The notes under the pieces are model-generated. The model made no database searches, was not told the DNA's origin, and saw only the letters and a program-made list of their open reading frames with translations. DNA of 41,298 bases from Prevotella sp. (GTDB taxonomy: Bacteria > Bacteroidota > Bacteroidia > Bacteroidales > Bacteroidaceae), in contig JAFZCU010000083.1 of assembly GCA_017556145.1 (NCBI GenBank), positions 1-41,298 on the forward strand. Reading direction: 5' to 3'. Of this stretch, positions 1 to 41,298 are shown in pieces. The number at the start of each line of letters is the position of its first letter. The stretch's first letter is position 1. Position numbers and translations under genes: made by a program.

Positions 1-594
1 CTGGGTACACCTGCCGACTATACCGGCGAAGTATGGAACTTCACCGACTGGGAAGCTAAGGACTACACGGCTGAGACCACGAAGAACGGCCTGACGGTTG
101 TTGCTACAGAAGGTAAGAAAGTGACGGTCGACGGCAGCAATAAGTCCTTCGGTGAGGCCACCTATACCCAGCGTCTGAAACTGGGCGGTACCGGCAGTGC
201 TGAAGCCCGTTATCTGAAGTTCAACGTGCAGCAGGGTGTGACTGTGACAGTCCACTTCGCCCATGCCAGCAGCAGTGGTGATGTCCGCAACCTCGTCCTC
301 GCCCTGGGTGAATTCGGCAATGAGGTGATGCGCCAACCCGTCGATGCAGGCGAAACCGCCACACTGACTTACAAGAACGAGGGCGAAGCCAATACTGCCT
401 ATCTTTATAGCGCCAACTCCGGCCTGAACATCTATGGCATTATCTTAACAGTGGATGGGGGTACTGGTATTCAGAACACCATTCAGAATGACAAAACAGG
501 AAATGAGTTCCTCTATAATCTGAAGGGTCAGCGTGTAGACGCTAATTATAAGGGTATTGTTGTAAAGAACGGCAAGAAATACCTGCAAAGATAA
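1..594 (+). CDS. Secreted carbohydrate-active-type protein, C-terminal part (5' end outside window)
   Basis: The frame is open from base 1 to the TAA at 592-594, so about 197 C-terminal residues are visible and the start is missing. The visible part is a beta-rich module opening with WNFTDWEAKDY and GLTVVA and continuing through YLKFNVQQG; from memory, this kind of module occurs in Prevotella pectin-degrading enzymes. It ends in a short tail, YNLKGQRV followed by KGIVVKNGKK, which recurs on five other proteins in this window. No catalytic domain is in view, so the activity cannot be named. It is probably extracellular or outer-membrane associated. It converges with manA, and a strong hairpin separates the two. 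Confidence 0.8.
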   Translation: MGTPADYTGEVWNFTDWEAKDYTAETTKNGLTVVATEGKKVTVDGSNKSFGEATYTQRLKLGGTGSAEARYLKFNVQQGVTVTVHFAHASSSGDVRNLVLALGEFGNEVMRQPVDAGETATLTYKNEGEANTAYLYSANSGLNIYGIILTVDGGTGIQNTIQNDKTGNEFLYNLKGQRVDANYKGIVVKNGKKYLQR

Positions 595-618
595 TTGTTT
601 CGACTACAATAGCAACAA

Positions 619-657
619 AACTCCCTGTACCGTCAAACGATACAGGGAGTTATTTTT
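619..657. terminator. Bidirectional intrinsic terminator
   Basis: A perfect 11-bp stem (AACTCCCTGTA at 619-629 with TACAGGGAGTT at 641-651) encloses an 11-base loop. ATTTTT follows on the plus strand, and a shorter T run follows on the minus strand. It lies between two convergent genes and can serve both. Confidence 0.85.
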
Positions 658-1630
658 ACATCGTAGCCGTCAGGAAGGTGGCGTTTCCGAAAATATAAAG
701 GATATTCTCGCAGGCAGGGACTAATATGGTCTCGCCCTGCCGGATGTGGATGCCATTAATATTGGCTTCGCCCCAAAGACACATTACGATGATAAAGGAG
801 TCGCAGTGGAAATCCACCTGCTGGGCTACCTGAACAACCACCCGATGAACCACAAAGTAGGGGCAGTTGATCAACTGGCTGGTGGGCTTGGTCGAGTCAT
901 AGGAGGTGCGATATTCCGGCCATACCTGATAGTCGATCGCATCGCGGGCCTGCTCCACATGTAGCTCTCTCGGATTGCCGTGTGCATCCTTGCGCCCGAA
1001 ATCATAGACACGGTAGGTGATATCGCTCGTCTGCTGGATCTCGGCCAGGAAGTTACCGGCGCCTATGGCATGCAGTCGTCCTGCAGGGAGGAAGTAGAGG
1101 TCGCCCTCATGAGCCTCGTGGGTAGCCAGAACGTCCTGCATGGGTGAATGGCCGTTGACGGGTTCGGTATAGGCCAACTGCTCATAGTCGTCGGGAGTAA
1201 TACTCTTCGACAGACCCGCATAGATTTTCGAGCCGACATCACTCTTGATCACATACCACATCTCCGTCTTGCCGGCACAGCCGTGCCGCTCCATCGCCAG
1301 TTTGTCGTCGGGATGCACCTGTACGGAAAGGTCCTGGCGCGAGTCGATAAACTTCACCAGCAGCGGAAACTTGTTGCCAAAACGCTTATAGACCTTCTGG
1401 CCTATCAGCAGTCCTTTGTATTTGTCGATGAGCTGGGTAAGATTCAAGCCCACGTCCACATCGTCGACAAGCCCACGCTCCACGGCAATGCTCTCATGAC
1501 CTGGCACGCCACTGATTTCCCAGCTCTCGCCGATATTCGGCTGCGCCGTATAGATGCCCTTGAAGGGAGCAATCTGATAGCCACCCCAGATGGTGGTCTT
1601 GAGATAGGGTTCAAACTTGTAGGGTTTCAT
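656..1630 (-). CDS. manA: Mannose-6-phosphate isomerase, class I
   Basis: Interconverts mannose 6-phosphate and fructose 6-phosphate in the cytoplasm. The 324-residue length fits the short class I form. The metal ligands of the cupin core are visible: QVHPDD gives Q104 and H106, KTEMWY gives E123, and GRLHAIGAG gives H187. It starts 5 bases after the GH130 phosphorylase stop, so the two are almost certainly co-transcribed. GH130 enzymes of this type release mannose 1-phosphate, so ManA would act after a phosphomannomutase, or on mannose phosphorylated by a hexokinase; neither is in the window. The context points to beta-mannan use rather than only to GDP-mannose supply. Confidence 0.93.
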   Translation of the reverse strand: MKPYKFEPYLKTTIWGGYQIAPFKGIYTAQPNIGESWEISGVPGHESIAVERGLVDDVDVGLNLTQLIDKYKGLLIGQKVYKRFGNKFPLLVKFIDSRQDLSVQVHPDDKLAMERHGCAGKTEMWYVIKSDVGSKIYAGLSKSITPDDYEQLAYTEPVNGHSPMQDVLATHEAHEGDLYFLPAGRLHAIGAGNFLAEIQQTSDITYRVYDFGRKDAHGNPRELHVEQARDAIDYQVWPEYRTSYDSTKPTSQLINCPYFVVHRVVVQVAQQVDFHCDSFIIVMCLWGEANINGIHIRQGETILVPACENILYIFGNATFLTATM

Positions 1631-1635
1631 ATCAT

Positions 1636-2838
1636 TTATTTGGCGAGTTGCCTGTTCTTTTCTATCAGCTTCTTGATCGTTTCCACACTGGCACTGGTGG
1701 TCATCCCGTCCTCGGGCGTGTTCATGCAGTAGTCAATGAGACGGTCGACGGTAGATACAGCCACATGCAGGCGGGTATCGGCCGAAGCATAGTAGATGAG
1801 CACCCGCCCGTCATCATCCTTGATCCATCCATTCGAGAAGGCCACGTTCATCACGTCGCCCAGATACTCGTCGCACTCCGGCACGAGGAAGTAACCACCA
1901 GGACGGGCAATGACGCAAGTTGGGTCGTCAAGTGCTGTCATATACATATACAACACGTAGCGCAGGCCATCGGCCGTGCCGCGCACACCATGTGCCAGAT
2001 GCAGCCAGCCTTTGGGGGTCTTGATGGGATGCGGACCCTCACCGTTCTTCACCTCGGTGATGGTGTGGTATTTGCGCTCATAGATAATCTTCTCATCCTT
2101 CACCTCTGCATGTGTGATATCATCGACCAGAGCCCAACCGATACCGCCGCCCGAGCCTGTATCGATGAAACCGTCCTGAGGACGGGTATAGAAGGCGTAT
2201 TTTCCGTCGACGAAATCAGGATGGAGCACCACGTTACGCTGCTGACTCTTGGCTTTCAGGTCGGGCAGACGTTCCCAAGTCTTCAGGTCCTTGGTGCGGG
2301 CGATGCCTGCCGTAGCCGTCGCTGCAGAGAGGTTACCTGGCTGTGAGTCATCATGGCGCTCAGCACAGAACACGCCATAGATCCAACCATCCTCATGCTG
2401 GGTGACTCGCATATCGTAAACATTCGTGGCAGGAATTACATCGTCGGGCATGGTGATAGGTTCGTCCCAGAAACGGAAGTTGTCGATGCCGTTAGGCGAT
2501 TCAGCCACAGCGAAGAAACTTTTGCGGTCAGCGCCCTCTACACGGCACACCACGAGATAGCGACCTTCCAATTTGATGGCGCCGGCATTCAGCACGGCGT
2601 TCATCATGATGCGTTGCATCAGAAAGGGATTGTCCTGTTCTGAAAAGTCATAGCGCCACTCCAATGGCGTATGTTCGGCCGTCAGCACAGGATAGCGATA
2701 CTTCTCATAGATGCCATTCTGTGAAAAACGGAAGGTGCCAAAACCGCTGTTTCCCGCAGTTACTGGTTCATTCTTGCGCGTCAGCAATTCCTCATGCAGC
2801 TGATACAAAGCTTTTGTTTTCTGTTCAAATGTTGTCAT
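1636..2838 (-). CDS. GH130 phosphorylase, probable 4-O-beta-D-mannosyl-D-glucose phosphorylase
   Basis: Phosphorolyses mannosyl-glucose to mannose 1-phosphate and glucose in the cytoplasm, the last step of the epimerase-phosphorylase route for beta-mannan in Bacteroides. The 400-residue protein shows RRxRK-like substrate-loop features ([13 protein letters not shown]) and NVYDMR, whose Asp142 matches the proposed proton donor of characterised GH130_1 enzymes. The frame is open further upstream to 2913, but the ATG at 2838 (MTTFEQ) is preferred: it lies about 39 bases downstream of a TAnnTTTG promoter element, and the upstream extension is low-quality sequence. ManA follows within 5 bases. The partner mannobiose 2-epimerase is not in the window. 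Subfamily GH130_1 is favoured over GH130_2 by overall resemblance only. Confidence 0.88.
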
Positions 2839-2876
2839 CGCATTATAACAATTGAGTAAGTGTTTATATCCAGATG

Positions 2877-2884
2877 CAAAGGTA
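2877..2884 (-). promoter_or_regulatory. Promoter -7 element for GH130-manA
   Basis: On the minus strand this reads TACCTTTG, matching the Bacteroidota -7 consensus TAnnTTTG. No good TTTG was found 19-21 bases further upstream, so the -33 box is weak and the promoter may depend on an activator. It lies in the 111-base gap between the AraC-type gene and the phosphorylase. Confidence 0.55.
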
Positions 2885-2949
2885 CAGGGTTTCGGGCAAA
2901 GAAGGATGCACAATCTTTGCCAATGCTGATACTATATAATCCAGAATGG

Positions 2950-3834
2950 TCAGACGATGATTTTTGTCTTCTGGTATTTCTCACGGAACTCGGTGGGAGT
3001 ACATCCTTTACGACTGCGGAAGAGGCGGTTGAAGTTACTCAAGTTGTTGAAGCCACAACTCCAGCAGATCTCACTGATACTATCGATGGTGTCGACCAAC
3101 CGGCGCGCAGCATGTCCCAAGCGGATATCAATGATATATTCAGAGAGGTTCTTGCCTGTGCGCAACTTGAAAAAACGGCTGAAGGCTGATGGCGACATGG
3201 CAACAAGGTCGGCCAGTTGATCCAATCGCAGGTCATCGTTGATGTGTTTGCTGATATAATCCTTCACCTTCAACACCCGACGTGACTCGCTGCTTACCGC
3301 AACCTTGGCAAAGGTGGAGGAAGCCAGTTCGCGGGCATCATCAAACTTCGACAACTCATAGAGAATATAGAACCACTCCTGAGCCATCATAAACTTATCC
3401 TCAATAGAAACCAGGTTTATCAGGCGCTGGTATACCGTCATGATGGCCTGTCGTGAGAAAGCCAGGCCATGCTTGGCCCGCATCATCATCTGATAGATGC
3501 TCTTATAGGGATTGGTATGAAAAGGTGATCGCTCCTCCTCGAAATAGATATTAAACTGAACTGTTATCTCATGGATGTCATCACTTTGACACTCGTGTTG
3601 CTCCCAGACATGTTCCAGATCCGGACTGGTAATGAGCACCAGATCGATGTCGCCGATCACTTCACTGCAATCGCCAACCACACGACGGGCCCCTGCCGCA
3701 TTCTCCAGGAAATTCAGCTCCATCACATCGTGACAGTGAATGGGGAAGTCGAATTCCTTTTTGTGACGGTCGGCCACATACATAAAGTCGTGCTCACCCA
3801 ACGGGGTGATTTCGCGTAATACTCCTGTTTCCAT
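2950..3834 (-). CDS. AraC/XylS-family transcriptional regulator
   Basis: A 294-residue one-component regulator. The N-terminal part, residues 1 to about 120, looks like a cupin sensor (FPIHCHDVMELNFL, the usual HxH-containing first strand pair). The C-terminal 100 residues are a double helix-turn-helix: LDQLADLVAMSPSAFSRFFK, then the signature FNNLSNFNRLFRSRKGCTPT. It starts 6 bases after the acetylesterase stop and is thus the last gene of the GH5-esterase-regulator unit, directly upstream of GH130-manA. The likely ligand is a manno- or gluco-oligosaccharide, inferred only from neighbours. A typical target would be the GH5 and GH130 promoters. Confidence 0.9.
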   Translation of the reverse strand: METGVLREITPLGEHDFMYVADRHKKEFDFPIHCHDVMELNFLENAAGARRVVGDCSEVIGDIDLVLITSPDLEHVWEQHECQSDDIHEITVQFNIYFEEERSPFHTNPYKSIYQMMMRAKHGLAFSRQAIMTVYQRLINLVSIEDKFMMAQEWFYILYELSKFDDARELASSTFAKVAVSSESRRVLKVKDYISKHINDDLRLDQLADLVAMSPSAFSRFFKLRTGKNLSEYIIDIRLGHAARRLVDTIDSISEICWSCGFNNLSNFNRLFRSRKGCTPTEFREKYQKTKIIV

Positions 3835-3840
3835 CAGATC

Positions 3841-4689
3841 TTACTTTGACGCAGATGATGATGCACCTATGACCTCCAGATAGCGACGGGCATAGTGACG
3901 CCCCATCTCCCTGTAGCCCTCGCTGCTGAAATGCACATTGTCGTCGCCTGGAGGACAGCCTTCAGAAGAAACGACAAAAGTATTGGGATAGTGGTTGGCA
4001 ATATCGTTGATGGTAGGATTCGCATGGGCACAGACACCGTTGTATTCTGCGCGCACCACCTCGCCGACTAACAGGGGAACAGCCGACGGGTCGAACTGAA
4101 GCGCCTGCTGCAGATCGCAGTAAATCTTCCTCACCGTCTTTTGCCACTCATCATTATAGGCATCCGTCTCACCCTGATGCAGCAGAATGCCCTTGATGAC
4201 ACCGTCCTTGGCAGCAATCTTCGCCATACTGAGCAACCGCTCGTATGGGTCGCGTCCATATTGATTCAGGATGCCGTTCATCCAGTCGCGATCCTCTTTG
4301 GCGATGAGGGGCGCATTCTTGTCTTTGTCGTAGAAGGTAATCGGACAGCCCTCAACAGCTACCGACACAACGCCGATACGTACGCTGTCAGGCACCGCTT
4401 CGAGCAGGGTGCGCCCGAAGTAGTCGACTGGTCCGAGGTGGGCATCGGCGCGGCAGAGGGGCGGAACGGCCTTGCGCCAGGTGCCTAATACGCGTCCGTC
4501 ACCACCATCGGTAGTCGCCATGCTAAGATAGCGGTCGCTCACCGTCAGGTCTTGTTCCTCAATGGGAGCCATGCCCGCCATGTTCGACTGTCCAAAGCAG
4601 AGGAAAATCCAGAAGTTCTGGTCCTGAGCACACAACTGATTTGTTCCCATCATAAACAGGCCGACTACTACAGCTAATAGTTTCTTCAT
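3841..4689 (-). CDS. Secreted SGNH/SASA-type carbohydrate acetylesterase
   Basis: A 282-residue esterase with a signal peptide (MKKLLAVVVGLFMMGTNQLC, cleavage near AQDQ). It belongs to the DUF303/SASA group that includes sialate O-acetylesterases and CE6-like acetylxylan esterases. The catalytic triad is visible: Ser35 in FGQSNMAG, and Asp250 with His253 in GDDNVHF; the block HQGETDA near residue 171 is also typical. It lies between a GH5 glucanase 7 bases upstream and an AraC-type gene 6 bases downstream. A role in deacetylating glucomannan or xylan ahead of the GH5 enzyme is the natural inference. Substrate specificity cannot be read from the sequence. Confidence 0.85.
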   Translation of the reverse strand: MKKLLAVVVGLFMMGTNQLCAQDQNFWIFLCFGQSNMAGMAPIEEQDLTVSDRYLSMATTDGGDGRVLGTWRKAVPPLCRADAHLGPVDYFGRTLLEAVPDSVRIGVVSVAVEGCPITFYDKDKNAPLIAKEDRDWMNGILNQYGRDPYERLLSMAKIAAKDGVIKGILLHQGETDAYNDEWQKTVRKIYCDLQQALQFDPSAVPLLVGEVVRAEYNGVCAHANPTINDIANHYPNTFVVSSEGCPPGDDNVHFSSEGYREMGRHYARRYLEVIGASSSASK

Positions 4690-4696
4690 TCTCGAA

Positions 4697-6331
4697 TTAT
4701 TTCACGAACTTCTTTCCGTTTTGGATATAGATGCCTTTCTGAGGATTCTGCACGCGTCGGCCATTGAGGTCGTAGATGTCGCCTTCTGTCTGAACGGCTT
4801 TTATCGGGCGGATGCCTGTCACTGTTTCTGAGCTCACTTCGCATCCCCAGGCTGCCGTTACGGTCAGGGCGGCCTCTGAACCGTCAGCCTTGATGAGGAC
4901 AGCCTTCTTCACCTTGGCCGTCTGTGCGCCAGTAAAGGTCTGTAGCGTGATTCCCCAAAACGTAGAGCCGAGTGTAGAGGCGTCAAAGGTCGCCTCTGTG
5001 GTCGCAGAACCGGAAGCCAACGGAATATACTGCTCTTTGAATGTGGTGCCACTGATTTTGTCACCATACACTTTTATCTGCAGTTTGCCGGCATAGCTGT
5101 CATCTGCCATCTCCAAGCGGATGCCCTTATAGTTGCTCAGGTTCACGGCCGTACGGTTCCAGTCGCCAAAGAGAAAGGCCTCCGACCACTCATCGTTGTA
5201 TTTCACGGTGTAAACGATCTCAGTGGTTGAAGTCGAGGGAAACTTATAGCCAGCCGTGCTGCCGTAGTAGGCCTTGATGAGTGTCTCTGCCAGGTCAGCC
5301 TGGTTGAAGACCGGTAGAGAACGGGAAGATCCGTCCGAGAGACCCATCCAATAGAACGTGCCTACACCAGCTATCTTCGTCTGCTTGATGAGATAGTCCA
5401 TCGCATAGAGGGCTACTTTACGGTTCGTATTGTAATAGTCAATAGTAGAGGGCCATGTGGTGAATGTAGCGTATTCTCCGATGATCACAGGAGCCCTCTT
5501 CAGTAGATTCGATTTGATGTTGCTGATCAGATTGTCGATTTCTCTTTTGGCATTACTTTCATTCTGCCAGTTAGGATAGCTGTGTAGCTGGAAAATAATA
5601 TGCCCCGTACTTTCCGGTAACTCAAGCGCTTTCATCGCATTAGGGGTACTGCTGGCCGAATAGGTATTGACAATCAGGTTGCGCTGTTTGTTGTTGCCTC
5701 CCGTACCACGCACGATGTTGACAAAACTCTTGGCATATTTATTGATAGCATCATAGCCATCCTGAGCACCGGGCTCATTCCATCTGTTATCATCGTCGAG
5801 CATCTCATTATAGGCTTCGAAGAGCAATTTCTGGTCATAGTCCCTGAATTCATTGCCAATCTGCCGCCACAGGGATTCGAACTTTGCCTTGTTGCTGTTG
5901 TAGGTCTTCGTGCTGGCGTGCAGCCATTGACTGCCGTCGCCCGTATCGTGATGCACATTCACGATGCAGTACATGCCCTGATTGATGACATAGTCCACTA
6001 TTTCATGCACACGCTTCATCCAGGCAGCATCCACCTTGCCGTCGGCATCCATGTGGTTGTACCATGTCACGGGGACACGGATGGCACTGAATCCAGCTTC
6101 CTTCATCATCTTCATGAGTTCAGGCTTCGTAACAGGCTGTCCCCAGTAAGTCTCCGATTCCAGTCCCTGTGCACTCCCACTGCAGGCATCGAGGGTATTA
6201 CCCAGGTTCCAACCCACACCCATATTCTTCACTGCCTCTGTTGCTGTCTCGAAATCTGCGGCTTCTGCATGGTACGACACCATAAGAAGCATACCCGTTA
6301 ATACAGTTAATAGTCTTTTCATACACTTCAT
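4697..6331 (-). CDS. Secreted GH5 endo-beta-glucanase with C-terminal beta-sandwich module and sorting-like tail
   Basis: A 544-residue multidomain enzyme. The signal peptide is followed by a GH5 domain (about 30-360) that opens with GVGWNLGNTLDA, resembling subfamily GH5_4 endoglucanases and xyloglucanases. The acid/base is Glu176 in FEAYNEML, the nucleophile is Glu286 in VIIGEYAT, and VNVHHDT carries the conserved histidines. Residues 370-510 form a probable carbohydrate-binding beta-sandwich. The last 28 residues (IYDLNGRRV, KGIYIQNGKK) match the tail shared in this window. The start could be codon 1 or the ATG at codon 4 (6322); the promoter ends only 17 bases before codon 1, which favours codon 4. 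It leads the GH5-esterase-AraC unit; given GH130 and ManA next door, glucomannan is a plausible substrate. Confidence 0.92.
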   Translation of the reverse strand: MKCMKRLLTVLTGMLLMVSYHAEAADFETATEAVKNMGVGWNLGNTLDACSGSAQGLESETYWGQPVTKPELMKMMKEAGFSAIRVPVTWYNHMDADGKVDAAWMKRVHEIVDYVINQGMYCIVNVHHDTGDGSQWLHASTKTYNSNKAKFESLWRQIGNEFRDYDQKLLFEAYNEMLDDDNRWNEPGAQDGYDAINKYAKSFVNIVRGTGGNNKQRNLIVNTYSASSTPNAMKALELPESTGHIIFQLHSYPNWQNESNAKREIDNLISNIKSNLLKRAPVIIGEYATFTTWPSTIDYYNTNRKVALYAMDYLIKQTKIAGVGTFYWMGLSDGSSRSLPVFNQADLAETLIKAYYGSTAGYKFPSTSTTEIVYTVKYNDEWSEAFLFGDWNRTAVNLSNYKGIRLEMADDSYAGKLQIKVYGDKISGTTFKEQYIPLASGSATTEATFDASTLGSTFWGITLQTFTGAQTAKVKKAVLIKADGSEAALTVTAAWGCEVSSETVTGIRPIKAVQTEGDIYDLNGRRVQNPQKGIYIQNGKKFVK

Positions 6332-6347
6332 TATTTTGATAATGGCG

Positions 6348-6379
6348 CAAAGATACGCAATAATTTTGAGATGACCAAA
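6348..6379 (-). promoter_or_regulatory. Bacteroidota sigma-factor promoter for the GH5 operon
   Basis: On the minus strand, TTTG (6376-6379) and TATCTTTG (6348-6355) are separated by exactly 20 bases, an ideal match to the Bacteroides consensus. Transcription should begin near 6341, giving a very short leader before the GH5 gene. Confidence 0.85.
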
Positions 6380-6400
6380 TTATTTCGAAAGAAATAAGAA

Positions 6401-6427
6401 AAATCCCTGCTCATCGCGCGGGGATTT
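6401..6427. terminator. Probable intrinsic terminator
   Basis: A 10-bp stem with one G-T pair (6401-6410 with 6418-6427) encloses a 7-base loop. T-rich sequence flanks it on both strands. It insulates the GH5 promoter from transcription entering from the BspA-like unit. Confidence 0.55.
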
Positions 6428-6600
6428 CTTTTATAATTTTTTAGCTGCAGCTACGACCTTCGTCCCAAATCGCATTCACACTCAGAAACATAGTAGACTA
6501 CAACTCTAATTATCTTATAGAATATAATGTTAGATAACTAGTAATTAGGTGTAAAAAGTTCTTCTAATAGTTGTACACTACGTTCGCGTGAGTCAAAAAT
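6428..6600. other. AT-rich intergenic stretch without a gene
   Basis: No credible coding sequence was found on either strand. It contains nested inverted segments: TACAACT at 6499-6505 pairs with AGTTGTA at 6569-6575, and CTAATTA at 6506-6512 pairs with TAATTAG at 6542-6548. The significance is unknown. Confidence 0.4.
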
Positions 6601-6632
6601 CGGGGGCTTGGTACATGGCCACCAAGTCCCCG
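6596..6632 (-). terminator. Intrinsic terminator of the BspA-like/small-ORF unit
   Basis: A 12-bp stem with a single G-T pair (6601-6612 with 6621-6632) and an 8-base loop is followed on the minus strand by ATTTTTG. It begins 11 bases after the stop of the 37-codon ORF, as expected for the end of that transcript. Confidence 0.85.
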
Positions 6633-6643
6633 ATGACCATTAT

Positions 6644-6757
6644 TTACCACTGCTCCTCCGTTTCCTCATCGGTCACTATCACCGATGACTGCAATAACTG
6701 GTTCTGAATTATAAATTCAAGAATCATTATTTCGGGTTGCATATATTTTTGTTTCAT
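6644..6757 (-). CDS. 37-residue small protein, translationally coupled to the BspA-like gene
   Basis: The ORF starts with an ATG that overlaps the upstream stop as ATGA and ends with TAA at 6644-6646. A strong Shine-Dalgarno-like AAGGAGG lies 7 bases before the ATG, inside the last codons of the upstream gene. The peptide contains KYMQPEIMILEF, then NQLLQSS, then an acidic end EETEEQW. From memory, this layout (Y-x-x-P near the start, a hydrophobic stretch, LLxxS, an acidic Trp-containing end) recurs in short unannotated Prevotella and Bacteroides ORFs, but this was not checked by search. A terminator follows at once. Function unknown; it could be a secreted or modified peptide, or a small envelope partner. 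Confidence 0.65.
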   Translation of the reverse strand: MKQKYMQPEIMILEFIIQNQLLQSSVIVTDEETEEQW

Positions 6758-8187
6758 CGTATAGCCTCCTTACTTCCATTGTGAATGTAGATTCCTCGCT
6801 GAATTGGTACACCCTGGAGCTTGCGTCCATCTAATGTATACCATGTGTCTGTCGACTTCCGTTTCTCAATTTTGCCATCCTTCAATTCTCCAATGGTTGT
6901 TGTTGTCTCCTCATACTCAAATTCGAAAAACTCGCGAACTCCAGCTCCTGTACTGGTTGAAAAAAAGGCCTTGTTCGCTGCGAGGCTCTCGCCTGCAGCC
7001 AGCTTATAGAAGCCTACACCTTTCGAACCGTTGCTCAGCACGTAGTAGGTTTCGCCGGTTCCCTGTGCAGTAGCTTCGCTTACACCTTGCAGTCCGTTGT
7101 CGTCGTAACTAGTAGCGCTAGACGTTTCTGACAACAACAATGGAATAGCAGGATTATTGCTCTTCAGTATCACTGCCTGATCACTATTGATGATACCGTC
7201 AGCAACCTCCTTCAAAGCAACACTATTCGTACCCAGCACTCCCATATAAACAAACGTACCTTCAGTAACCATTACATTGTTTGTACCATTGTAATACGTT
7301 GTCCAATACTCACCCGGCACTGCCGAGTTCGCCTTCAGCGGTGCTTCACTACACAAATCGCTCATGAATTTGAATTTGGAATAGTTAGTTGCTCCTCCAT
7401 TTGTCAATTTATCAAATATGTCTTCTGTCACGTGCAACACTGTTTTTCCATCACGTTTGAAGTCTTGGTTGGCTTTATTCCATGTCATCTCTAACAAGTC
7501 GGCATAACAATACACGTCCGTCACGCTGCTGCAATTATAAAAGGCTGACTCTCCGATTTTCTTCAAGCCGCTGCCAATGATAACTGATGTCAAGCTTTCG
7601 CAACTCTCGAAGGCATTGGCGCCAATGCTCTTCACACTGGCAGGAATGGCGATACCTGTCAGGTTGGAGCAAGCTCCGAAAGAATAATTCCCAATACTTG
7701 TTACGCCATCAGGGATGATGACAGATGTCAGGCTCTCGCAATAGAGAAAAGCTTTATTACCAATACTCTCCAGCAACGAGCCATCTGCAAAGTAAACCGT
7801 TTCTAGGCCAGAGCAGCCAAAGAAAGCATTAGCATCAATAATCTTCACGCTAGCAGGAATAGTGACCGATATCAAGTGATAGCAGTTTCCAAAAGCACCC
7901 TTTCCGATGCTCGTCACGCTGTTAGGGATGGTGACGTCATTCAAACCAGAGCAATTATCGAAGGCTTTTTCTCCGATGTTCGTCACGGAATAGTCATTCA
8001 CTTTAGCAGGGATGTCCAAGGCACCAGTAGGTTTTTTCCCATCATATTTATAGACCTTAACCTCCTTTGGGCTTTCATTTGTGACTTTATACCATAGTAC
8101 ACCGTCCTTGATGTCGTCATCCACTGCAGCCCACGACACCATTGTCGAAAGCAAAACCGTTAGAAAGAATAGTATTTTTCTCTTCAT
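6754..8187 (-). CDS. BspA-like leucine-rich repeat surface protein
   Basis: A 477-residue secreted protein with a signal peptide ending near VSWA. Residues about 65-240 are LRR_5-type repeats of roughly 23 residues, such as LNDVTIPNSVTSIGKGAF and LTSVIIPDGVTSIGNYSF. Residues 280-440 form a separate beta-rich domain, and the last 30 residues (WYTLDGRKLQ, RGIYIHNGSK) carry the shared tail. Proteins of this type bind host matrix, other bacteria or polymers; the ligand here is unknown. A candidate promoter lies about 275 bases upstream, and a coupled 37-codon gene follows. It is flanked by unrelated operons and looks like an independent surface-protein unit. Confidence 0.88.
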   Translation of the reverse strand: MKRKILFFLTVLLSTMVSWAAVDDDIKDGVLWYKVTNESPKEVKVYKYDGKKPTGALDIPAKVNDYSVTNIGEKAFDNCSGLNDVTIPNSVTSIGKGAFGNCYHLISVTIPASVKIIDANAFFGCSGLETVYFADGSLLESIGNKAFLYCESLTSVIIPDGVTSIGNYSFGACSNLTGIAIPASVKSIGANAFESCESLTSVIIGSGLKKIGESAFYNCSSVTDVYCYADLLEMTWNKANQDFKRDGKTVLHVTEDIFDKLTNGGATNYSKFKFMSDLCSEAPLKANSAVPGEYWTTYYNGTNNVMVTEGTFVYMGVLGTNSVALKEVADGIINSDQAVILKSNNPAIPLLLSETSSATSYDDNGLQGVSEATAQGTGETYYVLSNGSKGVGFYKLAAGESLAANKAFFSTSTGAGVREFFEFEYEETTTTIGELKDGKIEKRKSTDTWYTLDGRKLQGVPIQRGIYIHNGSKEAIR

Positions 8188-8217
8188 TTCCTTTATTGTT
8201 TAAGTTATATAAATAAT

Positions 8218-8427
8218 TTAATAAAATATCATTGGATTATAACTCTCACTAATATATAGTAGAGGAACTTTCAATGTCAATAAGACAAAAGGTTGATTGG
8301 TTTTATACAAAATACCAAGACCTCCAAACATTAAGGCAACTCTTTGCTGCACATTCTTGCTTTCCTTCGGTAGTAAGCGACCAAAGGTCAAGGGAACATA
8401 GTTTATATGTTGGTAAAGTTGCTGCAT
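8218..8427 (-). CDS. Doubtful 69-residue ORF in the BspA-like leader
   Basis: The ORF begins with an ATG about 28 bases after the predicted transcription start and ends 30 bases before the BspA-like ATG. The translation contains FGRLLPKESKNVQQRVALMF and a hydrophobic C-terminal half. I do not recognise it. The position fits a leader gene, but the region is lower in G+C than the neighbouring genes, and the ORF may be chance or a decayed fragment. Confidence 0.25.
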   Translation of the reverse strand: MQQLYQHINYVPLTFGRLLPKESKNVQQRVALMFGGLGILYKTNQPFVLLTLKVPLLYISESYNPMIFY

Positions 8428-8461
8428 TAACGTTTAATACCAATTGGGGCCATTTCGGTTG

Positions 8462-8493
8462 CAAAGATACGAATAAACATGCAAAGAACCAAA
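8462..8493 (-). promoter_or_regulatory. Bacteroidota promoter upstream of the BspA-like gene
   Basis: On the minus strand, TTTG (8490-8493) and TATCTTTG (8462-8469) are 20 bases apart. The predicted start near 8455 would leave a leader of about 265 bases before the BspA-like gene, or would serve the small ORF at 8427. Confidence 0.75.
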
Positions 8494-8534
8494 GAAAAAT
8501 GGCAATAAATGTATTTGGGGCATAAATTATTATA

Positions 8535-8561
8535 TTCACAAGGAGTCTAATCCTCTGTGAA
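8535..8561 (-). terminator. Possible terminator of the acyltransferase operon
   Basis: TTCACA-AGGA pairs with TCCT-TGTGAA across a 6-base loop, with one bulged C. It lies about 50 bases past the acyltransferase stop. The following minus-strand sequence is AT-rich but lacks a clean T run. Confidence 0.4.
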
Positions 8562-8613
8562 AACATCAACATCTTTGTATGCACAATGGTTCCTTAATGA
8601 ATCTATACGGCAT

Positions 8614-9801
8614 TCATTCTGCAGTGAGATAATTGATAACGGGATTGGCATACATCGTGAGGATGCGCTCACGGAGGAAAGCCTCATCCTTATTTTCGAG
8701 GGTGATTTTGGCAAGTTGACCAGAAAGGTACTGTCCGAAATTCTGCTTATCGTCATCGGTATAATGAGTGCTGTTCGCCTGATCGCCATTAAGTTCGTCG
8801 AGGGCAATGTAATTGCAAGGGAAGAGTTCGTAGCCCTTATGTATTTCTCTGTCCATGCGCTCAGCGACTGCCTTGAAGTATTCGGTCTTGGGAAGGTCGG
8901 AGAGCTCATCTATCCAGGTATTGATGGGGGCTGCCGTGCGATAGACCACACGGCCCTTGTAACCGAAAATGCCTGTCTTCATATTGTCAAGATCGTCCTG
9001 ACGCGACTTCTTGAAGGTGGGATTGTCGCGCTTCTGCTGAAACTCCTGAGCCTTAAGATAGTCGCAAGGGTCGTACTCATAGCTGATAGTCAGGGGCACG
9101 ATGTTCAGTTCCTTGAGGTCGCCGCCCATCGCCAGCATCTTTAGCACCGCATCCTGGGTACGATCGTTGGAATCTTTCGCCCTCCCCTCGCGCTGGGCAA
9201 TCCAGATATTCTCCTTCTTCTGGGTGACGGCGAAATGGATATAGCGGCTCATGAGCTGTGAAGCGGCGAGGGTCTCACGAAGCGAGAGGCCACGACGAAC
9301 CGTAAAAGCCTTGTTCATACGTACAAGACGCCTGATCCAAGGATAGATGAGGAGGTTGTCACCGATACCAATCTCGACGGTAGTAGGATAGCCGGCCTCA
9401 ACAAGTTTCACATCGAGGAAGGCCGAGTCGAGCACGATATCGCGGTGATTACTGACGAACGTGTATCGGGGGGACGGTTCTTTTGATATATCGCGCGATG
9501 TATCAAAAGAACCGTCCCCCCGATACACGAGGTGAGAATCGTCGAAGGTGCAGCCGTTGGTATGCTTGCGGATGATATGGTTGACAATGGGCTTCATGAA
9601 ACGCTTCTGGAAATCGAGCGGTGTCTTGACACCCTTGAAGGCCAGACGCAGCAGTCCATTGCGGACAGACTTCGGCAGCCAAGGAGCAAAGCCTTTCATC
9701 ACGACATTAAACTGGCGGTCTTTCAGAAGCTCTTCGAACGCCTGTTTCATTTCCTCAGCCTCATAAGGCCTTATCTCTGCAAACTCCTTGGGAATGTTCA
9801 T
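8614..9801 (-). CDS. Glycerol-phosphate acyltransferase-like protein carrying an in-frame palindromic insertion
   Basis: A 395-residue protein of the PlsC-like acyltransferase group (1-acylglycerol-3-phosphate acyltransferase fold), probably at the inner membrane face. Motif I is SNHRDIVLDS (NHx4D-type, near residue 118), FTVRRG matches motif II, and IAQREGRAKDS matches the EGR-containing motif III. It begins 4 bases after the ddl stop and ends the PASTA-RluD-Ddl operon. Residues 91-114 are encoded by a 70-base palindrome and read YRGDGSFDTSRD then ISKEPSPRY, a charged segment placed just before motif I. The frame is intact, so the enzyme may tolerate this as a surface loop. The acyl acceptor is not identifiable from sequence. 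Confidence 0.85.
   Translation of the reverse strand: MNIPKEFAEIRPYEAEEMKQAFEELLKDRQFNVVMKGFAPWLPKSVRNGLLRLAFKGVKTPLDFQKRFMKPIVNHIIRKHTNGCTFDDSHLVYRGDGSFDTSRDISKEPSPRYTFVSNHRDIVLDSAFLDVKLVEAGYPTTVEIGIGDNLLIYPWIRRLVRMNKAFTVRRGLSLRETLAASQLMSRYIHFAVTQKKENIWIAQREGRAKDSNDRTQDAVLKMLAMGGDLKELNIVPLTISYEYDPCDYLKAQEFQQKRDNPTFKKSRQDDLDNMKTGIFGYKGRVVYRTAAPINTWIDELSDLPKTEYFKAVAERMDREIHKGYELFPCNYIALDELNGDQANSTHYTDDDKQNFGQYLSGQLAKITLENKDEAFLRERILTMYANPVINYLTAE
9460..9529. repeat. 70-base near-perfect palindrome (REP-like element) inside the acyltransferase gene
   Basis: Positions 9460-9488 are the exact reverse complement of 9501-9529 (29 bp). The central 9490-9499 (ATCGCGCGAT) is itself a palindrome, so 34 of 35 positions pair and the last one (9489/9500) is a T-G pair. 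The arm includes GGGGGGACGGTTCTTTTGAT. Similar GGGGACGGTTCTTTTG-type palindromes are, from memory, scattered in several bacterial phyla and resemble REP elements mobilised by TnpA-REP (RAYT) transposases. No transposase and no second copy were found here. Confidence 0.85.
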
Positions 9802-9805
9802 CTGC

Positions 9806-10789
9806 TTATATAAACTGGTTTTCTACTATTTCCGTCAAAACATCGGTCATAGAGAGGCCTGCGGCACGTACCTGCTGCGGGATGAAGCTGGTAACAGTCA
9901 TGCCTGGCGTCGTATTGACCTCAAGCATGGAGATTTTACCCTCCTTCGAGATGATATAGTCGATACGGATGATGCCGTTGCAGTGGAGAATATCGTAGAT
10001 ATGAGAGGTAATCTGAGCCACGCGCTCGGCAACATCGGCGGGAATCCGCGCAGGCGTAATCTCCTGCACCTGGCCGTTGTACTTGGCATCGTAGTCAAAG
10101 AACTCATTGCTGGTCACCACCTCCGTCGCCGGCAGTACCACCGTCTTCTCCCTGGTTTTATAGACACCTTGCGAGATCTCCGTTCCCTCAAGGAAGCCTT
10201 CGACCATAATCTCAGAACTCTCCAACATGGCTTTGCGGATGGCAGGAGCCAACTGGTCCTTGTTCTTCACCTTTGAAACACCGAAACTGGAGCCATCAGC
10301 AGCGGGCTTTACGAAACAAGGCATACCGATGCGCTCTTCTATCTCATCGTCACTCACCAGTTCCTCATAGCCCTTACGGATTAGCAGCGAATCGGCCACA
10401 CTTACCCCATAGCCACGCAGATACTGATTCAGCACGAACTTGTCAAAAGTCATCGCTTCGATGAGCACGCCACTGGTGCTATACGGCAGACCTATCAGGT
10501 CGAAATATCCCTGTAATATACCGTTCTCGCCAGGTGTGCCATGTATGGTGATATAGGCATAGTCGAACAGCTTTGCCTCGCCATTTTCCATAAACGAGAA
10601 ATCATTGCGGTCTATCTGGACTGTTGTGCCATCGGGCAGTTCCACGTGCCAGTCCTGGCCTTTGATGTCAACGATATACACATTGTAGCGCTCCTTATCA
10701 AAGAAGGAGAAAAGTCCCTGTGCCGAACGCAGAGAAACGTCATGTTCTGAGGAGTCGCCACCACATACGATGGCTATTGTTCTTTTCAT
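9806..10789 (-). CDS. ddl: D-alanine--D-alanine ligase
   Basis: Joins two D-alanines with ATP to make the dipeptide for peptidoglycan precursors, in the cytoplasm. About 327 residues with the ATP-grasp order: N-terminal IAIVCGGDSSEHDVS with EHxVS, central KPAADGSSFGVSKV, and C-terminal IRIDYI and MLEVNTTPGMT, where the Asp, Glu and Asn bind Mg-ATP. The ATG at 10789 (MKRTIAI) is chosen because family members begin this way; an ATG one codon upstream and a TTG at 10798 are alternatives. It sits between RluD (32 bases) and the acyltransferase (4 bases) in an operon led by a PASTA protein. The short spacer to RluD is unusually AT-rich. Confidence 0.95.
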   Translation of the reverse strand: MKRTIAIVCGGDSSEHDVSLRSAQGLFSFFDKERYNVYIVDIKGQDWHVELPDGTTVQIDRNDFSFMENGEAKLFDYAYITIHGTPGENGILQGYFDLIGLPYSTSGVLIEAMTFDKFVLNQYLRGYGVSVADSLLIRKGYEELVSDDEIEERIGMPCFVKPAADGSSFGVSKVKNKDQLAPAIRKAMLESSEIMVEGFLEGTEISQGVYKTREKTVVLPATEVVTSNEFFDYDAKYNGQVQEITPARIPADVAERVAQITSHIYDILHCNGIIRIDYIISKEGKISMLEVNTTPGMTVTSFIPQQVRAAGLSMTDVLTEIVENQFI

Positions 10790-10821
10790 CATTTGCAATT
10801 TGACAATTTACTATTTATTAT

Positions 10822-11904
10822 TTACTGTGCTATTTTACAATTTACGTATTTACGCCATTTATCAATGAGGGCAGCCATGTCGTCGGGCCATTCTGAGGTA
10901 AAGTCCATCTGCTGACCGGTTGCAGGATGCACGAATCCCAAAGTCCTGGCATGCAGCACCTGTCGCGGACAGAGCTTGAAGCAGTTCTGGATATAAGCCT
11001 TATAACTGGCCGTGCGCTCCCCACGTCGTATCTCACAACCGCCATACCGTTCATCGCAGAAAAGCGGATGGCCGATATGCTTCATGTGAGCACGGATCTG
11101 GTGCGTACGACCTGTCTCGAGCACACACTCCACCAGCGTCACATAACCATAGCGTTCCATCACCTTGTAGTGAGTCACGGCAGGCTTACCAATCTCTGAA
11201 TCAGGCGGAAAAACATCCATCCGCAGTCGATCCTTCGGGTCGCGTCCTATATTACCTTCTATCCTACCCTCGTCTTCCACGAAGTTACCCCAAACGAGGG
11301 CATTGTAACTGCGGTGGGTCGTCTTGTTGAAGAACTGCTTGCCTAATGAAGTCTTGGCATCGGGCGTCTTGGCGATGACCAGAAGGCCACTGGTATCCTT
11401 GTCGATGCGATGTACGAGGCCCACCTCCGGATCGTTCGGGTCGTAGGTTTCCAGATCCTTCAGGTGCCAGGCAATGGCGTTGACGAGCGTTCCGCTGAAA
11501 TTGCCGCATCCCGGATGCACCACCATACCTGCCGGCTTGTTGATCACCATCAACTGGTCATCCTCATAGATAACCTCCAGTGGGATATCCTCTGGTTCGA
11601 TAGTGGTATCATAATGCGGACGGTCGAGCATCAGGGTGATTACATCGCCCGCGCGTACCTTATAATTACTTTTTACAGGATTTCCATTGACATGAATGAA
11701 TCCGGCGTCAGCAGCTTTCTGGATTCTGTTACGGCTGGAATGCGGTTGATGTTCAGCCAGGAACTTATCGATGCGCACAGATACCTGACCCTTATCCACC
11801 TCGATACGGAAATGCTCATACAATGTATCGCCGTCACCAGTTGGTTCGCCACCATCGAGCAGTTCGTCGTCATCAAGTTCGATGTCGTCCATTACCTCAC
11901 TCAC
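10822..11904 (-). CDS. rluD: RluD-family 23S rRNA pseudouridine synthase
   Basis: Isomerises uridines in 23S rRNA to pseudouridine. A 360-residue protein with an acidic N-terminal extension of about 30 residues, an S4 RNA-binding domain (VRIDKFLAEH, FIHVNGNPVK) and a catalytic domain with GLVHRIDKDTSGLLV, where the Asp of HRIDKDT is the catalytic residue. ETGRTHQIRAHMKHIGHP is the other family block. The listed start is a GTG overlapping the PASTA gene stop as GTGA; an in-frame ATG four codons later (11892) is an alternative. RluD versus RluA/C specificity is inferred from overall resemblance and from the conserved gene order. Confidence 0.9.
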   Translation of the reverse strand: MSEVMDDIELDDDELLDGGEPTGDGDTLYEHFRIEVDKGQVSVRIDKFLAEHQPHSSRNRIQKAADAGFIHVNGNPVKSNYKVRAGDVITLMLDRPHYDTTIEPEDIPLEVIYEDDQLMVINKPAGMVVHPGCGNFSGTLVNAIAWHLKDLETYDPNDPEVGLVHRIDKDTSGLLVIAKTPDAKTSLGKQFFNKTTHRSYNALVWGNFVEDEGRIEGNIGRDPKDRLRMDVFPPDSEIGKPAVTHYKVMERYGYVTLVECVLETGRTHQIRAHMKHIGHPLFCDERYGGCEIRRGERTASYKAYIQNCFKLCPRQVLHARTLGFVHPATGQQMDFTSEWPDDMAALIDKWRKYVNCKIAQ

Positions 11905-12584
11905 TGTCCCGTTACTTCTTTTACTTCCTCGAAGTCATCCCTCTCTTCATAAGTGCCGGTCACTTCCGCGTCCTCTAAGCCCATACGATATTCAGGCTCG
12001 ATATAGTCCACGTCCATGTCGTCGCTATCATATTCGCCATTACCAATCATCAATGTCAATGGCGTTTCTATAGAAATCATGTCACCAGCAGCCACCCTTC
12101 GGCCACGGCACATAATGCCATACACCCAGTCTTTTTCTCCAGATACCAATTTCGGTGGCAGCAACTTGAATCCAATGGCAGCCAACTTTGCCTCTGCCTC
12201 ACGATAACTGCTGTTATCCACCAGGTCCGGAATGGCAAAGGTGGGTGAAGACGGCGTATTGACAGTCACATAGATGGTATGTCCCGACTTCACTAAGGTG
12301 CCAGGCCCAGGATTCTGCGCCAACACACAATTAGCAGGCAACTTCTTGTTATAGCCAGAGTCTGCCACCATGATATTCAATCCATCCTCCAATATCAGCG
12401 TTCTGGCATTGGTATACGACATACCCTCAATCTTAGGTACCTTAATACCCTCTCCATGATGAGTAAACCACTCCAGACCGAACTTAACACCAAAACACAG
12501 TGCCACGATAACAACAACCATCGCCAGGAGATTACCCAGAAGATAGCCGTTCACAAACTTTCCAAAGAAATCCTTTGTCTTCAT
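11901..12584 (-). CDS. Membrane-anchored PASTA-domain protein
   Basis: A 227-residue protein starting at the ATG at 12584 (MKTKDFFGKF). The frame is open to 12650, but the promoter lies at 12590-12620, so a longer start is not possible from that transcript. One transmembrane helix near residues 15-35 is followed by two PASTA domains (VPKIEGMSYTNARTLILEDG; IPDLVDNSSYREAEAKLAAI), each with the typical late glycine-rich turn, then an acidic tail. PASTA domains bind peptidoglycan fragments. There is no kinase or transpeptidase domain. It leads the operon containing ddl, which supports a cell-wall role. Confidence 0.88.
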   Translation of the reverse strand: MKTKDFFGKFVNGYLLGNLLAMVVVIVALCFGVKFGLEWFTHHGEGIKVPKIEGMSYTNARTLILEDGLNIMVADSGYNKKLPANCVLAQNPGPGTLVKSGHTIYVTVNTPSSPTFAIPDLVDNSSYREAEAKLAAIGFKLLPPKLVSGEKDWVYGIMCRGRRVAAGDMISIETPLTLMIGNGEYDSDDMDVDYIEPEYRMGLEDAEVTGTYEERDDFEEVKEVTGQ

Positions 12585-12589
12585 GGCTG

Positions 12590-12620
12590 CAAAGTTACGA
12601 ATAAGCGAGCAAAAAACAAA
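12590..12620 (-). promoter_or_regulatory. Promoter of the PASTA-rluD-ddl-acyltransferase operon
   Basis: On the minus strand, TTTG (12617-12620), 19 bases, then TAACTTTG (12590-12597). The first ATG begins only 5 bases after this element, so the mRNA is probably leaderless or nearly so. Confidence 0.85.
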
Positions 12621-12640
12621 GTAAAAACATAAAAAAATAA

Positions 12641-12670
12641 AAAGAAGCAAAGAATAATCTCTACTTCTTT
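12641..12670 (-). terminator. Possible rpmH terminator
   Basis: On the minus strand, AAAGAAG and CTTCTTT form a 7-bp stem around a 16-base loop, followed by a T-rich tract. It lies 33 bases after the rpmH stop. The stem is AT-rich and not strong. Confidence 0.4.
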
Positions 12671-12703
12671 CTATTTTAGCGTCATTTTCTGCGAAAGGGG
12701 AAA

Positions 12704-12859
12704 TTACTTTCCGTGATTCTCGTCAGAAACTGTTAACTTCTTACGACCTTTGGCGCGACGTGCAGCCAAAACGCGGCGACCATTCTTGGTAGCCATTCTC
12801 TCACGGAAGCCGTGCTTGTTCACGCGACGGCGATTGTGCGGCTGAAATGTTCTCTTCAT
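12704..12859 (-). CDS. rpmH: 50S ribosomal protein L34
   Basis: A 51-residue, strongly basic protein that is part of the large ribosomal subunit. The start [18 protein letters not shown] and the following [19 protein letters not shown] are diagnostic of L34. The C-terminal end [12 protein letters not shown] is slightly longer than the 44-46 residues usual in proteobacteria. It has its own consensus promoter at 12904-12935 and is divergent from efp, so two translation genes share the intergenic region. It is not next to rnpA or dnaA here. Confidence 0.97.
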
Positions 12860-12903
12860 TGCTTTTTACTATTTATTTGTTACTTTTTCAACGATTTGGG
12901 GTG

Positions 12904-12935
12904 CAAAAGTACTCATTTCTTTTGAATTACACAAA
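12904..12935 (-). promoter_or_regulatory. rpmH promoter
   Basis: On the minus strand, TTTG (12932-12935), 20 bases, then TACTTTTG (12904-12911), a full match to the Bacteroidota consensus. It leaves a leader of about 40 bases before rpmH. Confidence 0.85.
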
Positions 12936-12985
12936 TTTTTTAGGAAAAAAACATGATTCACAATCCATATTTCATAAATATTTCG

Positions 12986-12993
12986 TACCTTTG
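12986..12993 (+). promoter_or_regulatory. efp promoter -7 element
   Basis: TACCTTTG matches TAnnTTTG and lies 38 bases before the efp ATG. A TTTG -33 box at the expected distance is not evident. Confidence 0.65.
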
Positions 12994-13030
12994 CACCCGA
13001 AAACAATAAAAAAGTAACATTTTTAGGTAT

Positions 13031-13597
13031 ATGATTAATTCACAAGACATTAAAAAAGGCACCGCTATTCGTATGGACGGTGGTATTTGGGTTTGTATCG
13101 ATTTCCAGCATCGCAAACCAGGTAAGGGTAACACGATTATGATCATCAAGGTTAAGAACGTTTCTGACGGTCGTGTGCTGGAGCGCCGTTTCAACATCGG
13201 TGAGAAACTCGAGGATGTAGTCATCGAGCGCCGTCCTTATCAGTATCTCTATGAGGATCAGAGCGGTCGTATCTTCATGAATCAGGAAACCTTTGAGCAG
13301 ATTCCTATCGACAATGAGCTCGTTATCGGTCATGAATACATGAAAGAGAGTGATATCGTGGAGGTTGTTTCTGACACCACCGACGGTACAATCCTCTATG
13401 CTGAAATGCCTGTCAAGACCAACCTCCGTGTTGTTCACTCTGAGCCCGGCATCAAGGGCGATACAGCTACCAACACGCTGAAGCCTGCCACTCTGGAGAC
13501 TGGCGTTGAGGTGCGCGTGCCCCTCTTCATCAACGAAGGCGACCTCATTCAGGTTGACACCCGCGACGGCAGCTATCTGAACCGCGTGAAGGAGTAA
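13031..13597 (+). CDS. efp: Translation elongation factor P
   Basis: Relieves ribosome stalling at proline runs. The 188-residue protein has the three-domain EF-P layout: KOW-like N-terminus (IKKGTAIRMDGGIWVCIDFQ), the tip loop RKPGKGN with the target lysine Lys32, and the C-terminal signature LRVVHSEPGIKGDTATNTLK with the closing block INEGDLIQVDTRDGSYLNRV. No modification enzyme (EpmA or EarP) is in the window. The stop codon is followed without a gap by the ATG of the glycosyltransferase, so the two are very likely co-transcribed. Confidence 0.97.
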   Translation: MINSQDIKKGTAIRMDGGIWVCIDFQHRKPGKGNTIMIIKVKNVSDGRVLERRFNIGEKLEDVVIERRPYQYLYEDQSGRIFMNQETFEQIPIDNELVIGHEYMKESDIVEVVSDTTDGTILYAEMPVKTNLRVVHSEPGIKGDTATNTLKPATLETGVEVRVPLFINEGDLIQVDTRDGSYLNRVKE

Positions 13598-14683
13598 ATG
13601 AAATACTCAATCATCGTTCCCGTATACAATCGTCCCGACGAAGTGGACGAACTACTCGAAAGCCTATCTAATCAGACACAAAAGGATTTCGAGGTTATTA
13701 TTGTGGAAGATGGTTCGGTAAAACCTTGCAAGGATGTTTGCGACAAATATGCAGGCATCCTTGCATTGCATTATTATGTCAAGGAGAACAGCGGTCCCGG
13801 GCAGAGCCGTAACTATGGTGCAGAACGAGCCAACGGCGAATGGCTCATCATCCTCGACTCGGATGTCGTGCTCCCCGAGGGGTATTTAGAGGCAGTGGAC
13901 AAATCTCTTACCACACCCCTCACCTCTATCGTTGCTTTTGGCGGCCCAGATGCAGCCCACCCCTCATTTACGGCAGTCCAGAAAGCCATCTCCTATTCCA
14001 TGACGTCTTTTTTTACCACAGGTGGTATCCGTGGGGGCAAAGCCAAACTCGACAAGTTCTATCCCCGTTCCTTCAATATGGGTATTCGACGTGATATCTA
14101 TCTGGAATTGGGTGGTTTCTCGAAAATGCGCTTTGGCGAGGACATCGACTTTTCCTACCGCATCGTCGAGGCTGGCTATCAACCAAGCCTTTTCCCTGAT
14201 GCCTGGGTCTGGCACAAGCGTCGCACCGACTTCCGCAAGTTCTTCCGTCAGGTGTACAACAGCGGCATCGCCCGTATCAACCTCGCAAAACGTCATCCAG
14301 GTACAATGAAACTCGTCCATTTATTGCCCACAGTCTTTACCATAGGCGTCATCGGACTCTTGATGCTTTTCGGACTCGGCGTGGCCTTGTATTGCTATGG
14401 CGAGTGGTTGGATGCCAACGGGCTTCGTCCTACTGACAATATGCACCAAGGGGTGGGTTTCGTGTTCTGTGTGCTGGCACTACTGCCAATCCTGTTTTAT
14501 TCACTTATCATCTTCATCGACTCCAGTATCCGGAACCGCAACCTCTGGGTAGGACTCCTTTCCATCCCTGCGGCCTTTGTCCAACTGACGGGCTACGGGT
14601 TAGGGTTCATCGAATCCTGGTGGAAACGATGTATACTGAAAAAAGACGAATATCAGGCCTTTGAAAAGACATTCTATAAATAA
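13598..14683 (+). CDS. Membrane-associated family 2 glycosyltransferase
   Basis: A 361-residue GT-A fold transferase. The N-terminal domain has YSIIVPVYNRPDEVDELL, then VIIVEDGS, and the metal-binding LDSDVV near residue 86 (DxD). GEDIDFSYRIVEAGY near residue 183 is the typical acceptor-side ED motif. Hydrophobic segments around residues 245-270 and 285-310 anchor it in the membrane. The nucleotide-sugar donor and acceptor cannot be told from sequence; cell-envelope polysaccharide or glycolipid synthesis is likely. It directly abuts efp and is followed by radC after 24 bases. Confidence 0.88.
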   Translation: MKYSIIVPVYNRPDEVDELLESLSNQTQKDFEVIIVEDGSVKPCKDVCDKYAGILALHYYVKENSGPGQSRNYGAERANGEWLIILDSDVVLPEGYLEAVDKSLTTPLTSIVAFGGPDAAHPSFTAVQKAISYSMTSFFTTGGIRGGKAKLDKFYPRSFNMGIRRDIYLELGGFSKMRFGEDIDFSYRIVEAGYQPSLFPDAWVWHKRRTDFRKFFRQVYNSGIARINLAKRHPGTMKLVHLLPTVFTIGVIGLLMLFGLGVALYCYGEWLDANGLRPTDNMHQGVGFVFCVLALLPILFYSLIIFIDSSIRNRNLWVGLLSIPAAFVQLTGYGLGFIESWWKRCILKKDEYQAFEKTFYK

Positions 14684-14707
14684 ACACTTATAAAATCTTA
14701 AATCAAT

Positions 14708-15394
14708 ATGGAAAAACTTAACATCAATCAATGGGCAAAAGAAGACCGCCCGCGTGAAAAAATGGCAGACCTTGGTACTGAGGCACTGAGCAATGCTGAG
14801 TTGTTGGCTATTCTGATCGGCTCTGGCTCCACCGACGAGAGTGCCGTTGAACTGATGAAACGTATGCTCGCCGATTGCAACAACAACCTGAATTCCTTAG
14901 GAAAAAAGACCATACATGAACTGATGCAGTACAAGGGCATCGGTGAGGCAAAGGCCATCACCATCCTGGCAGCTTGTGAACTCGGCAAACGCCGTCAGGC
15001 AGAGACACCGGAAGAACGCCCAGATCTCGGAACGGCGACCAAGGTCTACAGGCACATGCATCACCTGATGCAAGACCTCGATGTAGAAGAGTTCTGGGTA
15101 TTACTGATGAATCAGCACTACAGGCTGATCAAGAAAGTGCGTATCTCGCATGGTGGCATCACGGAAACAGCTGTCGATATCCGTATCATCATCCGCGAGG
15201 CTGTCCTCGCCAATGCCACAATCCTTGCTGTATGTCACAATCATCCATCCGGGAATCTGACACCCAGTCGTGCCGACGAAGAACTTACCAAAAGTATCCA
15301 TAAAGCCTGTGAAGTCATGCGCATCCACTTCATGGATCACATCATCGTGACCGATGGGCAGTATTATTCCTTTCACGAGTTAGGCAAATGTTGA
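14708..15394 (+). CDS. radC: RadC-family JAB/MPN domain protein
   Basis: A 228-residue protein with an N-terminal helix-hairpin-helix-like region (LGTEALSNAELLAILIGSG; YKGIGEAKAITILAACELG) and a C-terminal JAMM metal-binding domain with HNHPSGNLTPSRADEELT, giving the H-x-H and Asp ligands. The historical DNA-repair role of RadC is disputed; the biochemical function is unclear. It ends only 6 bases from the end of the convergent GH53 gene, leaving no room for a terminator. Confidence 0.93.
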   Translation: MEKLNINQWAKEDRPREKMADLGTEALSNAELLAILIGSGSTDESAVELMKRMLADCNNNLNSLGKKTIHELMQYKGIGEAKAITILAACELGKRRQAETPEERPDLGTATKVYRHMHHLMQDLDVEEFWVLLMNQHYRLIKKVRISHGGITETAVDIRIIIREAVLANATILAVCHNHPSGNLTPSRADEELTKSIHKACEVMRIHFMDHIIVTDGQYYSFHELGKC

Positions 15395-15400
15395 CAGCAT

Positions 15401-16654
15401 CTACCTGATGGCGACTTTCTGGCCGTTGTAGATATATATCCCTGACTTGGAAGGAGTGGAGAGGCTGCGAATGCCTCCGATGGTATACCAGGCGGATTTA
15501 GGACTGTCGATGGAGATGCTACTGAGACCGGAACTGCCTCCTGAAAAACTCTTCAACTCATAAAGGGCAGGAAGAGCCCGACCTGTCTCGTTGTCGAAAA
15601 GGCTGGCGTTATACCAGCTGTCAGTTACCCGTTGTGTATTCCAGTTGAGTCCATATTCATTAGCTTCGAGGAACCACCAGAACAGACCGTCGACGTTCTG
15701 GTGCTGCTTTAGTGTGGCAATCAAATCAGCTGTGAACTTCCGTTGGCCTTCATAGGTGAGGGCATAACCAGTGTCATTGTTTCCCATTTTCCAGTGATAG
15801 CCACAGCCCGTTTCTACCACCATGATTTTCTTATCAGGGAATTTAGTCTCAAAGGCAGTCAGCGTTCTGTTCAGTTGTGCCAGATTGCCATGATAATAAG
15901 GATAGTAGCTGGTCCCGATGATGTCGTAATCTACGCCATATTGTGCCAGTCTTTGGTAGAAATCCGTCACTAATGGCGTATTGGCAGCCTGTTCCGTATG
16001 AATAATAATCTTTGCTTCAGGGCAAACTTCGCGACAGGCTTTGCCTGCATTTTTCAGTGCCGTGGAGAAAGAGTCCCAATTATTGTCTTTATAACCGCTC
16101 CAGTCGCTCTTGTTCTCGAGTTTACAGCCACTGTCATACATCATCCCCCAGGAAATCTCATTACCGGTCTGTATGAAGTCGGGCGTGGCACCTGCATCCT
16201 TCAGTTGTTCCAAACAATCCTTGGTGTAATCGTAAATATAGGATGTTGGTGGGGTGTCGATAGTTGTAAACAGGTAAGGTGTCTTTTGCTGGCTGGGATC
16301 AGCCCATGTGTCAGAATAGTGGAAGTCGAGCATGAACCTTAAACCTGCTTCCTTAATCCTCTTCCCCAAATTTTTGACATAGTCAAGATCTTGGCGCACG
16401 CCTTCCCCCTTTTCTTTGTCAGATGCCCTGCTTGGGTCGACAAACAACCGGACACGCATAGCATTCATGCCCTGTCCTTTCAGGAATGTCAGCATGTCGG
16501 TAATCTTTTTGCCATCCTTATCCATGTAGTTGGCGCCATGATCCTCGTAAGTAGGCAACAACGAGATATCACCGCCGACATAACGGATCTCCTGCGCCGA
16601 CACCGGCAAAGCCAAAGCCAACAGAAGTGCAAAAAACAGTTTCTTAGTTTTCAT
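15401..16654 (-). CDS. Secreted GH53 arabinogalactan endo-beta-1,4-galactanase
   Basis: Cleaves beta-1,4-galactan side chains of pectin, outside the cytoplasm. The ATG at 16654 is chosen because it gives a clear signal peptide (MKTKKLFFALLLALALPVSA); the frame runs on to 16732 but that overlaps dgt. The mature enzyme begins IRYVGGDISLLPTYEDHG, typical of GH53. Catalytic residues are Glu166 in TGNEISWG and Glu281 in VVETGCGY; FMLDFHYSDTWADP is another family block. The C-terminal tail (WYTIGGIRS, SGIYIYNGQK) matches the shared tail. It lies 19 bases downstream of dgt with no promoter match in the gap, so it may be read through from dgt. Confidence 0.93.
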   Translation of the reverse strand: MKTKKLFFALLLALALPVSAQEIRYVGGDISLLPTYEDHGANYMDKDGKKITDMLTFLKGQGMNAMRVRLFVDPSRASDKEKGEGVRQDLDYVKNLGKRIKEAGLRFMLDFHYSDTWADPSQQKTPYLFTTIDTPPTSYIYDYTKDCLEQLKDAGATPDFIQTGNEISWGMMYDSGCKLENKSDWSGYKDNNWDSFSTALKNAGKACREVCPEAKIIIHTEQAANTPLVTDFYQRLAQYGVDYDIIGTSYYPYYHGNLAQLNRTLTAFETKFPDKKIMVVETGCGYHWKMGNNDTGYALTYEGQRKFTADLIATLKQHQNVDGLFWWFLEANEYGLNWNTQRVTDSWYNASLFDNETGRALPALYELKSFSGGSSGLSSISIDSPKSAWYTIGGIRSLSTPSKSGIYIYNGQKVAIR

Positions 16655-16673
16655 CTGATTCGTCGTTAGTTTG

Positions 16674-18014
16674 TTACACAATGGGCAATGAGATACCGCA
16701 GATTTTCTGATACACATCGAGAGCATAGACATCAGTCATACCACTGATATAATCGATGACGGCCATCAGGCGGGTTTCAAGATCAGGAGAGTCAATGTCG
16801 TACTGACTACTGACCCGGCTGATCAATTGTTTAGAATAGAAGCGGTCGGGATGGTGAGCAGCTTCGACAAAATGCGTCATCAGAGTCTCCATGATCTTAT
16901 AACCCGACAGTTCCACATCGAGGACAGGACGACTCTTGTAGATACGTTTGACGGAAAGGTCTGCACAGTGTTTATAAGCCTCACAAGGCAACGGGGCTAT
17001 ATGATCAATGAGCGAACCCTTGAAAGCGCCACTAAGGAAATCGTCTTCGTGTTCCACAAATACTTTCACGCATTCATTCTCCAAAAGGCCAATGGCGCGG
17101 GCACGCATATACACTATCTTTTCATTATCATCAGTCAGGCCTTCATCAATGATGCGCTGTTGTATCTTTCCACGTGTCGTTTCATCAAAGAAGCCAAGCA
17201 GTAATTGGGCAGTCTCTTCGTATGAAAGAATTTTAAGTTTATGTGCATCCTCAATATCCATGATCTCATAACAGATATCATCGGCAGCCTCCACAAGATA
17301 TACCAAAGGATGACGTGCATATTTCAAGGGATCACCAGGCTCAGACAAGCAAATAATGCCCAATTCATCGGCAACTCTCCGAAAAATATCACGCTCCGAA
17401 TTAAAAAATCCGAACTTCCCCTTCTTACTGGGAGCAGAAGAGGAATAAGGATATTTCACGATGCTTGCCAACATGGAATAAGTCATGACAAATCCACCTG
17501 CTCTCCTTCCCTTGAATTGATGGGTGAGCAGACGAAAAGCATTGGCATTACCTTCGAAATGGGTGATATCGTCCCAGAACTGGTGACTGACCTCGCGCTG
17601 TAAGTCACTTCCCGGACCTTCTGTAAAGTAGGTCTGAATCGCCTTTTCGCCACTGTGGCCGAAAGGTGGATTTCCCATGTCATGAGCCAAACAAGCCGTT
17701 GCGACAATCTGTCCAATCTCAGAAAAGAGCGTATTCTCAAGTTCTGGATGTCGGATTATCAGTTTACCAGCCACATCATTGCCCAATGACATACCGACAC
17801 TGGCCACTTCCAGGGAATGGGTCAGGCGGTTGTGTACAAAGATACTGCCAGGCAAAGGAAACACCTGTGTCTTGTTCTGCAGACGGCGGAAAGGCGCAGA
17901 GAAAATCAGACGGTCATAGTCACGTTTGAACTCTGTCCTGTCGTCATGACGCTCGGAGTGTTTATGCTCCTGTCCGAGACGTTTATTTGATATTAATTGC
18001 AGCCAATTCATCAT
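16674..18014 (-). CDS. dgt: Deoxyguanosinetriphosphate triphosphohydrolase-like protein
   Basis: Hydrolyses dGTP (or other dNTPs) to the deoxynucleoside and triphosphate. A 446-residue HD-domain enzyme with the metal-binding order HNRLTHSLEV, then CLAHDMGNPPFGHSGE (the HD pair), then LVEAADDICYEIMDIEDA with the late Asp. The N-terminal RTEFKRDYDRLIFSAPFRRL is a hallmark of the family. It begins with two adjacent ATGs. It is divergent from dut across 117 bases, so two nucleotide-sanitising enzymes share one regulatory gap. The GH53 gene follows closely on the same strand. Confidence 0.93.
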   Translation of the reverse strand: MMNWLQLISNKRLGQEHKHSERHDDRTEFKRDYDRLIFSAPFRRLQNKTQVFPLPGSIFVHNRLTHSLEVASVGMSLGNDVAGKLIIRHPELENTLFSEIGQIVATACLAHDMGNPPFGHSGEKAIQTYFTEGPGSDLQREVSHQFWDDITHFEGNANAFRLLTHQFKGRRAGGFVMTYSMLASIVKYPYSSSAPSKKGKFGFFNSERDIFRRVADELGIICLSEPGDPLKYARHPLVYLVEAADDICYEIMDIEDAHKLKILSYEETAQLLLGFFDETTRGKIQQRIIDEGLTDDNEKIVYMRARAIGLLENECVKVFVEHEDDFLSGAFKGSLIDHIAPLPCEAYKHCADLSVKRIYKSRPVLDVELSGYKIMETLMTHFVEAAHHPDRFYSKQLISRVSSQYDIDSPDLETRLMAVIDYISGMTDVYALDVYQKICGISLPIV

Positions 18015-18024
18015 AACTTGGCCG

Positions 18025-18032
18025 CAAAGTTA
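18025..18032 (-). promoter_or_regulatory. dgt promoter -7 element
   Basis: On the minus strand this reads TAACTTTG. It lies 10 bases before the dgt ATG, so the leader would be very short. No well-spaced TTTG -33 box was found. Confidence 0.55.
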
Positions 18033-18096
18033 ATATATTTTCCCCAAAATCAGCGTTAATAGGTGTTAATCTATGAAATCTATGGCATAAAATGCT

Positions 18097-18104
18097 TACC
18101 TTTG
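18097..18104 (+). promoter_or_regulatory. dut operon promoter -7 element
   Basis: TACCTTTG lies 27 bases before the dut ATG. A clear TTTG box at 19-21 bases upstream is missing. Confidence 0.6.
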
Positions 18105-18131
18105 CACATTATTTATTGAGTTTTCGAAAAA

Positions 18132-18569
18132 ATGTTGACGATAAAAGTAGTAAACAAAGGACATCAACCACTGCCGCAGTATGCTACCAGCCAGAGTGCG
18201 GGCATGGATCTCAGGGCTAATCTTGATGAAGCGATTACGCTGAAGCCCCTGGAGCGCCGTCTGATTCCCACAGGCCTCCACATCTCCCTACCCGTAGGCT
18301 ATGAGGCACAGGTTCGTCCACGCAGTGGTTTAGCTCTGAAAAAGGGTATCACGGTACTGAATTCGCCCGGCACCATCGATGCCGACTATCGTGGCGAAAT
18401 CGGTGTCGTGTTGATCAATCTCTCGCAGGAAGACTTCGTTGTTGAGGATGGCGAGCGCATTGCCCAGATGGTGATAGCCCGCCATGAGCAGGCAGAGTTT
18501 GAGGCAGTTGAAATACTCGACGAAACAATTCGTGGTGAAGGAGGATATGGCCATACAGGTGTGAAATAA
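18132..18569 (+). CDS. dut: Deoxyuridine 5'-triphosphate nucleotidohydrolase
   Basis: Converts dUTP to dUMP and pyrophosphate, keeping uracil out of DNA and feeding dTMP synthesis. The 145-residue protein has the trimeric dUTPase motifs in order: [41 protein letters not shown], and the C-terminal glycine-rich [11 protein letters not shown] that closes over the active site. It starts a four-gene set with the TPR lipoprotein, the DUF4292 lipoprotein and the EnvC-like protein, an order I recall from other Bacteroidales. Confidence 0.97.
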
Positions 18570-18576
18570 AGGAGGA

Positions 18577-20346
18577 ATGAATTACATCAGGAGCATATTT
18601 GGAGGATTAGGACTGGCCGTTGCCATTGCAGCGTCCTTCTGTGCTTGTGGCACGGTTCAGAAGCCCGTTGTCCCATCCGCTCAGTCTCCTGTCGTTAAGC
18701 CACTGTCTGCAGAACAACAACGGAAGTACGACCAATTCTTCCTCGATGCCATCATAGAGCGGGAAAAGGGTCATTCTGATGCCGCCTTCGACTTGCTTCG
18801 CCATTGCTTAGACATCAATCCGAATGCCTCTGAAGCCCATTTTTTCCTGGCTCAGTATTACAACGCACTTGAGGCAGACTCCCTCTCGCTGGCTCATTTC
18901 AAGCGGGCGGCAGAACTCAATCCCGACAACGAGACCTACATGGAAACCTTGTCACAGGTCTATATCCGACAAAAGGATTACAAGACGGCAATCAGCGTAG
19001 TCGAGGGTCTTTATAACCGTAACAAGGACAGAGAGGATCTTCTGGAATTGCTTTTCCAACTCTATCAGCAGGTGAGGGACTATCCCAATGCCATATCCGT
19101 CTTGGAGCGTATTGAAAATATCGACGGTAAAAGCGAACGCCTGTCGATGGCAAAAAGTGAATGCTACACACAAATGGGCAATCAGAAGGCCGCTATTGCC
19201 GAGATAGCAGAACTTGCCAAGCAATACCCCAACGACCTGAACTATCAAGGTCTCTACGGAGATATGCTGATGATGAACGGCGAAGAGAAGCAAGCCTTGG
19301 ATGTGTTTAATCTAGTGCTCAAGGAAGAGCCCGACAACAGCCGCGTTCTGATGGCCCTTCGCAACTATTATCAGTCCAAGGAAGACACCCTCACGGCCGA
19401 CTCTTTGTTAGAACGTCTGTTGTTTAGTCGCAATACACAGCAGGAAAACAAAATATATCTCATCCGACAGGAAATATTAGCCAGTGAAGCCAACGGAGGC
19501 GACAGCTCCAAGGTATTGTCTCTCTTCAGGAAGATGAATGCTTTGCAGCCCGATGCTGACATGTCGATTCTGCAAGCAACCTATATGGACTTGAAGAAAA
19601 TGCCAAAGGACAGTATCAATCCCGTTCTGGAACATGTACTCAACATTGCTCCCGACAATTCCGCAGCCCGGCTCCAGTTGGTGGCCAATGCCTGGGAGGC
19701 AGAAGACATGAACCGTATTGTAGACCTCTGTCAGGCAGCCCGTCAGTACAATCCCGACGAGATGGCCTTCTATTATTACCAAGGCATCGCCTACTATAAG
19801 CTGGAGAAACTCGACGAAGCCTTATCTGCTTTCCAGAATGGTATCGGAGTCATCAATGATAACAGCAATCCAAATATCGTCTCCGACTTCTACGCCGTCA
19901 TGGGTGACATCCTCCATCAGAAAGGGCTGGCAGAAGAGGCCTATGCCGCCTATGACTCCTGTCTGCAGTGGAAGGAAGACAATATCGGCTGTCTGAACAA
20001 CTACGCCTATTACCTGAGCGAGGAGGGTGTCCAACTCGACAAGGCAGAGCAGATGAGTTATAAGACTATCAAGGCAGAGCCGAAGAATGCCACCTACCTC
20101 GACACGTATGCCTGGATATTGTTTATGCAGCAGCGCTATAGCGAAGCCCGCATTTATATCGATCAAGCCCTACAGAACAAGGATGACTCTGTCGACAACT
20201 CTGTTATCCTTGAGCATGCTGGCGACATCTACTCTTTCTGTCAGCAACCTGACCAGGCACTCGTCTACTGGCAGGATGCTCTGAAGACAGCTCCTGAGAA
20301 TCAGGTCTTAATACGAAAAATCAAACTTAAAAAATACATAAAGTAA
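18577..20346 (+). CDS. TPR-repeat lipoprotein
   Basis: A 589-residue protein with a lipoprotein-type signal (GLAVAIAASFCACG) and many tetratricopeptide repeats along its length, for example PNASEAHFFLAQYYNALEAD and MAFYYYQGIAYYKLEKLDEA. It is probably anchored in the outer membrane, facing the periplasm, and acts as a protein scaffold. An AAAGGAGG sequence overlaps the dut stop and sits one base before the ATG. Its stop overlaps the next start as TAATG, so expression with the DUF4292 lipoprotein is coupled. No catalytic domain is visible; the envelope-related neighbours suggest a role in cell-wall or outer-membrane upkeep. Confidence 0.88.
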   Translation: MNYIRSIFGGLGLAVAIAASFCACGTVQKPVVPSAQSPVVKPLSAEQQRKYDQFFLDAIIEREKGHSDAAFDLLRHCLDINPNASEAHFFLAQYYNALEADSLSLAHFKRAAELNPDNETYMETLSQVYIRQKDYKTAISVVEGLYNRNKDREDLLELLFQLYQQVRDYPNAISVLERIENIDGKSERLSMAKSECYTQMGNQKAAIAEIAELAKQYPNDLNYQGLYGDMLMMNGEEKQALDVFNLVLKEEPDNSRVLMALRNYYQSKEDTLTADSLLERLLFSRNTQQENKIYLIRQEILASEANGGDSSKVLSLFRKMNALQPDADMSILQATYMDLKKMPKDSINPVLEHVLNIAPDNSAARLQLVANAWEAEDMNRIVDLCQAARQYNPDEMAFYYYQGIAYYKLEKLDEALSAFQNGIGVINDNSNPNIVSDFYAVMGDILHQKGLAEEAYAAYDSCLQWKEDNIGCLNNYAYYLSEEGVQLDKAEQMSYKTIKAEPKNATYLDTYAWILFMQQRYSEARIYIDQALQNKDDSVDNSVILEHAGDIYSFCQQPDQALVYWQDALKTAPENQVLIRKIKLKKYIK

Positions 20347-21209
20347 TGAAAGCAACTGGTATTTTAAAAATTGCAGCGCTGGTAATGCCGCTAATTTTAT
20401 GTTCTTGTGCCTCTAAAAAGAAGGCCGTAGTAGAAAACAAGCCATTGACCTCTGAACAGTTGGCTACGCAGGGTTTCATCAGCAAAGTCCAGGAGAATGC
20501 CCTTTCTCAGAAGTTTATCACCTCGAAGTTGAAGTTTTCTGTCGAGACAGGTGCCCAGAAACTGACACTTACCGGCAACCTGAAGATGAAGCGTGACGAT
20601 TGTATTCGTCTGCAGCTCATGGCTTTTGGTTTTGTGGAGGCTGGACGTATCGAGCTGACCCCAGACTATGTCCTGATTATGGACCGTATCAACAAGCAAT
20701 ACCTGAAAGCCCCTTATGTACAGGTGGATTTCATGCGCAACAATGGCTTGAACTTCAACACCATGCAGGCCCTCTTCTGGAACGAGCTCTCAAGACCGGC
20801 AAAGTATAGTATTAACAAAGACGCTATGCCTTCTGATACGGCTCAATACACGATGATTGAGAGTGGCGATGACATGGTCATCAACCTTGAGGCTGGCAAG
20901 ATGCTGTACAGCTGGTTAGCCAATAGGGCAAACGGTCAGATTCGTATGGCCAACATGCTCTACAAAGACAAGCTTAACAACAGTACTTCTCAGCTGAACT
21001 GGGATTATGAGGATTTTGAGGAGGTCAACAACAAGCTGTTCCCAAAGAAGTCAATGATTACCTTGACTGCTCCGAAAAAGGAAGTGAAGCTCAGCATGAC
21101 CCTCAACTATATCAAGCACGATACCGATTGGGAGACACGGACAGAAGTGTCGAACAAATACCGTGAGGTAACAATCGACGAGATCCTCAACCGCTTTATG
21201 TCTCTGTAG
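20346..21209 (+). CDS. DUF4292-type lipoprotein
   Basis: A 287-residue lipoprotein; the signal ends in LILCSCASKK, with a lipid-modified Cys. The rest is beta-rich (KLKFSVETGAQKLTLTGNLK, DCIRLQLMAFGFVEAGRIEL) and fits DUF4292, whose fold is often compared to the LolA/LolB lipoprotein carriers. That comparison is from family knowledge and does not prove function. It is coupled to the TPR lipoprotein by a TAATG overlap and is followed after 6 bases by the EnvC-like gene. The trio may form a periplasmic envelope complex. Confidence 0.82.
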   Translation: MKATGILKIAALVMPLILCSCASKKKAVVENKPLTSEQLATQGFISKVQENALSQKFITSKLKFSVETGAQKLTLTGNLKMKRDDCIRLQLMAFGFVEAGRIELTPDYVLIMDRINKQYLKAPYVQVDFMRNNGLNFNTMQALFWNELSRPAKYSINKDAMPSDTAQYTMIESGDDMVINLEAGKMLYSWLANRANGQIRMANMLYKDKLNNSTSQLNWDYEDFEEVNNKLFPKKSMITLTAPKKEVKLSMTLNYIKHDTDWETRTEVSNKYREVTIDEILNRFMSL

Positions 21210-21215
21210 TCTCTG

Positions 21216-22838
21216 ATGAACCATCTGTTCACCCTGCTACTCTGTCTGTGCATGGTGATGGTTGTTCCAGCCCAGCAGAAGAAAAACTCTTCTGTCAAGC
21301 AAAAGGCAACCACCGCCAAGGCCATTGTCGCCAAGAAGAAAACGCCTGCAACGAAGACTGCGACAAAAACTCAAAAAACGAAAACGACCAAGGCCAAGCA
21401 ACCTGTTGTCACCGTGCAGAGTCTGAAGGACGAACGACAGAAAATTCAAAAGCAGATTCAGGAACAGAAAAGGAAGCTTGTGGAAAACGAGCGTAATGTC
21501 AAGCAGCGACTCCAAAATTTGCTGGTAATCAATAATGAAATTGACGACAAACGGAAGACGATAGACACCATCAAAAACGATATCGGCATTCTTGACGGTA
21601 ACATTGATGAGCTGAATAAGCACATTCAGGTGCTGGAGCAGGAACTTGACACACGTAAACAGCGTTTTATGAAGTCACTGCGCTATATGCACAGGAACCG
21701 GAATATCGAGAATCGTCTGATGTTCATCTTCAGTGCCCAGAATTTCTCTCAGATGTACCGCCGCCTGCGTTTTGTCCGCGAATACGCCGTTTACCAACGG
21801 GCACAAGGCGAGGCAGTCAAGGCAATGAAGGATGAAGTTAGCAAGGCTGCTGAAGAACTGTCGGCCACCAAACGTCAGAAAAACGACCTGCTCTACCGTG
21901 GTGAACAGGAGAAGAAAGCCTTGGAAGGAAAACAGCAGGAGCAGCAAAATGTAGTTACTTCCCTACAGAAACAGCAGAAAGCAATACAAAATATCATCAG
22001 TCAACAGCAGAAGAAGGATGCTGAGCTCAATGCACGGATTGACAAGATGATTGCTGAGGAAATCGCCCGTGCTAAGGCCCGTGCAGAGGCAGAGCGAAAG
22101 CGGAAGGCCGCAGAAGAAGCAGCCAAGAAACGAGCCGAGGAACTTGCCCGTAAGAAAGCTGCTGCTGAAGCAGCAGCCCGTGAAAATGCCCGTCGCATCG
22201 CAGAGGCAAAAGCCCGTGAAGAGAAGGCAAAAGCCGAAGCCCGTGCTGCCGCCCGCAAGAGTGCAGAGGAGAAACGTAAGGCCGAAGAGGCAGCCCGCAA
22301 AGCTGAACGCGCCCGCAAAGAAGAAGAGCGGAAGGCTGCTGCTGAGGCCAAAGCCCGTGAAAAAGAAATCGTTGAAGAGAAACGTAAGGCCAAGGAAGAA
22401 AACGACTGGACCGTCTCAACAGAAGATCGCAAGTTGGGTGGCAGTTTTGAGAGCAACCGCGGCCGTCTGCCTATGCCGCTGACAGGTGGTTACAAGATTG
22501 TCAACCGTTTTGGCCAATATGCCGTCGATGGCGTTAAGGGAAATATCTCCCTCGACAACAAGGGCATCAAGATCAAAGGCCAGCCTGGCGCTTACGCCCG
22601 TAGCGTATTCGACGGCAAGGTGACGGCGGTCTTTGGCTATGATGGCGCCATGGTGGTCATCATCTCTCACGGCACCTACCTCACCGTCTATACGAATCTG
22701 GCTGCCGTCAGTGTTATCAATGGCCAGAGGGTAACGGCCCGTCAGACGCTTGGCAGAATCGGAGGCGATGGAATCATGCAATTCCAGCTCCGTCGTGGGA
22801 ACACGCCACTGAACCCGATGTCATGGCTGGGAAGATAG
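21216..22838 (+). CDS. EnvC-like murein hydrolase activator with degenerate LytM domain
   Basis: A 540-residue periplasmic protein. A signal peptide ending near VPAQQ is followed by a Lys/Thr/Ala-rich linker, two coiled-coil regions (about 70-160 and 200-280), a long Ala/Lys/Glu/Arg-rich helix (about 280-395) and a C-terminal LytM/M23 fold. That last domain lacks the zinc ligands: the usual HxxxD region and the HxH region read FQLRRGN here. It is therefore more likely an activator of an amidase than a peptidase, as for E. coli EnvC. It is the last gene of the dut-TPR-DUF4292 set and probably acts in daughter-cell separation. Confidence 0.85.
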   Translation: MNHLFTLLLCLCMVMVVPAQQKKNSSVKQKATTAKAIVAKKKTPATKTATKTQKTKTTKAKQPVVTVQSLKDERQKIQKQIQEQKRKLVENERNVKQRLQNLLVINNEIDDKRKTIDTIKNDIGILDGNIDELNKHIQVLEQELDTRKQRFMKSLRYMHRNRNIENRLMFIFSAQNFSQMYRRLRFVREYAVYQRAQGEAVKAMKDEVSKAAEELSATKRQKNDLLYRGEQEKKALEGKQQEQQNVVTSLQKQQKAIQNIISQQQKKDAELNARIDKMIAEEIARAKARAEAERKRKAAEEAAKKRAEELARKKAAAEAAARENARRIAEAKAREEKAKAEARAAARKSAEEKRKAEEAARKAERARKEEERKAAAEAKAREKEIVEEKRKAKEENDWTVSTEDRKLGGSFESNRGRLPMPLTGGYKIVNRFGQYAVDGVKGNISLDNKGIKIKGQPGAYARSVFDGKVTAVFGYDGAMVVIISHGTYLTVYTNLAAVSVINGQRVTARQTLGRIGGDGIMQFQLRRGNTPLNPMSWLGR

Positions 22839-22869
22839 AAGATAGAAGTAAAAAAGCGATAAGTGAGAT

Positions 22870-23928
22870 ATGGAACTCAGAGATTACACAAACGATGCTG
22901 TTGAACTGCTGAAGGCGCTGATTGCGACACCTTCGGAAAGCAGGAATGAAACCCGTGCCGCCAATCTGTTGAGTCGGTATCTTGACCATTGGGGTCTGCC
23001 CCACGGTAGGGAAGGAAACAATCTGTGGGTTGGTTGTTACGACTGGGACAATAACCGTCCTACCGTCATGCTCAATGCGCATATCGATACCGTCAAACCT
23101 GTAGCATCCTGGACACGTGATCCCTATCGACCGACTATCGTGGACGACACGCTATATGGCTTGGGCTCAAATGACTGTGGCGGTGGATTAGTATCCCTGC
23201 TTCAGGCTTACCGTATCCTGCTCCATAGGCCACGTAGTTACAACCTGCTTTGGGTGGCTTCGGCAGAGGAAGAGGTGTCTGGCCAGGATGGTTTCAGCCG
23301 TGTACTTCCCCACTTGCCTAACATCGATGTGGCCATTGTCGGTGAGCCAACAAGTATGCAGCCTGCCATCGCCGAAAAAGGTCTGATGGTGATCGACGGA
23401 TATGCTGACGGCGTCAGCGGCCATGCCGCCCGCGAGGAAGGTGTGAATGCCATCTATGAGGCACTTGATGACCTCGTTTTCCTGCGCAACTATCAGTTCC
23501 GTAAAGTCAGTCCTTTATTGGGTCCGACAAAGATGACGGTAACGGTTATAGAAGCCGGCACTCAGCATAATGTGATTCCTGATCATCTGCATTTTGTAAT
23601 TGATGTGCGCACGAATGAGTATTATCAGAACGAATTCCTCTTTGAATTCCTGCGCAAGAAGATGCTGAAGTGCCGTCTCGAGGCCCGCTCCTTCCGTCTT
23701 CATTCATCCTGCATCCCAGAGACCCATCCTCTGATACAACGCTGTATCGCAATGGGTATGAAACCCTTCGGTTCACCAACACTTAGTGACCAGGCGCTCA
23801 TGTCGTTCCCGTCTTTCAAACTGGGACCTGGCGACTCTTCTCGCAGCCACGCCGCAGATGAATTCATCCGTATCTCAGAAATAGAGCATGCCATCAGCAC
23901 TTATGTCCAGTTATTGGAGAAGTATTGA
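22870..23928 (+). CDS. M20-family metallohydrolase (ArgE/DapE-like)
   Basis: A 352-residue zinc hydrolase of the acetylornithine deacetylase/succinyl-diaminopimelate desuccinylase group. Metal ligands are visible in MLNAHIDTV (His), GLGSNDCGGG (bridging Asp), ASAEEEVSG (catalytic Glu then ligand Glu), VGEPTSM and SRSHAADEF (late His). In Bacteroides such proteins act on N-succinyl- or N-acetyl-ornithine in arginine synthesis. No other arg gene is nearby, so the substrate is open. It follows the EnvC-like gene by 31 bases and is followed by the acyl-CoA synthetase. Confidence 0.85.
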   Translation: MELRDYTNDAVELLKALIATPSESRNETRAANLLSRYLDHWGLPHGREGNNLWVGCYDWDNNRPTVMLNAHIDTVKPVASWTRDPYRPTIVDDTLYGLGSNDCGGGLVSLLQAYRILLHRPRSYNLLWVASAEEEVSGQDGFSRVLPHLPNIDVAIVGEPTSMQPAIAEKGLMVIDGYADGVSGHAAREEGVNAIYEALDDLVFLRNYQFRKVSPLLGPTKMTVTVIEAGTQHNVIPDHLHFVIDVRTNEYYQNEFLFEFLRKKMLKCRLEARSFRLHSSCIPETHPLIQRCIAMGMKPFGSPTLSDQALMSFPSFKLGPGDSSRSHAADEFIRISEIEHAISTYVQLLEKY

Positions 23929-23949
23929 TAATAAAAAGGTAATAAATAT

Positions 23950-25758
23950 ATGCAGACAAACAGTCATTTATCACGGTTAATTCACGACCAAGCCAAGAAC
24001 TACGGTGACCGCGAGGCACTGATCTACAGAGACTTCGGCAGCAAGGAATGGAAGTCGTTTTCATGGAATCAGTTCTCCGACATGGTGAAGAAGGTGTCGA
24101 ACGCGATGCTGAACCTTGGCGTGAAAGTACAGGAAAACGTGGGTGTCTTCTCACAGAACTCCGTGCAGTACCTGTTTTGTGACTTCGGTGCATGGGGCAT
24201 TAGGGCTGTGACCATCCCCTTCTATGCTACCAGCAGCGAGCAGCAAATCCAGTTCATAGTAAGCGATGCCAAGATACGTTTCCTCTTTGTCGGTGAACAG
24301 GAACAGTACGACAAAGCCCGTCGCGTGGTCTCCATGTGCCAGACCCTGGAACGAATCATCGTCTTTGACCATAACGTGCGTATATCCACCCATGATCCCA
24401 ATGCGATGTACTTCGATGATTTCCTGAAACTGGGTGATAATTATCCGCGACAGACAGAGGTGGAAGCTATGCAGGCACAGGCATCGATGGACGACATTGC
24501 CAATATCCTATATACCTCAGGTACAACGGGCGACTCCAAGGGTGTTATCCTCACCTGCGGGCAATATCATGCAGCCTTTGAGGCTAACCACAAGTGTGTG
24601 CCGGTAGGTGAGAACGACCGTGTGTTGAACTTCCTGCCGTTCACCCATATTTTTGAGAAGGGTTGGAAAATCCTCTGTCTGACAGAAGGTGCCCGACTGA
24701 TTGTGAACACCTATCCTTTAGAGGTTCAGCAGTCGATGCGCGAAACCCATCCTACTTGTATGTCATCGGTACCCCGCTTCTGGGAAAAAGTGTACATGGG
24801 TGTACAAGAGCAGATCGACAAGGCCAGCGCCCCAAAACGCAAGTTGTTCCAGCACGCTCTCAGCGTGGGTAAGAAACATAATATCGACTATCTCGCAAAA
24901 GGCAAACGCCCCCCTTTGGCGCTGCACTTCGAATACGAGATGCTCAACAAGACCGTATTCTCCCTGGTCCGTAAGGAATTGGGACTGGAGGATGCCCACT
25001 TCTTCCCCACGGCTGGTGCGACGGTCAATCCTAAGGTGGAAGAATTTGTCCATTCCATCGGTATCAATATGATTGTAGGCTATGGTTTGACGGAGAGTCT
25101 GGCCACGGTGAGTTGCAACCATCTGGGGGAACCGTTCACCGTGGGTGGTGTCGGCATTCCCATCGAGGGTATCGATATAAAGATCAGCGACGAAGGTGAA
25201 ATCCTGCTCAAAGGCCCGACGATCACCATCGGTTATTACAACCGTGATGACCTGACCCGTGAGGCCTTTACCGACGACGGCTATTTCAAAACTGGCGACT
25301 CCGGCTATCTGAAAAATGGCGAACTCTTCCTGAAAGAGCGTATCAAGGACCTTTATAAGACCTCAAACGGCAAGTATATCGCACCACAGATGATTGAGTC
25401 AAAGCTGCTGGTGGACAAATACATCGACCAGATTGCCATCATCGCCGACCAACGTAAGTTCGTGTCAGCGCTCATCATACCCGTTTATCCACTTTTGGAG
25501 GAGTATGCCCGCGAACATCATATTCCGTTTGAGAACCGTGAGCAACTTTGCGCCGACAAGCAGATCTATGACATGATGAAAGAGCGCATCGACACATTGC
25601 AGCAGCAACTGGCCCACTATGAGCAGATCAAGCGTTTCACACTGCTGCCTCACCATTTCTCAATGGAGAAGGGAGAGCTCACCAATACGTTGAAGATCAA
25701 ACGTCGTGTGCTGAACGAAAACTACAAAAAAGAGATCGATGCGATGTATGATGAATAA
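23950..25758 (+). CDS. Long-chain acyl-CoA synthetase (AMP-forming)
   Basis: Activates fatty acids with ATP and CoA; cytoplasmic, membrane-associated. The 602-residue protein shows the adenylate-forming motifs: LYTSGTTGDSKGVIL (phosphate-binding loop), NFLPFTHIFEKGW, GYGLTES (adenine site), FKTGDSGYL and the hinge with LKERIKDLYKTSNGKYIAPQ, whose lysines are typical. The last 90 residues match the mobile C-terminal domain of FadD15-like enzymes. It may feed phospholipid synthesis or fatty-acid recycling; no beta-oxidation genes are seen nearby. Confidence 0.92.
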   Translation: MQTNSHLSRLIHDQAKNYGDREALIYRDFGSKEWKSFSWNQFSDMVKKVSNAMLNLGVKVQENVGVFSQNSVQYLFCDFGAWGIRAVTIPFYATSSEQQIQFIVSDAKIRFLFVGEQEQYDKARRVVSMCQTLERIIVFDHNVRISTHDPNAMYFDDFLKLGDNYPRQTEVEAMQAQASMDDIANILYTSGTTGDSKGVILTCGQYHAAFEANHKCVPVGENDRVLNFLPFTHIFEKGWKILCLTEGARLIVNTYPLEVQQSMRETHPTCMSSVPRFWEKVYMGVQEQIDKASAPKRKLFQHALSVGKKHNIDYLAKGKRPPLALHFEYEMLNKTVFSLVRKELGLEDAHFFPTAGATVNPKVEEFVHSIGINMIVGYGLTESLATVSCNHLGEPFTVGGVGIPIEGIDIKISDEGEILLKGPTITIGYYNRDDLTREAFTDDGYFKTGDSGYLKNGELFLKERIKDLYKTSNGKYIAPQMIESKLLVDKYIDQIAIIADQRKFVSALIIPVYPLLEEYAREHHIPFENREQLCADKQIYDMMKERIDTLQQQLAHYEQIKRFTLLPHHFSMEKGELTNTLKIKRRVLNENYKKEIDAMYDE

Positions 25759-25768
25759 TCTGCAAGCA

Positions 25769-25800
25769 TTTGGCGGTTTCAATTAATTGTTGTACCTTTG
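25769..25800 (+). promoter_or_regulatory. prfB promoter
   Basis: TTTG (25769-25772), 20 bases, then TACCTTTG (25793-25800), a full consensus match. The prfB ATG starts 5 bases later, so the transcript is probably leaderless or nearly so. Confidence 0.85.
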
Positions 25801-25805
25801 CACCC

Positions 25806-26927
25806 ATGATTACCCAAGACCAACTGAAAGATATCTTAGAGCGCACAGATGCATTGCATCGCTACCTCGAAATCGACAAGAAAAAGATGGAGTTCGAAGA
25901 GGAAGATCTTCGAACGCAGGCACCTGACTTCTGGGACGACCGTAAGCGTGCTGAGGAGCAGATGAAGAAAGTCAAGGGCATCAAGCGATGGCTCGATGAC
26001 TATAAGGAGGTACGTACCCTGGCCGACGAACTGCAACTGGCCTTCGATTTCTTCAAGGATGAGATGGTCACTGAGCAGGAAGTCGAGGAAGACTACGCCA
26101 AAGCCCTCAAGGCCATCGAAGATCTTGAGTTGAAGAATATGCTCCGTCAAAAGGAAGACCCGATGGAAGCCGTACTGAAAATCAACAGCGGTGCCGGTGG
26201 CACAGAGGCTCAAGACTGGGCTTCCATGTTGATGCGTATGTATATGCGCTGGGCGGAGGCTCACAACTATAAAGTCACCATCTCGAACCTGCTCGACGGC
26301 GACGAGGCCGGCATCAAGAGCGTGACGATGCAGATAGAGGGCGGCGACTATGCCTACGGTTATTTGAAGTCAGAGAACGGTGTCCACCGTCTGGTACGTG
26401 TATCGCCCTTCAATGCCCAGGGCAAACGTATGACCTCCTTTGCCTCCGTCTTCGTCTCACCGCTGGTCGACGACACCATCGAGGTGTATGTCGACCCCGC
26501 CAAACTGTCATGGGACACCTTCCGCAGTTCTGGTGCCGGAGGACAGAACGTTAACAAGGTGGAATCGGGCGTGCGCCTGCGCTACTGGTACACCGACCCT
26601 GATACGGGTGAGGAGGAAGAGATCCTCATTGAAAATACCGAGACCCGCGACCAGCCGAAGAACAAGGAGCGTGCAATGACGTTGCTGAAATCGCAGCTCT
26701 ACGACCGTGCGATGAAGAAACGTCTGGAGGCTCAGGCAAAGATCGAGGCTGGGAAGAAGAAAATCGAATGGGGCTCACAGATTCGCAGCTATGTTTTTGA
26801 CGACCGCCGCGTGAAAGACCACCGTACCAATTACCAGACCACAGACGTCGATGCCGTAATGAACGGCAAGATCGACGACTTCATCAAGGCCTATCTCATG
26901 GAATTCCCTGTGAACGACGAAGAATAA
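25806..26927 (+). CDS. prfB: Peptide chain release factor 2 (no programmed frameshift)
   Basis: Terminates translation at UGA and UAA. The 373-residue protein begins MITQDQLKDILERTDALHRY. The ATG at 25806 is chosen over the earlier in-frame ATG at 25770 because the promoter lies between them. Diagnostic motifs are SPF (residues 200-202, RF2-type stop-codon reading) and GGQ (245-247, peptidyl-tRNA hydrolysis). In many bacteria the region around codons 20-26 contains an in-frame UGA and a +1 frameshift; here the frame reads straight through RYLEIDKKK with no stop. It is followed by a small membrane protein gene after 29 bases. Confidence 0.96.
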   Translation: MITQDQLKDILERTDALHRYLEIDKKKMEFEEEDLRTQAPDFWDDRKRAEEQMKKVKGIKRWLDDYKEVRTLADELQLAFDFFKDEMVTEQEVEEDYAKALKAIEDLELKNMLRQKEDPMEAVLKINSGAGGTEAQDWASMLMRMYMRWAEAHNYKVTISNLLDGDEAGIKSVTMQIEGGDYAYGYLKSENGVHRLVRVSPFNAQGKRMTSFASVFVSPLVDDTIEVYVDPAKLSWDTFRSSGAGGQNVNKVESGVRLRYWYTDPDTGEEEEILIENTETRDQPKNKERAMTLLKSQLYDRAMKKRLEAQAKIEAGKKKIEWGSQIRSYVFDDRRVKDHRTNYQTTDVDAVMNGKIDDFIKAYLMEFPVNDEE

Positions 26928-26956
26928 TAATCATATAATATTAAAACTAAAAAATT

Positions 26957-27115
26957 ATGGCAAAGATTGCAAAAGCATCAAAGGCAACCGAGAAGAAGGT
27001 GGCTTATCAGAAGAAAGTAGAAGACAAAGGAAAGAAAGTTGTGAATTGGATCTTTGGCGTGCTGATTCTGCTAGCCGTCTTATTCGTGGTTTACTCCGTC
27101 TTCATCGTTTCCTGA
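26957..27115 (+). CDS. 52-residue single-span membrane protein
   Basis: ATG at 26957 and TGA at 27113-27115. The N-terminal half is lysine-rich (AKIAKASKATEKKVAYQKKV). The C-terminal half is one hydrophobic helix (NWIFGVLILLAVLFVVYSVF), so the positive-inside rule places the N-terminus in the cytoplasm. It lies 29 bases after prfB and 6 bases before the CYTH gene, on the same strand, and is likely part of that operon. I do not recognise a named family. Confidence 0.75.
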   Translation: MAKIAKASKATEKKVAYQKKVEDKGKKVVNWIFGVLILLAVLFVVYSVFIVS

Positions 27116-27121
27116 TCCTTC

Positions 27122-27601
27122 ATGAGCGGATTCGAAATCGAGCGAAAGTTCCTGGTCAAAGACGCGCGCTACAAGAAGCAGGCATTTGCCAGTAGCCGCA
27201 TCCGTCAGGGGTATATCTGTAGCGGTCACGGACGCACTGTTCGCGTGCGTATCCGTGACGCGCGCGGGTACCTTACAATTAAAGGCCCCTCTACGAATGG
27301 CGGACTGAGCCGTTACGAGTTTGAAAAGGAGATTACGCTCGATGAAGCAGAGCATCTGATGCAACTCTGCGAACCAGGCCTCATCGACAAGACACGCTAT
27401 CTCGTAAAAAGTGGCGCACATACGTTCGAAGTGGATGAGTTCTATGGCGAAAACGAAGGCCTGGTGATAGCCGAGGTGGAACTCAGCTCAGAAGATGAAC
27501 CCTATGAAAAACCCGATTTCATCGGCAAGGAAGTAACTGGCGACAAGCGATATTATAACGCTCACTTGCGAGCCAATCCCTTCTCTCTTTGGAAGCGATA
27601 A
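27122..27601 (+). CDS. CYTH-domain phosphatase
   Basis: A 159-residue protein of the CYTH/triphosphate tunnel family. The signature ExExK is at residues 5-9 (EIERK); RVRIRDARGYLTIKG and IAEVELSSEDE supply the other charged strands of the tunnel. Bacterial members are inorganic triphosphatases or class IV adenylate cyclases; single-domain forms are usually triphosphatases, but the activity here is not established. The last 40 bases overlap the end of the convergent VanZ-like gene. Confidence 0.88.
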   Translation: MSGFEIERKFLVKDARYKKQAFASSRIRQGYICSGHGRTVRVRIRDARGYLTIKGPSTNGGLSRYEFEKEITLDEAEHLMQLCEPGLIDKTRYLVKSGAHTFEVDEFYGENEGLVIAEVELSSEDEPYEKPDFIGKEVTGDKRYYNAHLRANPFSLWKR

Positions 27602-27981
27602 TAGAAGAGCGAACCTATTAGTCCGATTATGCCTGCAAGCGTAACACCTGTGGAGTTTGCGGCAAAGTCGAGCCAGTCACCATTACGTGTGGTGGTACAA
27701 TAGGCCTGCATCAATTCCAGCACACCGCCCATCATGACAGGTGCCAACCAAGCCCAGAAGAAGAGTTTCTCATAATCTGGCGACCCATGCTTTATCACGT
27801 ATTCCAACCATATAACCAGACATGTGCCGCCATACATGATAAAGTGTACCCACTTGTCGATAAACTTCACATGATCAAGCGGTGTCTCAGGAAAAAAAGG
27901 GAACAACGACAGTATCCAGACCAGACTGATACAAGTCACCGAAAAGGGATATTTTCTGATATATTGGAAGAGAAATTTCAT
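27562..27981 (-). CDS. VanZ-like membrane protein
   Basis: A 139-residue protein with about four membrane helices and the VanZ-family layout: WILSLFPFFP, then DKWVHFIMYGG, then GGVLELMQAY with the conserved Glu, and DWLDFAANSTGV. The ATG at 27981 (MKFLFQYI) is chosen because a TAnnTTTG element lies 20 bases upstream; the frame runs further to 28164 through low-quality sequence. VanZ confers low-level teicoplanin resistance in enterococci, but most family members have no known role. Its 3' end overlaps the CYTH gene by 40 bases. Confidence 0.85.
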   Translation of the reverse strand: MKFLFQYIRKYPFSVTCISLVWILSLFPFFPETPLDHVKFIDKWVHFIMYGGTCLVIWLEYVIKHGSPDYEKLFFWAWLAPVMMGGVLELMQAYCTTTRNGDWLDFAANSTGVTLAGIIGLIGSLFYYRFQREKGLARK

Positions 27982-28001
27982 ATCTACCTCTATTTTTGCT
28001 G

Positions 28002-28009
28002 CAAAAGTA
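28002..28009 (-). promoter_or_regulatory. VanZ-like gene promoter -7 element
   Basis: On the minus strand this reads TACTTTTG, 20 bases before the chosen ATG. The -33 box is weak. Confidence 0.6.
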
Positions 28010-28056
28010 CAATTATTTTCAGACATAAGAACATCAGGACATCTTTTTTTTGTTTT

Positions 28057-28090
28057 TTTGTTCATATGTCTAAAAAAAGAACTATCTTTG
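28057..28090 (+). promoter_or_regulatory. Promoter of the tandem transporter genes
   Basis: TTTG (28057-28060), 22 bases, then TATCTTTG (28083-28090). The spacer is slightly longer than ideal. It is divergent from the VanZ-like promoter. Confidence 0.65.
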
Positions 28091-28102
28091 CAGCAGAAAT
28101 AT

Positions 28103-29488
28103 ATGAGTAGAATGCATATGGCTAAACTGGAGAGAGCGAGTTTTGGAAGTAAGCTTGGTGTCATTCTGGCAACTGCCGGTTCCGCTGTGGGACTGGGTAA
28201 CGTATGGCGTTTCCCCTATATGGCAGGTCAGAATGGAGGCGCTGTTTTCATCATTATCTATGTTATCTGTGTGCTATTGTTAGGCATTCCCTGCATGATC
28301 AGTGAATTCATTATTGGCCGTCATGCTCAGTCGAACACAGCCCGTGCCTATAGGAAGGTAGGCGGCAGGAATCCCCTGTCGTATATCGGCTATATGGGCG
28401 TACTTACCGGATTCCTCATCACAGGTTACTATGCGGTGGTGTCAGGTTGGTGCCTGCAATATATCTGGGCCTCGGTGATAGGTCATCTCGACGGGGGCAA
28501 TCCTGAATTCTTCAAGACTTACTTCACCGAGTTCTCACAAGACCCTGTGAAACCCATCTTCTGGACCTTCCTCATGCTTCTGGCCACCTATCTGATTATT
28601 GAACATGGCGTGCGCGACGGCATCGAGCGGGCCTCGAAGATCTTCATGCCCATCTTGTTCATCCTTCTGCTGATTATCGTGGTGGCTTCGTGCATGCTCC
28701 CCAATGCCTCACAGGGCATAGAGTTCCTTTTCAAGCCCGACAAATCGATGATCAATAGCGACGTGTTCCTAGGAGCCCTCGGACAGTCATTCTATTCACT
28801 GAGCATTGCCATGGGATGTATCTGTACTTATGCCAGTTATTTCTCGAAACAGACGAATCTCACATCCTCTGCGGTACAGATAGGTATCATCGACTCCATC
28901 GTTGCCATTCTGGCAGGACTGATGATCTTCCCGGCAGCCTTCTCGGTAGGCGTCAATCCCGACAGTGGTCCCTCACTGATTTTCATCACCCTGCCGAACG
29001 TGTTCCAACAGGCATTTGGCGGTATGCCGATAGTAGGCTACATCATCTCTATCCTGTTCTATCTGCTCCTGTCGTTGGCCGCCCTCACCTCCTTGATTTC
29101 GCTCCACGAGGTGAGCACCTCTTTCTTCCATGAAGAGTTTCACATCACCCGTAAGGCTGCAGCTATCATCGTCACCGTTTCCTGCTGTTTCATGGGCATC
29201 ATCTGTTCTCTCTCACTGGGGCCCACAGGCAGTACATTGCATTTCTTTGAAAAGACACTGTTCGATATCTTCGACTTCGTGACAGGACAGATATTCCTGC
29301 CCGTCGTAGGTTTCCTGACATGTATCTTGATAGGCTGGTTCGTACCTCACAAACTGGTTCACGACGAGTTTACCAATTGCGGCACGTTGCGAATAGGCCG
29401 GTATTTCCACTTCTATCTTTTCCTGGTGAAATATGTCTGTCCGCTGTGCATCCTGTTTATTTTCCTGCATCAGTTAGGGCTGATTTAA
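28103..29488 (+). CDS. Sodium-dependent transporter, neurotransmitter:sodium symporter family (copy 1)
   Basis: About 461 residues with eleven or so membrane helices of the LeuT fold. The first helix carries TAGSAVGLGNVWRFPYMAGQ, the sodium and substrate-binding signature of the family; LSIAMGCICTYASYF in helix 6 and SGPSLIFITLPNVF are further family blocks. Bacterial members take up amino acids with Na+; the substrate here is unknown. Starts at 28103, 28112 and 28118 are all possible; the first follows the promoter best, while the last aligns best with copy 2. Copy 2 follows after 13 bases. Confidence 0.92.
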   Translation: MSRMHMAKLERASFGSKLGVILATAGSAVGLGNVWRFPYMAGQNGGAVFIIIYVICVLLLGIPCMISEFIIGRHAQSNTARAYRKVGGRNPLSYIGYMGVLTGFLITGYYAVVSGWCLQYIWASVIGHLDGGNPEFFKTYFTEFSQDPVKPIFWTFLMLLATYLIIEHGVRDGIERASKIFMPILFILLLIIVVASCMLPNASQGIEFLFKPDKSMINSDVFLGALGQSFYSLSIAMGCICTYASYFSKQTNLTSSAVQIGIIDSIVAILAGLMIFPAAFSVGVNPDSGPSLIFITLPNVFQQAFGGMPIVGYIISILFYLLLSLAALTSLISLHEVSTSFFHEEFHITRKAAAIIVTVSCCFMGIICSLSLGPTGSTLHFFEKTLFDIFDFVTGQIFLPVVGFLTCILIGWFVPHKLVHDEFTNCGTLRIGRYFHFYLFLVKYVCPLCILFIFLHQLGLI

Positions 29489-29501
29489 TGAATCATGAGT
29501 A

Positions 29502-30860
29502 ATGGATAGTTTGAGAGGCAATTTCGGAAGCAGGCTTGGCATTGTGCTGGCAACGGCGGGTTCTGCCGTAGGCCTGGGCAATGTGTGGCGCTTTCCTTAC
29601 ATGACGGGCCAGAACGGTGGCGCAGCCTTCATCATTATCTATCTGGCGTGTATCCTTCTGCTCGGCATTCCCGGCATGGTGAGCGAGTTCATCGTGGGCC
29701 GTCATTCACAGACAAATGCCGCCCGTGCCTATGCCAGATTCTCACGTGGCAAAAGCTGGGGACTCATCGGCATTCTGGGTATTATCACCTCGACCATCAT
29801 CCTGGGATTCTATGCTGTGGTGGCGGGCTGGTGTCTGCACTATCTGGGTACCTCGGCAATAGGACATTTAAAGGGTGATACCAGTTTCGTGCAGAACTAT
29901 TTCCAGACATTTTCCTGCGATCCTGTCAAGCCTGCCACCTTGGGCGTGGTCTTTATCCTGATCACCCATTTCATCATCATTCGAGGTGTGCGTAATGGTA
30001 TCGAACGGGCTTCGAAACTACTGATGCCGCTGCTGCTGATCCTGTTGCTGATCATCGTGATAGCATCCTGCTCACTGCCGGGCGCCTTAAAGGGCATTGA
30101 GTTCCTGCTGAAGCCCGACTTCTCAAAAGTCAGCGGCAAGGTATGTCTTGAAGCCTTAGGTCAGGCGTTCTTCTCTTTGAGTCTTGGCACGGCCTGTCTC
30201 TGCACTTACGCCAGTTATTTCTCCCGTCAGACCAAGCTGTTACAGTCAGCGACACAGATAGCACTCATCGACTTCGTGATAGCCCTGATGTCGGGTCTGA
30301 TGATCTTCCCGGCGGCCTTCTCCGTAGGCGTGCAGCCTGACAGCGGACCGTCGCTCATTTTCATCACCCTGCCCAATGTGTTCCAGCAGGCTTTCAGTTT
30401 CATGCCGGCGCTGGGCTATGTCATATCCATCATGTTCTACGCCCTGCTCGTGTTTGCAGCGCTTACCTCTACCATCTCCATGCATGAGATTGGCACGGCC
30501 TTTTTCCACGAGGAGCTACATATCAACCGTTCGAAAGCTGCCTGGATACTGACCGCTGTGTGCAGCGTGATTGCCATCTTCTGTTCCTTGTCTATTGGAA
30601 AACCCGACATCCAGATCTGGGGAAGGTCGCTGATGGACTTCTGCGACTACCTTTCTGCTCAAATCATGCTTCCTGCTGGTGCCATGCTGACGAGCATCCT
30701 CGTGGGATGGTTCGCCTCAAAGAAGATGGTCCGCGAGGAGTTTACCAACTGGAACACCTCCAACAGCAGATTGTTTTTCAACTTCTATATGTTTTGTGTC
30801 CGGTATATCGTGCCTACCTGCATCCTGCTGATTCTCATGCATCAGTTTGGAGTAATCTGA
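29502..30860 (+). CDS. Sodium-dependent transporter, neurotransmitter:sodium symporter family (copy 2)
   Basis: A 452-residue LeuT-fold transporter that aligns with copy 1 along its whole length, from FGSRLGIVLATAGSAVGLGN to the C-terminal CILLILMHQFGVI. This indicates a tandem duplication that has since diverged. The Na+-site region in helix 1 is unchanged, whereas the loops and the segment after helix 10 differ, so the two may take different amino acids. It is followed by an AGGAGG sequence and the helix-hairpin-helix gene. Confidence 0.92.
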   Translation: MDSLRGNFGSRLGIVLATAGSAVGLGNVWRFPYMTGQNGGAAFIIIYLACILLLGIPGMVSEFIVGRHSQTNAARAYARFSRGKSWGLIGILGIITSTIILGFYAVVAGWCLHYLGTSAIGHLKGDTSFVQNYFQTFSCDPVKPATLGVVFILITHFIIIRGVRNGIERASKLLMPLLLILLLIIVIASCSLPGALKGIEFLLKPDFSKVSGKVCLEALGQAFFSLSLGTACLCTYASYFSRQTKLLQSATQIALIDFVIALMSGLMIFPAAFSVGVQPDSGPSLIFITLPNVFQQAFSFMPALGYVISIMFYALLVFAALTSTISMHEIGTAFFHEELHINRSKAAWILTAVCSVIAIFCSLSIGKPDIQIWGRSLMDFCDYLSAQIMLPAGAMLTSILVGWFASKKMVREEFTNWNTSNSRLFFNFYMFCVRYIVPTCILLILMHQFGVI

Positions 30861-30877
30861 ATGAGGAGGAAAGGTAA

Positions 30878-31594
30878 ATGAGGAATGTCATTCGGGAGTT
30901 TTTTTATCTGAGGAAGTCCGACCGTAAGGTGATTCTCACGCTGCTCAGTGTGATTGTGATAGCTTTAGTGGTGATTTTCCTGACAGGGGGTAACGACGAG
31001 TCGAATGAGCTGACACCAGCAGACACGCTTCCTGCAAAACGCAGCTCTCGCGATTCTGCTCACCGTCAGTCCTATCACGAACATACCAAGACCGTTTATG
31101 TCCGTACAAAAGTGGTCTACCGCGATACAACCTATCGTCGGGGCAAGTCGCTCACTGAGGAAGAATACGATTCTATTAAAGCCCATTATCCCGTGAAGCT
31201 CAAGCCTGGCGAGTATGTGGTCCTGAATACCGCCGATACCACAACCTTGAAGACCGTGCCTGGTATCGGGCCCTATTTTGCCAGGAAAGTGGTAGAGTAC
31301 GGACAACGTTTAGGAGGCTATGTCAGTGTGGATCAGCTCGATGAAATCGAGGATTTTCCACTCGACGCCAAGGATTATCTGACCATCGAGGGTGCCTCGC
31401 CTCGCAAGCTGAATGTCAACACCCTCTCGCTCAATGAACTCAGACGGCATCCCTACATCAATTTCCATCAGGCTAAGGCCATTACCGACTACCGCCGTCT
31501 GCATGGTCCTCTCCACGCTTTGGGCGATCTGCGCCTCTCCAAGGACTTCACCCCTGAAGCCATCAAGCGACTGGAACCATACGTCGAGTTTTGA
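30878..31594 (+). CDS. Membrane-anchored helix-hairpin-helix (ComEA-like) protein
   Basis: A 238-residue protein. One membrane helix (VILTLLSVIVIALVVIFL) lies near residues 18-36, followed by a polar linker. The rest has ComEA-like repeats: LNTADTTTLKTVPGIGPYFA with the hairpin VPGIGP, and a second region LNVNTLSLNELRRHPYINFH where HPYINF replaces the glycine hairpin. Such proteins bind DNA non-specifically, sometimes in uptake; no competence genes are nearby. AGGAGG lies 8 bases before the ATG. It starts 17 bases after transporter copy 2. Confidence 0.82.
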   Translation: MRNVIREFFYLRKSDRKVILTLLSVIVIALVVIFLTGGNDESNELTPADTLPAKRSSRDSAHRQSYHEHTKTVYVRTKVVYRDTTYRRGKSLTEEEYDSIKAHYPVKLKPGEYVVLNTADTTTLKTVPGIGPYFARKVVEYGQRLGGYVSVDQLDEIEDFPLDAKDYLTIEGASPRKLNVNTLSLNELRRHPYINFHQAKAITDYRRLHGPLHALGDLRLSKDFTPEAIKRLEPYVEF

Positions 31595-31628
31595 ATTATA
31601 TGTTAATAAATCATAGCGAATGATGAAG

Positions 31629-31652
31629 ATACGAAGATTTTTCGTATTTTTG
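31629..31652 (+). promoter_or_regulatory. tatAC promoter -7 element with overlapping inverted repeat
   Basis: TATTTTTG at 31645-31652 matches TAnnTTTG. A 7-bp inverted repeat, ATACGAA (31629-31635) with TTCGTAT (31641-31647), overlaps its first bases and could be an operator. No TTTG -33 box is seen at the usual spacing. Confidence 0.5.
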
Positions 31653-31678
31653 CACAAGAAACTAGAAACTAAGGAAAT

Positions 31679-31879
31679 ATGTGTGAGTCATTATTGCTAT
31701 TTGGACTTGGAATGCAAGAGATATTAGTCATTGCACTGATCGTGTTGCTGCTCTTCGGCGGCAAGAAGATTCCTGAATTGATGAAGGGCCTTGGCAAGGG
31801 CGTAAAGAGCTTCAAGGAGGGAATGAATGAAGTGACGGATCTTACAAAAGACGAAAAGGACGAAAAGAAGGATGAGTGA
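31679..31879 (+). CDS. tatA: Sec-independent protein translocase subunit TatA
   Basis: A 66-residue pore-forming subunit of the twin-arginine translocase. A short N-terminal segment is followed by a membrane helix ([14 protein letters not shown]), the FGGKKIPEL hinge and an amphipathic helix ([15 protein letters not shown]), ending in an acidic/lysine tail. An internal ATG at codon 12 is an alternative start giving a more usual short N-terminus. Its stop overlaps the tatC start by 8 bases. There is no tatB, as is common in organisms where TatA serves both roles. Confidence 0.93.
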
Positions 31880-32618
31880 GACCCCGACCATGACCTTCTG
31901 GGATCACCTCGACGAGCTTCGTTCGGTGATTATCAGGACGGTGGTCGTGACGGTGGTGGTAGCCGCTGTGGCCTTCTGCCTGAAGGAGCAGTTGTTTGAG
32001 ATCGTTCTGGCACCCCGTACCAGCGACTTCATTACCTATCGGCTCTTCGGCGTGGAGCCTTTCAGCATCCACCTGATGAATACTGGACTGACGGAACAGT
32101 TCATGACACACCTGAAGACGGCGATGTATGCGGGTGTATTGGTGGCCTCACCTTATATCATATATCTGTTATTCCGCTTCGTCTCGCCAGCGCTCTACGA
32201 CAATGAACGGAAATACGCCACCCTGCTATGCACCAGCGGTTATCTGATGTTCATGCTGGGCACGCTGTTGAATTACTTCCTGATTTTCCCATTGACGGTG
32301 AAATTTCTTGGAACCTATCAGGTGAGCGCAGACGTGGCAAACATGCTGACCCTGCAGTCGTATATGGATACCCTGCTGATGATGAACCTCGTGATGGGCA
32401 TCATCTTCGAACTGCCAGTGGTCAGTTGGATACTGGGCAGGATGGGATTGGTCAGTGCCAGGATGATGCGCGCCATGCGCCGGCATGCCATTGTGGCTAT
32501 TCTGATAGTGGCCGCCATCATCACCCCGACCACCGATGCCTTTACGCTCTTTATCGTGGCTCTGCCGATATGGCTGCTCTACGAACTGAGCATACTTGTA
32601 GTGAAATCATCAGACTAA
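31872..32618 (+). CDS. tatC: Sec-independent protein translocase subunit TatC
   Basis: The 248-residue receptor of the twin-arginine translocase. It has the TatC hallmarks: the N-terminal [15 protein letters not shown], which helps bind the RR signal, [20 protein letters not shown], and [16 protein letters not shown] in the later helices, with six membrane spans. It overlaps tatA by 8 bases and is followed 16 bases later by a polyferredoxin gene with a Tat-like internal signal, and then by a Tat lipoprotein. This pairing with Fe-S cargo suggests dedicated use. Confidence 0.95.
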
Positions 32619-32634
32619 ACATAATTTATAGATT

Positions 32635-34101
32635 ATGCTTCGTAAAATCAGAACAATCCTTGCAGCGGTGTTCTTTGTACTGATCACCCTGCTGTTCCTC
32701 GACTTCACGGGAACGCTGCACCACTGGCTCTCGTGGCTGGCAAAGATACAGTTCCTGCCAGCCGTGATGGCGCTCAACGTGGTGGTCGTCGTCGCACTTT
32801 TGCTGCTGACCCTTGCCTTCGGACGCATTTATTGTTCTATCATCTGTCCTTTGGGTGTCTTTCAGGATATTCTCGCCCGTTTCCGTCGGAAGAAAAACAA
32901 GTATAGCTACTCCAAGGAAGTTCGATGGCTGCGCTATCCCGTGCTGGTGGTGTTCATCATCGCCGCCGTAGTCGGCATCGGTTCCCTCTTCCAGTTGCTG
33001 GCGCCTTACAGTGCCTACGGACGTATCGCCACCATGATCTTCCAGCCTATCTGGGCATTGGGCAACAATGTGCTGGCATTCCTGGCAGAAAGAGCCGACA
33101 GTTACGCTTTCTATGCGGTCGATGTATGGATGAAGTCGCTACCCGTATTCATCATCGCCGCCGTCACCCTCGTGGTGCTCTTCGTGCTGGCTTGGCGAGG
33201 CGGACGTACCTATTGCAACACCATCTGTCCTGTGGGAACCATCCTCTCGTTCTTCGCCCGATTCTCCTTCCTGAAGATCCGTTTCGACGAGGATAAATGC
33301 AAGAACTGTTCCATGTGTTCAAAGAACTGTAAGGCCGCCTGCATCGACTACAAGACACACACCGTCGACTATAGCCGCTGCATCGTCTGTGGCAACTGCA
33401 TCGACAGCTGCAAATTCGGCGCGCTGAAATATGCTTTCCGCGCCAGTAAGGCCAGTGAGGCCTGTCCCGTCGATACCTCCAAGCGCTCCTTCCTCCTGGC
33501 TTCGGCCCTTGTTTCTACAGCCGCCCTTGCTCAAAAGAAGGAAAAACTGATGGATGGCGGCTTAGCAGAATTGGAGGATAAGGTGGCGCCTCAGCGCCAG
33601 ACACCTCTGACGCCTCCCGGATCGCTTTCCCATTGGCACTTTGCACGCCATTGCACAGGTTGTCAGCTCTGCGTTTCGGAGTGTCCGAATGACGTTCTCC
33701 GTCCTTCTTCGGATCTGATGCACCTCATGCTACCAGAGATGTCCTACGAACGGGGTTATTGCCGTCCTGAGTGTACACGCTGCTCTGAAGTTTGTCCTGC
33801 AGGTGCCTTCCATCTCATCGACAAGGCTGAGAAATCGTCTATCCAGATTGGTCATGCCGTTTGGATCAAGAAGAACTGTGTTCCCATCACTGACGAAGTG
33901 GAGTGTGGCAACTGCGCCCGCCATTGTCCTACGGGTGCCATCGAGATGGTACAACTAGATGAGAACGATGAGACATCACCCATGATTCCCGCTATCAACG
34001 AGGCTGCCTGCATTGGCTGCGGTGCCTGTGAATACGTCTGTCCATCGCGTCCGTTCTCAGCCATATATGTCGAGGGCCACGACGTTCACAAGAAGATATA
34101 G
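32635..34101 (+). CDS. Membrane polyferredoxin, NapH-NapG-like fusion with internal Tat-like signal
   Basis: A 488-residue electron-transfer protein. Residues 1-215 hold about four membrane helices and two CxxxCP motifs (CSIICP at 67-72, CNTICP at 194-199), as in NapH. Two [4Fe-4S] motifs follow at 222-260. Residues 282-300 read SKRSFLLASALVSTAALAQ, a Tat-signal-like segment with KR in place of RR. Beyond it lie further cysteine clusters (CTGCQLC, CTRCSEVCP, CGNCARHCP, CIGCGACEYVCP), as in the periplasmic NapG. The natural reading is a membrane quinol-oxidising unit joined to an exported ferredoxin domain. No nitrate reductase is present; the next gene is a likely electron acceptor or partner. 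The exact redox reaction is unknown. Confidence 0.87.
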   Translation: MLRKIRTILAAVFFVLITLLFLDFTGTLHHWLSWLAKIQFLPAVMALNVVVVVALLLLTLAFGRIYCSIICPLGVFQDILARFRRKKNKYSYSKEVRWLRYPVLVVFIIAAVVGIGSLFQLLAPYSAYGRIATMIFQPIWALGNNVLAFLAERADSYAFYAVDVWMKSLPVFIIAAVTLVVLFVLAWRGGRTYCNTICPVGTILSFFARFSFLKIRFDEDKCKNCSMCSKNCKAACIDYKTHTVDYSRCIVCGNCIDSCKFGALKYAFRASKASEACPVDTSKRSFLLASALVSTAALAQKKEKLMDGGLAELEDKVAPQRQTPLTPPGSLSHWHFARHCTGCQLCVSECPNDVLRPSSDLMHLMLPEMSYERGYCRPECTRCSEVCPAGAFHLIDKAEKSSIQIGHAVWIKKNCVPITDEVECGNCARHCPTGAIEMVQLDENDETSPMIPAINEAACIGCGACEYVCPSRPFSAIYVEGHDVHKKI

Positions 34102-34134
34102 TTTACTGTTTATTGTTTATAGATGATTACCAAG

Positions 34135-35547
34135 ATGGATAAAAATATATCGAGGCGGAGTTTCCTGAAGATCTTTGGCACAGGAACAGTTGCCACTGCA
34201 GCGACATTAGCAGGCTGCAAGGGCGGCAACAAGGCCGGTGAGCAGGCCGCAGAGGCATACAAGAACCAAGTAGAGCCGCCCGTAGGCAAGATGACCTACC
34301 GCGAGAACCCCAGGACCAAGGAGAAAGTGTCGCTCTTAGGCTATGGTATGATGCGTCTGCCGACGAAGCCCGACGACGACAGCGCGTTTGATCAGGACAT
34401 GATCAACAAACAGATAGACTATGCCATCGAACATGGTCTGAACTATTTCGACACCTCCCCCGTCTACTGTCAGGGACAGTCGGAGCGCTGCACAGGTATC
34501 GCCCTGAAACGTCACAAGCGCGAAGAGTTCTTCGTCGCCACGAAACTCTCCAACTTCAATCGTGACTACTGGAAGCGGGAGAAGGCCATCGAGATGTACC
34601 AGAATTCGATGAAGGAACTGCAGGTCGACTATATCGACTACTATCTGCTGCATGCTGTGGGTGGCGGTATGGATGAGTTCAACGGCCGCTATGTCGACAA
34701 CGGCATCATGGATTTCCTGATGAAGGAGCGTGAGGCAGGTCGCATCCGCAACCTCGGTTTCTCGTTCCACGGCCACAAAAGCGTGTTCGACGAGGTGATT
34801 GCCTTGCAAGACAAATACCATTGGGACTTCGTGCAGATCGAACTCAACTACCTCGACTGGGACTATGCCAACGAGATCAGCAAAAACAATGTCGATGCCA
34901 GCTATCTCTATGGCGAGCTTCAGAAGAAGGGCATCCCTGCTGTCGTGATGGAACCGCTGTTGGGCGGTCGTCTGGCCAATCTGCCCCAGTATCTGATGAC
35001 CGAGCTGAAGCGCCATGCCCCGGAGAAGTCGGTCGCCTCGTGGGCTTTCCGCTATGCGGGTTCACATGAAGGCGTGCTTACTGTGCTGAGCGGCATGACC
35101 TATATGGAGCACCTCAAGGACAATCTCCTCTCTTATTGTCCGTTGGAGCCCCTATCTGAGAAGGAAATGCGCTACCTCGACGAAGAGATTGCCCAGAAGA
35201 TCGTCAGTCTGGAGAATATCCCTTGCAACGACTGCAAATACTGCATGCCCTGTCCTTACGGCATCGATATTCCTGCCATTTTCGTACATTATAATAAATG
35301 CAAGAACGAAGGCTCGCTGCCGATGGGCATTGGCGACAAGGAATACCGGAAGCACCGCCGCCAGTATCTGATTTCGTTGGATCGTGCAGTGCCTCGCGAC
35401 CGTCAGCCCGACCACTGCATCCAGTGCGGACAGTGCGAGCCCCATTGTCCGCAGAACATCCGCATCCCCCGTGAGCTCCGCAAGATCGACGATATGATCG
35501 AACAATTGAAGCGCGACCCCGAGGGCGTTGGCGAAGAGATAGGTTGA
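34135..35547 (+). CDS. Tat-exported aldo/keto reductase-ferredoxin lipoprotein
   Basis: A 470-residue protein. It opens with ISRRSFLK, a textbook twin-arginine signal, and ATLAGC (Cys28), a lipobox, so it should be exported folded and lipid-anchored. Residues 60-340 are an aldo/keto reductase with the catalytic tetrad visible: Asp106 and Tyr111 in FDTSPVY, Lys137 in VATKLS, His173 in YLLHAVG. The C-terminal 120 residues hold two Fe-S motifs, CNDCKYCMPCPYGIDIP and CIQCGQCEPHCPQNI. An ATG four codons upstream (34123) is an alternative start. It follows the polyferredoxin gene and may receive electrons from it. The substrate is unknown. Confidence 0.9.
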   Translation: MDKNISRRSFLKIFGTGTVATAATLAGCKGGNKAGEQAAEAYKNQVEPPVGKMTYRENPRTKEKVSLLGYGMMRLPTKPDDDSAFDQDMINKQIDYAIEHGLNYFDTSPVYCQGQSERCTGIALKRHKREEFFVATKLSNFNRDYWKREKAIEMYQNSMKELQVDYIDYYLLHAVGGGMDEFNGRYVDNGIMDFLMKEREAGRIRNLGFSFHGHKSVFDEVIALQDKYHWDFVQIELNYLDWDYANEISKNNVDASYLYGELQKKGIPAVVMEPLLGGRLANLPQYLMTELKRHAPEKSVASWAFRYAGSHEGVLTVLSGMTYMEHLKDNLLSYCPLEPLSEKEMRYLDEEIAQKIVSLENIPCNDCKYCMPCPYGIDIPAIFVHYNKCKNEGSLPMGIGDKEYRKHRRQYLISLDRAVPRDRQPDHCIQCGQCEPHCPQNIRIPRELRKIDDMIEQLKRDPEGVGEEIG

Positions 35548-35554
35548 GCGACAA

Positions 35555-38245
35555 CTACCTGGCGATGATCTTCGCCGTATGAACGGTGCCCTGCTTGTCG
35601 GTCACCTTCATCACATACACCCCATGCGCCTGAAGCGCACTGACTTGACGGCCGTCAGGTGTGAAGAACTCACGCCTGACGGCTTCTATCTGGTCGATAT
35701 CCGTCACGGGCGCTTTAATAGCAGTAGGATCTCCGGTAATAGCCACGCCAAAACGCTGTGTGAAGGTGGTTTCGCCATCATTGACAGTAACCGGCACGTA
35801 GGCGACACCACCCTGCGAGGCAGCGGCTATGTGAAGCACACCCCCAGCAACCGTAGCCGTAAAGAGATGGCTGCCCCCAGCCCCGATGGTGTACGTAGGT
35901 GTCACCACTTCGCCATTCTGCCCATAGAAACCTGCAAAGTAAGGTTTCAGGTCGAGCGTCGCTTCGCCATTGGGCACGACAACCAGACAAGGATGCGCCA
36001 TCAGTTCCAGATAGTCCTCCAGCACCGTCCATCCGTCACCATCAGGATCATCGTTCTGATTGGCGCTATTGGCATCACTGCCGATGAGACGTTCATACCA
36101 GTCGGGCATGCCGTCCTGATCGGTATCCCAATTGCTATCACGCTTTTCCTCCGGATATACCTCCCAACCCTTGCCGTCGGCATGCTCAGTGATGTCAGCC
36201 TCAGTGTCTATCTCACCCTTGATCTTCGACTTCGACCCAACATAGGTATAGGTGCCGTCGAGCGTCTCGCGGATGTTACGGATATGATGTTCGTCGCGCA
36301 TGGGCATCGTGGCACCTGCATAGCTGGTCACAATCTTCATGGCATCCTTGGCCGTATGGATAGTGGCATAGCTCTCAAACAGGGGCTCGTTCACGCGATA
36401 CTGATAGGTGGTGGGGATATTACCCGTAGCGTTATAGGTATTATTGACGGCATCCTGTGTCAGAGAGTGGTTTTTGTTCTCACGGATGTTGCCCTTGATA
36501 TAGGCCTGGTCGATGCCGTCGGGGGCGATGGCATCCTCGAAATCCTGGGTAAAGAGGATGGTTTTGCGGGTGTCGGCACCCATCTTATAGTAGTTGTTCA
36601 CGAAGTTCACAGCGTGGCAGTTGCCATCTGTAGTGCGGTTGTGCCAGTTGTAAACCACGTTGTTAAACAGGTCGAGGCCGCCTATGGGACGGTTGTTGCC
36701 GTCCATACCGCCACCCATGCTCCAGTTGCGGCCTTCGCAGTTCACCAGCAGGTTGTGATGCCACGAGCCGATACGCCCGTCGATGGTAGCCGCATAGCCG
36801 TGATTGGTGCCGTCGGCATAATTCTTATGACCGGCGATACCCAGTGCCTCTGAGATGACACTATACTGGAAAGAGATATTCAAAGCCCCACGTCCGCTCA
36901 CCGTCTCGTCCGTACCCCAGGCAGCGGTGCAATGGTCCACAATGGCGTGGTCGGCACCTGACATACCCATCGCATTGCCCGTATTCTCGCCATACACGCC
37001 TAAGCCGCGCTTGAAACGGATATGTCGGCAAATAACGTCCGAACCGACGTTGATGTTCGAGGCCTTGATGCAGATGCCCTTGCCGGGTGCCGTCTGTCCA
37101 GCGATGGTTGCGTAAGGCTTGATGAAGTTCGCCTCGAAGTCGAGTTCAATAATGCCACTCACGTCGAACACGATGTAGCGGGGTTCGTTCATCTCCGTCA
37201 GGCCATAGAGCAGTGTGCCAGGCTCCTTGCCCCCACTGAGGCTCGTTACGTGGTACACCTTGCCCCCTCGCCCACCGATGGCATAGCGGCCGTAGCCCTC
37301 TGCCTCGGGGAAGGCCAGTTTACAGGGCTGACAGGTCCAAGCATTTCCCTTGTGGATATTGCCCGAGGCATCCACCTCATCCACGCGCCACCAGTAACGC
37401 TGCATCGACGAGAGACCGCTCTTCGTGTACTGTGCAGCCTCACCTTCGTATTCGTAGGTCTCTGACGCCACCACCGCAGCTGAGTCGGTACCCAGCACCA
37501 GTTTGTGACTCACAGCGCCTGTTGCTGCCACCCACGAGAACTGAATGGTGCCGTCTTCTGTGCCTGCATGGAAATCATGGTTGGCAGGCTGCGGATCGGT
37601 AGCCGTCATCTCAGCCACATCAAACTCCAAGCCGTTGAGCATCGCACGGGTATTGGTATAGGTCTTACCTGCCTCTGGCACAGTGGTATAGGCAATCACT
37701 ACCGGCTGGCCCTCCGTCACGTTGAAGGTAATAAACGACGAGCCTGCCTCGATGGTGCTCCGTGCAGCCGAAGTAAACGGCTGTCCCGTTGCCACTACCG
37801 TCCCATCGACACTGACGTCGATCAACGGCTGCACCTGGTTCTTGTCCGAGTTGTTATGATAGGCCCTCAGGCTGTGCCTGCCTGGCGTCATGCCTGTAAT
37901 GGTCAATATGAGCGAGGTACTCTGATCCTTTATTTCCGTCAGGTTGCCGCCAACGATGTTGGTTGCCAGCACCTCGTCGGCAATCATCCTCAGGCCGTTG
38001 GTCTCCACATCGGTCTTGCTCCAGTTGCTACCCACGTCTGAAGCAGCACCACCGGCTGTGATCCTGATGGTCATGCCGTTGTCGAAAGTCTTAGTGTCGC
38101 TCTGGGCACGGGGCACAGCCCACGAGATATAGTTGATTTCCGTATCCTTACCTGGAGCTGTCTTGCCAGGCAGGTCGAAGTCAATGTTCTGTGCGGTAGC
38201 GCTCAGAACTGCCGATAATACTAGAAATAGAAACGGAGTCCGCAT
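35555..38245 (-). CDS. Secreted multidomain PL1-type pectate lyase
   Basis: An 896-residue enzyme. A signal peptide (about 1-18) is followed by a beta-sandwich module (20-215), a fibronectin-III-like module (222-305), and a parallel beta-helix lyase domain beginning FPEAEGYGRYAIGGRGGKVY (312 onward) with CRHIRFKRG, ADHAIVDHCTAAWGTDE and YSVISEALG. A calcium-binding segment DTDQDGMPDWYE and DDPDGDGWTVLEDY (707-746) and a C-terminal tail (FFTPDGRQV, GVYVMKV, AKIIAR) close the protein. It cleaves polygalacturonate by beta-elimination. The ATG lies inside the 3' end of the upstream gene (25-base overlap); no later ATG would retain the signal peptide, so the overlap is probably real. Confidence 0.92.
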   Translation of the reverse strand: MRTPFLFLVLSAVLSATAQNIDFDLPGKTAPGKDTEINYISWAVPRAQSDTKTFDNGMTIRITAGGAASDVGSNWSKTDVETNGLRMIADEVLATNIVGGNLTEIKDQSTSLILTITGMTPGRHSLRAYHNNSDKNQVQPLIDVSVDGTVVATGQPFTSAARSTIEAGSSFITFNVTEGQPVVIAYTTVPEAGKTYTNTRAMLNGLEFDVAEMTATDPQPANHDFHAGTEDGTIQFSWVAATGAVSHKLVLGTDSAAVVASETYEYEGEAAQYTKSGLSSMQRYWWRVDEVDASGNIHKGNAWTCQPCKLAFPEAEGYGRYAIGGRGGKVYHVTSLSGGKEPGTLLYGLTEMNEPRYIVFDVSGIIELDFEANFIKPYATIAGQTAPGKGICIKASNINVGSDVICRHIRFKRGLGVYGENTGNAMGMSGADHAIVDHCTAAWGTDETVSGRGALNISFQYSVISEALGIAGHKNYADGTNHGYAATIDGRIGSWHHNLLVNCEGRNWSMGGGMDGNNRPIGGLDLFNNVVYNWHNRTTDGNCHAVNFVNNYYKMGADTRKTILFTQDFEDAIAPDGIDQAYIKGNIRENKNHSLTQDAVNNTYNATGNIPTTYQYRVNEPLFESYATIHTAKDAMKIVTSYAGATMPMRDEHHIRNIRETLDGTYTYVGSKSKIKGEIDTEADITEHADGKGWEVYPEEKRDSNWDTDQDGMPDWYERLIGSDANSANQNDDPDGDGWTVLEDYLELMAHPCLVVVPNGEATLDLKPYFAGFYGQNGEVVTPTYTIGAGGSHLFTATVAGGVLHIAAASQGGVAYVPVTVNDGETTFTQRFGVAITGDPTAIKAPVTDIDQIEAVRREFFTPDGRQVSALQAHGVYVMKVTDKQGTVHTAKIIAR

Positions 38246-39195
38246 AACAGATCTGTCTTTTGGATGCCATAGAATTCGTCTTTGTTTCCCCTATAGCCAT
38301 CAGGTTCTTTGAGACCCATGGAAAAGGCACTTAACTTAATGCCTAAGGCAATGTTCTTTGAGAACATATATTCCAGGTTCAAGGCACTTCTCACTGCAAA
38401 GCCGCCTTCACTATACGACAATCTCCCACTTGATTCCTTGTAGTTGCCATAGCCCAGGCTCAGCGTTGCGTCATAGCGCCATTTCTCACCGAATTTCACA
38501 CTCACCCCTACGTTCGGACCGATATAAAGCAGATCCAGGTCGAAACCTTCATCAAACGAGGTATGAAAGTAGTTGAGCTCGGCTCCCACACCAAACAATT
38601 TCCAGTAGTGCTGATAGCCAAGATCGGCAGAAAGGCCTCCTTTATTCTTGTATTCTCGCCAATCAATGCAAATCTTGGAAGTAACGATTCCGTAGCCGAT
38701 GTTTGCACTGAATATGTTCTTGGGATTATTGACAGCACGCTTATGACGATTGATCTGGTCTCTTGCCATATTGGCCAGTTCGGTATCTTGATTCAGCTCT
38801 GCTTTCTGAATGGCACTAACGGCATCGATGGAAACTAAAGAATCTGGCAACAGAAGCATACTGCCCCAGATGCGATGACAAGTTGAAGTCCAAGCGCTTG
38901 GCTCCTTGTGTTGGTCAATGCGTAGGGCATTGCCGCCACTCTCTGCCGTTTTTCTTACTGCCAACGAAAGCATGTTTCCATAGAGGCAATCGTAGGTTGG
39001 CGTTAAACCGCCGTCAGTCACTCTCACCGTGCCAATGACCTTGGCTTCAGCTGGCACCGGTTCTCCCAATTCATATACCATCACCGAGTCAGCCTGCCGT
39101 GCAGGATATTGTTCTGTTAATTCTGCTATCACTCTCGGAGCTGTCTGACAGCCCGTCAAGAGGGATGCCACAGCCATTACTATTATCTTCTTCAT
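38221..39195 (-). CDS. Lipoprotein with C-terminal beta-barrel-like domain
   Basis: About 324 residues from the ATG at 39195 (MKKIIVMAVASLLTGCQT), chosen because it gives a clear lipobox LTGC; in-frame ATGs at 39201 and 39222 also follow the promoter. Residues 20-150 contain a domain with AKVIGTVRV and SGGNALRIDQHKEP, resembling small envelope lipoproteins. The second half alternates polar and aromatic residues and ends in GLRFYF with a terminal Phe, as in outer-membrane beta-barrels. A lipobox on a barrel protein is unusual, so the lipobox could also be a weak signal peptide. It is upstream of, and overlaps, the pectate lyase gene. Function unknown. Confidence 0.72.
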   Translation of the reverse strand: MKKIIVMAVASLLTGCQTAPRVIAELTEQYPARQADSVMVYELGEPVPAEAKVIGTVRVTDGGLTPTYDCLYGNMLSLAVRKTAESGGNALRIDQHKEPSAWTSTCHRIWGSMLLLPDSLVSIDAVSAIQKAELNQDTELANMARDQINRHKRAVNNPKNIFSANIGYGIVTSKICIDWREYKNKGGLSADLGYQHYWKLFGVGAELNYFHTSFDEGFDLDLLYIGPNVGVSVKFGEKWRYDATLSLGYGNYKESSGRLSYSEGGFAVRSALNLEYMFSKNIALGIKLSAFSMGLKEPDGYRGNKDEFYGIQKTDLLCGLRFYF

Positions 39196-39230
39196 ACGCA
39201 TTGAGTCTATTATTTTTTCCATTCGAGCTG

Positions 39231-39238
39231 CAAAGTTA
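39231..39238 (-). promoter_or_regulatory. Promoter -7 element for the lipoprotein-pectate lyase pair
   Basis: On the minus strand this reads TAACTTTG, about 35 bases before the chosen ATG. The -33 position lacks a clear TTTG. Confidence 0.6.
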
Positions 39239-39309
39239 TACTTTATTCCTAAATATATAATGCAGAAGTAGCCAAAATACTGCATGAAGAATCCATTATT
39301 TAACATAGT

Positions 39310-41298
39310 TTAAAAGGGAACGAATACTTTTTGTCCGTTTACGATGTTCAATCCCTTCTGCAACGAATGGAGTCGCTGGCCTTGGAGGTTGAAGATCATG
39401 CTTCTTACCTCTGACCTCTTATTTCTGACCTCTTCTATTCCTGTGGCCTGTGCATTGAATTCGCCTGTGAACGACTCATCGCTATTCTCCACAATGATTG
39501 TATAACGGCCTTTTGCGAAAGCAGAGATGTCGATGTTGAGGCCCACGATGCTACCAGCGTTAACGGATTTCTCGTAGACGACTTTGCCCGTTTCGTCAGT
39601 GATGCGTACCAGATAGGCAGCATCGAGCGGGTCGAGATTAATGCCCAAACGCAGGTCGTTGTATTCACCATATAGTGACAGTTCTTCCCCACTCCTCATC
39701 CGTGTTCTGGGCTTTATTTTGATCGTATGGGTAAAATCGATGCGTTTTCGGGCATTCATCTCCTCTGGAGTGGCTCCATCCTCGTAATCGTCGTTGAGGT
39801 AGATGACCTCATCACCAACGGTACATGACATAAGGAACCATGCAGCATCTTCTTGTTCTTGTTCTTGTCCATGTCCATAATAGACATTTATTGTTGGGCC
39901 GTCAATACCTCCGACACCTTCCAACCAAATGGTGTAGTAGGCCATGTGGTTTGCTATATATCGATAAACGCCCTTAAAGCCTTCAATACCCCCAGTTTGC
40001 TTCGGCCCAATTATATAACGTTGATTAAAAATCAGTAGGGTGTCATTCGCATTGGCGGAGAAGTCGTACATCAACTTAAACTGTTTGTCTGTTGCGTTGT
40101 AATAATACACTTTCTTGTCTTCTTCATACCATGCTCCCACATAGCCTTGTGAGTGCTCCTGTGAAATATAATTAGATTCTGCATAATCTGGGTTGACATA
40201 CTGCTGGTGCATCATCTGCTTGCAGGTTTTCCCGTCGATGAGAGTATCACCATCGAAATAGTAGTACTCTACCAGCTGCACAGGATTACCAGAGGTGATA
40301 GCTCCTACCTTCCAAACCTTACCCTCTTCGACGAATGGGCGATAAGCTATCCGTGGCGCCTTGTTGATGACATGATGCTCCTCTCCATGATTATCTACCA
40401 CGATGTAGCTTAAGTTCGGGTCGAAGCCTGGGACATAGAAGTCTGTCTGATGGAGGGCCATACAATCAGCAAGAGGTTCCACTTCTTGTATTTTGAATTC
40501 AATCTTGTGAACCAACGGATCATCAGTATTTCTCTCATTGAAATAGGCATAGTTGTTAGGCCCGCATTGGGTGAATACCTCTCCAAAGACATGCAGGCGG
40601 TCGCCTTCCAATTCATAGGTAAGGTGATGCCGTCCCCATTCATCTTTCTCTTTACTTTCTGCACCCGTAGGTAGGTTGCAGCCATGAACTTGCCTGTTCC
40701 ATGTATCACAGAATGAGAATGGCAGGTAAGGGTAATTATCATCGTAGTTCTCCACGTATGCCAAATAATTCCAACACGTGCTAGGTAGTACAACATCACG
40801 GAGGTTTCCTAAAGGCCCTTCAAGAGAGCCGACACCCTCTATCCATATCTTTTGAAGGGACTCGTCATCTGTACGGCATACTGTCCATTTTTTCAAATAA
40901 CGGTGTCGTATGATCATACTATCTGCTTCTTCATCGTAGTCGTAGCGGAAAGCCTCAGGTCCTTCAAGATAATCGCTAACGGATAGCACTTTATATGTCA
41001 CCTCCTTCTGCTCGTCATACGAATAGGTTTCGTATGTGTCACCAGCCTTCAAAGAATAGTCGAACATCAGATGCTCCTCTTGCATATCAGAGTCAAAGAT
41101 GTAAACTTTGCGTTCTTCCTCACGCAGAAGTCCAAAATCATTAATCTTAGTCAAATAATCCTCAATCCGATTCATTCTGACATATGTCTTTCCTGCCTTT
41201 TCCACTTTTTCTCTCACCAACCTGTACTCGTCATGATGACAACCCGACTCGGCATTTGAACGAATTACATGCCAACTCTTCCATCCATTCTCCTTTAC
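39310..41298 (-). CDS. Secreted protein with duplicated WLEGVG modules (N-terminus outside window)
   Basis: The frame is open through the window edge, so at least 662 residues are present and the true start is missing; an internal GTG at 41220 is not the start. Two related segments of about 150 residues each end in KIWIEGVGSLEGPL and TIWLEGVGGIDGPT, and contain similar KVYIFDSD/KVYYYNAT and LMFDYSLKAGDT/LMYDFSANANDT blocks. After the second comes a stretch with TIKIKPRTRMRSG, a beta domain (YTIIVENSDESFTG) and the shared tail (IFNLQGQRL, KGLNIVNGQK). No catalytic residues are recognised. It is probably a surface or secreted protein. The promoter is not visible. Confidence 0.8.
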   Translation of the reverse strand, partial: VKENGWKSWHVIRSNAESGCHHDEYRLVREKVEKAGKTYVRMNRIEDYLTKINDFGLLREEERKVYIFDSDMQEEHLMFDYSLKAGDTYETYSYDEQKEVTYKVLSVSDYLEGPEAFRYDYDEEADSMIIRHRYLKKWTVCRTDDESLQKIWIEGVGSLEGPLGNLRDVVLPSTCWNYLAYVENYDDNYPYLPFSFCDTWNRQVHGCNLPTGAESKEKDEWGRHHLTYELEGDRLHVFGEVFTQCGPNNYAYFNERNTDDPLVHKIEFKIQEVEPLADCMALHQTDFYVPGFDPNLSYIVVDNHGEEHHVINKAPRIAYRPFVEEGKVWKVGAITSGNPVQLVEYYYFDGDTLIDGKTCKQMMHQQYVNPDYAESNYISQEHSQGYVGAWYEEDKKVYYYNATDKQFKLMYDFSANANDTLLIFNQRYIIGPKQTGGIEGFKGVYRYIANHMAYYTIWLEGVGGIDGPTINVYYGHGQEQEQEDAAWFLMSCTVGDEVIYLNDDYEDGATPEEMNARKRIDFTHTIKIKPRTRMRSGEELSLYGEYNDLRLGINLDPLDAAYLVRITDETGKVVYEKSVNAGSIVGLNIDISAFAKGRYTIIVENSDESFTGEFNAQATGIEEVRNKRSEVRSMIFNLQGQRLHSLQKGLNIVNGQKVFVPF

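Follow-up and report, generated by a model that had tools for sequence, protein, structure and literature searches.

REPs are defined as extragenic. In REPINs and BIMEs, two inverted REP-like units form a hairpin and a RAYT gene with a matching unit lies nearby, as described in the available text of Bertels and Rainey (2011, PMC3116915), where 14 of the 1,067 occurrences of three top 16-mers of P. fluorescens SBW25 are reported to overlap genes. In TIRtrons, or TIRYTs, inverted repeats, some of them sharing the sequence GGGGWSAS, stand on either side of RAYT-like genes, and dimers of these repeats have been described as well (Di Nocera 2013, PMC3733652). In the available text of the same work, in-frame TIR insertions are not described but intragenic REPs are, from several species, with different REPs near the same recB site in two Xanthomonas. 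The subclass 2.6 TnpA-REP transposases of Bacteroidetes carry the motifs NH[LIV]H and YIH[QN]NP and have atypical flanking structures that are copied elsewhere in the genome, intragenic copies going unmentioned in the accessible sections of PMC6006769. Rickettsia palindromic elements, as cited in PMC3733652, are in-frame palindromes within unrelated genes that likely still work; they belong to another phylum than the element presented here, are CGTC-tagged in R. conorii, and no transposase gene flanked by CGTC repeats is reported for them in that text. Finally, in the IS200/IS605 family, the transposase recognises single-stranded hairpins, and a guide carried by the element selects the cleavage sites through base pairing, according to the available text of PMC8266576.

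The window, that is, the whole stretch of 41,298 nucleotides analysed here (Prevotella sp., assembly GCA_017556145.1, contig JAFZCU010000083.1), contains at 9460..9529 a true palindrome with no spacer, in which 34 of 35 positions pair. Its arms, 9460-9494 and 9495-9529, measure 35 nt each and are 97% complementary, with 29 exact outer positions followed by one mismatch and five more pairs, which confirms the near-perfect 70-base palindrome with exact 29-base arms of the original prediction. As had also been claimed, it lies wholly within a coding region whose frame is kept, a minus-strand open reading frame of 395 aa (8614..9801) with no internal stop. The palindrome folds at -38.8 kcal/mol as DNA (9450-9539; z -12.9) and at -63.1 kcal/mol as coding-strand RNA (9440-9549; z -11.2); since none of 200 shuffles folded as well in either form, and since 34 of the 35 positions pair, a chance palindrome is ruled out. 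The rest of the window held no second palindrome at the thresholds of the window-wide search. A core of 15 nt, GGGACGGTTCTTTTG, recognised through a core search and through aligned copies, occurs as a first unit on the plus strand (9471..9485) and as an inverted second unit on the minus strand (9504..9518). The whole of 9460..9529, including an outer arm that appears to be host sequence, is most likely a non-autonomous RAYT-type hairpin element of REPIN/TIR-like character, a reading that rests on the existence of family copies, on the presence of the core in congeners, and on a RAYT stop codon that falls within the arm of one copy.

The gene that carries the palindrome encodes an acyltransferase-like protein that scores 20.1 bits against the Pfam Acyltransferase model, under the curated cut-off of 23, and that has no NCBIfam match and no solved structure at E 0.1. 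It is matched in 59 of the 60 genomes of the genus, its own among them, and the best 80 named loci of a further collection belong mostly to Prevotella, Xylanibacter and other Prevotellaceae, a large share of them sampled from the rumen; the host is thus very likely a Prevotella of rumen type. The motif that follows the palindrome (N118-D125; 9427..9450, minus strand) had been read as NHx4D; it is NHRDIVLD, hence Hx5D by count, and all eight residues are invariant among 44 aligned proteins. The segment preceding SNHRDIVLD is a variable loop, which was measured from GC(T)FDD to RYTFV in an alignment of 110 proteins (the window's and 109 homologs): it has a mode of 20 and a median of 21 residues in the homologs, reaches at least 30 in 15 of the 109, and has 34 in the window. 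Five of the 109 loci are identical DNA present in two collections, and among the 104 distinct homologs mode and median are unchanged, with 14 loops of at least 30 residues.

The insertion had been expected to add about 23 residues before the motif. Homologs indeed lack the additional residues, but compared with the modal homolog the loop shows a net gain of only 14. R112-Y113-T114, at the coding 3' end of the palindrome, are part of the conserved protein, with R112 and T114 unchanged throughout the 44 aligned sequences and the R found in 107 and the T in 101 of the 109 homologs. Codons V92-P111 (9469..9528, minus strand) thus supply 20 residues where the modal homolog has about six. The conserved triplets CGA TAC ACG of R-Y-T (9460..9468, minus strand) are the palindrome's last nine coding bases and, since they are conserved, one outer arm is, as judged from this alignment, old host sequence, of which the opposite arm, CGTGTATCG, is apparently an inverted copy. 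None of the 109 homologs encodes the same residues in non-palindromic DNA, a finding that would have spoken against an insertion. In G031 (locus L028), the closest congener sampled, the same place is taken by a shorter palindrome, GCGCGACTCACGGGGACAGGTCCCCGTGAGTCGCG, which represents a different GGGAC type. The acyltransferase is probably still functional with its insert, and the loop that bears it would lie at the protein surface. A second place in the protein (approximately residues 212-255 of the L099 and L131 proteins) holds other inverted repeats in two species (L099 2681-2764; L131 2637-2754).

A search for further copies of the arm in the host genome and in other Prevotella had been suggested, and copies were found in both. 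A search of the window's own genome, G000, with the pattern GGGACRG(8-38)CYGTCCC yielded 14 matches, window included, versus two for the reversed pattern that served as control, and an approximate search with the core added four copies, one of them a half copy; beyond the window, G000 thus holds 16 further copies, including the half copy and leaving aside a 23-nt match (L026). Among the 60 genus genomes, G031 has 16 pattern matches and G018 has eight, and both genomes carry the window's core. Most aligned copies, read by eye, have a nested layout, X-GGGACRGnnn-X'-loop-X-nnnCYGTCCC-X': the inner X' is similar to the complement of its outer X, and the inner arms are less regular than the outer ones. 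The family is one of nested palindromic elements with GGGAC(A/G)G as their building block. The inverted pair of hairpin-forming units that is typical of REPs is therefore present in most aligned copies. The GTAG tag that stands beside the REP/REPIN hairpin is absent, its place being taken by a GGGGAC motif, and the REP core of SBW25, as given in the available text of PMC3116915, is likewise not found, the core here being GGGGAC. The sequence GGGGACAG, seen at several RAYT flanks, fits the TIRtron consensus GGGGWSAS, from which the window's family, reading GGGGACGG, is one letter off.

The outer arms were compared in 16 aligned copies that carry the GGGACGGTTCTTTTG core. Within one copy they agree at 84-100% (classes -10 to -1), a figure that falls to 19% at -12/-11, and between different copies they agree at only 54-76%. 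Since agreement within copies exceeds that between copies and drops past 10 bases, the comparison shows an element edge that is sharp at about 10 bases and arms that change together. In nine of 13 distinct left/right arm pairs, ACAG stands one base before GGGAC; the window reads TCGG at that place and does not fit. Two observations make it less likely that both outer arms are a constant component of the element: the conserved R-Y-T in the right arm of the window's palindrome, and the left arm of a copy in a GSCFA gene (see below). The exact pattern had no match in a set of viral contigs, and phage-borne copies were accordingly rejected; plasmids gave four weak matches, with E about 3. A further genome, G032, contains palindromes within palindromes, one GGGAC element lying at the centre of another (L217 1960-2055, L221 126-249, L229 2014-2116), which suggests that these elements may insert into each other's loops.

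A search for a RAYT gene had likewise been suggested, and G000 does carry a single Y1_Tnp match over the cut-off (51.1 bits), a second one, at 18.8 bits, remaining under it. The G000 protein and that of locus L180 in G031 display NHVH and YIHQNP, in agreement with the subclass 2.6 motifs; both miss the 80-bit cut-off of the NCBIfam model REP_Tyr_transpos (NF047646), with 61 bits (E 1e-16) and 73.3 bits (E 2e-20), respectively, and no solved structure was matched by the RAYT at E 0.01. The G000 gene is flanked by inverted GGGGACAGGAGTGC units, approximately 0.3 kb upstream and just downstream, which are related to the unit of the window but different from it. A RAYT accompanied by the window's own unit was seen only in G031, at L180, where the TAA stop codon of the gene lies inside the outer arm of a nearly complete palindrome of the window's family. 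This overlap is the strongest link between palindrome and transposase, and together with the family copies it bears out the suspected resemblance to REP-like elements, for which a RAYT carrying the identical unit is characteristic.

The association between RAYT genes and the repeat extends to the genus. RAYT matches at E 1e-8 occur in 14 of the 60 genomes, G000 included, eight being classed as near full length and six as fragments. Pattern matches number 1-16 (median 8) in the eight genomes with a near-full RAYT and average 1.13 in the 46 with no match (Mann-Whitney p = 2e-4), the latter figure falling below the mean of 2.1 obtained with the reversed pattern. GGGACRG or its complement is present within approximately 250 nt of the gene at 13 of the 16 RAYT loci examined, out of 28 matches, and on both sides in four, versus 67 of 800 windows of 500 nt drawn at random from other loci. 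The correspondence has exceptions in both directions: G032 has 56 pattern matches but only broken RAYT pieces; G003, G019 and G026 have five pattern matches each and no RAYT match; and G033 and G055 possess a RAYT and one pattern match each.

The location of the copies was established for 18 in G000, 16 in G031, four of the eight in G018 (the ones that share the core of the window) and, in G032, 28 of the 56 matches, a sample that covers most of those listed (C3, C32:34809 and C37 excepted). Copies fully inside an ORF of at least 150 aa amount to 16 of 18 in G000, or 15 when L011 (C125), whose palindrome directly follows the TAA stop of a likelier gene in another frame, is counted as outside; to 13 of 16 in G031; and to four of four in G018. 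With L011 outside, and with L026 (the 23-nt match, probably due to chance) and L018 (which has no ORF of 100 aa) kept in the total, 32 of 38 copies are intragenic in these three genomes versus none of 28 in G032 (Fisher p = 4e-13). Random 48-mers fall inside such ORFs in 84-86% of cases in G000, G031 and G018 and in 69% in G032; the intragenic position is thus the base rate in the first three genomes, as if genes were no barrier, and the copies of G032 avoid genes. REPINs are extragenic, a trait shared by the G032 copies but not by those of G000, G031 and G018.

A recognisable family could be assigned to 28 of the 32 intragenic ORFs, in two cases (the window and L012) only under the Pfam cut-off; L194, L024 and L196 lie in ORFs without a Pfam match and L213 in an ORF to which no family is assigned, and at L205 and L201 the element lies near an ORF start whose true position is uncertain. 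Among the genes hit, those with family support in G000 encode DnaG primase, MutS2, a CobT-type phosphoribosyltransferase, a phospholipase D-type protein, a sulfatase, an outer membrane efflux protein, an amidohydrolase, GSCFA, GH2, 5-formyl-THF cyclo-ligase and TatD; those in G031 encode a helicase, MntP, DUF3109, a radical SAM protein, GH92, GH43, a THUMP-like protein, biotin ligase (birA), GSCFA and GH2; and those in G018 encode RsmF, hit twice, and a pseudouridine synthase. All 29 copies assessed are read in a stop-free frame, and 28 of them have at least one closed frame, a result that is partly circular, the copies having been chosen as lying in ORFs. The suggested ability of such palindromes to occupy genes without closing their frame is therefore supported for many genes, and in-frame insertion into unrelated genes is a feature shared with the Rickettsia palindromic elements.

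Several of these sites have received different repeats in different genomes. At one and the same position of GSCFA, G000 has a GGGACAGGAAC element and G031 a GGGACGGTTCTTTTG element, and the loop is short in G018 and others, so that filled and short sites stand side by side among genomes; the short sites of L294-L296 read GCACAG, the G000 element starts after CACACAG, and the left arm of that element is similar to the short site of L296. In GH2, elements of two families share one site (L010, L198). The loop of BirA is filled with GGGAC-type units in four genomes (G031, G020, G007, G055); what G000 has there is a perfect inverted repeat of 14 bp that is unrelated to them. More generally, the loops of the acyltransferase, TatD, RsmF, GSCFA and BirA hold differing in-frame repeats in other species, either other GGGAC elements or, except in BirA, 7-bp tandem repeats. 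Another type of inverted repeat, resembling CCCCTCCC...GGGAGGGG, occurs in frame in acyltransferase, TatD and RsmF loops (L103, L124, L263, L280).

With a test for period 7 (at least 12 of 14 self-matches at lag 7), the loops that pass number 9 of 16 in TatD, 4 of 15 in RsmF, 2 of 17 in GSCFA, 0 of 17 in BirA and 13 of 109 in the acyltransferase, or 12 on its 104 distinct loci; lags 5, 6, 8 and 9 gave one loop in total, and shuffles about none. In 880 kb of DNA, in which some contigs are present twice and arrays with an identical start were counted once, 31 period-7 arrays lie within ORFs and 19 outside, and all other periods from 4 to 12 total 24. Long heptamer-like acyltransferase loops are also found in two isolate genomes (L064 and the complete genome L097), so they are not only an effect of metagenome assembly. 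The in-frame heptanucleotides of protein loops (such as CTCTCAA, AATTCTC and CATCACC) vary in unit by species, seven not being a multiple of the codon; examples include the TatD loop of L255, the RsmF loop of L281 and the acyltransferase loops of L061 and L099. A heptamer array reading DRWKMEDGSWQKED is also present in a 623-codon frame of G000 (C101:76464-76509; L314), where the peptide SNLSPLTSHLSPLSAH, which follows the first array, looks like a second one. One survey, cited in the available text of PMC4679880, found that in most genomes no class of long simple repeats was as abundant as heptanucleotides.

Taken as a mechanism, the palindrome is very probably a non-autonomous mobile hairpin element, one of a family that would depend for its movement on a Y1 HUH transposase of RAYT/TIRYT type acting in trans. 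Such an element would consist of two inverted REP-like units, each arranged as outer arm X - GGGACGGTTCT - inner arm X', with no transposase gene of its own. A single-stranded hairpin would be excised and inserted during replication beside a short target, which would become one outer arm; by analogy with the IS200/IS605 biochemistry, the inner X' could act as a guide and one outer X as the target. One outer arm may hence represent the target, of which the other side would bear an inverted copy, the arms being matched at a later stage by hairpin-templated copying or repair. Inserts would survive only if they left the frame open and encoded a loop that the protein tolerates. An inverted copy of the target is a signature that is not described for REPs in the available texts of the literature compared.

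It is highly unlikely that, instead of transposing, the palindrome arose on the spot out of a short inverted repeat, through the hairpin-templated repair known as quasipalindrome correction. Growth in place would accommodate the agreement of arms within copies, the outer arm of host origin, and the shorter GGGAC palindromes or single units found in the same loops elsewhere (L028, L235, L247, L238); it would not, however, yield the same core at unrelated sites, and the 15-nt core is found again in unrelated genes, across three genomes, as well as beside a RAYT gene. Even less credence can be given to a host function for which the sequence would have been kept, be it an RNA that pauses translation or controls the mRNA, or a DNA site that binds a nucleoid or repair protein: the RNA hairpin is predicted to be very stable, at -63 kcal/mol, but aligned orthologs do without the palindrome, copies sit in unrelated genes at unrelated positions, and the region 9000-10000 has no Rfam match at gathering score, the best sub-threshold hits being microRNA hairpin models. 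An assembly or binning artefact, such as a chimeric hairpin read in an assembly that is indeed fragmented (completeness 82.7% over 242 contigs, contamination estimated at 5%), is the least probable explanation of all, because the core recurs with distinct flanks and loops in the assemblies of G031 and G018, the frame is kept, and R112-T114 continue smoothly into the conserved protein.

A mobile RAYT-type hairpin thus remains the preferred reading, and parts of it are known already from intragenic REPs, Rickettsia palindromic elements, REPINs and the subclass 2.6 transposases of Bacteroidetes. What look new are the mostly intragenic life of the family and the recurrent refilling of the same loops; the literature searched, which took in few subscription journals, yielded nothing on RAYT palindromes of Prevotella or on in-frame insertion of inverted repeats into loops in that genus. 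A tentative extension, plausible but short of probable, is that loops of housekeeping proteins in a rumen-type Prevotella clade act as repeat sinks, which RAYT palindromes and 7-bp arrays would repeatedly enter in frame, replacing each other at the same codons in different species, with RAYT elements that would have become mainly intragenic and would supply protein loops over evolutionary time. An intragenic, in-frame family of RAYT type, present in dnaG, mutS2, birA, rsmF and other genes, would point to selfish hairpins as a possible steady source of new protein loops outside Rickettsia. Related genomes of gut bacteria provide filled and short sites for comparison, so that the old question of whether selfish DNA makes protein segments is now directly testable, and the sites described here hint that such DNA keeps rewriting protein loops.
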